This document shows, in pieces, positions 1-53,104 of a stretch of 53,104 nt of DNA (positions within the stretch are counted from its first letter, which is position 1; each line of letters opens with the position of its first letter). The stretch is from NCBI RefSeq assembly GCF_900188025.1, contig NZ_FZNO01000029.1, forward strand, positions 1 through 53,104. The letters are read 5' to 3'. The notes below the pieces were generated by a model, which searched no databases, was not told the origin of the DNA, and saw only the letters and a list, made by a program, of their open reading frames with translations. A program made the translations under genes and the position numbers. The DNA is from Blastococcus mobilis (GTDB taxonomy: Bacteria; Actinomycetota; Actinomycetes; Mycobacteriales; Geodermatophilaceae).

Positions 1-90
1 GCACTGGTCACACTGGCGTCGCAGACACCAGGCCCGCGCCCGCCGCTGCCACTACGCAACCCGAGAGGCCAGGTACGTGCGGCTGTAGTA

Positions 91-624
91 CTAGGCGTGC
101 GCGGGTTCCGGGGAGAGTTCGTCGGGGTTCACGTCGTACAACACTCCGGCACCGCCTGTGTAGTCCTCGGTGCCGCGCTCTTCGGCGAGATCCCGGGCCA
201 GCTCCTCCTCCGCCGGGGACGGCGCGACGACCGGCGCGTCGCCGTCCGTCGCGGCCCCCGGCACCGGCCGTGCCGGGCGATGGAAGTCGCTCCATCCGCG
301 CGCCAGGTTCGGGCCCACGGCGTTCGCCTTGATCTGCGGAGCGGAGCGCCGCCCCTGCTCCGATTCCCAGCTGCGAGTGGTCAGCGTGCCCCGGACGATG
401 ACGGGGTCGCCCTTGCTGATGCTGCGCGCCACGTTGCCGCCCAGCTCTCCCCACGCCTCGACGTCCACCCAGAGGGTGCCGGCGTCGACGAACTCCTGCT
501 TGCCGCTGTCGAAACGCCGGGCGGTCGACGCCATCCGGAAATTGGTCACGGCGCTGTTCTCCAGCCGGACGCGGCGGGGCGAGTCGACGACGTTGCCCAC
601 CACGGTCAGTTCGGTGTCGTTCAC
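91..624 (-). CDS. ssb: Single-stranded DNA-binding protein
   Basis: Encodes a 177-residue SSB-type protein that would coat single-stranded DNA in replication and repair. The N-terminal ~115 residues carry the OB fold (NDTELTVVGNVV near the start, then the TVRGTLTTRSWE-like strand region and NAVGPNL). The start is taken as GTG at 624 because GAGGAG lies just upstream; longer readings run into non-conserved sequence. The C-terminus is acidic but ends SPEPAHA rather than in the usual DDDIPF-like tip that docks partner proteins, so this may be a secondary SSB. It stands alone, upstream of and divergent from tRNA-Arg. Confidence 0.9.
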   Translation of the reverse strand: MNDTELTVVGNVVDSPRRVRLENSAVTNFRMASTARRFDSGKQEFVDAGTLWVDVEAWGELGGNVARSISKGDPVIVRGTLTTRSWESEQGRRSAPQIKANAVGPNLARGWSDFHRPARPVPGAATDGDAPVVAPSPAEEELARDLAEERGTEDYTGGAGVLYDVNPDELSPEPAHA

Positions 625-840
625 GGTGCTCCTCGAGGGCTGCGGCGCCGGACGGCGCGGCCGGCGACGTGCCGGCGTGTGCAGAACCTTGGACGGCGGG
701 GGCGGTCGTGGGCGGCCGGCCGAGCGATCTGTGGACGGGCCACTTCCCTGTGGAGGAAGGCGGCGTCGCCACCCCGGCGCACGACCACGCCGACGGGTGC
801 CGACCCAGGACGCCCGGCCGATGCGATGATCGGCAGTCGA

Positions 841-913
841 GCGCCCGTAGCTCAGCGGATAGAGCAGGTGCCTTCTAAGCACTTGGTCGCAGGTTCGATC
901 CCTGCCGGGCGCG
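841..913 (+). tRNA. tRNA-Arg (anticodon TCT)
   Basis: A complete cloverleaf is visible. The acceptor arms GCGCCCG (841-847) and CGGGCGC (906-912) pair fully. The D stem is GCTC/GAGC. The anticodon loop CTTCTAA has TCT at 874-876, which reads AGA (Arg). The T arm is GCAGG-TTCGATC-CCTGC. The discriminator is G913 and no CCA is encoded. The next 275 bases (914-1188) show no gene I can support. Confidence 0.95.
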
Positions 914-1188
914 CGTGCAGCCCCGAGCTGGGTCAGGCTGCCGCAGGGGCCTTGACGTCAGCAGCACAGCGCTCAGACAGCAGATCATGGTGGAGTGCGC
1001 TGATCGCTCCAGTCGTTCAGTCCCTGCATCCAGACAGCACGACCGACGGATCGCCCAGCCCTGAAGGCCCTCAGGGTGACTTGGACCAGGTCGCGGAAGG
1101 CGCGTTGGCGTGCCGAGGAGGTCCCGAACGGCCATGAGTCCCGCTCTGCGGTGCAGGCCGGTGGAGCGCGACGCCGCGCTGTGACCTG

Positions 1189-1479
1189 CTACGCCGTCGT
1201 CCGCGGCAGCTCCAACTCGTGGACCTCGAAGACCTCCGGTTCGCCGGTCACCTGGACTCCGACCTCGTCGAGCACCGGCAGCATCTGCTGACTGAAAGCT
1301 GTGAGCTGCTCATGCGACTCCCAGATCTCGCTGACCTTCAGATTCCCTTCAGTCCCGAACAGCACGTGCAGCAGCAATCCGTCGGGGGGCCATGCCCCAG
1401 CCTCCTCCATGCGGCGGCTCACCTCGTCGTACTGCCGGCGCGTCAAGCCGACTACCTGATGACGCACGACGATGCTCAT
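1189..1479 (-). CDS. Small dimeric alpha/beta-barrel-like protein
   Basis: A 96-residue protein starting MSIVVRHQVVGLTRRQYDEV, with SEIWESHEQLTAFSQQM in the middle. The alternation of short strands and helices, the length and the WES-E motif resemble antibiotic-biosynthesis-monooxygenase/Dabb-type ferredoxin-fold proteins, but no catalytic residue can be assigned. A strong GGGGAGG ribosome site precedes the ATG. It looks like a monocistronic gene with its promoter in the 1480-1768 gap, where I see no other gene. The family assignment is tentative. Confidence 0.7.
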   Translation of the reverse strand: MSIVVRHQVVGLTRRQYDEVSRRMEEAGAWPPDGLLLHVLFGTEGNLKVSEIWESHEQLTAFSQQMLPVLDEVGVQVTGEPEVFEVHELELPRTTA

Positions 1480-1768
1480 AGCGGACCTCCCCGGTGACGA
1501 CTCACGCCCGGGCGAGGGTCGTCACGCTGATGCGGACGTGTGCGCGGGATACAACTCCGGTTCATCGGCAATGCCAATGTCCTGCAGGATCGGCATGAGC
1601 TTCTCGCCGAAGCGCGCCGGGCAACCAGGCGCACCCGGACCTGTCCCTCGATCGGCCGTCATGAGAGACAGGGCTGCCTCAGGGACAGCCGGCGAGCACA
1701 TCCAGGCCGGGCCGCCCGGGCGCTACGCGAGGTCTGGCTGAGCGATCGGGCACTGTCGGCCGAACAGG

Positions 1769-2083
1769 TCACGCTCCGCCGGGCTGCCCCACGTGCTGCA
1801 CGTCGGCCAGAGCCCGCTGCATGTCCTCCATGTTCATCACCGGGAGGAATTCCACGGTTGCGCCGAGCTCCTGATACAGCGGCTCCGCGATGGCGGGCAT
1901 GAGCGCCGGTGACTCGAGGTCGAAGACGATGGAGGCGCCACGCATGCCGTTCTGCTCGTGGAAGTAGGCGGCTTCCGGCTGCAGGCGATCCATGAGGTCC
2001 TGCATGATCTGGCCGATCCGACCGCTACGCATGGCCTCGCTGCCGGCCTCAGGTGGCACCTGCAGTCGCAACATCATCCGCAT
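1769..2083 (-). CDS. Small conserved protein, unknown function
   Basis: A 104-residue protein starting MRMMLRLQVPPEAGSEAM, with PEAAYF and a C-terminal EFLPVMNMEDMQRAL segment. ATG at 2083 is preferred over the in-frame ATG at 2101 because GGCGGAG lies just upstream and similarity to small alpha/beta proteins begins there. The pattern suggests a ferredoxin-like fold, as in the neighbouring 96-residue protein, but I do not recognise a named family and assign no function. Confidence 0.6.
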   Translation of the reverse strand: MRMMLRLQVPPEAGSEAMRSGRIGQIMQDLMDRLQPEAAYFHEQNGMRGASIVFDLESPALMPAIAEPLYQELGATVEFLPVMNMEDMQRALADVQHVGQPGGA

Positions 2084-2352
2084 GTCTCCGCCCTCCGGCA
2101 CTCGGGGGCGTTGACGGTCGCTACTTCGACGCCGTCCGTCCAGAGTCGTTGGGCCCAGAGGCCACCGTCACGTCGGCCTGCGTCGTCGGGCACAAGCTGC
2201 TCGCCGCTCTCTCCTCCGACCGGGCCCGGGTCAGGCAGCGGCGCTTCCTGACCCGGCTCCGCTCCGCGACGAAGCACCTGTACGGCCAGGCACCGTCGGG
2301 AGGACGCTGCTGCGTCCACCGAGTCGTTCCGTGCGTCGCAGAGGAGACCACC

Positions 2353-2733
2353 ATGGCGAAGACCGCGCTGGGCATGTCGAAGCCGGCACTGGTGCATGTG
2401 CTCACGGGAAGCGCCGCCCTGTTCGGGGTCACCGGCGTCCTGGCGCCTCGGGTGCTGGAGGTGACCTACCGGGTCCCGTCCACACCGCACACCACGCAAC
2501 TGCTCCGCCTGTTCGGATCCCGGATGCTCGCCATCGCTGCGTGGTCCTTCACCGCCCGGACGAAGGAGGAGACCGATCGGGTGCTGGCCGTTGCGACGGC
2601 GGTGAACTGCTTCGACGTGCTGACCGCGCTCGCAGCGGCGCGGTCCACGGGTAGGGCCACCGCGGTGCGGGCAGCGGCCACGAGCGGGACCTTTGCCGCC
2701 CTCGGCTTCGTCGTCCGGTCGCTGGAGGACTGA
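2353..2733 (+). CDS. Small predicted membrane protein
   Basis: A 126-residue hydrophobic protein beginning MAKTALGMSKPALVHVLTG. About four hydrophobic stretches are visible: near residues 14-34, 55-65, 77-95 and 103-120. There are no catalytic motifs. GAGGAG 8-10 bases before ATG 2353 fixes the start; the upstream in-frame extension is low-complexity and overlaps nothing conserved. It is probably an integral membrane protein of unknown function, with no operon partner. Confidence 0.7.
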   Translation: MAKTALGMSKPALVHVLTGSAALFGVTGVLAPRVLEVTYRVPSTPHTTQLLRLFGSRMLAIAAWSFTARTKEETDRVLAVATAVNCFDVLTALAAARSTGRATAVRAAATSGTFAALGFVVRSLED

Positions 2734-2816
2734 GCCGGTCTGCCCGACCGGCTGACCCGGGGCGTCGGCACGGGGCCCGACTCCCCGAAGCGTGCACCCC
2801 TGGACGGTGCCGGTGT

Positions 2817-3551
2817 TCAGCCGGCTGGTCTCCGGTGGGCCGGCACCGCACGCTGCGAGGGCGGCCGGAACACGGCGAAGGGGTCGGTCACCTCGAGGGC
2901 CGGGGACGCGAAGCGGTAGAGCATCGCCGGTCGCCCCCCGGCACGTCCGGGCGGCGCCATCTCGCCGGTCGCCTCCAGCACTCCCCTGCGCAGCAGCACC
3001 CGCTGCAGATTCGTTGCCGTCACGTCGTAACCGAGCGCCGCGACGTAGATCTCGCGCAGCTCCGCGACCGTGAACGTCGGCGGGGCCAGGGCGAACCCGA
3101 GGTTGGTGTACGAGAGCTTGGCCCGGAGCCGCCCCAGCGCCGAGGACACGATCGAGCCGTGGTCGAACGCCGTCGGCGGCAACGCGTCGACCGGGTGCCA
3201 GGCGGTGTCGTCGGGCAGCGCCGGGTCCAGATCCGCCGGGATCAGTCCCAGGTAGGCAGTCGCCACCGTCCGGCCGCGCGGGTCGCGCGAGGGATCGCTG
3301 CGCGTCTCCAGCTGCTCGAGGTGGGCCAGGTGCGTCACCTCGACCTTGCTCGCCAGCTGACGGGCGACCGAGGCCCCGAGCGTCTCGTCGGCCAGCAGCG
3401 GCCCGCCGGGGAGCGCCCAGTCCCCCGCGAACGGCTCGTTGGCCCGGCGCCAGAGCATCACGTGCAGCCGCGCCGCCCTAATCTGCAGCACGGCGGCGAG
3501 CGCGTGGTGCGGGTAGGCGGGCCGGTCCGGCGAGGACCACACAGAAGGCAC
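2817..3551 (-). CDS. nrtR: NrtR-like Nudix-domain repressor of NAD biosynthesis
   Basis: A 244-residue protein divergent from nadABC. The N-terminal half is a Nudix fold (residues ~15-140, with [19 protein letters not shown]). In the Nudix box the catalytic REL.EE is replaced by RQLASK, so hydrolase activity is unlikely; this matches NrtR, which senses ADP-ribose-type NAD metabolites. The C-terminal half ([18 protein letters not shown] ... GRPAMLYRF) is the winged-helix DNA-binding region typical of NrtR. GTG 3551 is the likely start; no clear ribosome site precedes it, so it may be leaderless. A candidate operator lies 28 bases away. Confidence 0.85.
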
Positions 3552-3578
3552 GACGGGAATGCTATGGTCCGCCGGACA

Positions 3579-3603
3579 GGTTTTCGACTGCAAGGGCAAA
3601 ACC
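3579..3603. promoter_or_regulatory. Candidate NrtR operator between nrtR and nadA
   Basis: A 25-bp inverted repeat with arms GGTTTTCG and GGCAAAACC. The outer six bases of each arm are perfectly complementary. It sits in the 70-base divergent intergenic region, 18 bases upstream of the nadA start. Its AT-rich arms stand out from the GC-rich surroundings. Assignment to NrtR rests on position and the adjacent gene. Confidence 0.65.
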
Positions 3604-3621
3604 ACTCCTCCGGAGGTCCCG

Positions 3622-4635
<1,014 letters not shown>

Positions 4636-4636
4636 C

Positions 4637-4790
4637 GTGAGCGAGCTTGCGAGCTCACGCGTGGGCAGAGCAGCGACGCGAACGCGGCCGACGAGCGCCT
4701 GCGAGGAGGACTCGTGAGCGAGCTTGCGAGCTCACGCGTGGGCAGAGCAGCGACGCGAACGCGGCCGACGAGCGCCAGCGAGGAGGACTC
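4637..4790 (+). repeat. 77-bp tandem duplication before nadB
   Basis: Two adjacent 77-bp copies (4637-4713 and 4714-4790) differ at one base (CCTGCG versus CCAGCG near each 3' end). A third start of the unit, GTGAGCG, coincides with the nadB GTG at 4791. Each copy begins with the palindrome GTGAGC...GCTCAC and ends in GAGGAGGACTC, so the nadB ribosome site and a GTG are duplicated. Because 77 is not a multiple of three, initiation at the upstream copy would be out of frame with nadB. Confidence 0.95.
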
Positions 4791-6455
4791 GTGAGCGCGA
4801 GCCTGTCCCGCGTCGTCCCGGCGCTGCCGCTGCCCGCGGCCGGCTGGACCCGCACGACGGACGTCGTCGTGGTGGGCACCGGAGCCGCAGGACTGATGAC
4901 GGCGGTGGCCCTGGCCGACGCCGGCCGCGCGGTCACCGTGGTCACCAAGGGGGCGCTCGGCGACGGCAGCACGGCCTGGGCGCAGGGCGGCCTGGCGGCG
5001 GTCCTCGGCCCGGACGACGACGCCGCACTGCACCTGCACGACACGCTGGTCGCCGGCGCGGGCCTCTGCGACGAGGACGCCGTCCGGACGCTGGTCGACG
5101 AGGCACCGGCCGCCGTGGCACTGCTGCAGGCGCTCGGCGCGGAGCTCGACCTCGACCCGCACGGCCGGCCCGCGCTGACCCGCGAGGGCGGGCACAGCCG
5201 CGACCGGATCGTCCACGCAGGCGGCGACGCCAGCGGCGTCGAGGTGACCCGCACCCTCGCCTCGGCCCTGCGCGCCCGGCGCATCGAGGTCCGCGAGCAC
5301 ACTGCCGCCCTCGACGCGCTGCGCAGCGCCGACGGCCGGGTGACCGGCCTGCGCGTGGCCCGGGTCGAGGACGGTGCCCTGGTCGACGCCGGCGACCTGC
5401 GCGCCCGGGCCGTCGTCCTGGCCACCGGCGGCTACGGGCAGGTCTACGCCGCCAGCTCCAACCCGGCCGGCGCCACCGGCGACGGGCTCGCCCTCGCGCT
5501 GCGGGCCGGCGCCGAGGTGGCCGACGTCGAGATGGTGCAGTTCCACCCCACCGTGCTGTGGACGGGACCAGGAGCGGCGGGACAGCAGACGCTGATCTCC
5601 GAGGCGGTGCGCGGCGAGGGTGCCGTGCTCGTCGACCGCACCGGCCGCAGGGTCATGACCGGCGCGCACCCGCTGGGCGACCTCGCCCCGCGCGACGTCG
5701 TCTCCGCGACCATCGCCGCCCACCTGCGGGCCACCGGCGAGGACCACGTCCTCCTCGACGCCTCCCACCTCGGCGCCGAGTTCGTGGCCCACCGGTTCCC
5801 CGGCATCACCAGCGCCTGCTCGGCGGCCGGGCTGGACCTGACCCGGGAACCCGTACCGGTCGCGCCGGCGGCCCACTACGCGTGCGGCGGTGTCGTCGCC
5901 GACCTCGACGGGCGGACCACCGTGCCCGGGCTCTACGCGGTCGGCGAGGTCGCGTGCACCGGCGTCCAGGGCGCCAACCGGCTGGCGTCCAACTCCATCA
6001 CCGAGGGACTGGTCGCCGCCCGGCGCTGCGCGGCGCTGCTCGCGTCCCAGCTGCCCCCGGCCGCCGCGCCCGTCGAGCCCGCGACGGGAGCGGCGATCGA
6101 CCCCGCCGGCCGGCCCGCGCTCACCGCGGCCACGACCCGGCACGCCGGCGTGGTCCGCGACGCCGAGGGGTTGGCTCGGCTGGCCGGTCTGCTCAGCACG
6201 CTCCCCCGCCTCGGATGCGGCGAGGCCCTCGACCTCGCGTCCGTGGAGACGACGGCGCTGCACACCGTGGCCACCCTGCTGGCCGGTGCCGCCCTGGCCC
6301 GCACCGAGAGTCGCGGCTGCCACCGACGGCTCGACGCACCCGGGACCCGGCCGGAGTGGCAGGTGCGCCTGGTCCACCGCCTCGACGCGGCCGGACACGT
6401 GCACACCCGCACCGAGCCGGTGCGGACCCTCGCCGCCGCGCAGGTGGTGGCATGA
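4791..6455 (+). CDS. nadB: L-aspartate oxidase NadB
   Basis: A 554-residue FAD enzyme that oxidises aspartate to iminoaspartate for NadA. The N-terminal Rossmann motif is VVVGTGAAGLMTAVALADAG. The substrate-domain signatures STAWAQGG, GGHSRDRIVHAGGD and the FAD-contacting ASNSITEGLVAARR are present. GTG 4791 is chosen because GAGGAGGA lies 5-6 bases upstream; readings from farther upstream run through the tandem duplication and are not conserved. It overlaps nadC by 4 bp (ATGA), so the two genes are translationally coupled. Confidence 0.96.
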   Translation: MSASLSRVVPALPLPAAGWTRTTDVVVVGTGAAGLMTAVALADAGRAVTVVTKGALGDGSTAWAQGGLAAVLGPDDDAALHLHDTLVAGAGLCDEDAVRTLVDEAPAAVALLQALGAELDLDPHGRPALTREGGHSRDRIVHAGGDASGVEVTRTLASALRARRIEVREHTAALDALRSADGRVTGLRVARVEDGALVDAGDLRARAVVLATGGYGQVYAASSNPAGATGDGLALALRAGAEVADVEMVQFHPTVLWTGPGAAGQQTLISEAVRGEGAVLVDRTGRRVMTGAHPLGDLAPRDVVSATIAAHLRATGEDHVLLDASHLGAEFVAHRFPGITSACSAAGLDLTREPVPVAPAAHYACGGVVADLDGRTTVPGLYAVGEVACTGVQGANRLASNSITEGLVAARRCAALLASQLPPAAAPVEPATGAAIDPAGRPALTAATTRHAGVVRDAEGLARLAGLLSTLPRLGCGEALDLASVETTALHTVATLLAGAALARTESRGCHRRLDAPGTRPEWQVRLVHRLDAAGHVHTRTEPVRTLAAAQVVA

Positions 6456-7345
6456 CCGGCGAGGGTGTGCTCCGCGCCGAGCTCGCCACCGCCCTGCGGC
6501 AGGCCGGCCTCGACCCGGCCGGTGTGGTCGGCGTCGTGCGCCGGGCGCTCGAGGAGGACCTGGCGCTGGGCCCGGACGTGACCACGGAGTCGACGGTCCC
6601 GGCGGGCGCGCGCTCGACCGGCGACGTCGTCCCGCGGACCTCCGGGGTGCTCGCCGGGCTGCCGGTGGCCGCCGCGGTGTTCGACCTGGTGGGCGGCGCC
6701 GACCTCGCGGTCGTCCTACAGGCGGACGACAGCGCCGAGGCGGTGCCGGGACGACCGGCGCTGTCGGTCACCGGGCCGACCCGCACGCTGCTGACGGCCG
6801 AGCGCACCGCGCTGAACCTGGTCTGCCACCTCTCGGGCATCGCCACGCTGACCCGCCGGTGGGTCGAGGCGGTCGCCGGGACGGGTGCGGCGATCCGCGA
6901 CACCCGCAAGACCAGCCCCGGGCTGCGGGCTCTGGAGAAGTACGCCGTCCGCTGCGGCGGGGGCGTCAACCATCGGATGGCCCTCGGCGACGCCGCGCTG
7001 GTGAAGGACAACCACGTCGCCGCGGCCGGTGGGATCACCGCGGCGGTGCAGGCGGTCCGCGGGCATGCGCCCGGCGTCCCGCTGGAGGTGGAGGTCGACA
7101 CCCTCGCCCAGCTGCGGGAGGCGATCGAGGCGGGCGTCGAGCTCGTGCTGCTCGACAACTTCTCCCTCGACGACACCCGGACCGCGGTGTCGCTGGCGCG
7201 CGGGACCGGGGTGCGGCTCGAGGCCAGTGGCGGGCTGTCGCTGGACCGGGCGCGCGAGGTGGCGGCGACCGGCGTCGACTACCTGGCGGTGGGCGCGCTC
7301 ACGCACAGCGCCCCGGTGCTCGACCTCGGCTTCGACCTCCGCTGA
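6452..7345 (+). CDS. nadC: Nicotinate-nucleotide pyrophosphorylase NadC
   Basis: A 297-residue enzyme that turns quinolinate and PRPP into nicotinate mononucleotide. Key segments are visible: EEDLALGPDVT, the RTLLTAERTALNLVCHLSG loop, RDTRKTSPGLR (PRPP/quinolinate-binding basic residues), HRMALGDAALVKDNH, LEVEVDTLAQ and LEASGGL. It starts at ATG 6452 overlapping the nadB stop and is the last gene of the nadABC operon. Confidence 0.97.
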   Translation: MTGEGVLRAELATALRQAGLDPAGVVGVVRRALEEDLALGPDVTTESTVPAGARSTGDVVPRTSGVLAGLPVAAAVFDLVGGADLAVVLQADDSAEAVPGRPALSVTGPTRTLLTAERTALNLVCHLSGIATLTRRWVEAVAGTGAAIRDTRKTSPGLRALEKYAVRCGGGVNHRMALGDAALVKDNHVAAAGGITAAVQAVRGHAPGVPLEVEVDTLAQLREAIEAGVELVLLDNFSLDDTRTAVSLARGTGVRLEASGGLSLDRAREVAATGVDYLAVGALTHSAPVLDLGFDLR

Positions 7346-7357
7346 CGATCGCATACG

Positions 7358-8398
7358 TCAGGCGGTGCGCTGGTCCGGGTGGCGCCAGCCGATCGCGGGC
7401 GCGACGTGCTTCGTGATGTTCTCCAGCAGCCGGGCGTTGTAGTCGACGCCGAGCATGTTCGGCACCGTGATCAGCAGGGTGTCGGCCTCACGGACGGCGG
7501 CGTCCTTGGCCAGCTCCTCGGCCACCGTGTCGGGCTCGCCCACGTAACTCTTGCCGAAGCGCGCCCGGACCCCCTCCAGGATGCCGACCTGGTCCTCGCC
7601 GGACCGCTCACCGCCGAAGTAGGCGCGGTCCTCGTCGCTGACGATGGGCAGGACGCTGCGGCTGACCGAGACGCGCGGCTCGCGCTCCCAGCCGGCCTCG
7701 GCCCAGGCCGTGCGGAAGCGCGCGATCTGTTCGGCCTGCAGCTCGTCGAAGGGCACCCCGGTGTCCTCGACCAGCAGCGTCGAGCTCATCAGGTTCATCC
7801 CCTGCTGCGCCGTCCACTCGGCCGTGGCACGGGTACCCGACCCCCACCAGATCCGCTCCCGCAGACCCGGCGCCTGCGGCTGGATCGCCAGCCGGCCGCG
7901 CGTCCCGCCGGTCATCCGCGGATCGGCGTCGACCACGGTCTGCCCCTCGACCGCGGCGAGGAAGAGCCCGGTCTTGGCGCGTGCGAGGTCGGCGTCGCTA
8001 CTGCCCTCCGGCGGCAGGTAGCCGAACGCCTCGGAGCCGCGCAGCGCCGTCTCCGGTGACCCGCGGCTGATGCCGAGCTGGAGCCGGCCGTCGGCGAGCA
8101 GGTCGGTGGCGGCCGCCTCCTCCGCCATGTACAGCGGGTTCTCGTACCGCATGTCGACGACGCCGGTGCCGATCTCGATCCGGCTGGTGCGCGCCGCCAT
8201 GGCCGCCAGCAACGGGAACGGCGAGGCGAGCTGCCGGGCGAAGTGGTGGACGCGCACGAAGGCTCCGTCCACGCCGAGCTCCTCCGCGGCCACCGCCAGC
8301 TCGACGCTCTGCACCAGGGCGTCACGCCCGGTCCGCACCTGCGACCCGGGGATGGGCTGCCAGTGCCCGAAGGACAGGAACCCGATCTTCTTCTCCAC
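7358..8398 (-). CDS. LLM-class flavin-dependent oxidoreductase
   Basis: A 346-residue bacterial-luciferase-like monooxygenase family protein, convergent with nadC. The sequence from IGFLSFGHW through VHHFARQLASPFPLLAAMAARTSRIEIGTGV is the conserved luciferase-like barrel; LGISRGSPETAL and the late GKSYVGEPDTVAEEL segment are also typical. GTG 8398 is used because AGAGG lies 8 bases upstream; a GTG 9 bases earlier is possible. The substrate is unknown. Because an FO synthase gene is present in the window, an F420 cofactor cannot be excluded, but nothing in the sequence shows it. Confidence 0.88.
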   Translation of the reverse strand: MEKKIGFLSFGHWQPIPGSQVRTGRDALVQSVELAVAAEELGVDGAFVRVHHFARQLASPFPLLAAMAARTSRIEIGTGVVDMRYENPLYMAEEAAATDLLADGRLQLGISRGSPETALRGSEAFGYLPPEGSSDADLARAKTGLFLAAVEGQTVVDADPRMTGGTRGRLAIQPQAPGLRERIWWGSGTRATAEWTAQQGMNLMSSTLLVEDTGVPFDELQAEQIARFRTAWAEAGWEREPRVSVSRSVLPIVSDEDRAYFGGERSGEDQVGILEGVRARFGKSYVGEPDTVAEELAKDAAVREADTLLITVPNMLGVDYNARLLENITKHVAPAIGWRHPDQRTA

Positions 8399-8644
8399 CG
8401 TGCTCACCTCTCTCGATACCGATCCGAGGAGCACCGGGAGGGGGCGTGGTGTTCCCGGGACGGCCGCCGCGAGAGGGCAGTTGTGGACGCCGACACGCGG
8501 GGACGCGCCGCAGCATGCGACCCCATCTGCCCACTCGACCGACCCACCGGCCGAGCGGCGTCCCGGCCCGCCCGTCGTGATGTGACTGGTCCGTCCCCGC
8601 CCGTTGGCACATGACGCCTGTCCGATGGACTGAGCTAACGCACT

Positions 8645-10648
8645 GTGACGGCACGATCACGACTCTCCGCGAGCAGGTTCCGTCACTTACCGCCGACCAT
8701 GGGTGACGCTGTGCTGGTGAGTCTCCCCGCATCCGAGGTGCCCCGGACGCCCGCCGCCTCCCTCGGCGGAGCCGGGCAGCGCATGCGGGCCATCGACACG
8801 CTGCTCGCCGACCGCGGCCAGCTGTTCCAGGCGCTGTTCCTGTCCGCGCCGATCCCCAAGGCGCTGGTCGGCCTCGACGGACACCTCCTGGTCGCCAACC
8901 CCGTGCTGTGCGCCCTCACGGGACGGACTGCGGAGGAGCTGGCCGGCCGGCACGTCGATCTCCTCGCCCACCCCGATGACCCGCCGGTCGCCGACCTCGG
9001 TCTCGTGCCCGGCCCGCGGGAGCCCGCCGACCTGGACCCTAACCTGCTGCTGGACGGCGAGCGGCGGCTACGGCGGTCCGACGGCACCGAGCTCTGGGTC
9101 GTGCAGTCCCACGAGATCGTCCGGCACAACAACGGCGAGCCGCAGTTCGTCGTCCTCTCCCTCGTCGACGTGACCGACCGCCGTCGCGCCGAGGACGACC
9201 TGGTCCGCCGGGCGTTCACCGACCCGCTCACCGGCCTGCCCAACCGCCGCGCACTGACCGACCGCCTCCGCCACGCGGTGGCTCTGTCCCGCCGCCGCGG
9301 CCTGCAGGTGGGGCTGGTGCACCTCAACATCGACAGGTTCAGGGCGGTCAACGACTCCCTCGGCCACGAGGCCGGCGACCTGCTGCTCAGCCAGGTCGCC
9401 GATCGGCTGCGGTGGAGCACCCGGGTGGAGGACACCGCCGTCCGGCTGGGTGCCGACGAGTTCCTCGTCGTCGCCGAGGACGTCGAGGACCTCGACGGAC
9501 TGCGGGCGCTCGCCGACCGCCTACTGGCCGTCCTGGACGAGCCCTTCCTCGTCCAGGACCGGGAGATCACCCTGTCGGCGAGCGTGGGCCTCACCCTCGG
9601 CTCGGACAACACGCCCGACGACCTGCTCCGCCAGGCCCAGAGTGCGCTCACCCGCGCGAAGGCCGACGGCAGTCGCGCCCGGATCGAGGTCCACGAGGGC
9701 GCGCTGACCCGGGACGACATCGACGCCCTGCAGCTGGAGACCGACCTCAAGCACGCCCTGGACAACGAGGAGCTGCGGCTCTTCTACCAGCCGATCGTGC
9801 ACCTGCGGGACGAGACGCTGCTCGGCTACGAGGCGCTGGTGCGGTGGGAGCATCCGACCCGCGGCCTGCTCCCGCCCGGGGCCTTCCTCGCCGCCGCCGA
9901 GGACAACCGGCTGACCGCCAAGCTCGGCGCCTGGGTGCTGCACCGCGCCTGCACCGACGCCGCGGCGTGGCACGAGGACCTCCGAGTCCACGTGAACATC
10001 TCCGCCCGGCACCTGGCCGAAGAGGGTTTCAGCGATCTCGTCGCCGACGCACTCGCCCAGTCGGGGCTGGCTCCGCACCGGCTGGAGCTGGAGATCACCG
10101 AGTCGACGGCGCTGTTCGCTGCCGAGGCCACCCTGCACTCGGTCGCCGTCGTCACCGACCAGGGCGTCACCCTCGCGCTGGACGACTTCGGCACCGGCTA
10201 CTCGGCGATCACCGCCCTGCACCGGCTGCCGATCCACACCGTGAAGATCGACCGGTCCTTCGTGGCCGACGTGGTGACCGAACCGGCCACCGCGGCCCTC
10301 GTACAGGGACTCCTGCAGCTGGGTCGCGGCATGGGGCTGCAGGTCATCGCCGAGGGCATCGAGGACCTCGACCAGGCGCACTGGCTGCTCGAGCACGGCT
10401 GCGCGATGGCCCAGGGCTATGCGTTCGGCCGCCCGGCTCCGCTCCCCAGCCCGGCCGAGGTGCTCATCGGCGAGGTGACCGATGCTCCCGCCGAGGACGT
10501 CGCCGGTGAGCTGCTGCCCGAGGCGAGGGAGCTGCCCGCGGTGCCGCTGCAGCGGAGCCAGCCGACGTTGCGGGTCACCGACCTCGACGACACCGGGGCC
10601 TTCGCCACCGGCGCTCTCTTCGAGGAGCTGGCCGACCCGGAGGACTGA
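8645..10648 (+). CDS. PAS-GGDEF-EAL cyclic-di-GMP signalling protein
   Basis: A 667-residue cytoplasmic protein with no transmembrane segment. The PAS domain is at residues ~60-185. The GGDEF domain (~190-350) starts RAFTDPLTGLPNRRAL; its signature reads GADEF (269-273) instead of GGDEF. The EAL domain (~370-610) keeps EAL at 396-398, HVNISARHL, DDFGTGYSAI and AEGIED, so phosphodiesterase activity is plausible. The GADEF change may weaken or abolish cyclase activity and leave a GTP-sensing domain. The start is GTG 8645; ATG 8699 is an alternative. About 250 bp of non-coding DNA separates it from the divergent LLM gene. Confidence 0.92.
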   Translation: MTARSRLSASRFRHLPPTMGDAVLVSLPASEVPRTPAASLGGAGQRMRAIDTLLADRGQLFQALFLSAPIPKALVGLDGHLLVANPVLCALTGRTAEELAGRHVDLLAHPDDPPVADLGLVPGPREPADLDPNLLLDGERRLRRSDGTELWVVQSHEIVRHNNGEPQFVVLSLVDVTDRRRAEDDLVRRAFTDPLTGLPNRRALTDRLRHAVALSRRRGLQVGLVHLNIDRFRAVNDSLGHEAGDLLLSQVADRLRWSTRVEDTAVRLGADEFLVVAEDVEDLDGLRALADRLLAVLDEPFLVQDREITLSASVGLTLGSDNTPDDLLRQAQSALTRAKADGSRARIEVHEGALTRDDIDALQLETDLKHALDNEELRLFYQPIVHLRDETLLGYEALVRWEHPTRGLLPPGAFLAAAEDNRLTAKLGAWVLHRACTDAAAWHEDLRVHVNISARHLAEEGFSDLVADALAQSGLAPHRLELEITESTALFAAEATLHSVAVVTDQGVTLALDDFGTGYSAITALHRLPIHTVKIDRSFVADVVTEPATAALVQGLLQLGRGMGLQVIAEGIEDLDQAHWLLEHGCAMAQGYAFGRPAPLPSPAEVLIGEVTDAPAEDVAGELLPEARELPAVPLQRSQPTLRVTDLDDTGAFATGALFEELADPED

Positions 10649-10733
10649 CCACTCGGCGAGGGAACACGGTGTCGGGCACCCGACGGGCCGCCGGGCCACG
10701 ACGCCCAGGTCGGCGCGAGGGTGCTCCCGGGCG

Positions 10734-11639
10734 TCAGTCGGCGTCGGCCACCCGCCGACGCAGGGGCTCGGGCAGCAGCTCGGCCAGTTCCTGCGGCAAC
10801 AGCGGCAGGTCGAGGAGGGAGAGCTTGACCCGGCGGCGGTCGGCGGCCGCGGAGTCGTCGATCCGGACCAGGCGGCCGGCGTCGGGCCGCCAGACGACCT
10901 CCAGCACCTCCGACGGTTCCAGGCGGCCGGTCAGCACACCGTCCAGTTCGACCGCGGGCCGGCCTGCGGTCAGCTCCAGCCGGAGCGGCTCACCGGGCCC
11001 GAGCAGGACGCTCCGGGAGATCCCGCTGAGCGGAGCCGAGGGGGTCACGAGGATGCCTTCGATGCCCGGGCTGACCACCGGCCCGCCGGCCGCGTAGCTG
11101 TAGGCGGTCGAACCCATCGGCGTGGCGAGGATGAGCGAGTCGCAGCGGTAGTGCCCGTACCGGCGATCCGCGACGGACAGGGTCGCCTCCACCATGCCCT
11201 CCCCGGGCACGCGTGCCAGGACGGCATCGTTGAACGCCAGACTCTCACCGCCCACGTGCCGCACGACCAGGCAGCCGCGTACCTCGACGGTCGACCGCCC
11301 GTCGGCCATCGCGCTGAGCGCGGCGTCGAGGTCGGCTCCCTCCACCTCCGCCAGGAACCCGAGGTTGCCGAAGTTCACCCCGAGCACCGGCACCGGGCGT
11401 GCGCTGACCAGGCGCATGGCGCCCAGCAGGGTGCCGTCGCCGCCCAGCGCGATGATGCCGTCGCAGGTCCCGGCGAGTTCCTCCACCGTCACGGGCGTCA
11501 GACCGGGCACGCCCAGGCGGGCGACGTCGTCGCTCGATGCGACCAGCTCCACGTCGTGGGCCGCCGTCCACGCCGCCACCTGCCCGACGGCCGGAGAGCA
11601 GTCGCGCCCGGGATGCAGGACCAGGCCCATCCTGGACAT
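10734..11639 (-). CDS. nadK: NAD kinase
   Basis: A 301-residue ATP-NAD kinase that makes NADP. The GGDGT motif is in IIALGGDGTLLGAMRL; NFGNLGFLAEVE, AFNDAVLAR and TPMGSTAYSYAAGGPVVSPG are canonical NadK segments. ATG 11639 begins 5 bases after the stop of the upstream oxidoreductase gene, so the two are likely cotranscribed. An internal ATG at 11630 is an alternative start. The gene sits apart from the usual recN neighbourhood, so a second copy elsewhere in the genome is possible. Confidence 0.93.
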   Translation of the reverse strand: MSRMGLVLHPGRDCSPAVGQVAAWTAAHDVELVASSDDVARLGVPGLTPVTVEELAGTCDGIIALGGDGTLLGAMRLVSARPVPVLGVNFGNLGFLAEVEGADLDAALSAMADGRSTVEVRGCLVVRHVGGESLAFNDAVLARVPGEGMVEATLSVADRRYGHYRCDSLILATPMGSTAYSYAAGGPVVSPGIEGILVTPSAPLSGISRSVLLGPGEPLRLELTAGRPAVELDGVLTGRLEPSEVLEVVWRPDAGRLVRIDDSAAADRRRVKLSLLDLPLLPQELAELLPEPLRRRVADAD

Positions 11640-11644
11640 GCCGT

Positions 11645-13075
11645 TCAGCCCCGATAGCTCTCGAGCAACCGAAGCCAGATCTCGCTGATCGTGGGATATG
11701 CGGGCACCGCGTGCCACAACCTGCGGATGGGGACCTCCCCGACGACGGCGATGGTGGCCGCCTGGAGCAGCTCGGCCACGGCCGGCCCGATGAAGGTCAT
11801 CCCGAGCAGCACCTCCCGCTCGGTGTCCACGACCGCGATCGCCGTTCCCGTGTAGTCGTCGGCGAAGAGCCGGGCACCGCCCACCTGGCCGATCGGGTAC
11901 TCGACCACCCGGTGCGCCCGGCCGGCGTCGGCCGCCTGTGCGGCGGTCATCCCGACGGAGGCCACCTGTGGGTCGGTGAACACGACGCTGGGGGTGGCGA
12001 ACCGGTCGGCCGTCGCGACGTGCGGTGACCAGTCGGTCAGGTCGACCGCCTGGCCGCGGGCCCGGGCCACGATCGCGCTGCCCGCCTGGCGGGCCTGGTA
12101 CTTGCCCATGTGCGTGAGCAGGCGGCGCCCGTTGACGTCGCCGACGGCGTACAGCCAGCACCCGTCGACGCCGGTCACCCGCAGGTCCTCGTCGACGTCC
12201 AGGTATCCCGACCGCTCCATGCCGACGACGTCCAGGCCGAGATCCTCGGTCCGCGCGGCCCGGCCGGTCGCCACCAGGACCTCGTCACCACGGAGGTCGC
12301 CGTCGCTGGTACCGAGCACGACCTCCCCGTCCTCGCGCCGGGCGGAGCGCACGTCGGCGCAGAGCCGGATGTCGACCCCGGACTTGCGCAGCGAGTCGGC
12401 CACCGCCTCGCCGGCGGCGGGCTCCAGACCGGGCAGCAGCCGGTCGCTGCGGACGAGCATCGTGACCGTCGATCCGAGCGCGTGCCAGGCGGTGGCCATC
12501 TCGCAGGCCACGTAGCCCCCGCCGATGATCAGCAACCGACCCGGCGCGGCCTGGGCGCTCGTGGCCTCGCGGGAGGTCCAGGGACGGACGTCGGCCAGCC
12601 CCTCGATCGTGGGGACGGCGGCCTGCGACCCGGTGCAGATGGCGACCGCGTGCCGGGCGACCAGCGTGACCTCGGTCGTCCCGTCCGGCGGCGTGACGAC
12701 GACCCGCCTGGGCGCGGACAGGCGGCCCCTGCCGCGCACCAGGTCGATCCCGGCACGCCGGAGCCAGTCGACCTGACCGTCGTCGCGCCAGCTGGACGTG
12801 AAGGAGTCGCGCCGGGCCAGCGTCGCCGCGACGTCCTGCTCCCCGGTGACGGCGGCCGCCGCACCGCTCACGGCACGGGCCTCGCTGAGCGCCTCCGTGC
12901 CGCGCAGCAGCGCTTTGCTCGGCATGCACGCCCAGTAGGAGCACTCCCCGCCCACCAGCTCCGCCTCGACCACGACCGTGCGCAGACCGCCGCGCACGGT
13001 GATGTCGGCGACGTTCTCGCCGACGGCTCCGCCACCGATGACGATGACGTCGTACGTCTTCTCCGCGGTGGTCAC
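11645..13075 (-). CDS. Pyridine nucleotide-disulfide oxidoreductase (Lpd/mercuric reductase family)
   Basis: A 476-residue class I flavoprotein disulfide reductase. The FAD-binding IVIGGGAVGENVA, the redox pair in GGECSYWACMPSK (Cys45, Cys50), a second Rossmann motif LLIIGGGYVACEMA and the FAD-contacting YAVGDVNGRRLLTHMGKYQ are all present. The C-terminal H-x-H-P-T-x-x-E motif reads AYPTISE: Tyr460 stands where dihydrolipoamide dehydrogenase has its catalytic His, and Glu465 is kept. It is therefore unlikely to be true Lpd; a quinone, mercuric or low-molecular-weight thiol reductase is possible. GTG 13075 is chosen because the in-frame ATG at 13111 overlaps the divergent gene's start. Confidence 0.9.
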   Translation of the reverse strand: MTTAEKTYDVIVIGGGAVGENVADITVRGGLRTVVVEAELVGGECSYWACMPSKALLRGTEALSEARAVSGAAAAVTGEQDVAATLARRDSFTSSWRDDGQVDWLRRAGIDLVRGRGRLSAPRRVVVTPPDGTTEVTLVARHAVAICTGSQAAVPTIEGLADVRPWTSREATSAQAAPGRLLIIGGGYVACEMATAWHALGSTVTMLVRSDRLLPGLEPAAGEAVADSLRKSGVDIRLCADVRSARREDGEVVLGTSDGDLRGDEVLVATGRAARTEDLGLDVVGMERSGYLDVDEDLRVTGVDGCWLYAVGDVNGRRLLTHMGKYQARQAGSAIVARARGQAVDLTDWSPHVATADRFATPSVVFTDPQVASVGMTAAQAADAGRAHRVVEYPIGQVGGARLFADDYTGTAIAVVDTEREVLLGMTFIGPAVAELLQAATIAVVGEVPIRRLWHAVPAYPTISEIWLRLLESYRG

Positions 13076-13109
13076 CCGGCCATGGTGGCGGCTGTGGTCG
13101 ACTGGTTCC

Positions 13110-13622
13110 ATGCCTGTCGACGCCGCTCTGTACTCCGCGGCGCTGGGGCAGTACGCCGCCGGGGTGTGCCTGCTGACCGTCCGGGACGGCATCGACGACG
13201 TCGGTACGACGGTCAGCTCGGTGATGAGCGTGTCGGCCGCTCCCCCGCTGGTCGCCGTCGGCCTCACCGCGGACGGCTACCCGGCGGAGGTGCTGGAGGA
13301 GGTCGGCTCCTGCGCGCTCACCGTGCTGGCCGCTGCTCACGGGATCGTCGCGTCGCGCTTCGCCTCCGCCGGGCGGCCCAGCGCGCGGCACCTGCTCGAG
13401 TCGGTGGCGTGGACCAGAGCCGCCGGTAGCGGTGGGATCGTGCTCACCGAGGGGCTCGTGGCACTGGACTGCCGGCTGGAGCGGCTGGTCCCCGCCGGCG
13501 ACCACGTGCTGGCCCTGTTGGCGATCGAGGACGTGCCGGTGCTCAACGAGGCCGCCGCGCCGCTCCTCCGGCTCCGCGGCCGGTACGTGGACGAGTCGGC
13601 CCGCCCCCTCGGCCGGCCGTGA
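13110..13622 (+). CDS. Flavin reductase-like FMN-binding protein
   Basis: A 170-residue flavin-reductase-like split-barrel protein. LGQYAAGVCLLTVRDG, the GTTVSSVMSVSAAPPLVAVGL segment and CRLERLVPAGDHVLALLAIEDV follow the family pattern of small FMN reductases that feed reduced flavin to monooxygenases. ATG 13110 lies only 34 bases from the divergent oxidoreductase start, so the promoters are shared. It may serve the LLM oxidoreductase in the window, but no direct linkage is shown. Confidence 0.87.
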   Translation: MPVDAALYSAALGQYAAGVCLLTVRDGIDDVGTTVSSVMSVSAAPPLVAVGLTADGYPAEVLEEVGSCALTVLAAAHGIVASRFASAGRPSARHLLESVAWTRAAGSGGIVLTEGLVALDCRLERLVPAGDHVLALLAIEDVPVLNEAAAPLLRLRGRYVDESARPLGRP

Positions 13623-13649
13623 CCGGCGGCGGAAGAATCGTCCCGCTGG

Positions 13650-14294
13650 GTGTCACATCGCGGCGCTCGGCGGTGCTTCCTGGATGTGGACCTTCTACGG
13701 CCGGCCGTGACCGCCCCGGTGTCGGTGGCCGGGCTGCGCAGCGCGGCCCGGGCCTGGCCTGAGCGGAAGCGGCGCGTGGGCACGTCCCGGGACAGGACGG
13801 ACGTCCGGGCCGACCTCGAGGCCGTGTTCCGCAGCGAGTACGCGCGGGTCGTCGCGGTCGCCGCGCGCGTCCTCGGGTCCCGCGACCAGGCCGAGGACGT
13901 CGCCCAGGAGGTGTTCCTCTCCTTCGGCCGCTCCTCGGTTCCGGCCGACGAGGCCGGCGGCTGGCTGACCGTCGCAGCGGCCCACACCGCCCTCAACCTG
14001 CTCCGCTCCGGCCGCCGTCGCAGCGCCCGCGAGGAGGCGGCCGAGGACGGCCCGACCGTCGTCCCGGACGTCGCCGACCTCGTCGTCACCCGCGAGGAAC
14101 GCCGTTCCGTCCGGGCCGCCCTCGCCCGGCTGCCGCACAAGCAGGCGTCCGCGCTGGTCCTCCGGCACAGCGGCCTGAGCTACGCCGAGGTCGCCGCCGC
14201 ACTCGACATGTCCCCAGGAAGCGTGGGCACCACCGTGCGCCGCGCCGAGTCCGTCCTGCTCAAGGAGCTGAACCGTCATGCGTCACCCGAGTGA
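13650..14294 (+). CDS. ECF-type RNA polymerase sigma factor
   Basis: An up to 214-residue sigma-70 family ECF factor. Region 2 reads LEAVFRSEYARVVAVAARVL followed by DQAEDVAQEVFLSF. Region 4 is LARLPHKQASALVLRHSGLS followed by YAEVAAALDMSPGSV and helix-turn-helix residues. The start is uncertain: GTG 13650 gives the longest form, but GTG at 13686 or 13707 is possible since region 2 begins only near residue 55. It overlaps the anti-sigma gene by 17 bp, which argues for coupled synthesis. Confidence 0.9.
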   Translation: MSHRGARRCFLDVDLLRPAVTAPVSVAGLRSAARAWPERKRRVGTSRDRTDVRADLEAVFRSEYARVVAVAARVLGSRDQAEDVAQEVFLSFGRSSVPADEAGGWLTVAAAHTALNLLRSGRRRSAREEAAEDGPTVVPDVADLVVTREERRSVRAALARLPHKQASALVLRHSGLSYAEVAAALDMSPGSVGTTVRRAESVLLKELNRHASPE

Positions 14295-15351
14295 GGGCGT
14301 CCTTCGCCGACTGGTCGACGAGCCGGCCGGCGTGACCGACGACGACCGCGCCCACGCCGCCGGCTGCCCGACGTGCCTGCGCGCGCTGGACGGCGCCCGC
14401 GCCGACGCCCAGCTCGTCGGCGCCGCACTCGCGACGCCTACCGCGGATCTCGATGCGGATGCGGCATGGGCCCGGCTCTCGACGACGACCACGGCTCCCG
14501 TGCGGCAGGCGAGCGTCGCCCGCGGGCGGTGGCGGACGGCGGTGCGCCGGCCCGCTGTCGCGGTCCTGAGCGCGGTCGTCCTGGTGACCGGGGCCGGGGT
14601 GGCGGCGGCCAACGACTGGCTGCCGATCTTCCAGACCGAGCGGGTCGACCCGGTCGAGGTCACGTCGGCCGACCTCGTCCAGGTACCCGACCTCTCCGCC
14701 TACGGCGACCTCCAGATCACCGAGGAGGCCGATCCTCAGGAGGTGGCCGATGCCGCGACCGCGCTCGAGCGGACCGGCCTCGCCGTCCCCGAGGTGGCCG
14801 AGCTCCCCGAGGGAGTGACCGGCGATCCGGCCTACCAGGCGGCCGGTGTCGTGAGCGGCACCTTCACGTTCTCCGCCGCCAAGGCCGCGCAGGCCGCGGC
14901 CGCCGAGGGCGAGGTCCTGCCACCGCCGCCCGCCGGGGTGGACGGCAGCCGGCTCCGGATCGAGGCCGGTCCGGGCGTCGCGGCGGTCTGGTCGCAGCCC
15001 ACCGGCGTGCCGACGCTCGTCGTGGCCCGCGTGGTCGCGCCCAAGGTCTACTCGTCCGGCGTGCCGTTCGAGACCGTGCGCGACTACCTGCTCTCCCTCC
15101 CGGGCCTGCCCGACGGGCTCGCCGACCAGCTGCGCGACCTCTCCGCGGACGGCGGCACCCTGCCCCTGCCCGTCCCGGCGGAGCTGGTGACCAGCTCCAT
15201 CGCCGAGGTGAACGGGTCGACCGCGACGGTGCTCACGTCGCGCGACGGGCTGTTCGCCGGCGTGGTCTGGGTCGAGGACGGCGTCATGACCGGCGTGGCC
15301 GGGTCGCTGAGCGCCGACGAGCTCCTGTCGGTCGCCCGTGGCCTCCGCTGA
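14278..15351 (+). CDS. Membrane-anchored anti-sigma factor
   Basis: A 357-residue protein overlapping the sigma gene. The N-terminus carries HAAGCPTC, the H-x3-C-x2-C zinc-associated anti-sigma motif. A single transmembrane segment, AVAVLSAVVLVTGAGVAAA, is near residues 97-115. The remainder would be an extracytoplasmic sensor domain of unknown fold, ending in SLSADELLSVARGLR. It probably sequesters the upstream sigma factor at the membrane. The signal is unknown. Confidence 0.85.
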   Translation: MRHPSEGVLRRLVDEPAGVTDDDRAHAAGCPTCLRALDGARADAQLVGAALATPTADLDADAAWARLSTTTTAPVRQASVARGRWRTAVRRPAVAVLSAVVLVTGAGVAAANDWLPIFQTERVDPVEVTSADLVQVPDLSAYGDLQITEEADPQEVADAATALERTGLAVPEVAELPEGVTGDPAYQAAGVVSGTFTFSAAKAAQAAAAEGEVLPPPPAGVDGSRLRIEAGPGVAAVWSQPTGVPTLVVARVVAPKVYSSGVPFETVRDYLLSLPGLPDGLADQLRDLSADGGTLPLPVPAELVTSSIAEVNGSTATVLTSRDGLFAGVVWVEDGVMTGVAGSLSADELLSVARGLR

Positions 15352-15370
15352 CGCCGCTACCGTCCGCGGG

Positions 15371-16342
15371 ATGACCTCCGACACCGCCGCCGCGGGCTCC
15401 TCCGCCGACGCGCTGGCCGGTCTTCCGCCGTCCCCGGCGGTCTGGTGCTCCGGATTGCGCAAGCGGTACGGACGCCGGACCGCCGTCGACGACGTCTCGT
15501 TCTCCGTGGCCCGGGGCGAGGTGCTCGGCCTGCTCGGGCCCAACGGCGCCGGGAAGACCAGCGTCATCAAGATGCTGCTGGGCCTCGTGCGGCCCGACGC
15601 CGGTGAGGTCATGCTGCTCGGGCGGCGGTCGTCCGATCCCCGCTCCCGCAGCGCCGTCGGCTATCTGCCCGAGCTGTTCCGCTACCAGCCGTGGCTGACC
15701 GCGGCCGAGGTGCTGGACCTGCACGTCAAGCTCGCCCGCCTCGACGTCGATGCCTCCGAGCGGCGTGAGTGCCTGGCGCTCGTCGGCCTCGCCGAGCGGG
15801 CGGGCGACCGGGTCGGTGGTTTCTCGAAGGGCATGCAGCAGCGGCTGGGGCTCGCCGTCGCGCTCGTCGCCCGGCCCGAGCTCGTCGTGCTCGACGAGCC
15901 GACCAGCGCGCTGGACCCGCTCGGCCGGGTGGACGTCCGCGACCTCGTTCTCTCGCTGAAGTCACGCGGCGTCGCCGTCCTGCTCAACTCGCACCTCATC
16001 GGCGAGGTGGAGCGGGTGTGCGACCGGGTGGTGATCCTGGACAAGGGCCGGGTGGCGGCGTCGGGAACCCTGGCCGAGCTGCTCGGGCAGCGCGAGGTCC
16101 GGCTGCGGCTGGGGGGCCTCGACCGGCGGGCCGAGGACCGGCTGCGGGCGGCCGGCTCGGTGACGCGCAGCGGCGACTGGCTCACCGTCGCCCTCCCGGC
16201 GGACGACGACGGCGTCACCGTGCCCGACCTGGTGCGCGACCTGGTCGGTCTGGGCGTCCGTGTGCACGCCGTCGAGCCGATGCGGATCAGCCTCGAGGAG
16301 CGCCTGCTCGCCGTCCTGCGTCACGAGGAGCCCGGCTCGTGA
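15371..16342 (+). CDS. ABC transporter ATP-binding protein
   Basis: A 323-residue ATPase subunit. The Walker A is GPNGAGKTS, the signature region reads GFSKGMQQRLGLA, the Walker B is LVVLDEPTSALDP, and the H-loop is NSHLIGEVE. The order and the long C-terminal extension resemble ABC-2/CcmA-type exporters. ATG 15371 is used; a GTG at 15338 would overlap the anti-sigma gene end. It overlaps the permease gene by 4 bp (GTGA). The pair may belong to the regulon of the upstream ECF sigma factor. Confidence 0.92.
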   Translation: MTSDTAAAGSSADALAGLPPSPAVWCSGLRKRYGRRTAVDDVSFSVARGEVLGLLGPNGAGKTSVIKMLLGLVRPDAGEVMLLGRRSSDPRSRSAVGYLPELFRYQPWLTAAEVLDLHVKLARLDVDASERRECLALVGLAERAGDRVGGFSKGMQQRLGLAVALVARPELVVLDEPTSALDPLGRVDVRDLVLSLKSRGVAVLLNSHLIGEVERVCDRVVILDKGRVAASGTLAELLGQREVRLRLGGLDRRAEDRLRAAGSVTRSGDWLTVALPADDDGVTVPDLVRDLVGLGVRVHAVEPMRISLEERLLAVLRHEEPGS

Positions 16343-17187
16343 CCGCGCTGACCGTCGCCGGGCTCACGCTGCGGGAGGCCTCCCGACGGCGGGTGGTCTG
16401 GGCGCTCCTGGTCCTGACGGTGGCCCTGCTCGCACTCAGCGCGTGGGGCTTCTCGAAGCTGATCGGCCTGGACACCGAGCTGGGCACCATGACCAGCGGT
16501 GAGGCCCGCCTCGTGGCCTCGGTGCTGCTCAACCTGATCATGTTCGGGATGAGCCTGATCGCGGCGATCGGCACGGCCTTCCTCGCCGGCCCCACGCTCG
16601 CGGGCGAGGTGGAGTCGGGGCAGGCCCTGGCGATCCTCGCGCGCCCCGTGCGCCGCTCACAGGTTCTGCTGGGCAAGTGGCTCGGCCTCGTCACCTTCGG
16701 CTGCGGCTACGTGGTCGTGGCCGGCCTCGCCCAGATCCTCGTCGTCCGTGTGACGGTCGGGTACTGGCCTCCGTCACCCGCCGTGGGGCTCGCGCTGCTC
16801 GCGGCCGAGACGGTCGTGCTGCTGACGCTGGCTCTCCTGCTGTCCAGCGTCATCTCGCCGATGGCGTCGGGCATCGTGGCGGTCGGGCTCTTCGGGGCGA
16901 CGTGGATCGCCGGGGTGGTGGGTGCGATCGGCGGGGCCCTGGGCAACGAGGGCGTCGAGCGCGTGGGCACCGTGTCCCGGATCGTGCTGCCGACCGACGG
17001 CCTGTGGCGCGGGGCCATGAACGCCTTCCAGGACCCCGGCGCGCTGCTCCAGATGGGCACCGACGAGGGCGGATTCCCCTTCCTGAGCGAGGCACCGCTG
17101 GCACCGGCCTACCTGGCGTGGGCCGCGCTGTGGATCGCCGTCATCTGGGGCCTGACCGCCCTGTCCTTCCAGCGCCGCGACATCTAG
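16339..17187 (+). CDS. ABC-2-type transporter permease
   Basis: A 282-residue membrane protein with six hydrophobic segments, among them VWALLVLTVALLALSAWGF and a C-terminal AYLAWAALWIAVIWGLTAL. The cytoplasmic loop AGEVESGQALAILARPVRR is the conserved ABC-2 permease segment. Its GTG start is embedded in the upstream ATPase stop, so the two form one exporter. The substrate is unknown. Confidence 0.9.
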   Translation: MTALTVAGLTLREASRRRVVWALLVLTVALLALSAWGFSKLIGLDTELGTMTSGEARLVASVLLNLIMFGMSLIAAIGTAFLAGPTLAGEVESGQALAILARPVRRSQVLLGKWLGLVTFGCGYVVVAGLAQILVVRVTVGYWPPSPAVGLALLAAETVVLLTLALLLSSVISPMASGIVAVGLFGATWIAGVVGAIGGALGNEGVERVGTVSRIVLPTDGLWRGAMNAFQDPGALLQMGTDEGGFPFLSEAPLAPAYLAWAALWIAVIWGLTALSFQRRDI

Positions 17188-17207
17188 GACCCCCTCGCCC
17201 CCACCGT

Positions 17208-17264
17208 GGAAGGACCCGTACTCCTCGCCGCTCGCAGGCTCACGGCGAGCCTCGGGACGGGGCC
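17208..17264 (+). terminator. Nested-hairpin repeat, likely terminator
   Basis: Follows the ABC permease by 20 bases. Outer arms GGACCCGT...GGACGGGGCC enclose an inner perfect stem CTCGCCG/CGGCGAG around CTCGCAGGCTCA. A closely related element lies at 30728-30786 after the TetR gene, so this is a dispersed intergenic family that probably acts as a terminator. Confidence 0.7.
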
Positions 17265-17339
17265 ACGGCGGGACCCTGCACGGGGGCGGGGGGGTAGGGA
17301 GCCCGGGCGGCACCGGGCCGGACTAGCGTCGGAGCCGCC

Positions 17340-19949
17340 ATGAGTCCGCTTCCCGCACCGTCCGAGTCCGCACTGCGCCGTGCGATCACCCGCGCCGAGC
17401 GTGGCGTCACCCTCGACGCCGTCGAGGCCGAGACGCTGCTGCACGCCCGCGGGCTGGGCGAGGGTGAACTGTTGGACCGGCTGTTGACCGCCGCCGGGCG
17501 GGTGCGCGACGCCGGGCTCACCTCCGCCGGGCGGCCAGGGGTGGTCACCTACAGCCGCAAGGTGTTCATCCCGCTCACCCACCTGTGCCGGGACCGCTGC
17601 CACTACTGCACGTTCGTGACGACGCCGGGCCGGCTCCGGGCGCAGGGCAAGGCGCCGTTCCTGTCGCCGGACGAGGTGCTCGACGTCGCCCGCGCCGGCG
17701 CCGCGATGGGCTGCAAGGAGGCGTTGTTCACCCTCGGCGACCGGCCGGAGGACCGCTGGCCGGTCGCCGCGTCCTGGCTCGAGGCACACGGGTTCGACTC
17801 GACGCTGGGCTACCTGCGGGCCATGGCGATCCGGGTGCTGGAGGAGACCGGGCTGCTCCCCCACCTCAACCCTGGCGTCCTGTCGTGGGAGGAGATCCAG
17901 CGGCTCAAGCCGGTGTCGGCCTCCATGGGCATGATGCTGGAGACCACCGCGACCCGGCTGTGGTCCGAGCCCGGCGGGCCGCACTTCGGGTCACCCGACA
18001 AGGAGCCCGCCGTCCGGTTGCGGGTGCTGGAGGACGCCGGACGCTCCGCCGTCCCGTTCACCACCGGCGTGCTGCTGGGCATCGGGGAGGACTACGCCGA
18101 GCGCGTGGACGCCGTCGGCGCGATCCGGGCCGCCGCGCAGCGGCACGGGCACGTGCAGGAGGTCATCGTCCAGAACTTCAGGGCCAAGCCGCGGACGGCG
18201 ATGCAGGCCCACGACGACCTGGAGCTGCAGGAGTACGTCGCCGCGGTGGCCGTGACCCGGCTGCTGCTGGGGCCGAAGGCGCGGGTGCAGGCGCCGCCGA
18301 ACCTGTCGGACTCGACCGAGCTCGGGCTGCTGCTGCGGGCCGGCGTCGACGACTGGGGCGGGGTGTCGCCCCTGACCCCGGACCACGTCAACCCGGAGCG
18401 ACCGTGGCCGAACATCGACAAGCTCGCGGTGCTGAGCGCCGAGGCCGGGTTCGAGCTGCGCGAGCGGCTGGCCGCCCAGCCCGGTTACGTGCTGCAGCCC
18501 GAGCCGTGGCTGGACCCGCGGGTGCGGCCGCATGTGTCCGCGCTGGCCGGGCCGGACGGGCTCGCCGTCGAGGGCCGCGTGCCGGTCGGGCTGCCGTGGC
18601 AGGAGCCGGACGAGTCGTGGGGCACCTCCGGAACCGGTCGGGTGGACCTGCACGTCGAGGTCGACACGGTCGGGCGGACCTCGGACCGCCGGTCGGACTT
18701 CGATGCGGTCTACGGCGACTGGTCGGTGCTGCGGGAGGCGACGACGTCCGCCCGGGACGGCCACTCGACGGCGCTGACGGCCGGTGACCCCTCGGTGCGG
18801 GCGGCGCTCCGGCGCGCGGAGGTCGACCCCGCCGGGCTGAGCGACGCCGAGTACCTCGCCCTGCTCGGCGCCGACGGCGCGGACCTCGAGGCGCTGTGCG
18901 CGCTGGCCGATTCCGTGCGCCGGGACGTCAACGGGGACGACGTCACCTACGTCGTGAACCGGAACATCAACTTCACCAACGTCTGCTACACCGGCTGCCG
19001 GTTCTGCGCGTTCGCCCAGCGGCGCACCGACGCCGACGCCTACACGCTCTCGATGGCGCAGGTCGGCGACCGCGTCGACGAGGCCTGGGCGGCCGGCGCC
19101 ACCGAGATCTGCATGCAGGGCGGCATCCACCCGGACCTGCCCGGGACGGCGTACTTCGACCTGGCGCGCGAGGTGAAGAAGCGGCAGCCGGACATCCACC
19201 TGCACGCCTTCAGCCCGATGGAGATCGTCAACGGCGCGGCCCGGACGGGGCTGTCGTTCCGCGACTTCCTGACCGCGGCGAAGGACGCCGGCCTGGACTC
19301 GGTGCCGGGGACGGCGGCGGAGATCCTCGACGACGACGTCCGCTGGGTGCTGACCAAGGGCAAGCTGCCGACGGCGACGTGGCTGGAGATCGTCCGCACC
19401 GCCCACGAGGTCGGCCTGCCGACGACGTCGACGATGATGTACGGCCACGTCGACACCCCGGCCCACTGGGTCGCGCACCTGCGCACCCTGGCCACCCTGC
19501 AGGACGAGACCGGCGGCTTCACCGAGTTCGTGCTGCTGCCCTTCGTGCACCACAATTCCCCGATCTACCTGGCCGGCGTCGCGCGCCCCGGCCCGACGGT
19601 CCGGGAGAACCGCGCCATCCACGCCGTCGCCCGGCTGCTGCTGCACGGCCGCATCCCCAACATCCAGACCTCGTGGGTGAAGCTGGCCGACGCCGGGACG
19701 AAGGCGGTGCTGCGGGGCGGGGCCAACGACCTCGGCGGCACGCTGATGGAGGAGACGATCAGCCGGATGGCCGGCAGCGAGAACGGCTCGCTGAAGACCA
19801 TCGCCGAGCTGGAGGCGATCGCGGCGTCCATCGGCCGGCCGGCCCGCCAGCGGACGACGGAGTACGGGACGCCGTCCGCCGAGCGGATGGCGACCGCCCG
19901 CTCCGACGAGGGCCGCCGCCGGCTCACCCTGTCGATCACGCCGTCCTGA
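17340..19949 (+). CDS. fbiC: Bifunctional FO synthase (CofG + CofH)
   Basis: An 869-residue fused radical-SAM enzyme that joins a tyrosine-derived fragment to 5-amino-6-ribitylaminouracil to give FO, the deazaflavin core of coenzyme F420. The N-terminal CofG half has the cluster motif CRDRCHYC (residues ~83-90). The C-terminal CofH half has CYTGCRFC (~549-556) and the [17 protein letters not shown] signature. Length and domain order match actinobacterial FbiC. ATG 17340 follows the terminator repeat. It is monocistronic; no other F420 gene is in the window. Confidence 0.97.
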
Positions 19950-20121
19950 GCCGGGTCGCACCGGCGACCGGGTGCGCTGACGCCCCTGGCGGGCCCCGGA
20001 ACGGGGCGCCGGCGCACCCGCTCCACGTAACGCTTTCGCCACGTTGCCGCGTCGGGGCCTGCGGGTCCGGCACGATTCGGCCCATCCGGCGGGGACCCGC
20101 CGGTTCCGGAGAGGAGCCGTC

Positions 20122-20502
20122 GTGGCCGCCCAGGATCGCCTGACCCTGCGCAACGCGTACCTGTACCTGGTCTGCCTGATCACGCTGGTGGTCAGCATCT
20201 TCGCGGCCGTCCAGCTGGTCCGCAGCGCCGTCGGCCTGGCGTACCCCGACCCGGGCTACTACGGGTACTACGGCTACCCCGCGCCGGTCGATGAGTCCAG
20301 CGACGCGATCAGCGAGGAGGAGCTGCGCCGCCAGGAAGATCTCGCCCGCGACTCCCAGCGCCGGCAGGAGGTCCTCGGGCTGGTCGGCTCGGGCACCACG
20401 CTGCTCATCGCCGGCCCGCTGTACCTCTACCACTGGCGGCGCGTCCAGTCGGAGCTGCCGTTCCGCGCCCCACCCGACTCGTCCGGACCCGCCGCCGCGT
20501 GA
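20122..20502 (+). CDS. Small predicted membrane protein
   Basis: A 126-residue protein with two hydrophobic segments, AYLYLVCLITLVVSIFAAVQL (~12-32) and LGLVGSGTTLLIAGPLYLY (~88-106). Between them is a YYGYYGYPAP stretch and a charged helix EEELRRQEDLARDSQRRQE. GTG 20122 is fixed by GGAGAGGAG upstream. It ends three bases before the converging channel gene. No family recognised. Confidence 0.7.
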   Translation: MAAQDRLTLRNAYLYLVCLITLVVSIFAAVQLVRSAVGLAYPDPGYYGYYGYPAPVDESSDAISEEELRRQEDLARDSQRRQEVLGLVGSGTTLLIAGPLYLYHWRRVQSELPFRAPPDSSGPAAA

Positions 20503-20505
20503 CGG

Positions 20506-21354
20506 TCAGGCGCGCTCGGCGGGCTCCTGCGCCGGCGTCGCGGCCTTGTCCGGCTGGTCCTTGAGGAACAGGTACCAGTAGGACGTCGCGACGAAGACGA
20601 CTGCGCCGACGAGGTTGCCGGCGCCTGCGAGCATCCAATTCCACGCAGCGTCGTTCCAGCCGACCTCCGGCACCCCGGCGAAGATCGCGGCCGGGATGAA
20701 GAACATGTTCGCCACGACGTGGTCGAAGCCCATCGCCACGAACGCCATGATCGGGAAGAAGATGGCGAGGATCTTCCCGGACACCGTCGTGGCGGCCAGC
20801 GACATCCAGACGGCCAGGCAGACCAGCCAGTTGCAACCGACCGCGCGCAGGAACGTCTCCCACGCCGTGTGCCCGACGGCCTTGCCCTCGGCGATCTCGG
20901 CCAGCCGCGCGTGGGTGAGCCCGCTGCTGCCGGTCGCGTCGGCGTCGCCGATGACGCCGGTCTGCACGGCCAGGAAGAAGGCGACCACCAGCGCACCGAC
21001 GAGGTTCCCGAGCAGGACGAGCGTGAGGTTCTTGGCGACGTCGCCGAGCCCGATCTTGCCGCGCATGGCGCCGAGCGGGACCAGCATCATGTTGCCCGTC
21101 GCCAGGTCCGAGCCGGCGACCACGACGAGGACCAGCCCCAGCGTGAACGCCGCGCCGGTGAACAGGGTGGGCAGCGTGCCCCAGGTGTCCGGGTCCAGGC
21201 CCGACGAGACGGTGATCGCGACCAGTCCGCCGAACGAGATGTAGGCACCGGCCAGGAAGGCGCTGACCAGGACCCGGTCCCAGGTCCGATGGGTCTTCTT
21301 CGCCCCGGTCTGGGCTGCGACGTGGGCCATCTCCTGCGGTTCCCGAGCGGTCAC
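20506..21354 (-). CDS. Formate/nitrite transporter (FNT) family channel
   Basis: A 282-residue FNT family protein with six membrane segments. FLAGAYISFGGLVAI, GSDLATGNMMLVPLGAM, LVLLGNLVGAL and NWLVCLAVWM match the FocA/NirC pattern, including the LATGNM filter loop. GTG 21354 is chosen because GGAGGAGG sits 5-6 bases upstream; ATG 21330 is internal. Formate, nitrite or another small anion is likely; context gives no clue. Confidence 0.9.
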   Translation of the reverse strand: MTAREPQEMAHVAAQTGAKKTHRTWDRVLVSAFLAGAYISFGGLVAITVSSGLDPDTWGTLPTLFTGAAFTLGLVLVVVAGSDLATGNMMLVPLGAMRGKIGLGDVAKNLTLVLLGNLVGALVVAFFLAVQTGVIGDADATGSSGLTHARLAEIAEGKAVGHTAWETFLRAVGCNWLVCLAVWMSLAATTVSGKILAIFFPIMAFVAMGFDHVVANMFFIPAAIFAGVPEVGWNDAAWNWMLAGAGNLVGAVVFVATSYWYLFLKDQPDKAATPAQEPAERA

Positions 21355-21473
21355 GAGCGCCTCCTCCGGCTTGACCCGACAGTCGACGGCGGTAGTGCCC
21401 GCTTCGGCGCCGCTCCACGCGCTCGGACGGCCACGCATCAATCGGCGTCGTCGCCGGTAAGTACTCGGACGTG

Positions 21474-22109
21474 ATGCCGACCGTCGTGTTCGACCTCGAC
21501 AAGGTGCTGCTCGGCGGGGACGCGTCGACGCTCTTCCTGCGTGGCCGGCTCCGGCAGGACCCCCGGCGCGCGCTTCCCCTCCTGCTCGCCGCCCCGCTGC
21601 TGCTGGTCCTCGCCGCACTGCCCTGGACACGACCGCTCGGCGCGCGGCTCATGACCCGGCTCGCGGTCGGGGGTTCCGCAGACTCCGACGTCGACGCCAT
21701 CGCCGCGGCCTACCGGTCCGCCCTCACGACCAGACCCGAGGCCGCGGTGGCCGATGCCATCGCCTGCGTCCGCGCCCACCAGCGGGCCGGGGACACCGTC
21801 GTCGTGGCCACCGGCTGCGAGGAGACCCTGGCCCGCGGCTTCCTGGCCGCGATCGGGCTCGGCGACCTCGACGTCGTCGGGTCCCGGGCCGGCTTCCCGG
21901 TCCGGCGAGCCATGGGTGAGTGGAAGGTGGCGATGCTGACCGACCAGGGACATCCCCCGCCGTGGGCGGCGGTCTACAGCGACAGCCCCTCGGACCTGCC
22001 GCTGTTCGCCGGCACCCCCCGGCCGGTCCTGGTCAACGCAGAGGAGAAGGCCGTCCGGCAGGTGGAACGCACCCTGGGCCGCCGCCCGGAGATCCGCACC
22101 TGGCGCTGA
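21474..22109 (+). CDS. HAD-superfamily phosphatase
   Basis: A 211-residue HAD hydrolase. Motif I is VVFDLDKV (the nucleophile and acid/base Asp of DxD are present, the usual following GT is not). Motif II is VVVATGCEE, with Thr as the conserved hydroxyl residue. Motif IV is YSDSPSDLPLF. The hydrophobic stretch LPLLLAAPLLLVLAALP between them resembles the cap of SerB/PAP2-like acid phosphatases and may associate with membrane. GTG 21471 is an alternative start. The substrate is unknown. Confidence 0.85.
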   Translation: MPTVVFDLDKVLLGGDASTLFLRGRLRQDPRRALPLLLAAPLLLVLAALPWTRPLGARLMTRLAVGGSADSDVDAIAAAYRSALTTRPEAAVADAIACVRAHQRAGDTVVVATGCEETLARGFLAAIGLGDLDVVGSRAGFPVRRAMGEWKVAMLTDQGHPPPWAAVYSDSPSDLPLFAGTPRPVLVNAEEKAVRQVERTLGRRPEIRTWR

Positions 22110-22133
22110 GCGGACGCCCGCTAGCCTCCGACG

Positions 22134-22550
22134 GTGGGGTACTTCGGGAAGCTCTCGTACAGCGCCGGCCGGTGGAGCAGCGGGCGGCCGACCGCGGTGC
22201 CCTTCCTCCTGATCGACGTCCACGACAGCGACATCGCGACGGTGGACTACCGCGCAGCCGATGCCACCGGCGGACGCTTCTTCCTCGGCTACGAGCCCCG
22301 GATCTACTTCGAGGAGCCCGATGCCGGCGCCCCGGTGGACACCCGCGCCGAGGCCGAGGGCTTCGCCCGGTGGCTCCGGGAGGCAGAAGGCAGGGACGTC
22401 GACCCCGACGACGTGCAGCGGCTGATGGCCTCGCCGTCCGGCGCTCCACCGCAGGACGAGGTCGTCGAGCAGACCGTGGAGCAGCTGCTCGCGCTGGCCG
22501 GCCTGCCCCTGCCGGCGTGGCCGACCGATGAGGACGCACCCGCCGGCTGA
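22134..22550 (+). CDS. Conserved hypothetical protein
   Basis: A 138-residue soluble protein beginning MGYFGKLSYSAGRWSSGRPT, with a central GRFFLGYEPRIYFEEPD and an acidic C-terminus. GTG 22134 lies 24 bases after the HAD gene. I recognise no domain. The reading frame has the codon bias of its neighbours, which supports a real gene. Confidence 0.6.
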   Translation: MGYFGKLSYSAGRWSSGRPTAVPFLLIDVHDSDIATVDYRAADATGGRFFLGYEPRIYFEEPDAGAPVDTRAEAEGFARWLREAEGRDVDPDDVQRLMASPSGAPPQDEVVEQTVEQLLALAGLPLPAWPTDEDAPAG

Positions 22551-22592
22551 CCAGTGGCGCGTCACTCGGCCCGACGCGGGTAGGGGGCGACG

Positions 22593-23606
22593 GTGCGAGC
22601 CATCTCCTACCGCCGGACGGGCGGTCCCGACGTCCTCGAACTGACCGATCGCCCCGTCCCGGAACCTGGTCCCGGCGAGGTGCGGGTCCGGGTTGCCTTC
22701 TCCGGGGTCAACCCGACCGACTGGAAATCACGCACCAACAACGAGCCCGGCCCCGACGGGCAGATCCCGAACCAGGACGGCTCGGGCACCGTCGACGCCG
22801 TCGGTCAGGGTGTCGACCCGGTTCTGATCGGTGAGCGGGTGTGGATCTGGGAGGCGGCCTGGCAGCGGGCCTGGGGAACCGCCGCCGAGTACACCGTCGT
22901 CCCGGCGCGGCAGACCGTGCTGCTCGGCGCGGAACCGTCCTTCCAGCTGGGTGCGGCGCTGGGCATCCCGTTCCTCACCGCGCACCGCTGCCTGACCGTC
23001 GCCGAGTCGCTGCCCGACCGCATCGGGCCCGGCACGCTGAACGGGCGCACCGTGCTCGTGCAAGGCGGGGCGGGCGCCGTCGGCAACGCCGCCATCCAAC
23101 TCGCGCGCTGGGCCGACGCCACGGTGATCACCACGGTCAGCAGCCCGGAGAAGGCACAGCTCGCCGCCGCGGCCGGCGCGGACCACGTCGTGGACTACCG
23201 GCAGCAGGACGTCGTCACCGAGGTGCGCAAGGTGGCACCCCAGGGGGTCGACGCGATCGTCGAGGTGTCGGCCGCGGTGAACGCCGGGACCGACGCCCAG
23301 GTGATCGGGATGCACGGCGCGGTCGCCATGTACGCCGACGACGGCGGCGCGGAGGTGACGATCCCGGTGCGGATGCAGATGGGACCGAACGCCCGCTGGC
23401 AGTTCGTGCTGGTCTACACCGAGCCGGCATGGGCCAAGGAGATCGGCGTGGAGGACGTCAACGCCGCGGTCCTCGACGGCGCTATCCGCGTGGGCCGGGA
23501 GGCCGGACTACCGCTGCACGTCTTCCCGCTGGAGCAGACCGCGCAGGCCCATCAGGCGGTGCAGGACGGCGCCGTCGGCAAGGTGCTCGTCGACGTCACA
23601 GCCTGA
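22593..23606 (+). CDS. Quinone oxidoreductase-like MDR protein
   Basis: A 337-residue zinc-independent medium-chain reductase (NADPH:quinone reductase type). The GroES-like N-terminus reads RAISYRRTGGPDVLEL and FSGVNPTDWKSR. The nucleotide-binding motif is VLVQGGAGAVGNAAIQLAR. The structural-zinc cysteines of alcohol dehydrogenases are absent. GTG 22593 follows a GGGTAGGGGGCG ribosome region. The 3' end overlaps the broken PAP2 gene by 11 bp. Confidence 0.9.
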   Translation: MRAISYRRTGGPDVLELTDRPVPEPGPGEVRVRVAFSGVNPTDWKSRTNNEPGPDGQIPNQDGSGTVDAVGQGVDPVLIGERVWIWEAAWQRAWGTAAEYTVVPARQTVLLGAEPSFQLGAALGIPFLTAHRCLTVAESLPDRIGPGTLNGRTVLVQGGAGAVGNAAIQLARWADATVITTVSSPEKAQLAAAAGADHVVDYRQQDVVTEVRKVAPQGVDAIVEVSAAVNAGTDAQVIGMHGAVAMYADDGGAEVTIPVRMQMGPNARWQFVLVYTEPAWAKEIGVEDVNAAVLDGAIRVGREAGLPLHVFPLEQTAQAHQAVQDGAVGKVLVDVTA

Positions 23607-23755
23607 CCCGAAGGGATCCGCGCGGACGTGCGTCGACATCACGCGGCAGCAGTATCCCGCGCAGGAGCGGCAGCCAGACGAGGGTGAACACGACGCTGGC
23701 GACGACGTCGGAAGGCCAGTGCATCCCCCGGTAGAGCCTGCTGAGCTGTCCCTCG
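23596..23755 (-). pseudogene. PAP2-type phosphatase, 3' fragment
   Basis: Only the C-terminal ~50 residues remain: SRLYRGMHWPSDVVASVV followed by a hydrophobic helix and the end SLRVRL. SRxxxGxHxPSDV is the conserved last motif of PAP2 phosphatases. Upstream (rightwards) the homology stops at the join with an IS30 transposase fragment, and no N-terminal part is found nearby. The junction position (about 23750-23765) is approximate. Confidence 0.75.
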
Positions 23756-24012
23756 TCGCTGACCTGCCGGTCTACTTCTGCGATCCGCACTCCCCCTGGC
23801 ATCGCGGTAGCCACGAGAACACGAACGGCCTGCTGCGCCAGTACCTGCCCACGAGCACTGAGCTGTTCCGGCACGGCGCCGCCGATCTGGATGCCATCGC
23901 CGACAAGCCCAACGGCCGCCCTCGCAAGACCCTCGACTTCCGCACTCCGACCGAGCGCCTCACAGAGCTGTTCTCCGACGGACAACGAGCAGGTGTCGCG
24001 ACTACCACCTGA
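23756..24012 (+). pseudogene. IS30-family transposase, C-terminal remnant
   Basis: About 85 residues matching the end of IS30-type transposases: VYFCDPHSPWHRGSHENTNG, LLRQYLPTSTELF and NGRPRKTLDFRTPTERL, ending GVATTT and TGA at 24010-24012. The catalytic Glu region (HENTNGLLRQY) is present but the N-terminal helix-turn-helix and first Asp residues are missing. The frame reads through from antisense PAP2 sequence, so the left end was lost with the PAP2 5' part. Confidence 0.8.
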
Positions 24013-24494
24013 GTCCGCCGGTCGCATCACCCCGATCAGCGCACACCGGCACCACGGCGTGGGGCCGGCCCCCGCCCGAGCCCGCGAGGGGTGGGAGGAG
24101 GGGGGTCCCTGCTCAGCCGACGCTGCGTTCGGCAGCAAGGGGTGATCCGGGTGGGGAAGCCCTGAGGACGGCGGAACTGATAGATCAACGGCCAGCCGCC
24201 AGGCTGCTCGCCCCAATGACCGCTATGCGGAGCGGCGCGCCGCTGTCCCGCTTGCGGTGCCGAGCTGGCCGTAGGTCCTCCCCGAGTGCGCCGCAGCTCG
24301 TCGGGACCTGACCCGTCTCAGACCTGGGCAGAGGTCTGGTCGGCAGCGAAGCGCGGGCCCCGCCGTCGTCCTGCGACTGTGCTGAGCAGCTCTCCCGGCA
24401 GGGTCACAAAGCGCGTCGGGTCACGTCTACCGAGCGAAGTGTCACCATCCTGGCGTCCGGCGGCGCCGGGTTGCCCGGCTGAAGGGAGGAGTCA
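24013..24494. other. Gene-free stretch beside the IS30 remnant
   Basis: About 480 bases without a supportable gene. A short hairpin (CAGACCT/AGGTCTG around 24318-24337) is visible. The sequence is probably debris of the IS30/PAP2 event plus the promoter of the next gene, but nothing specific can be assigned. Confidence 0.5.
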
Positions 24495-24968
24495 GTGGAC
24501 GTCCTGCGACGTGCGGCCGGCACGCGGCGGCCGGGGCGTTGGTGGGACCGCGGCATGTGGTTCTGCGCCCTCGCCGTCGCAGCGTTCGGTGTCAGCATCG
24601 GCGGTTCGTCGCTGGCTGATCAGCTGCGGAGTCAGCCGGAAAGCGCCAGGGTGCTGTTCTGCCAGACCGAACCGCATCTGTACGGCCGTTGGCTGGGAAG
24701 TCGCACGACCTGTGCGGTGATGACCGGCCGGCGGACGGTGGAGATGGAGACCGAGCGCTGGCACCCACCCGGTAGGGAGTTGTCCCTGCGGAGCAGCGGT
24801 GACACGGTTCTCGACCCGGCACTCAATCGCGATCAGGTGTGGTGGCTGCCCGTCGGCGTGCTCGTCGGCGCGGTCACCTGGTGGATCGGTCTACCTCCGC
24901 GGACCGACTTGGCCTACGGCCGGCACGCCGCTTCACGAGAGCGTCGGTGCCGGGCCACGCGACGGTGA
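24495..24968 (+). CDS. Predicted membrane protein with two TM segments
   Basis: A 157-residue protein. The first hydrophobic segment is MWFCALAVAAFGVSIGG (~20-36) and the second VWWLPVGVLVGAVTWWIGL (~115-133), with a ~75-residue presumably external loop containing two cysteines (FCQTE, TTCAV). GTG 24495 has GGGAGGAG upstream. No family recognised; it is next to mobile debris and could be strain-specific. Confidence 0.6.
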   Translation: MDVLRRAAGTRRPGRWWDRGMWFCALAVAAFGVSIGGSSLADQLRSQPESARVLFCQTEPHLYGRWLGSRTTCAVMTGRRTVEMETERWHPPGRELSLRSSGDTVLDPALNRDQVWWLPVGVLVGAVTWWIGLPPRTDLAYGRHAASRERRCRATRR

Positions 24969-25178
24969 GCCGGGGTACGACCGGCGGACCGACTCGGGGC
25001 TTCTCCGAAGCGCTCAACCGAGTCGCTTCAAGAACCGCCCGGGGGCGCAAGTCACCCGTGACCGGCGCGCCTCTCACCACGAACCAACTGGGGAGTGCAG
25101 CGTCGCCCTGACTGGGTGCGGGCTTCCACCCGGGCCCGAGCGGCTACTTTCCCACCCTTTTCACCCCTGCTGCCGAAC

Positions 25179-26332
<1,154 letters not shown>

Positions 26333-26333
<1 letters not shown>

Positions 26334-28333
26334 CAGTTCTCCTGCTGCTCAGGTGCGGCCGCCGGGGTCACCAGGGCCACCCGCTCGTCCAGCGCGACCG
26401 TCTGGCCGGCTGCCACCCCCAGCTCGGCGACCGTCCCCGCGACGGGTGCGGTCAGCACGTGTTCCATCTTCATCGCCTCGACGACCAGCAGCGGGGTCCC
26501 CGCCGCCACCTCGTCACCGACCGCGGCCCGCACCACGGTCACGGTCCCCGGCATCGGTGAGGTGACCACGCCGTCGGCGCCGGCCCCCTCGGCATGGGCG
26601 GCGAGCCGCTCGTGCTCCCGCAGCGCCGCCACCCGGCCGTCCGCGGCCAGCCAGACGGTGCCCCCCTCGTGCACGACGGTGTAGGACGCGGTCAGCCCGT
26701 CGAGGGTCACCGTCAGCCGACCGCCGTCGCGGAACGCCCGGGCCGCCACCGGCTCGCCGTCCCCGACGCGCACCTCCGCGGCCGACGACCGGCCGCGCAG
26801 CCGCACCTCCACCGGGTCGCCGCCCGCGGTCTGCAACCGCCGCACCGTCCACGCCGGCTCCCCGAGCCGCCAGCCGTCGGGGAGGTCCCAGCGGTCGACG
26901 ACGGGACCGACCGGCTCGCTCTCGATCAGCAGCGCGAGGGCCGCGGCCGCGTACACGTGCGGCGGCGGGGGCTCCGGCAGGGTGAGGTCGTCGCCGCGCC
27001 GCTCGATCAGCCCGGTGTCGAGCTTCCCGGCGACGACGTCGGGGTCGCTGAGCAGCGACCGCAGGAACGCGGCGTTCGTCGTCACCCCGAGGACGGCGGT
27101 GTGCCCCAGCGCGCCGACCAGCCGCGCGCGGGCGGTCTCCCGGGTCGGCGCCCAGGCGATGACCTTGGCCAGCATCGGGTCGTAGTCGGTGCCGACGACC
27201 CCACCCACCGCCAGCGAGCTGTCGAAGCGGATGCCCGGTCCCGACGGCTCGACCAGCCCCAGCACGGTGCCGGTCTGCGGGAGGAAGCCGCGGGACGGGT
27301 CCTCGGCGTACAGCCGGGCCTCGATCGCGTGCCCGTCGAGAGTGACGTCGCTCTGGTCGACGGGCAGCCGCTCCCCCGCCGCGACACGGATCTGCTGCTC
27401 CACCAGATCCAGGCCGGTGACGCACTCGGTGACCGGGTGCTCGACCTGCAGCCGGGTGTTCATCTCCAGGAAGAAGAAGTCACGCGGCCGGTCGGCGTCG
27501 ACGATGAACTCGACGGTGCCCGCGCCGGTGTAGCCGACCGCCTTGGCCGCGTCGACCGCCGCCCGCCCCATGGAGGCGCGCATCGATGTGTCCAGCAGTG
27601 GCGACGGCGCCTCCTCGATCACCTTCTGGTGGCGGCGCTGCAGGCTGCACTCGCGCTCGCCGAGGTGGATGACGTTGCCGTGCGCGTCGCCGAGGACCTG
27701 GACCTCGATGTGCCGGGAGTTACCGACGTACCGCTCGACGAGCAACGTGTCGTCGCCGAAGGAGTTGGTCGCCTCCCGGCGGGCACCGGCGATGGCGTCG
27801 GGCAGCTCCTCCTTCGAGCGCACCACCCGCATGCCCTTGCCACCGCCGCCCGCGCTGGGCTTGAGCAGCACGGGGAAGCCGACGGCGACGGCGGCATCGG
27901 CGACCTGCGCGTCGGTCATGCCCGGCTCGGTCCGCCCCGGGACGACGGGAACGCCCGCGGCCATCACCGTCTGCTTGGCACGGATCTTGTCGCCCATCGC
28001 CTCGATCGCGGCGATCGGCGGACCGATGAAGACGATCCCGGCCTTCTCGCAGGCGCGCGCGAACTCGACGTTCTCGGACAGGAAGCCGTATCCGGGGTGG
28101 ATCGCCTGCGCACCGGTGCGGTGGGCCGCCTCCAGCACCCGCTCGATCGACAGGTAGCTCTGGGCGGCGGGCGCCGGACCGATGGGGACCGCGACGTCGG
28201 CGAGCTGGGTGTGCAGCGCACCTGCGTCGGCGTCGCTGTGCACCGCGACCGAGCGGATGCCCATCTCGCGCAGCGTCCGGATCACCCGGACGGCGATCTC
28301 GCCCCGGTTGGCGACGAGGACGGTCTCGAACAC
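26333..28333 (-). CDS. Biotin-dependent acyl-CoA carboxylase alpha subunit (AccA1/MccA-like)
   Basis: A 666-residue fused biotin carboxylase and biotin carrier protein. The biotin carboxylase domain spans residues ~1-445 ([29 protein letters not shown]-grasp [27 protein letters not shown]). A middle BT-like region follows. The biotinyl domain near the C-terminus has [10 protein letters not shown] with the biotin Lys at about residue 620. With the downstream acyl-CoA dehydrogenase and upstream carboxyltransferase it most likely forms methylcrotonyl-CoA carboxylase. GTG 28333 is the start. Confidence 0.93.
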
Positions 28334-28351
28334 CTATGCCACCGCCCCTGC

Positions 28352-28409
28352 GGGACTTTCGATACAGAAAGTCCCACCGACCCGGGGGACTTCCTGTACC
28401 GAACGTCCC
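28352..28409. repeat. Paired 24-nt palindromes in inverted orientation
   Basis: Two palindromic 24-mers occupy the gap between the two carboxylase genes. The first (28352-28375) has perfect 9-base arms GGGACTTTC/GAAAGTCCC around GATACA. The second (28386-28409) is GGGACTTC-CTGTACC-GAACGTCCC. Reverse-complemented, the second matches the first at 20 of 24 positions, so they are an inverted pair of one repeat. They resemble REP/BIME-type elements and could form transcript hairpins that tune relative expression. Confidence 0.85.
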
Positions 28410-28412
28410 TGT

Positions 28413-30026
28413 TCACATGCGGAAGACGCCATAGCCAACTTCCTCCAAGGGGGCGTTCGCGCAGGCGGACAGGGCCAGGCCGAGCACGGTGCGGGTCTGG
28501 GCGGGGTCGATGACGCCGTCGTCCCAGAGCCGGGCGGTGGCGTAGTAGGGGTGGCCCTGTGTCTCGTACTGGTCGCGGATCGGCTTCTTGAACGCCTCCT
28601 CGTCCTCGGCGGGCCACTCCTCGCCGCGGGCCTCGAGCCCGTCGCGGCGGACCTGCGCGAGCACGCTGGCCGCCTGCTCGCCGCCCATCACCGAGATGCG
28701 GGCGTTGGGCCAGGTGAACAGGAAGCGGGGCGAGTAGGCCCGGCCGCACATCGAGTAGTTGCCGGCCCCGAACGAGCCGCCGATGACCACGGTCAGCTTC
28801 GGTACCCGGGCGCAGGCCACCGCGGTGACCATCTTCGCGCCGTGCTTGGCGATGCCGCCGGCCTCGTAGTCGCGGCCGACCATGAACCCGGAGATGTTCT
28901 GCAGGAACAGCAGCGGGATCTTCCGGCGGTCGCACAGCTCGATGAAGTGCGCGCCCTTGAGCGCGGACTCGGCGAACAGCACGCCGTTGTTGGCGATGAT
29001 CCCGACCGGGTGGCCGTGCAGCCGGGCGAAGCCGGTCACCAGCGTCGGCCCGTAGAGCGGCTTGAACTCGGCGAACCGGCTGCCGTCGACCAGGCGGGCG
29101 ATGACCTCGCGGACGTCGTAGGGGGTGCGCGGATCCGGCGGCACGACCTCGTAGACCGACGCCGGGTCGGCCAGCGGCTCCTCGACCGGCGTCACGTCCC
29201 AGGGGCGGGGCTCCCGCGGGCCCAGGGTGCCCACGATCTGCCGGACCAGCTGCAGGGCGTGCGTGTCGTCGTCAGCCAGGTGGTCGGTGACCCCGCTGAC
29301 CCGGCTGTGCAGGTCCCCGCCGCCGAGCTCCTCGGCAGTCACCACCTCACCGGTCGCGGCCTTCACCAGCGGCGGGCCGCCGAGGAAGATCGTGCCCTGC
29401 TCCCGGACGATCACCGCCTCGTCGCTCATCGCCGGCACGTACGCGCCACCGGCCGTGCACGACCCGAGGACGGCGGCGATCTGGGGAATGCCCGCCTTCG
29501 ACATGGTCGCCTGGTTGAAGAAGATCCGGCCGAAGTGCTCGCGGTCGGGGAAGACCTCGTCCTGCATCGGCAGGAACGCGCCCCCGGAGTCGACCAGGTA
29601 GATGCAGGGCAGCCGGTTGTGCAGCGCCACCTCCTGCGCCCGCAGGTGCTTCTTCACCGTCATGGGGTAGTAGGTGCCGCCCTTGACCGTGGCGTCGTTG
29701 GCCACCACGACGCACTCCCGGCCGGCGACGCGGCCGATCCCGGTGATGATCCCCGCCGCCGGCGCCTCGCCGTCGTAGAGACCGTGCGCCGCCAGCGGGG
29801 ACAGCTCGAGGAACGGGCTGCCCGGGTCGAGCAGGGTGTCCACCCGCTCCCGGGGCAGGAGCTTGCCGCGGTCGACGTGCCGCTGCCGGGCACGCTCGCC
29901 CCCACCGAGCGCCACCCGGCCCAGCTGGGCGGCGAGGTCGGCGGCCAGCTCGGCGTGCGCGGCGGCATTGCGGGCGGCGCCGTCGGCGTCGGCCGGAACG
30001 GCAGGGTGAAGCACGGGTGCGTCCAC
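28413..30026 (-). CDS. Acyl-CoA carboxylase carboxyltransferase (AccD1/MccB-like)
   Basis: A 537-residue carboxyltransferase beta-type subunit with N and C crotonase-like lobes. [42 protein letters not shown], the [16 protein letters not shown] oxyanion region, [14 protein letters not shown] and [10 protein letters not shown] are visible and agree with methylcrotonyl-CoA carboxylase beta subunits. GTG 30026 has no clear ribosome site and lies only 10 bases from the first candidate TetR operator, so it may be leaderless and directly repressed. First gene of the three-gene operon. Confidence 0.93.
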
Positions 30027-30035
30027 GCGCAGAGG

Positions 30036-30093
30036 TTAACCGGCGTTCACTCCCGAGGTCCACCTCCCACTCCGGAGGATTAACCGCGGTTCA
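30036..30093. promoter_or_regulatory. Two TetR-type operators in the divergent promoter
   Basis: Two related 14-bp semi-palindromes, TTAACCGGCGTTCA (30036-30049) and TTAACCGCGGTTCA (30080-30093), sit in the 89-base gap between the carboxyltransferase and TetR genes. Their starts are 44 bp apart, about four helical turns. The second lies just upstream of TAGCAT (30102-30107), a likely -10 for the TetR gene. Each operator thus appears to serve one of the two promoters. Confidence 0.75.
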
Positions 30094-30115
30094 CTTCGCC
30101 GCTAGCATCGCGGAC

Positions 30116-30721
30116 GTGACCTCGATGCGGGCGGCTCGGGACGCAGCGCTGCACGCCGACGCCGAGCGGCCCTCGCGCCGCGAGCAGATCCTGCAGGCGG
30201 CCGCGCAGCTGTTCGCCGAGCGCGGCTCGCGGGCGGTCGGAGTGGACGACGTGGGCGCCGCCGTGGGCGTCACCGGGCCGGCCATCTACCGGCACTTCGC
30301 CAGCAAGGACGCGATGCTCGCCGAGATGCTCCTGCGCATCAGCGAGCGGCTGCTGGCCGGGGGCAGCGAACGGGTGGCCGAGGCCGGCGACGACGCCGAC
30401 GGGCAGCTCCGGGCGCTGATCGCCTTCCAGGTGGACTTCGCCCTCGACAACCCGGCGCTGATCACGGTCCAGGATCGCGACCTCGGCAACGTGGCCGACG
30501 CCGACGCCGCGCAGGTCCGCCGGCTGCAGCGCCGCTACGTCGAGGTGTGGGTCGCCGTGCTGGCCCGGCTGCACCCGGGCGCCGACGCAGCGGCCTGTCG
30601 CGCCCGTGCGCACGCGGTCTTCGGACTCATCAACTCCACGCCGCACAGCGCCGGCCGGCTGAGCCGTCCGGCGATGGCGGCCCTGCTCAGCGACATGGCC
30701 TGGGCGGCGGCCACCACCTGA
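30116..30721 (+). CDS. TetR/AcrR-family regulator of the acyl-CoA operon
   Basis: A 201-residue TetR protein. The helix-turn-helix is REQILQAAAQLFAERG followed by VGVDDVGAAVGVTGPAIYRHF (residues ~20-65). The C-terminal ligand domain is less conserved. GTG 30116 lies 8 bases after a TAGCAT -10 and lacks a ribosome site, so translation is probably leaderless; ATG 30125 is the alternative. It is divergent from the carboxylase operon and most likely represses it and itself, with an acyl-CoA as inducer. Confidence 0.88.
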   Translation: MTSMRAARDAALHADAERPSRREQILQAAAQLFAERGSRAVGVDDVGAAVGVTGPAIYRHFASKDAMLAEMLLRISERLLAGGSERVAEAGDDADGQLRALIAFQVDFALDNPALITVQDRDLGNVADADAAQVRRLQRRYVEVWVAVLARLHPGADAAACRARAHAVFGLINSTPHSAGRLSRPAMAALLSDMAWAAATT

Positions 30722-30727
30722 GGCTCC

Positions 30728-30786
30728 GGAAAGGACCCCGTCCTCCCCACCGCTCGCACGCTCGCGGCGGTGCCCTGGACGGGGCC
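30728..30786 (+). terminator. Nested-hairpin repeat, likely terminator (second copy)
   Basis: Seven bases after the TetR stop. Outer arms GGACCCCGTCC/GGACGGGGCC enclose an inner stem CACCGC/GCGGTG around TCGCACGCTC. It shares arm sequence and nested layout with 17208-17264. Confidence 0.7.
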
Positions 30787-30803
30787 GGCGACGCGGTTCC
30801 CTT

Positions 30804-32624
30804 TCAGCCGGCGGGGAACGGCGGGACCGGGAGCGCCAGCCCGGCGTCGGCGACCCGGTCGACCTCCGCGGAGCCGCCGTCGGCCTCCTCGTCGACCCAG
30901 GCGCTCTCCACGATCGTCACCGTCGAGCCGGAGACCGCGCTGGCGTACTCCGCCCCGGACAGCTCCGCGGGACTGCCGGTGTAGCGGACGCCCTCGCGCA
31001 GCAGGTCGTTGACGTTGCCGGTGCCGTTGCGGTCGGTCAGCGCCTGCAGCTCGCGTGCCGCCGCGGTGTCGGGCATCCGGACACGGGCGACGGAGACGAC
31101 GACGGGCTCGCCGTCGATGCGGGCGGAGTAGAGGGCCCGGGACAGCCCCGTGCAGTCGACCCCGGCGAAGAAGCCCGCGGTCTCGCCGTAGGCGTGCCCG
31201 GCACACGTGTCGTCGACCTGGATCGCCTCGACCGTGTAGTCGGTGCCGCCGACCTGCTGGACGTCACCGACCACCGGGCCCACGGCTGTCGGCTCCGGGG
31301 GCGGGGGGTCGGCTGCGGCACGGCCACCGTCGTCCTCCCCGCCCAGGAGCAGCCACGCACCGACACCGAGGACGGCGACGGCCAGCACGGCCACCAGCGC
31401 CATGAGCGCCGCGCGGCCGCCGCGGGAGCGGTCCGAGGATTCCTCGGCACCGCCCTGCCCGTCCGGGTTCCACCGGACCGGGGGCATGGCGGGGACCGCA
31501 GGCTGCGACAGCGGCTGGGGCTGCGACAACGGTGGGGGCTGGGACAACGGTGGGCGCTGGGGGAACACCTTGGTGCGCGGCGGGACCACGGTGCCGGCCG
31601 GCGGGGTCGGCTCCGCATCGGGCTCGGCACCGGTGAAGAGCCCCCCGAGACCGCCGTCCTCAGGGGGCGCCGACGGCCCGTCGATGGCCACTGTGTCCCG
31701 CGGCGGCCGGGCCGGTGCCGCGCCCGGTGCGGGCGCCTCCGCGGCAGCGGCGTGCCCGGCGGCGGCCGAGGCGGCGACTGCCTGCGCGATGGCAGCCGGG
31801 CTCGGCTGGTCCCGCACCGGCGGAGCGCCCGAGGCCTGGGCCTCGGGACCGCCCGGAGCCTGGACCTCAGGACCGGCCGGGCCCTGGACCTCGGGAGACG
31901 GCGCGGCGAAGGAACCACCGGAGGCCGGGGACGCCGCCATCGCCGCGGGGGCGAGCAGTTCCGGACGGCGCAGCACATACGGCGAGTACGGGAAGCCCTC
32001 GCCGTTCAGCTCCTCCACCGTGGGGCCGCGCCCGCCGAGCTCGAGCGCCTCCAGCGCGGCCCGGACGTCGGCCGTCGTCCACAGCCGGGGGTTGTCCACG
32101 CCGGCGTAACGGCTGGAGCGGGCGATCCCGAGCAGCAGCGACCGGGGCTCCAGCAGGGCCACCAGGTCCCCCTCGCCGAGGTCACCGTCGGCCGGCACCA
32201 GGCCGGTGACGTCGCCCACCAGCACCGTGAGCCGGGCGATCCGGCCGGGCTCCAGGCCCGCCCGGCGAAGCTTCATGGCCACGTCCATGCCGGCCTTCAT
32301 CAGCCCGTCCAGCGGCGTGGACCCGCCACCGGAGAGCTGCAGCGCCTGCCCCGGGCCGGACTCGGGCGCGATCGTCCACGCCCCCTCCGGAACGGCCTTC
32401 ACCACGCCGGACTGCCGCAGGACCTCGGCGATCCGGATGACGGCGATGCCCTCGGGCACGAAGAGGACGGCGTCGGAGACCCGCCGTCCCAGCGGCCCGT
32501 CGATCAGCGGGATGGAGGCGACGACGGCGGCGCGGACGGAGGCGCCGGTGTCCCAGCGGGTCAGCTCGCCGAACAGAGCTTGCTCCCCCGCGGTCTGCAG
32601 CGGCGCCGGGGTCAGGGCCAGCAC
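30804..32624 (-). CDS. Proline-rich single-TM protein of unknown function
   Basis: A 606-residue protein. Residues ~1-225 form a conserved-looking soluble domain (GEQALFGELTRWDTGASVRA, VSDAVLFVPEGIAVIRI), vaguely like NERD-type domains, though no nuclease residues can be confirmed. Residues ~240-410 are rich in Pro/Ala with repeated SQPPP/SQPQP units. A transmembrane segment, AALMALVAVLAVAVLGVGAW, follows near residue ~430. The C-terminal ~150 residues contain two Cys (DDTCAGH, GVDCTG) and would lie outside. GTG 32624 has GGAGG upstream. No function is assigned. Confidence 0.75.
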   Translation of the reverse strand: MLALTPAPLQTAGEQALFGELTRWDTGASVRAAVVASIPLIDGPLGRRVSDAVLFVPEGIAVIRIAEVLRQSGVVKAVPEGAWTIAPESGPGQALQLSGGGSTPLDGLMKAGMDVAMKLRRAGLEPGRIARLTVLVGDVTGLVPADGDLGEGDLVALLEPRSLLLGIARSSRYAGVDNPRLWTTADVRAALEALELGGRGPTVEELNGEGFPYSPYVLRRPELLAPAAMAASPASGGSFAAPSPEVQGPAGPEVQAPGGPEAQASGAPPVRDQPSPAAIAQAVAASAAAGHAAAAEAPAPGAAPARPPRDTVAIDGPSAPPEDGGLGGLFTGAEPDAEPTPPAGTVVPPRTKVFPQRPPLSQPPPLSQPQPLSQPAVPAMPPVRWNPDGQGGAEESSDRSRGGRAALMALVAVLAVAVLGVGAWLLLGGEDDGGRAAADPPPPEPTAVGPVVGDVQQVGGTDYTVEAIQVDDTCAGHAYGETAGFFAGVDCTGLSRALYSARIDGEPVVVSVARVRMPDTAAARELQALTDRNGTGNVNDLLREGVRYTGSPAELSGAEYASAVSGSTVTIVESAWVDEEADGGSAEVDRVADAGLALPVPPFPAG

Positions 32625-32789
32625 GTCGGATGTCCTCCGGGCGGTCGGGTTCTCGGGTCGTTCCGGGCACGCAGACGCCTGGCGCCCCCCGACGCGCACT
32701 GCCCAGGGGCGGATGGGCCCGGCGCCGGCAGCTCCCCCGACGCTACGTCATCGACCGGGCGCGGCCCGGCCTCCGCGCCGGAGCGCCGA

Positions 32790-33998
32790 TCAGTCGCGGA
32801 CGGCCACGACGTCGGCCGACGGCTCGTCAGCGGTCTGCGAGCGCGCCAGCCAGCGGCTCCGGGCCAGCGTGTCGACGACCGCCCAGAGCAGTGCGAGACC
32901 GACGGCGACCGGGAGTGCCGACCACCAGTTCCACGGCGGGAGCACACCCAGCGCCTGCTGCGCGACGGCGGCCGCGTAGACCGCTGCGGTGATGACCATC
33001 CCGGCCGCCCAGCCGGGCACACGCCGGGTGACGGCGACATCGATGAGAACCGCCCCGACGATCAGCACCACCGGGAGGACCGAGGGCGGGAAGCCGATCG
33101 CGACCAGGCCGAGCCACATGACGGCCCGGTAGGCGAGGTAGGTGGCGGCGAGGATCGTCGCGGTCCAGCGCAGGCCCACGACCTTGCGGGCGATCACGAG
33201 GGACAGCAGGCCGGCGCAGACCAGCCAGGCGGGGTGCACCCACGACGGCACGGGGAGCATGAACATCGCCGGCGACTGGCCCTGCGAGGCGGCGAAGTCC
33301 AGCAGCTGGGGCTCGGCCGTCGTCCGACCGGCCTCGTAGGCCGACAGCGACAGGACGCCGTACTCCTGGTGCTGGTTGGGGAAGAGCACGTTCTCCAGGA
33401 AGAACAGCCAGAGGCCCAGCGAGACGAGATCCCGGACGCGGCCGGGCGCGGCGTAGAGCCACCAACCCCGGATCGCACCGGCCAGCATGATCGCCGTCCC
33501 CAGGTAGAGCAGCGCGTGGCTGGGGCTCCAGCTGGTGATGTCCAGGCCGTTGATCCGGTGGTTGATGATGTCGAGCGGGACGGCCACCAGGAACGCGCCG
33601 ATGCCCCACTGCATGAGCCTCAGGGCGCGGCGGTCGACACCGTAGCCGCTGTAGCTGTGGAAGACCACCAGGGCGACGACCAGGACGGTGCCCGCGGAGT
33701 TCAGCAGGTGCGGGGGCGCCAGGTCGTCCCGGAGCCACATGAAGTGCCAGGACACGTCCCAGCTCGAGCCGAGCATCTTCAGCAGGAACGCACCCAGCCA
33801 CGCGGTGTAGATCCACCGCAGCTCGGTCGCGGTCGTGACCCGGCCCGGGCGTCCCGGGGTCATGTAGGCCAGCCAGAGCCACCGCACCAGGGCGACCGGA
33901 CGGGCACCCCCGTCGCGCAGCGATCCCGGCGCCGCCGGAGACGCCGGAGACGCCGGAGACGCCGGACGGGCGTGGGCTGGTACAGCAGGAGACGGCAC
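32790..33998 (-). CDS. Multi-pass membrane protein of unknown function
   Basis: A 402-residue protein with about nine to ten hydrophobic helices. Conserved-looking polar spots within the membrane part are SSWDVSWHFMWLRDDLAPPH, INHRINGLDITSWSPSHALL and FPNQHQEYG, rich in His and acidic residues, which could bind a cofactor or metal. The N-terminus has an SPASPASPA stretch encoded by three 9-bp GCCGGAGAC-type repeats (33938-33965). GTG 33998 follows GAGGAAG. I do not recognise a family. Confidence 0.75.
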   Translation of the reverse strand: MPSPAVPAHARPASPASPASPAAPGSLRDGGARPVALVRWLWLAYMTPGRPGRVTTATELRWIYTAWLGAFLLKMLGSSWDVSWHFMWLRDDLAPPHLLNSAGTVLVVALVVFHSYSGYGVDRRALRLMQWGIGAFLVAVPLDIINHRINGLDITSWSPSHALLYLGTAIMLAGAIRGWWLYAAPGRVRDLVSLGLWLFFLENVLFPNQHQEYGVLSLSAYEAGRTTAEPQLLDFAASQGQSPAMFMLPVPSWVHPAWLVCAGLLSLVIARKVVGLRWTATILAATYLAYRAVMWLGLVAIGFPPSVLPVVLIVGAVLIDVAVTRRVPGWAAGMVITAAVYAAAVAQQALGVLPPWNWWSALPVAVGLALLWAVVDTLARSRWLARSQTADEPSADVVAVRD

Positions 33999-34145
33999 AG
34001 AGACTTCCTCGGCTCGTTGGGAGTTGCCCGACCCTAGCGGCGCGGATCACCGGCCCAGATCCTTCGAAGGGCACGGTCGCGACGCGTCCGCTACTGCCCG
34101 GACAGGCGGGGCGGGCGGTGCGCACGGTGCGTACTGTCGGGCGAC

Positions 34146-34814
34146 GTGGCAGAGAGCGCAGGGCACCTGGTCTGGATCGACTGCGAGATGACCGGTCTCG
34201 ACATCGTCAAGGACAAGCTGATCGAGGTCGCAGTCGTCGTGACCGACTCCGAGCTGAACGTGCTCGACTCCGGCCTGGACCTGATCATCTCGGCGGACGA
34301 CGCCGCACTGGACGGGATGGAGGACGTCGTCGTCGAGATGCACCGGAAGTCGGGGCTCACCGACGCAGTCCGCGCCTCGACCCTCACCGTCGCGGAGGCC
34401 GAGCAGCAGCTGCTGACCTACATCAAGCGCTGGGTGCCCGAGCGCCGGACCGCGCCCCTGTGCGGGAACTCGATCGGCACCGACCGCGGCTTCCTGGCCC
34501 GCGACATGCCCGAGCTCGACGACCACCTGCACTACCGGATGGTCGACGTCTCCTCGATCAAGGAGCTGGCGCGCCGCTGGTTCCCCCGGGTGTACTTCGC
34601 CCAGCCGTCGAAGGGCCTGGCCCACCGCGCGCTGGCCGACATCATCGAGTCGGTGCGGGAGCTGGCGTACTACCGCCGCACCCTCTTCGTGCCGGCGCCG
34701 GGACCCAGCAGCGACCAGGCGAAGGGCGCGGCCGAGGAGGTCGTCGACTCGTTCGCGACCCTGCTCGCCGCCGGTGACGCCACAGCCCCGGAAGGCGCCG
34801 CCGGGACGGCGTGA
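34146..34814 (+). CDS. orn: Oligoribonuclease
   Basis: A 222-residue DEDD-family 3'-5' exoribonuclease that degrades di- to pentanucleotides, including pGpG from c-di-GMP turnover. [20 protein letters not shown] holds the first Asp/Glu pair; [32 protein letters not shown] and the [17 protein letters not shown] helix with the late His and Asp complete the site. GTG 34146 is the start. The alanine-rich C-terminal tail (~30 residues) is longer than in E. coli Orn, as is common in actinobacteria. Confidence 0.96.
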
Positions 34815-34908
34815 GCGAGAACGCTCCCCCGGCCGTGCGGAACGGCTGACCGACTCCGGTATCGTTGCGCCGGTTCCTCTTCGGGCGCGTGCGCCCGCGG
34901 GGAGCGAT

Positions 34909-34985
34909 GGTGGGTGTAGCTCAGCTGGTAGAGCACCAGGTTGTGATCCTGGGTGTCGCGGGTTCGAGCCCCGTCACTCACCCCA
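34909..34985 (+). tRNA. tRNA-His (anticodon GTG)
   Basis: A cloverleaf with GTGGGTG (34910-34916) pairing CACTCAC (34975-34981, one G-T pair), anticodon stem CCAGG/CCTGG and loop TTGTGAT with GTG at 34943-34945. The T arm is GCGGG-TTCGAGC-CCCGT. G34909 opposite C34982 is the extra -1 base pair diagnostic of tRNA-His. CCA is encoded at 34983-34985. It marks the left edge of a decayed island. Confidence 0.95.
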
Positions 34986-34992
34986 CGCAGGG

Positions 34993-35022
34993 AGGCCCTG
35001 GTCAGGCGACTGACCAGGGCCT
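34993..35022 (+). terminator. Hairpin terminator after tRNA-His
   Basis: A perfect 12-bp stem AGGCCCTGGTCA/TGACCAGGGCCT with a GGCGAC loop, 7 bases after the tRNA CCA end, followed by TCCCCGTT. It is the probable transcription end of tRNA-His. Confidence 0.85.
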
Positions 35023-35064
35023 TCCCCGTTCCCCGGCCCGTGCTGGGGGGCAAGATCACGCTCG

Positions 35065-37376
35065 GTGCACCTCTCGCTGGGGGGCACTTTGGGGGGCAGT
35101 GGCGGGGCGACTGCGCTGGGCCGCACCGCGGGCCTGGCCGACCCGACGGTGACGATCGTCGACCCCGCGATGGGCACCGGCGCATACGTCCTCGACGTCC
35201 TGGAGACCGTCGCCGACACCGCCCGCAGCCAGCAGGGCCCGGGCGCGGTGCCCGCCCAGCTCAAGGACGCCGCCGCGCGCATCGTCGGGGTGGAGAAGCA
35301 GACCGGGCCGTTCACCGTCGCCGAACTCCGGGTCGCGGAGACCCTGCGCCGCCACGGCGCCACGCCACCGCCCGGCGGCGTGCGGCTCTACGTCGCCGAC
35401 ACCCTCGACAACCCGTTCGCCGAGCAGGCCCGCCTGGCCGCCACCCTCGACCCCATCGCGGTCTCCCGCCGCCACGCCAACAGGATGAAGGCCGAGGAGC
35501 CCGGGGTCGTGGTCCTCGGCAACCCCCCGTACCGGGAGCGCGCGAAGGGCTCCGGCGGATTCATCGAGGAGGGCGCCCCGAACACCGCCCAGTGGGCGAC
35601 GCCGCCCTTGACGGCCTTCCGGGAGCCGGGCAACGGCCTGGCCGAGTACGTGCTCAGCAACCTGTACGTGTACTTCTGGCGGTGGGCCACGTGGAAGGTC
35701 TTCGACGCCCACCCCGACAGCGGCGACGGCGTCATCTGCTTCATCACCACCTCCGGCTACCTCAAGGGCCCCGGGTTCGCCGGCATGCGCCGCTACCTGT
35801 GCGCGAACGCCTCCGAGGGCTGGATCATCGACTGCACCCCGGAGGGCCACCAGCCGGAGGTGAACACCCGCATCTTCGGCGGCGTGCAGCAGCCGGTGGC
35901 GATCGGCCTGTTCGTCCGGCGCGGCGACAACGACCCCGACAGCCCGGCGGCGGTGCATTACCGGGCGCTGCACGGACGTCAGTCGGACAAGTTCGACGAC
36001 CTGAAGGCGCTCAGCGTCGACGACTCGGACGACTGGGCGGCTTGCCCCACCGAGTGGACCGCGCCGTTCCTGCCGGCCGGCGGTGACGACTGGGCGGCCA
36101 GCCCACTGCTCGGCGATCTTCTGCCGTGGTTCAACCAGGGGGTCGTCGCGGGACGCACATGGGTGACCGGGCCTCTGGCCTCAACCCTGACCGACCGCTG
36201 GCGGCATCTGGTGAGCGCACCGGTGGGTGAGCAGTCCGCACTCTTCCGGGAGTCGCGGGACGCCACGCTCAGCAAGCGGAAGCAGGGCCTGCCCGGCTTT
36301 CCGCACGCCGATCGGCCGATCGCGGATGAGCGCGGAGAGGCCTCGCTCCGGTACCGGTCGCCTACCGGACATTCGATGTCCAGTACATGTTCCCGGACGA
36401 CCGTCTCCTGTCGACACCGCGGACCGACCTGTGGCGGGTTCGTGGCAGTCACCAGCTGTACATCACCGAGCAGCACGCACATCCGATCAAGCCCGGCGGC
36501 CCAGCGCTCTCGTTCACCGCGCACACCCCGGACATCGACCACTACAACGGCCGCGGCGGACGGGTGCTGCCGCTGTACGCCTCGTCTGGCAGGGAGCGGC
36601 CGAACCTGGCGCCGGGCCTGCTCGACCTGCTCGGCGAGTGCTTCGGCGCGCCGGTGGAGCCGGAGGACCTCATGGCCTACGTCGCCGCGACTACCGCACA
36701 TCGGGCGTTCACCGCCCGCTTCGCCGAGGACCTTCGCACCCCGGGCATCCGGGTGCCGCTCACTGCCGACCCGGAGGTGTGGTCGACGGCCGTCAGCGTG
36801 GGTCGTCGGGTGCTGTGGCTGCACACCCGCGGCGAGCACATGGTCGACTCATCAGCAGGCCGACCGGCCAGTCCGCCGCGGATCGCCCACGAGGCCGCGC
36901 GGCCGAAGGTGCTCGTCGCCATCCCGGACAGCCCGGAGGGGATGCCTGACGAGCTGAGCTACGACCCCGTCACGCAGGTGCTGTCCGTCGGCACCGGCCG
37001 GATCGGCCCGGTCTCGCCCGCGGTGTGGGACTACCAGGTCTCCGGGATGCACGTGCTTCGGAAGTGGTTCGGCTACCGGCGGGCAACCCGGCCCAAGACC
37101 CGCGGGGAGCAGTCCGCGCTCGACGACCTCCGCCCGATCTCATGGCCGGCGGCGTACACCACCGACCTGCTGGAGCTGCTCGAGGCGCTGACGCTCGTCA
37201 CCGAGATGGAGCCCGAGCAGGCGCAGGTGCTGGACCGCGTCATGGCGGGCCCGCGCATCAGCGTGGCCACGCTGACCGCGGCGGGCGTCCTGCCGGTGCC
37301 GCCGGAGCGGCGCACCCTGCCGAAGACGCCCCGTACGTCGGCGTCGCCGGCTGAGGATCTCCTGCCCGGGATCTGA
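35065..37376 (+). pseudogene. Type ISP-like restriction/methylation protein, truncated and frameshifted
   Basis: Homology begins near 35125 with adenine-methyltransferase motif I, TIVDPAMGTGAYVLDVL, and motif IV, VVVLGNPPY (N-P-P-Y). FITTSGYLKGPGFAGMRRYL follows. Near 36352-36362 the frame changes: after SLRYRSPTGH the conserved text continues as VAYRTFDVQYMFPDDRLL and TPRTDLWRV in the next frame, running to a stop at 37376 through a target-recognition-like region (LPLYASSGRERPNLAPGLL, DYQVSGMHVLRKWFGYR). Full-length type ISP enzymes carry an N-terminal nuclease-helicase of about 800 residues; none is present here. The gene is therefore missing its 5' half and carries a one-base indel. Confidence 0.8.
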
Positions 37377-37458
37377 CTTCGGGCGCCGCCCCTCCGGCTA
37401 CGCCCTCAACCGCTTGGTCGCGCTGGAAGGCCGTCGCACGCGCTGGCTCCGTCTGTTC

Positions 37459-37560
37459 TGCGGGTTGTGCGGGTTCCGCGAGGCCCGCAGCAGCCCCAGG
37501 GATCCTCGTGCGGCTGCAGGCGTCCGTGGACAAGCCGCCGCAGAACCCGCACAACCCGCA
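37459..37560. repeat. 17-bp perfect inverted repeat with 9-bp subrepeats
   Basis: TGCGGGTTGTGCGGGTT at 37459-37475 is repeated in reverse complement at 37544-37560, with 68 bases between. Each arm is itself two copies of a TGCGGGTT-type unit. It lies in the 217-base gap between the methyltransferase remnant and the DUF3987 fragment and could form a large cruciform or transcript hairpin. Confidence 0.8.
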
Positions 37561-37593
37561 CAACCACGGACGGGGTGACGCGGACAGTAGGGG

Positions 37594-38199
37594 CTACCGC
37601 GAGGCCGGGCCGGTGACCACGGACGGATGCACCGCGTACTGGCGCGGCGGCCGGCGGCCGCCCTGCGGGCCGGGAGGCGGCGGGGGGAGCGGGCTCAGCC
37701 ATCCGAAGTTGACGAGCAGCGCGAGCGGAGCGTCCAGGTCGGTGGTCTTGCGGAGGTCGCTGTTCCGCAGGGCGTCGAACGCGTCGCGATGGCTGAACTG
37801 GGGGCGCCCCTTCCGCTCGGCCCAGGCGAGGACGCGCTGCGCGGTGCGCAGCGTGTCGTCCGCTTCCATCACATCGAAGGCGGCGAGCGCGTGGTGGATG
37901 AAGTACCACGCCAGCTGCAGCGCGCAGCGCATCGGCGCGCCGCTGATGGCGACCGTGGACCACTGCTCCGGCGGCAGGTGCACCAGGTGCAGCAGGGCAG
38001 CGATGCGGGCCGTGTGCCCGGCGAGCTTGGCGATCCAGCCGCCGAGGTTCGCCAGATCCTCATCGGGGCGCAGCCGGGGCTCGATCTGCTTGCGGAAGTC
38101 GTTGAGCACCGCGAGGGCTTCGGCGTCCACCAGCAGCGGCATCGGCTGCTCGCCGATATTGGGCAGCAGGGCCCCGGCGATCGCCGCGACCTGCTCGTC
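37594..38199 (-). pseudogene. DUF3987-type (primase-associated) protein, 3' fragment
   Basis: About 200 residues with DFRKQIEPRLRP, LGGWIAKLAGHTARIAALLH and AWYFIHHALAAFDVME, the typical end of DUF3987 proteins found on plasmids and integrative elements with primase-polymerase domains. Homology extends upstream of the ATG at 38142 to about 38199, where an in-frame TAG formed with the CTAG sits at the insertion sequence edge. No N-terminal part is found beyond the insertion, so the gene was truncated. Confidence 0.7.
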
Positions 38200-38203
38200 C
38201 TAG
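38200..38203. repeat. CTAG target-site copy, left
   Basis: CTAG directly adjacent to the left inverted repeat; the matching copy is at 39869-39872. Confidence 0.8.
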
Positions 38204-39868
38204 CTACTTCGACCTGAAGAACCCGGGCCTCGGCCGGTCGTAACGAGGGACGGTGACGCTCGGCGTGGTGCCGTCTGTTGCGGGGTGCTCGGCGAGACCG
38301 TGACGCATCCCAAGCGATGCGAGCGCGCCGGAGTGGGCCGATGTTCCGGACGAAGGCCGAGCAGGTGAGCGCGTGGGAGGCGGCGCTGCCGGCGGAGGTG
38401 GTGCGACTTCCCGAGGAGTTGGCCCGGGTGGATGCGCTGCTGGATGACCCGGTGTTCTTCGCGCCGTTCGCGCCGTTCTTCGATCCGCGGCTGGGCCGGC
38501 CGTCGACGCCGATGGAGACCTACCTGCGGCTGATGTTTCTGAAGTTCCGGTACCGGCTGGGCTACGAGACTCTGTGCCGGGAGGTCGCGGATTCGATCAG
38601 CTGGCGCCGGTTCTGCCGGATCCCGCTGGACGGGCAAGTGCCGCATCCGACGACGCTGATGAAGCTGACCACCCGCTGCGGGACGGCTGCGGTCGACGGA
38701 TGCAACGAGGCGCTGCTGGCCAAGGCCGCTGAGGCCAAACTCCTTCGCACGGCGCGGCTGCGCGCCGACACCACCGTCGTGCCGGCCGACGTGGCCTATC
38801 CGACCGACTCCGGTTTGCTGGCCCGCGCGGTGCGCCGGATCGCGGCGACCGGTCGACGGATCCAGGCCGCCGGCGGAGCAACCCGCACCCGGCTCCGTGA
38901 TCGCAGCCGGGCAGCCGGTCGCCGCGCGCACGGCATCGCCGCGAAGCTGCGGCTGCGCGGCGCTCAGCATCGTGACGAGGCGCAGGCGACCGTGCGGCGG
39001 ATCACCGGGGAGCTGGCCGAGTTGGCCGAGCGGGCCGCCGCCGACGCCGAGCGGCTGCTGGCCAACGCCCGCCGCGCGCTGCGCCGGGCTCGGGCGAAGG
39101 CCGCCGATCGGGTGGCCGCCGGTCGACGGAACGCGGCCGCGGGCCGGCGGCGGGGCCGGCTGCGGCGTGCGGTCGATGACCTCGCCGAACTGCTGACGGC
39201 CACCCGCAAGATCGCCGCGCAGACCCGGCAACGCCTCGCCGGAACCACGCCCGACGGCGCTACTCGTCGGGTCAGCCTGCACGACCCCGACGCCCGTCCG
39301 ATCGCCAAGGGACGGCTGGGTCGCCCGGTCGAGTTTGGCTACAAGGCCCAGGTCCTCGACAACGTCGACGGCGTGGTCCTCGACCACACCGTCGACCGGG
39401 GCAATCCGCCCGACGCGCCGCAGCTGGCGCCCGCGGTGGCACGGGTGATCGCCCGTACGCGGCGGCGGCCGCGCACGGTCACCGCCGACCGTGGCTACGG
39501 CGAGGCCCGTGTCGAGAACGAGCTGCACGAGCTCGGCATCCGCACGGTCGTCATCCCACGCAAGAGCAACCCCGGCAAGGCCCGGCAATCCGTCGAACAT
39601 CGCCCTGCCTTCCGCAAGACCATCAAGTGGCGCACCGGATGCGAGGGTCGGATCAGCAGCCTCAAACGCGGATACGGCTGGAACCGCACCCGACTCGACG
39701 GCCTGGAAGGAGCCCGGATCTGGACCGGCCAGGCCGTCCTCGCCCACAACCTCGTCAAGATCGGCGCCCTCGCCCGTTGACCGGCCCAGGGTCGACACCC
39801 ATCAGAGCCACTCGAGACGACAAGATCACTGACCTCATCGACCCGAGGAGTTCTTCAGGTCGAAGTAG
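38204..39868 (+). mobile_element. Complete insertion sequence, 1665 bp, flanked by CTAG
   Basis: Terminal inverted repeats of 19 bp are perfect: CTACTTCGACCTGAAGAAC at 38204-38222 and its reverse complement at 39850-39868. CTAG lies immediately outside both ends (38200-38203 and 39869-39872) as a 4-bp target duplication or a palindromic target. One intact transposase gene fills the element. The features fit an IS1182/ISNCY- or IS5-like DDE element; no exact name can be given. It separates a DUF3987 fragment from a LysR remnant. Confidence 0.92.
38341..39780 (+). CDS. DDE transposase (DUF772 / IS1182-ISNCY-like)
   Basis: A 479-residue transposase. The N-terminal DUF772-like domain reads LGRPSTPMETYLRLMFLKFR and SISWRRFCRIPLDG. 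The DDE residues are placed at LRADTTVV (Asp), TVTADRGYGEA (Asp) and GCEGRISSLKRGYGWNRTRL (Glu, with the R/K-rich C1 signature). A long Arg/Ala-rich insertion (~residues 170-300) lies between the first and second Asp. ATG 38341 is used; upstream in-frame codons are not conserved. It appears intact and potentially active. Confidence 0.92.
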   Translation: MFRTKAEQVSAWEAALPAEVVRLPEELARVDALLDDPVFFAPFAPFFDPRLGRPSTPMETYLRLMFLKFRYRLGYETLCREVADSISWRRFCRIPLDGQVPHPTTLMKLTTRCGTAAVDGCNEALLAKAAEAKLLRTARLRADTTVVPADVAYPTDSGLLARAVRRIAATGRRIQAAGGATRTRLRDRSRAAGRRAHGIAAKLRLRGAQHRDEAQATVRRITGELAELAERAAADAERLLANARRALRRARAKAADRVAAGRRNAAAGRRRGRLRRAVDDLAELLTATRKIAAQTRQRLAGTTPDGATRRVSLHDPDARPIAKGRLGRPVEFGYKAQVLDNVDGVVLDHTVDRGNPPDAPQLAPAVARVIARTRRRPRTVTADRGYGEARVENELHELGIRTVVIPRKSNPGKARQSVEHRPAFRKTIKWRTGCEGRISSLKRGYGWNRTRLDGLEGARIWTGQAVLAHNLVKIGALAR

Positions 39869-39900
39869 CTAGGCCGGTGACAGCACCGACCGGACGCGCC

Positions 39901-40165
39901 TTATCCGCCGATCGCGGCTTGGGAGCTGGCGATGAAGCTGTCGACGAAGGGGCTGCTCTCCGGCGCCAGACCGCGGCAAGGTCGATGGCGGCGGAGCGCT
40001 GGAGATGGAGGAACCGGACGCCGGTCGCGCCGGTGTCGGTCGAACCGGAGGTTGCGCTCTCGGGGACGAGGGCGACGCGGAGGTCGTGGGCGACCATCGC
40101 CAGCTGACTGGTGATGCATCGGGCGGCGCGGCGGGCGTCGGGGGCGAAGCCGGCGGCGCGGCAGC
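39901..40165 (-). pseudogene. LysR-family regulator, C-terminal remnant
   Basis: About 85 residues of a LysR effector-binding domain: CRAAGFAPDAR, QLAMVAHDLRVALVPE, then RFLHLQRSAAIDLAAVW. Near 39962-39972 a one-base shift moves the match to the next frame, ESSPFVDSFIASSQAAIGG, ending at TAA (39903-39901). There is no DNA-binding domain nearby. It sits just outside the insertion sequence. Confidence 0.7.
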
Positions 40166-40361
40166 ACATGCAGGTTCGCTGGCGACGGCGGCTGTCCGCC
40201 CAGGGCGCCGCTGACCCGCCGAGGGCCCCACCCCGATCGACTCCCCGGTCCGGTGACGAGGACGGCTCCCGTACGGCATCGTTGACAGCAGATGGCACTA
40301 AGCTCATTGGCCTACTCCGCCTGCCTCCGGCCGCGACCGCCGGGATACGGGAGGCGCGTTA

Positions 40362-40376
40362 TGACACTGGTTATCG
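40362..40376. promoter_or_regulatory. Weak Zur-like box upstream of the pacL-ctpC pair
   Basis: TGACACTGGTTATCG matches the pattern GARAAYGGTTSTC derived from the two better boxes in this window at 10 of 13 positions. It is 72 bases before the DUF1490 gene. An upstream TTGACA (40282-40287) could be a -35. The match is suggestive only; CtpC-type pumps normally export metal, so Zur would have to act as activator or the site belongs to another metal sensor. Confidence 0.35.
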
Positions 40377-40447
40377 TCACCGTCGGGAAGCAGAACCCGC
40401 GCCCGAGGCGTCGCGCCACCACGACCTCCCGCTGAGTGAGGAGCCTC

Positions 40448-40765
40448 ATGTCCGAGTCGAACGACAAGCGCCGTGGTCGCGGGGCCCGCCGGGTGCTGCG
40501 CAAGGCCGCCGGCACGGTGGGCACGGGGGTCGTCGGGGTCCTCGTCGTCCGCGCCGCCGAGGGCAGCGAGCCGGGCAGCCTGCCGCGGAAGGTCGCCGTC
40601 CGGGTGACCCGCTGGGGCATTCTGGGCTCCCGGCGCGCCGAGGCTGCCGTGGAGAAGGCCCGCCTGGCGGCGGGGGACATCCGCGCCCAGGCCTACGCCG
40701 ACCTCGGCGAGCCCGCTCCGCCCCCGGCGGCGCGGACCGCCGACCGGCACGACCACAGCCACTGA
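40448..40765 (+). CDS. DUF1490 / PacL-like metal-efflux partner
   Basis: A 105-residue protein. A weakly hydrophobic N-terminal helix (AAGTVGTGVVGVLVVRAAEG, ~residues 19-38) is followed by RKVAVRVTRWGILGSRRAEA, the DUF1490 core, and a His/Asp-rich tail TADRHDHSH that looks metal-binding. In Mycobacterium tuberculosis the analogous small protein (PacL1) precedes ctpC and scaffolds the pump while binding zinc. GAGGAG precedes ATG 40448; the stop shares one base with the ATPase start. Confidence 0.75.
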   Translation: MSESNDKRRGRGARRVLRKAAGTVGTGVVGVLVVRAAEGSEPGSLPRKVAVRVTRWGILGSRRAEAAVEKARLAAGDIRAQAYADLGEPAPPPAARTADRHDHSH

Positions 40766-42933
40766 TGGGCGCGGTGGTCGTCGTCGCCGACGCCGGTGGC
40801 CGGGTGCGGCTGTCCGCGCCGTGGCTGATCGGCTCCCCCTCCCTGGCGGTCCTCGTCGAGGACGCGGTCGAGGAGGTCCCCGGGGTGCTGGCGGTCCAGG
40901 GCTTTCCGGTGACCGGGCACGTCGTGGTCTGGCTGGAGCCCGACGCCGACCGGGACAAGATGCTCGAGGTCGTCACCGGAGTGGCCGAGCGCCCGGCCGA
41001 CGCACCGGTCGCGCGGCGGCCCCGCTCGGCCGACGTGGCCAACGGCGACCTCGTCCGCATCGCGGTGGGCGGCGCGGCGCTGGCCCTGCTCGGCGTCCGC
41101 CGGTACGGGCTGGGCCGTCCGCCGGTGCTGTCCGGGCGCAGCCGGTTCGCCGTCTCGGTGGTCACCCTGCTCACCGGCTATCCCTTCGCGAAGGGCGCCG
41201 TGGGCACGCTCGCCGGCCGGCGCAGCGCGGGCACCGACGCACTGGTCACCGCCGCCACCGTCGCCAGCCTGCTGCTGCGGGAGAACGTGGTCGCCCTCAC
41301 CGTGCTCTGGCTGCTCAACATCGGCGAGTGGCTGCAGACCCTGACCCTGCGGCGCACCCGGCGGGCGATCTCCGCGCTGCTCACCGGCACCGACACCACT
41401 GCCTGGGTACGGCTGGCCGACGGCACGGAGCTGCAGGTGGACCTCGGCCGGTTGCAGGTCGGCGACCTGGTGGTGGTGCACGAGCAGGTCGCCATCCCCG
41501 TGGACGGCGAGGTGGTCGAGGGCACCGGCGTGGTCGACCAGGCCGCGATCACCGGCGAACCGCTCCCGGTGGCCCTCGCCCCGGGCGACCGGGTGCACGC
41601 CGGGTCGGTGAACCTGCGCGGCCGGCTCGTCGTGCGCGCCTCGGCCACCGGCGAGGACACCGCCATCGGCCGGATCATCGCCCGGGTCGAGCGGGCCCAG
41701 GACGACCGGGCGCCCATCCAGACCGTGGGCGACGCCTTCTCCGGTCGCTTCGTGCCCGCGTCCTTCGCGCTGGCCGGGCTCACCTGGCTGGCGACCGGCG
41801 ACGTCCGCCGGGCGATGACGATGCTGCTCATCGCCTGCCCGTGCGCCGTGGGGCTGTCGACCCCGACCGCGGTCAGCGCCGCCATCGGCAACGGCGCCTC
41901 CCGCGGGGTGCTGATCAAGGGTGGGGCGCACCTGGAGGCGGCCGGACGGGTGGACGCCGTCGTCTTCGACAAGACCGGCACGCTCACCGTGGGCCGCCCG
42001 GTGGTCACCAACATCGTGTCCTTCTCCGAGGCGTGGACGCCTGAACGGGTGCTCGGCTACGCCGCGAGCTCCGAGATCCACTCGCGGCATCCGCTGGCTC
42101 AGGCGGTGATCCGCTCCACCGAGGAGCGGCACGTATTCATCCCGCCGCACGAGGAGTGCGAGGTGCTACTGGGCCTGGGCATGCGCACCCAGGCCGACGG
42201 GCGGGTCCTGTTGCTGGGCAGCGAGGCGCTGATGGCCGCCGAGGGCGTGCCGGTGGGCGAGGAGGCGCAGGGCTGGCTGACCACGCTGCGCGGGGTCGCC
42301 GAGACCCCGCTGCTGCTCGCGGTGGACGGCGAGCTGGTGGGGCTGGTCAGCCTCCGCGACGAGATCCGTCCCGAGGCCCGCGAGGTCCTCGACACCCTCC
42401 GTGCGACCGGGGTCCGCCGGGTGGTCATGCTCACCGGCGACCACGTCGACACCGCCTCCGCCGTCGCCGCCGAACTCGGGATCGATGACTGGCGCGCCGA
42501 GGTGCTTCCCGAGGTCAAGCAGGACGTCGTCACGGCCCTGCAGCAGGCCGGGCACACCGTCGCGGTGATCGGGGACGGCACCAACGACGCCCCCGCACTG
42601 GCAGCGGCCGACATCGGGATCGCGATGGGCGTGTCGGGCACCGACGTGGCCGTGGAGACCGCCGACGTCGCCCTCGTCGGCGACAACCTGCGCCACCTGC
42701 TGGACCTCCGCGACCTCGGCGGCCGGACGCTGGACGTCGTCCGGCAGAACTACGCCCTCTCCATCGCGGTCAACGGGATCGGTCTGCTGGTCGGCGCCGG
42801 CGGAGCACTGTCCCCCGTGATGGCGGCGGTCCTGCACAACGCGTCCTCGCTCGCGGTCGCCGCCAACTCCGCGCGGCTGGTCCGCTACCACGGTCGGACG
42901 GGAGGACCCGGGACGGCGGCACCTGCCGGATAG
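40765..42933 (+). CDS. CtpC-like P1B-type metal ATPase
   Basis: A 722-residue heavy-metal P-type ATPase. The membrane metal motif is ACPCAVGLSTPTA, the phosphorylation site is DKTGTLTVG, the actuator loop is AAITGEPLP, the HP motif is SRHPLAQAV, and the hinge is VIGDGTNDAPALAAADIGIA. There is no CxxC heavy-metal-associated domain at the N-terminus; the first ~85 residues resemble the degenerate HMA region of CtpC. Mycobacterial CtpC exports Zn/Mn with a PacL partner, matching the neighbour here. ATG 40765 overlaps the upstream stop (TGATG). Confidence 0.88.
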   Translation: MGAVVVVADAGGRVRLSAPWLIGSPSLAVLVEDAVEEVPGVLAVQGFPVTGHVVVWLEPDADRDKMLEVVTGVAERPADAPVARRPRSADVANGDLVRIAVGGAALALLGVRRYGLGRPPVLSGRSRFAVSVVTLLTGYPFAKGAVGTLAGRRSAGTDALVTAATVASLLLRENVVALTVLWLLNIGEWLQTLTLRRTRRAISALLTGTDTTAWVRLADGTELQVDLGRLQVGDLVVVHEQVAIPVDGEVVEGTGVVDQAAITGEPLPVALAPGDRVHAGSVNLRGRLVVRASATGEDTAIGRIIARVERAQDDRAPIQTVGDAFSGRFVPASFALAGLTWLATGDVRRAMTMLLIACPCAVGLSTPTAVSAAIGNGASRGVLIKGGAHLEAAGRVDAVVFDKTGTLTVGRPVVTNIVSFSEAWTPERVLGYAASSEIHSRHPLAQAVIRSTEERHVFIPPHEECEVLLGLGMRTQADGRVLLLGSEALMAAEGVPVGEEAQGWLTTLRGVAETPLLLAVDGELVGLVSLRDEIRPEAREVLDTLRATGVRRVVMLTGDHVDTASAVAAELGIDDWRAEVLPEVKQDVVTALQQAGHTVAVIGDGTNDAPALAAADIGIAMGVSGTDVAVETADVALVGDNLRHLLDLRDLGGRTLDVVRQNYALSIAVNGIGLLVGAGGALSPVMAAVLHNASSLAVAANSARLVRYHGRTGGPGTAAPAG

Positions 42934-42960
42934 CCGCTCACCCTGGACGGGACACGCGTG

Positions 42961-42975
42961 CGAGAATGGTTCTCA
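42961..42975. promoter_or_regulatory. Zur-like operator at the znuA start
   Basis: CGAGAATGGTTCTCA, with GAGAA/TTCTC arms around TGG, spans the likely -10 (GAGAAT, 42962-42967) and reaches the A of the ATG at 42975. With the box at 49187-49201 it defines GARAAYGGTTSTC. Its placement over a leaderless promoter is a simple repression geometry, and znuA and zur lie in the same operon. Confidence 0.7.
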
Positions 42976-43970
42976 TGGCCATCTCGACGATCCGTACCCG
43001 CAGCACGATTGCAGCCGCCGCAGCGACCGCAGGCACCCTCCTCCTCGCCGGATGCGGCGGTAGCGCAGGGAGCAGCGGGTCCACGGAGGAGGCGGCGGAG
43101 GGGCCGGGCGGCCTGACCGTGGTCGCCGGCTTCTACCCGCTGGAGTGGGCCGCGGCCCGCGTGGGTGGCGACCGCGTCGAGGTCTCCTCGCTCACCCCGC
43201 CCGGAGCCGAGGCCCACGACCTGGAACTGACGCCGCAGGACGTCGCGGCCATGTCCGAGGCCGACCTGCTCGTCTACCTGGAGGGCTTTCAGCCCGCGCT
43301 GGACGAGGCCGCGGAGAACGAGGCCGCCGACACCGCGTGGAACGCCGGGCAGGCGGCCGACCTCTCCCTGACCGCGGAGCCCGGCCACGAGGGCGAGACC
43401 GCGGAGGAGCACGCCGAGCACGCCGGCGAGGGCGAAGAGGGCGAGGAGCCCGTCGACCCGCACTTCTGGCTCGATCCCACCCGCTTGGCCGCGGTCGGTG
43501 ACGCGCTGGCCGCTGAGCTGAGCGAGGCCGACCCCGACGGCGCGGCCGCCTACGAGGAGAACGCCGCCGCGCTGCGCGCGGACCTCGAGTCACTGGACGC
43601 CGAGATGCAGGCCGGCCTGGCCAACTGCGCGGTCCACACCCTGGTCACCAGCCACGACGCGTTCGGCTACCTGGCGAACCGCTACGGTTTCGAGGTGGTC
43701 GGCATCAGCGGGCTGAGCCCGTCGCAGGAGCCGGAGCCGGCCCAGCTGGCCGAGATCGCGACGCTCGTGCGTGAGCGCGGGGTGACCACCGTCTACACGG
43801 AGACCCTCGTCGACCCCGCGGTCGCCGAGACGGTCGCCGCCGAAGCCGGGGTGCGCACCGCCGTCCTCGACCCGCTCGAGGGACTGACCGACGAGTCGGC
43901 CGGGGAGGACTACCTCGAGGTGATGCGGGCCAACCTCGCCACGCTGCAGGAGGGCCAGTCCTGCTCATGA
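42975..43970 (+). CDS. znuA: Zinc ABC transporter substrate-binding lipoprotein
   Basis: A 331-residue lipoprotein of the cluster A-I metal-binding family. The signal peptide ends in the lipobox LLLAGC (Cys near residue 26). The candidate metal ligands are in EAHDLELTP, DPHFWLDPTR, TSHDAFGYLA and the late ETLVDP segment. A central acidic/His stretch (GHEGETAEEHAEHAGEGEE) is the usual zinc-loading loop. ATG 42975 is preferred as a leaderless start; ATG 42966 is possible. First gene of znuA-znuC-znuB-zur. Confidence 0.92.
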   Translation: MAISTIRTRSTIAAAAATAGTLLLAGCGGSAGSSGSTEEAAEGPGGLTVVAGFYPLEWAAARVGGDRVEVSSLTPPGAEAHDLELTPQDVAAMSEADLLVYLEGFQPALDEAAENEAADTAWNAGQAADLSLTAEPGHEGETAEEHAEHAGEGEEGEEPVDPHFWLDPTRLAAVGDALAAELSEADPDGAAAYEENAAALRADLESLDAEMQAGLANCAVHTLVTSHDAFGYLANRYGFEVVGISGLSPSQEPEPAQLAEIATLVRERGVTTVYTETLVDPAVAETVAAEAGVRTAVLDPLEGLTDESAGEDYLEVMRANLATLQEGQSCS

Positions 43971-44779
43971 GCGGCACGCCCGCCGGGGACGCGCTCCGGC
44001 TCCGCGACGCCAGCATTGGCTACGGCGACGTGGCCATCGTGCAGGGCGTGGACCTGACCGTGGCGCACGGCGAAGCGGTCGCCGTCCTGGGGTCCAACGG
44101 GTCGGGCAAGACCACGCTCGCCCGGGGCCTGCTCGGACTCGCAGCCGTGCTCGGCGGCGAGGTCCAGGTGCTCGGCGCCCCCGTCGGGCGGCTGCGCGAG
44201 CGGGGACGGATCGGCTACGTGCCGCAGCGGCACACGGTCAGCGGGGCCGTTCCGGCCACGGTGCGCGAGGTGGTCGGCGTCGGCCGGCTCGCGCGGCACG
44301 GGCTGCTCGGCCGGCTGCGCCCGGCCGACCGGGCCGCGGTCGCCGACGCCGTGACCGCGGTCGGGCTGGCCGACCGGATCGGCGACCCGGTCGCCTCGCT
44401 CTCCGGCGGCCAGCAGCGCCGCGTGCTGGTCGCCCGCGCGTTGGCGGCCGAGCCGGAGCTGCTGGTCATGGACGAGCCCACCGCCGGGGTGGACGCCGCC
44501 AGCCAGGAGGCGCTGGCCGCGGTCCTGGCCGACGTGTCCACCGCAGGCACGACACTGGTGGTCGTGACCCACGAGATCGGACCGCTGAGCGGAGTGCTGT
44601 CCCGGGCGGTCGTGGTGGACCACGGCCGCATCCGGTACGACGGCCCACTGGCCGGCGCCCAGCCCACGGCAGGGGGGCACTGCCACCCCGATCAGCCGGC
44701 AGGGCCGGCAGCCGGGTACCGGTTCGACCAGCCCCGCGTGACGATCGACGTGGCGGCGGCCCGCAACGGAGGCCACTGA
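43967..44779 (+). CDS. znuC: Zinc ABC transporter ATP-binding protein
   Basis: A 270-residue ATPase. The Walker A is GSNGSGKTT, the Q-loop YVPQRHT, the signature LSGGQQRRVLVARAL, the Walker B LLVMDEPTAGVD, and the H-loop VVTHEIG. The C-terminal tail contains GGHCHPDQ. It overlaps znuA by ATGA and is one base from znuB. Confidence 0.94.
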   Translation: MSGTPAGDALRLRDASIGYGDVAIVQGVDLTVAHGEAVAVLGSNGSGKTTLARGLLGLAAVLGGEVQVLGAPVGRLRERGRIGYVPQRHTVSGAVPATVREVVGVGRLARHGLLGRLRPADRAAVADAVTAVGLADRIGDPVASLSGGQQRRVLVARALAAEPELLVMDEPTAGVDAASQEALAAVLADVSTAGTTLVVVTHEIGPLSGVLSRAVVVDHGRIRYDGPLAGAQPTAGGHCHPDQPAGPAAGYRFDQPRVTIDVAAARNGGH

Positions 44780-44780
44780 C

Positions 44781-45809
44781 GTGGAAATCCTCGACTACGG
44801 GTTCATGCAGCGGGCACTGCTGGCCTCGCTCATGGTGGGCCTGGTGGCCCCGGCGGTCGGCGTCTTCCTCGTGCAGCGGCGGCTCTCGCTGCTCGGGGAC
44901 GGCCTCGGCCATGTCGCCCTCACCGGCGTGGCGATCGGCGTCCTCACCTCCACCGCCCCGGTCGGCACCGCGCTGGTCGCCGCGGTGCTCGGCGCGGTCC
45001 TCATCGAACTCGTCCGGGCACGCGGACGGACCAGCGGGGACGTCGCGCTCGCCGTCCTCTTCTACGGCGGCATCGCCGGCGGCGTGGTCCTGCTGTCGCT
45101 GGCCCCGCGCGGGCAGGCCACCAACCTCGATGCCTACCTGTTCGGCGCCATCACCACGACCAGCGCCGCCGACGTCGCGGTGTTCGCCGCCATCACCGTC
45201 GTGGTGCTCGGCGTCGTGTGGCTGCTCGGCCAACGGCTCTACGCGGTCAGCGACGACGAGGAGTACGCCCGTGCCGTGGGGCTGCCGGTGCTGGCGCTCA
45301 ACGTCGTCCTGGCCGTACTGGTCGCCTCCACCGTCGTGCTCTCGATGCGGGTGGTCGGCCTGCTGCTGATCAGCGCGCTGATGATCGTGCCCAGCGCGAT
45401 CGCCCAGCTGCTGGCCCGCAGCTTCCGCCAGACGGTGTACCTGGCCTGCGGGATCGGCCTGGTCACCAGCGTCGCCGGCACGAGCGCCTCGTACTACGCG
45501 GGCACCCCGTCGGGCGGCACGATCGTGCTGCTGGCCATCGCGCTGTTCCTGGTGGTGACCGCGGCCGTCGCCGTCCGCGAGGCCACGGCGCGGCGCCGCC
45601 ACCAGTGGCAGGCCGAGGTGCACGCCGCCCACCCGCACGAGCACGGCGAGGGCTGCGGCCACCCGGCGGTGGCGCACGGGGACCATGTCGACTACCACCA
45701 CGACGGGCACCTGCACGCGCCGCACCGGACCGGCGCCGGCGTGCACTACGACGAGCACGGCGAGCATCTGGCCTCCGCCCCGGTCGCCGGGAAGGCGGGG
45801 CGACCGTGA
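44781..45809 (+). CDS. znuB: Zinc ABC transporter permease with His-rich tail
   Basis: A 342-residue ABC-3 family permease. About eight hydrophobic helices fill residues ~10-265, with RRLSLLGDGLGHVALTGVA and MRVVGLLLISALMIVPSAIA as family signatures. The C-terminal ~70 residues are cytosolic and carry about 17 His with Asp/Glu (HPHEHGEGCGH, DYHHDGHLHAPH, HYDEHGEH). Most ZnuB proteins end soon after the last helix, so this tail may bind or buffer zinc on entry. GTG 44781 is the start; it overlaps zur by 4 bp. Confidence 0.93.
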   Translation: MEILDYGFMQRALLASLMVGLVAPAVGVFLVQRRLSLLGDGLGHVALTGVAIGVLTSTAPVGTALVAAVLGAVLIELVRARGRTSGDVALAVLFYGGIAGGVVLLSLAPRGQATNLDAYLFGAITTTSAADVAVFAAITVVVLGVVWLLGQRLYAVSDDEEYARAVGLPVLALNVVLAVLVASTVVLSMRVVGLLLISALMIVPSAIAQLLARSFRQTVYLACGIGLVTSVAGTSASYYAGTPSGGTIVLLAIALFLVVTAAVAVREATARRRHQWQAEVHAAHPHEHGEGCGHPAVAHGDHVDYHHDGHLHAPHRTGAGVHYDEHGEHLASAPVAGKAGRP

Positions 45810-46222
45810 CCCATCCCGAACCGGCGGGGGTGCCGGGCCGCCGGAACACCCGGCAGCGCAGCGCCGTGCTGACCCTGCTCGAGGAGCTCGACGACTTCCG
45901 CAGCGCTCAGGACCTGCACGCGATGCTTCGCGCCCGCGGCGACGCCGTGGGGCTGGCGACGGTCTACCGGACGCTGCAGGCGCTGGTCGACGACGGGCAG
46001 GTCGACCTCCTGCGCAGCGGCGACGGGGAGGCCGTCTACCGGCGCTGCTCGCCGGTGCACCACCACCACCTGGTCTGCCGCTCCTGCGGCCGCACCGTCG
46101 AGGTCGCCGACCCGCCGGTCGAGCGCTGGGCGGCCAAGATCGCCGCCGAGCACGGCTTCGCCGACGTCCAGCACCAGCTGGAGGTCTTCGGCACCTGCGG
46201 CGCCTGCAGCACCGACCGCTGA
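45806..46222 (+). CDS. zur: Fur-family regulator, probable Zur
   Basis: A 138-residue Fur-family protein. The winged helix spans ~residues 10-85 (RNTRQRSAVLTLLEELDDF, LATVYRTLQALVDDGQVD). The metal region includes VHHHHLVCRSCG and FGTCGAC, two CxxC pairs for the structural zinc, plus the sensory HHHH cluster. Position as the last gene of the znu operon, overlapping znuB by GTGA, makes zinc the likely signal and the operon autoregulated through the box at 42961. Confidence 0.9.
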   Translation: MTHPEPAGVPGRRNTRQRSAVLTLLEELDDFRSAQDLHAMLRARGDAVGLATVYRTLQALVDDGQVDLLRSGDGEAVYRRCSPVHHHHLVCRSCGRTVEVADPPVERWAAKIAAEHGFADVQHQLEVFGTCGACSTDR

Positions 46223-46269
46223 GGACACCCGCACACGAGCACGGACGGCCGGGGCTCTCCTCGCCCCAG

Positions 46270-46998
46270 TCAGCCCTGGTAGGTGTTGGCCGGCGCCTCG
46301 ATCGGGATCACCGAGCGCGGGGTGATGACGGCCTCGGGGTAGCCGCTCCTGGGGTGCGGTCGAGGTGGCGCCCAGGAGCCGATGACCTCGACCCACTGGT
46401 CGGCGACGAGGTCACCCTGCTCGCCGTCGACGGCGACGGTGAACGCCACGGCGTCGGCCGCGCAGCAGTTGATCCCGATGCGGGAGACGTACCAGCCGCC
46501 ACCTTCCCGCGGGGTCACGAAGCCGGTCAGCCGGACGAGTCGACCGTGGAGCGCACGGGTGTCCGCGGCCAGCGCGTGCAGCGAGTAGTTGAGCAGGGTC
46601 ATGGTGCGGTGGTCCTCGCCGGGGTCGTTCGCGCCGATGCCGAGGGCCTGGTGGTCCTCGGGGACGACGACCTGCTGGGCCTGGCGGTCGGCGGTGAACG
46701 GACCGAGCGCGGGCGGGGCGACGAGCAGCACCACCGCCACGGGCAGGAGCAGCAGCCAGGCCACCCGCGGGGCGGCATGGCCGTGGTCGTGCCCTCCGGC
46801 CGCGGCTGCCTCCGAATGGGGGCGGGACCGCTCGCGGACCACGCCGATGAGTCCCAGCGCCAGGAGGACGACAGAGGCCAGCAGCAGCAACGGCCGGAAG
46901 CCGGGCTGGACGTAGGCGAGGTGGGCGTCGCCGAGCGCGACGCTCAGGGTGACGCCGCCGAGGAGAAGGAGCACCAAGTACTGGGTCAGTCGGTCCAC
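46270..46998 (-). CDS. TIGR03943-family membrane protein (YcgQ-like)
   Basis: A 242-residue protein with N-terminal hydrophobic segments (YLVLLLLGGVTLSVALG, LLLLASVVLLALGLIGVV, AWLLLLPVAVVLLVAPP) and a C-terminal soluble domain containing RLTGFVTPREGGGWYVSRI and NCCAADA. A GGHDHGHA loop lies between the helices. This family is regularly paired with a DUF318-type permease, here the next gene upstream (frameshifted), and such pairs are often in zinc regulons. It converges on zur. GTG 46998 is the start. Confidence 0.85.
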   Translation of the reverse strand: MDRLTQYLVLLLLGGVTLSVALGDAHLAYVQPGFRPLLLLASVVLLALGLIGVVRERSRPHSEAAAAGGHDHGHAAPRVAWLLLLPVAVVLLVAPPALGPFTADRQAQQVVVPEDHQALGIGANDPGEDHRTMTLLNYSLHALAADTRALHGRLVRLTGFVTPREGGGWYVSRIGINCCAADAVAFTVAVDGEQGDLVADQWVEVIGSWAPPRPHPRSGYPEAVITPRSVIPIEAPANTYQG

Positions 46999-47008
46999 GG
47001 CCGGCTCC

Positions 47009-48031
47009 TCACCACACGACCCACGCGACGGCGAGCGCCGAAAGGCCCGCGACGACGAGGGTCACCGGCGCGAACCGCAGCGCGAACCGGCGTCCGAAGG
47101 TCCCCGACTGCAGCGCGATCAGCTTGACGTCGACGACCGGCCCCACCACCAGGAAGACCAGCCGCGAGGTGAGGCTGAAGGACGTCAGGCTGGCGGCCAC
47201 GAAGGCGTCGGCCTCCGAGCAGATGGCCAGGACGACCGCAAGGAACGCAGCACCACGACGGACAGGACAGGAGAGTCCGCGACCGAGTCCAACCACGCCC
47301 GGGGGACGGCGACGTTCAACGTCGCGGCGGTGAGCCCGCCGACCACCAGGAAGCCACCGGCGTGCAGCAGGTCGTGCCCTGCGGCGTCCCGAAAGACCTC
47401 GAGGCGGCTTGCCCCCGGCCGGCCACCGGACCGACGGGGCAGCCGCAACCACTCCCCCCGCCCGTAGCCGGTCCACAGCCACCCCATGACGACGGCCACG
47501 AGCAGGGAGGCGGCGAAGCGGGCGGCCACCATGAACGGCTCGTCAGAGAAGGCGACGGCGGTGGCGACGAGCACCACCGGGTTGATCGCCGGCGCTGAGA
47601 GCAGGAACGCCAGCGCGGCCGCCGGCGCGACCCCGCGACGCACCAGGCTCCCAGCGACCGGCACGGAAGCGCACTCACAGCCGGGCAGCACCGCACCGCT
47701 CAGCCCCGCCACAGGAACAGCGAGCGCCGGCCGCCGTGGCAGGGCCCGCTGGAAGAACGACGGCGGGACGAAGGCACTGATGGCCGCGGACAGCAGCACC
47801 CCGATCCCCAGGAACGGCAGCGCCTGCAGGCAGACCCGCGACGAAGATCGTCGACCAGGCCTGCACGGCGGGATCGTCGAAGAAGCCGGGTCGCAGCCAG
47901 CGGAGCACCAAGATGAGGACCAGGAGGCCCACGAACACGTCGGTCGCCGCCCGGGATCGACGACGGCCAGAAGCCGGTGGCACCAGCTCGGCGGGCGGAA
48001 CGGCCGGCGGACCAGTCGAGGAACCGGACAC
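47009..48031 (-). pseudogene. DUF318/UPF0718-type permease with two frameshifts
   Basis: Partner permease of the TIGR03943 protein. The N-terminal part (DVFVGLLVLILVLRWLRPG, AWSTIFVA) is in one frame. At 47835-47837 an extra G shifts the match to another frame (VCLQALPFLGIGVLL, GAVLPGCECASVPVAGS, FLLSAPAINPVVL). A missing base near 47247 then returns it to the first frame (FLAVVLAICSEADAFVA, LVVGPVVDVKLIAL). The two indels compensate, so about 195 residues are out of frame. All expected family motifs survive, suggesting recent inactivation or sequence error. GTG 48031 after GGGGGAG is the likely start. Confidence 0.8.
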
Positions 48032-48147
48032 GCGCACTCCCCCACTGCGACATGGCTGCCACCGACCGACCGACACCGTCTCATGCCGGTCATCTCCCCA
48101 GGAGGCAGGCCGAGGCCGGCGGCGTGGCACACCGCCACCCCCGACCG

Positions 48148-48180
48148 GGTCGCCGAGGCGCGGCGGGCACCTCGGCGACC
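48148..48180 (-). terminator. Hairpin after rpsR
   Basis: An 11-bp perfect stem GGTCGCCGAGG/CCTCGGCGACC with an 11-base loop, 8 bases past the S18 stop in the direction of transcription. No T-run follows. It separates the ribosomal-protein operon from the permease gene and may be a terminator or attenuator. Confidence 0.65.
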
Positions 48181-48187
48181 GGCCCGC

Positions 48188-48406
48188 TCAGCGCCGCGTC
48201 GTCGGGTACGGCAGGAGCGCCATCTCCCGTGCGTTCTTGATCGCGCGGGCGACTCGGCGGTGCTCGTCGGCGTCGAGGCCGGTGACCCGGCGTGCGCGGA
48301 TCTTGCCGCGGTCGGAGATGAACGTGCGCAGCAGCGCGACGTCGTGGTAGCTGACCGGCCCGTCTAGCCGAGGCCTGCGCCGCGGGCGACCGGGGCGCGG
48401 GCTCAC
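48188..48406 (-). CDS. rpsR: Ribosomal protein S18, zinc-free paralogue
   Basis: A 72-residue S18. [30 protein letters not shown] and [16 protein letters not shown] are typical. There is no cysteine, so this is the C-minus form that replaces a zinc-binding S18 under zinc shortage. The GTG start overlaps the rpsN stop by 4 bp. It is the last gene of the rpmB-rpmG-rpsN-rpsR operon. Confidence 0.94.
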
Positions 48407-48705
48407 CAGCTGGCCTTGCGGATGCCGGGCAGCTGGCCGTCGTGGGCCATCTGCCGGAAGCGGACGCGGGAGAGCCCGAACTTCCGCAGGTGGCCGCGGG
48501 GGCGGCCATCGGCCGCGTCGCGGTTGCGCAGCCGGGTGGGGCTGGCGTCGCGGGGCAGCCGCTGCAGCGCGTGCTGCGCGTCGGCGCGCTCCTCGGGGGT
48601 GGCAGCAGCGCGGACGGCGGCCTTCAGCGCCGTCCGTCGTTCGGCGTACCGGGCGACCACCTCCCTGCGCTGCTGGTCCCGGGCGATCTTCGAGGTCTTG
48701 GCCAT
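48403..48705 (-). CDS. rpsN: Ribosomal protein S14, zinc-free paralogue
   Basis: A 100-residue S14 of the long type: [20 protein letters not shown], then [20 protein letters not shown] and [15 protein letters not shown]. The short zinc-binding S14 has two CxxC pairs; none is present here. One base separates it from rpmG. Confidence 0.95.
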
Positions 48706-48706
48706 G

Positions 48707-48874
48707 TCAGCGTTCCTCCCGGAAGTCGACGTGCCGCCGGACGATCGGGTCGTACTTGCGCAGCACGAGGCGGTCGGGGTCGTTGCGCCGGTTCTTGCGG
48801 GTCACGTACGTGTAGCCGGTGCCGGCCGTGGACTTGAGCCGGACGATCGGCCGGATGTCGGTGGCGCGCGCCAT
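48707..48874 (-). CDS. rpmG: Ribosomal protein L33, zinc-free paralogue
   Basis: A 55-residue L33: [40 protein letters not shown] and [15 protein letters not shown]. It lacks the CxxC pairs of the zinc form. Its ATG shares one base with the rpmB stop (TGATG), so translation is coupled. Confidence 0.95.
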
Positions 48875-49140
48875 CAGCTGCTCCGGCCCGGGCCGAGCCG
48901 GCGGCGCACGTCGGGGTCGGTGGCGCGCAGCCGGGCCACCACCGCCTCGATGCCCTGGGCGTCGATGGTCTTGATGCCCTTCACCGACACGGTGAGCCGG
49001 ATCCACCGGTTCTCGGCGGGCAGGAAGAAGCGCTTGCGCTGCAGGTTGGGGTCGAAGCGGCGGGACGTGCGCCGGTGGGAGTGGCTGACGGCCTTGCCGA
49101 AGCCGGGCCGGCGGCCGGTCACCTCGCAGTAGGTGGCCAC
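48874..49140 (-). CDS. rpmB: Ribosomal protein L28, zinc-free paralogue
   Basis: An 88-residue L28: [38 protein letters not shown] and [15 protein letters not shown]. Only one Cys is present, so the two CxxC pairs of the zinc form are absent. GTG 49140 has GGAGG 9 bases upstream. First gene of the minus-strand arm, transcribed from the shared control region at about 49150-49220. Confidence 0.94.
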
Positions 49141-49186
49141 GGTCGAACACCTCCAGGGTGGGGTCTGCGGACGTTCACAGCCTAGA

Positions 49187-49205
49187 TGAAAACGGTTGTC
49201 GTTTT
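49187..49205. promoter_or_regulatory. Zur-like operator between rpmB and the MRF-like gene
   Basis: TGAAAACGGTTGTCG (49187-49201) agrees with the znuA box at GA, AA, GGTT and TC positions, giving GARAAYGGTTSTC. An overlapping perfect inverted repeat, AAAACG-GTTGT-CGTTTT, spans 49189-49205. It is the only AT-rich block in the 81-base divergent gap and could control both arms. Confidence 0.7.
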
Positions 49206-49221
49206 TGTTTAGGGTGGGGGC

Positions 49222-50490
49222 ATGACGGATTCCCGCACGCCCCTCGTGCTTCTCAGCGGCCTGCACCGGCGGCTCGCCGCCCAGGTCGGCACAGCACTGC
49301 TGGACCGGCCGGGCACCGTGGTCGTCCACCACGACGTCAGCCAGCTCGGGCAGGGCGCCGTTCTCCGGACCCAGCGGCACCGCACCGGGAACGCCGTCGC
49401 CGAGCAGGCCACCGCCGTCGAGCTGGCTCACGGCTGCCTGTCCTGCACCCTGCGGCTGGACCTGCTGCCGCTGCTGCGCGCCCTGGCCCGGCGGAACGAC
49501 GTGACCCGGGTCGTCCTCCACCTGGATCCGGCGCTCGAGCCCGAGCACCTGTGCTGGTCGGTCGCCAACGTGCTGCTGGACGACGAGACCGGCGGCACGC
49601 CGGAGACCGCCGGCGACTGGGTGCGGGTGGAGGGCGTCCTGGCGGTGGTCGAGGCAGCGAGCTGGCTGGACGACGTCACCGGCGGCGACGACCTCGCCGA
49701 CCGGGGACTGGCCGCCACGCTCGATGACGACCGCACCCTGGCCCAGGTCGCGCTAAGCCAGGTGGCCTTCGCCGACGCCGTGGTGCTGGCCGGCCCGCCG
49801 GCCGACGCCTGGGCCGGCGCCCGGCTCGACGCCGTCCTCGACCGGCTGGTCCCCGGGGTCCCGCGCGCCGACGTCCGCGTGCACCCGGACCGCCTGCTGA
49901 CGGCCGTTCCCGCCGGCGCCCGCCGCGGGCGGATCTCCACCGCGCACGACCCCCTGCTGGCGGGCCAGCCCCCGCTGGGCGAGGACTGCGGCGTGCAGCT
50001 GGTCCGGTTCAGCCCGGACCGGCCGCTGCACCCCGGCCGGCTGCATGAGGCCCTCGACCTCCTCCTCGACGGGGTCGTCTGCAGCCGCGGCCGGCTGTGG
50101 CTGGCCAGCCAGCACGACCGGGCCGTCTGGCTGGAGTCCGCCGGTCAGGGACTGCGGGTCGGGGACGCCGGCCCGTGGCTGGCGACGCTGGACGACGCCG
50201 CCTGGGCCGACGTCGACCCGCAGCGACGGGTGGCCGCCGCCCTGCGCTGGGACCCGGTCCACGGCGACCGGCACACCGAACTGGTCGTCCTCACCCACCG
50301 GCAGCCCGCCCTGGCGATCACCGCCGCCCTGCACGCGGCCGCCCTCACCGACGAGGAGTGGACCGCCGGCCCGGACGCGTGGCGCCGCTACCCGGACCCC
50401 TTCGGCACCTGGCACGAGGACCCGTGCGAGGCATCCAGCCCCACCGACGACAGCAGCACCCACGTGACCAACCGAGAGGAGCGCTCCTGA
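49222..50490 (+). CDS. COG0523/CobW-like MRF protein (hibernation-factor recruitment)
   Basis: A 422-residue COG0523 family protein. The N-terminal segment [19 protein letters not shown] is where COG0523 GTPases have the GxxxxGK[ST] P-loop, but Gly-Lys-Thr is absent. The metal motif reads HGCLSCTL (Cys72, Cys75) instead of CxCC. The C-terminal CobW_C domain (~265-400) has [20 protein letters not shown] and GRLWLASQ. Mycobacteria encode a similar protein (Mrf) beside the zinc-free ribosomal proteins, where it recruits hibernation factor to ribosomes in low zinc. ATG 49222 follows GGGTGGGGG. It overlaps rpmE by one base. Confidence 0.85.
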
Positions 50491-50741
50491 TGCGCCGAGG
50501 AATCCACCCCGAGTACCGCACTGTCGTCTTCCGCGACGCCGCCAGCGGGGCCACCTACCGCACCCGGTCCACGGTGGCCACAGACCAGACCATCGAGCTG
50601 GACGGCGAGACCTACCCGTTGGTGATCGTGGACATCAGCGCGGCCTCGCACCCCTTCTGGACCGGCAACCAGCGGGTGCTGGACACCGCCGGCCGGGTCG
50701 AGCGCTTCCTCCAGCGCTACGGCACCCGCGGCCGGGGCTGA
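50490..50741 (+). CDS. rpmE: Ribosomal protein L31, type B (zinc-free)
   Basis: An 83-residue type B L31: [40 protein letters not shown] and [11 protein letters not shown]. It has no Cys; the zinc form carries CxxC. ATG 50490 overlaps the MRF-like stop (TGATG). Second gene of the plus-strand arm. Confidence 0.96.
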
Positions 50742-50744
50742 CCG

Positions 50745-50906
50745 ATGGCGGTCCCCAAGCGGCGCACGTCCCGGTCCCGGACCCGGTCCCGCCGCGCTCG
50801 GTGGAAGGCCAGCCCGGTCCCGCTCGTGCGGGTGCGGATCGACGGCGTCGAGCAGCTCGTGCCGGCCCGCCTGCGGAAGGCCGCCGAGCGGGGGTTCCTG
50901 CGGTGA
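50745..50906 (+). CDS. rpmF: Ribosomal protein L32, zinc-free paralogue
   Basis: A 53-residue L32: MAVPKRRTSRSRTRSRRARW, then LVPARLRKAAERGFLR. The C-terminal CxxC pair of the zinc form is missing. It lies three bases after rpmE. Its stop overlaps GTG 50903 by 4 bp, so a further gene originally followed in the operon. Confidence 0.92.
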   Translation: MAVPKRRTSRSRTRSRRARWKASPVPLVRVRIDGVEQLVPARLRKAAERGFLR

Positions 50907-51270
50907 CCCGCCGCGCCCCCCGTACCGCAGACCCTCTCGACAGCGCCCTGCGACCCCGGCAGTCCGCTCCTCGCGCTGTGCGTGGGGCACCGGTGCTCAG
51001 CGCTGCGGGGCCTCGCCGGCACGCAGGACAGCGTCGCCGAGCTGCAGGAGACCGTGCGGTGCACCCGGGGAGCCGTCCTGGTCACCGCCGGCTGCCTCGG
51101 CGCCTGCGCTCTCGCCGCCGTCGCCGCGGTCGCCCACCGCGACGCTCCCACCGGGCGGTCGAGCCGCACGGTGTGGCTGGCCGGCGTCCACGAGGCGCCC
51201 CGGGCCGAAGCCCTGGCCGGCTGGATCACCGCGGGCGGCCCGGCGCCGGACGGCACCCCGGACGCCGACC
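50903..51270 (+). pseudogene. Thioredoxin-like [2Fe-2S] ferredoxin-type gene, frameshifted
   Basis: From GTG 50903 the frame reads VTRRAPRTADPLDSA; the conserved protein continues one frame over as PLLALCVGHRCSALRGL, AELQETVRCTRGAVLVTAGC, LGACALAAVAAVAHRD, TVWLAGVHEAPRAEALAGWI. A one-base indel near 50940-50950 therefore breaks it. The four Cys (ALC, HRC, AGC, GAC) fit a thioredoxin-like 2Fe-2S fold. Near 51270 it runs in frame into an unrelated protein, so the true 3' end is lost. GTGA overlap with rpmF places it in the zinc operon. Confidence 0.65.
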
Positions 51271-52468
51271 TGCCCGTCGTGGCCTGCTTCTACTTCTACC
51301 TCTGGGACGTCGACTTCGGGCCGGCGTTCATCAAGATCTGCGCCTACTTCCCGTATCCGGCCAAGATCTGGCTCAACGGGCACGAGTGGGCCAAACGGCA
51401 GGCCACCCGGGCGGGCATCGGGTTCACCGAACTGTCCAACGGGTTCGCCGCCGCCGAGGACCCGGACCGGCTGCAGGCCCTCTGCGACCGGCTCGGGCCC
51501 GGCACGATCGGGGTGTTCGCCGAACGCTGGTTGTCGGTTCTGCCGACGCCGCTGACCGACGCCGACCGGGAAGCCGGCTACTGGTGGGAGCTCTCGATGC
51601 GCCAGGTCGAGGTCTCCCGCACCATCGTGTTCACCCAGCCCCGGCACGCCCGCGGGTTCTTCGAGGCGCTCGGCGCCGACGACCTCGACATCGGCCGACC
51701 CGACCAGGTCGAGTTGATCTTCTCCGGGCGCCGGTACGGCGAGGCCGCAGACCGGCCGTTCCGGAGACCTTCACGACCAAGGTCGTCACCCGCGGCGTCG
51801 ACGTCACCGTCAACGCCTTCTACAAGCACTCCCGGATCAAGCAATACCTCAAAGACGGCCGCGCGCTACGCATCGAAACCGTCGTCACCGACCCCTACGA
51901 CCTGGGCTGCCAGCGCCGCCTGCCCAACCTCGAGGCGCTGCAGACCAAGGCCCGTGACGCCAACCGCCGACTGCTCGATACTGAACGGGTCGGCCAGGGC
52001 TGCGTCCTCGCGAGTCCAGCCTTTGAGCGGATCGCGCACCCCACCGTCACCATGGAGGGGCGGAGGGCCCCGGCCCTGCGGTTCGGCGACCCTCGGGTCC
52101 AAGCCCTGGCCGGCGCCCTCTGCTCCAGCCTGCTCGCCGTCACCGGCCTCACCAACAAGAGCCTGCGCGCCTTGATGACCGGACTTATCGGCGGCGACTA
52201 CAGCATGAACCGCGCCAGCTACGACCTCACCCGGCTGCGCCGCAACGGACTGATCACCCGCGTTCCCGGCCGCAACCTCTACCAGCTCACTCCCGACGGC
52301 CAAGCCTTCGCGATCTTCTACACCAAGGTGCACAACCGCGTCCTGCGGCCGCTGCTCGCGACCTCCGCACCGCAGGCGCCGCCACCGCTCCGCGCCGCGC
52401 TGCGGACCATCGATCAGCAGGTCAACGCCCGCTTCGATCAGGCCCGACTACCGATGGCGGCGGCCTGA
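51271..52468 (+). pseudogene. Orphan conserved protein, 5'-truncated and frameshifted
   Basis: Starts abruptly with ACFYFYLWDVDFGPAFIKIC, AYFPYPAKIWLNGHEWAKRQ, TELSNGFAAAEDPDRL and SMRQVEVSRTIVFTQPRHAR. Near 51755-51770 it changes frame: after EAADRPF the match continues PETFTTKVVTRGVDV, KHSRIKQYLKDGRALRIETV, ASPAFERIAHPTV, TNKSLRALMTGLIGGDYSMN and a winged-helix-like C-terminus ending at TGA 52468. I know proteins of this kind in actinobacteria as unnamed, often repeated genes of ~500 residues near mobile DNA; function unknown. About 100 N-terminal residues are missing. Confidence 0.7.
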
Positions 52469-52639
52469 AACTCTGGCCAAGTGCCAAAGTGCCAGCGACC
52501 AAGGGTCGCCAGCGGCCCTCCTCGGCCACCCACGCATCGCCTGACGGCGGGCGCACGCCTGCGGCCAATTACTCGCCGGCGCGCGCCCGCCGTGATGGTC
52601 TACAGCACCTTCCGGCCGACCGTCACGACGTACGCCCCG

Positions 52640-53010
52640 CCGCGGCTGCCAGCGCCCGCTGGAAGACCTCGACGGGCTGGGCGCCGGAGACGGCGTACTT
52701 CCCGTTGAAGAGGCCAACGGATCCCTGACCCGACTGTCGCGCACCGTCGACCGACTGGACAAGCGCGGCTGGGGTCACCCGCCGGCCCGATCCGGAGAAC
52801 GGCCGGGTCACCCTCGCCGTCCTCACCGACGCCGGCTGGGACAAGATCGTCGCCACCGCGCCCGGGCACGTCGCCGAGGTACGCCGACTGGTCTTCGACC
52901 CGCTGACGAAGGCCCAGGTGCGCCAGCTGCGCGAGATCGCCACCCGGATCGGGCAGGTCGTCCACCCCGACGGCTGTCCGCCGGAGTTCCCGGCACCGAA
53001 CACCGACTAG
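52640..53010 (+). pseudogene. MarR-family regulator remnant
   Basis: A 3' portion of a MarR-type protein: NGSLTRLSRTVDRLDKRGW, then after a one-base shift near 52770-52774, VTRRPDPENGRVTLAVLTDA and LTKAQVRQLREIATRIG, ending PNTD and TAG (53008-53010). The recognition helix and wing are present but in two frames, and the N-terminal helices before ~52640 are not recognisable. The stop coincides with a CTAG next to an insertion sequence. I see no gene at 52469-52639. Confidence 0.65.
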
Positions 53011-53104
53011 GGCGTGTCTGGCGGATCTTGGCTGGCAGGGGTCCGCAGCCAGATCTTGATCGAGGCGACGTCGATGGTGCCTCGGAAGACGAACTCGCGT
53101 TTGT
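53007..53104 (-). CDS. IS5-family transposase, C-terminal end (runs off window)
   Basis: Reading leftwards from the window edge gives KREFVFRGTIDVASIKIWLR then TPASQDPPDTP and TAG (53009-53007). FRGTxDVASIxIWLR is the usual end of IS5/IS1647-type actinobacterial transposases. The stop codon uses the CTAG just outside the element. Confidence 0.75.
   Translation of the reverse strand, partial: KREFVFRGTIDVASIKIWLRTPASQDPPDTP
53011..53104 (-). mobile_element. End of an IS5-type insertion sequence
   Basis: The terminal sequence GGCGTGTCTGGCGGATCTTG begins immediately after CTAG (53007-53010), a typical IS5-group target. The rest lies beyond the window. The MarR remnant ends at this junction. 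Confidence 0.7.

Follow-up and report, generated by a model that had tools for sequence, protein, structure and literature searches.

A zinc-starvation cluster of actinobacteria has been described in Mycobacterium smegmatis, where ZnuABC, alternative ribosomal proteins (altRPs S18, S14, L33, L28 and L31), MRF and homologues of PacL1 and CtpC are clustered at MSMEG_6045-6071 (PMC7174638; this paper, PMC5472717 and PMC6103462 are cited here from excerpts). That cluster is induced both by zinc chelation with TPEN and by deletion of zur, and its CtpC and PacL1 homologues rise 17.6-fold and 15.2-fold with TPEN and 9.2-fold and 13.4-fold in the zur mutant; the excerpts give no Zur motif at MSMEG_6059 (pacL1) beside these induction data. 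MRF acts by bringing the hibernation factor MPY to the ribosome (PMC7174638). In Streptomyces coelicolor, Zur represses znuA and altRPs through the actinobacterial Zur box (PMC5472717; PMC6103462), whose 7-1-7 form is described in PMC6103462. In Mycobacterium tuberculosis, the pacL1 promoter is zinc-induced and PacL1-CtpC confers zinc resistance (PMC9374683).

The locus studied here comes from Blastococcus mobilis (family Geodermatophilaceae; GCF_900188025.1, contig NZ_FZNO01000029.1). The window, meaning the whole stretch of DNA analysed, is 53,104 nt long, and genes in it were called with Pfam and NCBIfam profiles. The features are as follows.

40362..40376, + strand: candidate Zur box TGACACTGGTTATCG, weak here, 5' of pacL-ctpC, two mismatches to TGANAAYGRTTNTCA
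40448..40765, + strand: pacL (DUF1490), PF07371 E 1e-16, His-rich tail HDHSH
40765..42933, + strand: ctpC-like P1B ATPase, PF00122/PF00702, CPC and HN motifs
42961..42975, + strand: predicted Zur box CGAGAATGGTTCTCA, abutting the znuA ATG at 42975, leaderless layout
42966 or 42975..43970, + strand: znuA, PF01297 E 7e-83, alternative starts at 42966 and 42975
43967..44779, + strand: znuC, PF00005
44781..45809, + strand: znuB, PF00950, C-terminal tail His-rich in sequence
45806..46222, + strand: zur (FUR family), PF01475
46270..46998, - strand: TIGR03943 (DUF1980) protein, TIGR03943 144.5 bits, cut-off 88.8
~47027..48138, - strand: ArsP_1/DUF318-type permease, frame-broken, PF03773
48188..48406, - strand: rpsR2, zinc-free S18, PF01084, 0 Cys
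48403..48705, - strand: rpsN2, zinc-free S14, PF00253, 0 Cys, CxxC paralogue at C85:144926
48707..48874, - strand: rpmG2, zinc-free L33, PF00471, 0 Cys, Cys-bearing paralogue at C85:101040
48874..49140, - strand: rpmB2, L28 with a single Cys, GTG start, PF00830, CxxC paralogue at C63:38678
49179..49184, - strand: TAGGCT, putative -10-like hexamer, two bases off the box in the rpmB2 direction
49187..49201, + strand: predicted Zur box TGAAAACGGTTGTCG in the rpmB2/mrf divergent gap
49210..49215, + strand: TAGGGT, putative -10-like hexamer, six bases 5' of the mrf ATG, leaderless layout
49222..50490, + strand: mrf, ribosome-hibernation-factor-recruiting GTPase, NF047431 536.6 bits, cut-off 375
50490..50743, + strand: rpmE2, zinc-free L31, PF01197, 0 Cys, Cys-bearing paralogue at C63:162563
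50745..50906, + strand: rpmF2, zinc-free L32, PF01783, 0 Cys

The profile calls and the presence of both predicted boxes bear out the compact zinc-scarcity locus that the initial annotation had placed at 40362..50906, with znuACB-zur, six zinc-free ribosomal-protein genes and MRF falling within 10.5 kb. Cysteine counts (none in S18, S14, L33, L31 and L32, one in L28) reveal the loss of zinc-ligand cysteines expected of alternative ribosomal proteins, and a search elsewhere in the genome for S14, L31, L33 and L28 returned a cysteine-bearing version of each of these four of the six. The MRF assignment is secure at the family level (536.6 against a cut-off of 375 bits), and from this family name the window protein would be expected to recruit a hibernation factor as well. 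PacL and its ATPase partner have the make-up of a PacL-CtpC platform: a DUF1490 protein that has a His-rich tail and shares its operon with a P1B ATPase bearing CPC and HN motifs. The ATPase, which scores 547.8 bits against TIGR01525 when measured on its longer open frame, exceeds the cut-offs of heavy-metal, cadmium-type and copper-type profiles alike, and we call it CtpC because it is paired with PacL and carries the CPC and HN motifs.

Two AT-rich semi-palindromes had been reported at the znuA start and in the rpmB/MRF gap, and both 13-mers are indeed there. When the exact pattern was widened to GANAAYGRTTNTC, it occurred at 3 places in the 5.09-Mb genome, all at zinc genes, and its reversed control at none; the widening was made with both window boxes in view, so that the third place, at the beginning of a second znuACB-zur operon, is the independent one. 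Related clusters recur in Geodermatophilaceae, and a box stands 5' of mrf in all 25 relatives fetched, or 26/26 neighbourhoods counting the window, with scores of 15.9 to 30.5 bits (the matrix was itself built on 25 of the 26); a box also lies near the gene start in 16/17 znuA genes scored. These sites are 15-bp palindromes of the 7-1-7 type at target promoters. Their geometry is regular too: in the rpmB2 direction a TAnnnT begins 2-3 bases past the box in 25/26 neighbourhoods, where about 0.7% would be expected, a count that includes three loci (L035, L041 and L056) in which rpmB2 itself was not found; the spacing holds in 23/23 where it was. That both boxes might be chance AT-rich look-alikes with the genes mere neighbours draws on the lack of enrichment in the window of the originally proposed pattern at 3 allowed mismatches (33 matches, 33.05 expected), but conservation among relatives and the three exact genome places, all at zinc genes, contradict this idea and leave it a negligible probability.

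Six other high-scoring genome places were fetched. Four of them (C84, C56, C51 and C59) appeared coding-like by eye over 60 bases on either side, C54 came without identification, and the last (C63:38649, 14.9 bits) precedes the cysteine-bearing rpmB. Zur control of the replaced L28 from this place was considered and rejected. The word is unchanged across much of the genus and is also present in MRF-less genomes; its symmetry is gone in other genus members (6.8 bits in three) and lost in other genera (1.4, -0.3 and 2.2 bits). For this comparison, 29 loci were found and 25 tried, and in 2 the start was not located.

The window Zur has known Zur proteins as its closest PDB matches, with 2o03 "FurB" (E 7.8e-53) and 3mwm/7vo0 (E 1.3e-51) its best solved relatives. 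The sequence supports a common Zur-type operator that would tie znuACB-zur to the altRP/mrf divergent promoter, and to this extent the proposal of one Zur governing both import and ribosome remodelling stands. Its "one Zur" is not supported, because the genome encodes three Zur-type proteins, the two others being 74 and 64% identical to that of the window, and because a box of this type is also found at another znuACB-zur operon.

The PacL/CtpC pair is present as described, but the view that it lies merely alongside gives way to a pacL box, recurrent in the family, that would put it under the same operator. In the window itself this box is inconspicuous, being one of 37 genome places with no more than 2 mismatches to TGANAAYGRTTNTCA and the 23rd of those by matrix score (12.0 bits), with the TA of the -10-like hexamer absent. 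The case comes from the relatives. A matrix built from the mrf and znuA boxes, with pacL excluded, found a site of at least 10 bits in the 300 bp preceding the DUF1490 match for 17/20 Geodermatophilaceae genomes, the window's included, and the remaining 3 have aligned weaker sites (6.6-8.1 bits); the background is 31 unassigned sites of at least 10 bits in 675,729 bases, or about 1.4% of 300-bp windows. A TAnnnT begins 1-2 bases past the pacL box in 17/20 genomes (about 0.7% expected), so that the layout of the predicted promoter elements is close to that of rpmB2. PacL also travels with MRF, which was found in 26/112 genomes against 20/112 for PacL and accompanies it in 19 of its 20 (Fisher 9e-15 for the 112 genomes, which are not independent of one another); where both lie on a single contig they are 3.5 to 30.6 kb apart (18/18 genomes).

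The box beside pacL could instead serve only the divergent permease-TIGR03943 pair, with pacL-ctpC a bystander. The pair often has a box too among relatives: ten family loci have the permease divergent from pacL with a box common to both, and permeases standing apart from pacL can own one (20.0 bits in L043, 19.6 in L157, 10.2 in L034). All three genomes whose pacL lacks the hexamer (G000, G025 and G031; the G025 site is out of register) belong to a group of seven that have no divergent permease. Those same seven genomes (G000, G051, G061, G024, G093, G025 and G031) nevertheless keep a pacL site of at least 10 bits where no divergent permease was found, and four of them (G051, G061, G024 and G093) have the hexamer in the pacL direction as well, which makes the bystander account quite improbable.

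Outside this family the pacL box is patchy. Among named ctpC loci, 11/43 have at least 13 bits at pacL, compared with 32/2296 control windows, and 32/43 lack such a site; the 11 include the doubtful L093, whose site (+25) falls inside pacL, and the 43 include one Geodermatophilaceae (L079). These loci derive from 80 listed, of which L077-L121 and L147 were examined and the other 34 left out; L077 and L078 duplicate G082 and G076, and L117, with no upstream sequence, was left out. The L100 site lies at +7 from an extrapolated pacL start. Within Geodermatophilaceae, Blastococcus CPCC 205250 has a pacL without a box (0.9 bits) though mrf is near. M. deserti, also with mrf near, has no pacL box from -300 to +45; a 13.3-bit site lies deeper inside pacL and 5' of its permease. 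In mycobacteria, 21/25 loci scored lack a pacL box. Box-bearing CtpC as a single clade was rejected: on the CtpC tree, which leaves out 7 of the 63 ctpC rows scored (stops or shortness), the label takes 11 changes and is clustered only, label shuffles averaging 18.9 changes with 0/500 as low as 11.

S. coelicolor has an exporter that is activated by Zur (PMC5472717), so the sign of control cannot be read from the presence of a box. Zinc-loaded Zur might thus recruit polymerase to pacL-ctpC at high zinc, as at zitB, whose Zur box lies 5' of its promoter (PMC5472717), and one type of regulator would then run import and export in opposite senses. CtpC and PacL do resemble zinc exporters in their CPC and HN motifs and His tail, and Zur-activated effluxers are listed in a review (PMC6103462). 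The zitB box, however, is 5' of its -35, while at pacL a -10-like hexamer follows the end of the box by 1-2 bases (17/20), as at rpmB2, and the M. smegmatis homologues rise rather than fall when zinc is chelated or zur is mutated (PMC7174638). We therefore consider activation unlikely. PacL-CtpC is instead predicted to be repressed by Zn-Zur, and hence to be an exporter-type transporter made in zinc shortage; for pacL, the sequence evidence points to regulation opposite to zinc-induced expression. The zinc-induced pacL1 promoter of M. tuberculosis (PMC9374683) counts against this prediction.

Taken as a whole, an actinobacterial Zur-controlled zinc-scarcity cluster with PacL-CtpC in the same repressed set is the explanation that we regard as probable, and it builds on what the DNA directly establishes: the genes, the boxes with their conservation and geometry, the linkage, and cysteine-bearing paralogues of 4/6 ribosomal proteins. 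Zur binding, the direction of control, the acting Zur paralogue and the purpose of the transporter we infer. When zinc is plentiful, Zn-Zur would block transcription by occupying the 15-bp boxes at the znuA start, between rpmB2 and mrf and, with a weaker hold in this genome, 5' of pacL-ctpC. As zinc falls, Zur would leave the boxes and ZnuACB would bring zinc in, while zinc-free L28, L33, S14, S18, L31 and L32 would take the place of their cysteine-bearing counterparts, whose zinc would thereby be freed, and MRF would help to park ribosomes. PacL-CtpC, though of zinc-exporter type, would in this lineage be made during the shortage as part of the same repressed set, most likely either as protection from a surge when zinc returns with ZnuACB fully made or for removing other metals admitted by the derepressed importers.

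A broader reading, which we judge to have an even chance of being right in all its parts, is that in Geodermatophilaceae, and here and there in other actinobacteria, PacL-CtpC serves in zinc starvation and not in detoxifying an excess, being under direct repression by Zn-Zur and co-inherited with zinc-free ribosomal proteins; that most mycobacterial copies have left Zur control, the M. tuberculosis pair (outside the box scan) answering zinc excess; and that the starvation response also includes the uncharacterised TIGR03943-permease pair. Of the TIGR03943 pair initially annotated in the window, the TIGR03943 protein holds up (over its cut-off), but the permease is frame-broken in this assembly, so that the two are not both intact here. 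The matches of this permease to an intact relative, which served as the query in searches of relatives, are split between two frames, and its N-terminal part was seen by eye in yet another stretch, in the same frame as the C-terminal piece. The locus offers an actinobacterium outside the mycobacteria in which the zinc-starvation programme is complete at a single site. It also makes of a little-discussed line in an M. smegmatis expression table, zinc-exporter homologues up in starvation, a rule that can be put to the test and that comes with a candidate operator. If this is right, membership in a metal-exporter family does not tell a response to excess from one to shortage, and there is a functional lead for the TIGR03943-permease pair.

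Having all parts contiguous, which had been singled out as the point of attention, is already on record in MSMEG_6045-6071, and the cluster is not new in kind (PMC7174638). The two differ in that M. smegmatis has zur elsewhere, in a smtB-zur operon, whereas in the window znuACB-zur is one operon, and in that extra transporters, the porin MspD and a second CobW belong to the M. smegmatis cluster only (PMC7174638); the window for its part has a pacL box that most relatives retain, together with a TIGR03943-permease pair whose permease is broken. The Zur-controlled exporter of S. coelicolor is a CDF protein, ZitB, activated from a box 5' of its promoter (PMC5472717; PMC6103462). Corynebacterium diphtheriae CztA is a zinc-tolerance efflux gene with verified Zur sites that is raised in a zur mutant, similar to what is proposed here; it is of the COG1230 cation-efflux type and not a P-ATPase, and an expression array found it without response to added zinc (PMC6711530). 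Finally, M. tuberculosis PacL1-CtpC shares with the window pair the His-tailed DUF1490 partner and the P1B ATPase with CPC and HN motifs, and deleting the M. smegmatis homologues left zinc resistance unaltered (PMC9374683).

Pfam and NCBIfam profile searches recovered every gene claimed in the initial annotation between 40448 and 50906 of the window, which is one whole contig (C82) of a 5.09-Mb genome in 88 contigs. The pacL and ctpC reading frames overlap, neighbouring genes in znuA-znuC-znuB-zur overlap or abut, and a divergent gap separates leftward genes for the zinc-free alternative ribosomal proteins (altRPs) S18-S14-L33-L28 from rightward mrf-L31-L32. The cluster also holds a further pair:

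Between zur and S18, minus strand: TIGR03943 gene and ArsP_1-type permease gene

The best three named relatives of ctpC are two Klenkia and one Blastococcus (82% identity), and the window sequence groups with Geodermatophilaceae relatives in the CtpC tree. Upstream of pacL, where ten relatives' loci carry the divergent permease, the window has an ISNCY-type transposase gene (38278-39780). The C-terminal tail of ZnuB (45600-45809) is histidine-rich and may bind metal.

Both 13-mers proposed as a shared operator are present where they were reported, at the znuA start (42961-42975) and in the rpmB2/mrf divergent gap (49187-49201). A mismatch-tolerant search of the window was uninformative (33 found, 33.05 expected), and the widened exact pattern GANAAYGRTTNTC occurs at three places in the 5.09 Mb, with none for the reversed control. 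The third place abuts the ATG of another ZnuA (PF01297), after which come znuC, znuB, and a second zur, at C65:55516; the box of this operon (C65:~55500-58774, L001) scores 27.6 bits and adjoins the znuA start. The Zur encoded there is 74% identical to that of the window, and a third Zur-type gene (C65:141287-141658) is 64% identical. The idea of one Zur controlling both operons is not supported, since three Zur-type proteins are encoded, any of which may be the one that acts. Where a family genome has only one Zur match, it is in many cases at 60-68% identity. A box lies near the start in 16 of 17 znuA genes scored; in the window and 9 relatives it directly adjoins the start codon or overlaps it. 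This position, together with TAGGGT six bases before the mrf ATG in the window, would fit leaderless mRNAs. A Zur-box-like word before a cysteine-bearing rpmB (C63:38649-38663, L186) does not keep its palindrome in relatives and is probably due to chance.

MRF is found in 26 of 112 family genomes, and we compared the 25 neighbourhoods other than the window's own. A box precedes mrf in every one of the 25, 24 of these boxes having trained the matrix, and tblastn detected L28 in 22. The genes znuA, znuC, znuB, and zur lie together within ~7 kb of mrf in 9 of the 25 (L032, L036, L037, L039, L043, L047, L048, L049, and L053). Because gene arrangements vary among relatives, the components behave like a loosely linked module.

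DUF1490/PacL is encoded in 20 of the 112 genomes, 19 of which also encode MRF, while 7 have MRF without PacL and 85 have neither (Fisher 9e-15, a value that ignores kinship). Where the two share a contig (18 genomes), the distance between them is 3.5 to 30.6 kb; the nineteenth genome, G089, has them on separate contigs, in each case no more than 26 kb from an end. When the 300 bp preceding the DUF1490 match were scanned with a matrix whose training set was limited to mrf and znuA boxes, 17 of 20 family genomes, the window included, had a pacL site of at least 10 bits. Weaker aligned sites occur in G089 (8.1 bits), G100 (7.4), and G065 (6.6), and the site in G025 does not align in register with the rest. 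As background, 675,729 unique bases of neighbourhoods contain 102 sites of at least 10 bits; 31 of these have no listed gene nearby, and at least 3 of the 31 precede permease genes (L034, L043, and L157). Blastococcus CPCC 205250, another family member, has no pacL box in the scored span.

A TAnnnT hexamer follows the pacL box by 1-2 bases in 17 of 20 genomes (absent in G025, G031, and the window). In the rpmB2 direction one follows the box by 2-3 bases in 25/26, and in 23/23 where rpmB2 itself was found; ~0.7% would be expected by chance. Because this arrangement resembles that of an altRP promoter, and promoters of that class are known targets of Zur repression, Zur repression of pacL-ctpC is predicted. 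In Zur-activated zitB of S. coelicolor, by contrast, the available text of PMC6103462 and PMC5472717 places the box upstream of the -35. The PacL histidine-rich tail is present in 20/20 family rows and the CtpC CPC and HN motifs in 19/20, the exception being L039, with its split ctpC match.

Outside the family, we scored 43 named ctpC loci (one, L079, a family member) from -300 to +45 of pacL. Sites of at least 13 bits occur in 11/43 versus 32/2296 control windows; 32 loci fall below 13 bits, including 21 of 25 mycobacterial ones. Box-bearing loci are from Williamsia, Millisia, Nocardioides, Tsukamurella, two Streptomyces, Streptomyces sp. NP160, and four mycobacteria (one doubtful), and the distribution of the box requires 11 changes on the CtpC tree. 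In M. deserti, altRP genes, mrf, and the TIGR03943-permease pair adjoin pacL, which has no site from -300 to +45; a 13.3-bit site lies further inside pacL, upstream of the permease.

Both genes of the claimed TIGR03943 pair are present in the window, but the permease (47027-48138) is frame-broken, an intact relative matching in two frames. By eye its N-terminal part shares the frame of the C-terminal piece. The breaks apparently fall at two places. They could reflect a decaying gene or an assembly error; unless the latter holds, the broken frame means that the pair is probably non-functional in the window. The pair, downstream of S18, could be read together with the altRP operon. Among 18 family loci with the permease, 13 have an upstream site of at least 10 bits, 10 of these shared with divergent pacL; the permease has its own site in L034 (10.2 bits), L043 (20.0), and L157 (19.6). 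Sites are weaker in L159 (8.1), L164 (7.4), and L165 (6.6), and none was found upstream in the window or L039, where the permease is a downstream gene of an apparent operon. In L039 (G031), pacL, ctpC, permease, and TIGR03943 are all on one strand in that apparent operon; ctpC, matched in two parts, may be broken.

No zinc-related title was found for TIGR03943, DUF1980, ycgQ, or UPF0703, and no paper was found naming any two of TIGR03943, Zur, DUF1980, and DUF318. Among the papers listed, which mostly exclude subscription journals, no title or abstract opening describes a Zur box at pacL-ctpC. The available text of PMC9374683 reports that the M. tuberculosis pacL1 promoter is zinc-induced and that msmeg_6059-6058 deletion left zinc resistance unaltered; the word Zur is absent from that of PMC13043812. 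Elsewhere, as far as the accessible portions go, a Zur-bound efflux gene was raised in a zur mutant (PMC6711530), ctpV and Rv0968 rose in zinc-limited M. tuberculosis, with ctpC absent from the main text (PMC8121289), and Zur-regulated COG0523 genes cluster with znuABC, zur, and zinc-enzyme paralogues (PMC2770081).

The contiguity of import, export, and ribosome replacement, singled out in the initial annotation, is already in print. According to the available text of PMC7174638, M. smegmatis MSMEG_6045-6071 unites znuABC, altRPs, MRF, and MSMEG_6058/6059, homologues of Rv3270/Rv3269 that are raised by TPEN and in a zur mutant; import and ribosome replacement had therefore already been reported side by side with a pair of exporter type under Zur. 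What the relatives add to the known picture is comparative evidence suggesting that the family's zinc-shortage set includes both PacL-CtpC and the TIGR03943-permease pair. This inference leans on the relatives, because in the window itself the box before pacL is weak and the permease frame is broken. The window cluster is a complete but unremarkable example of a type already known.
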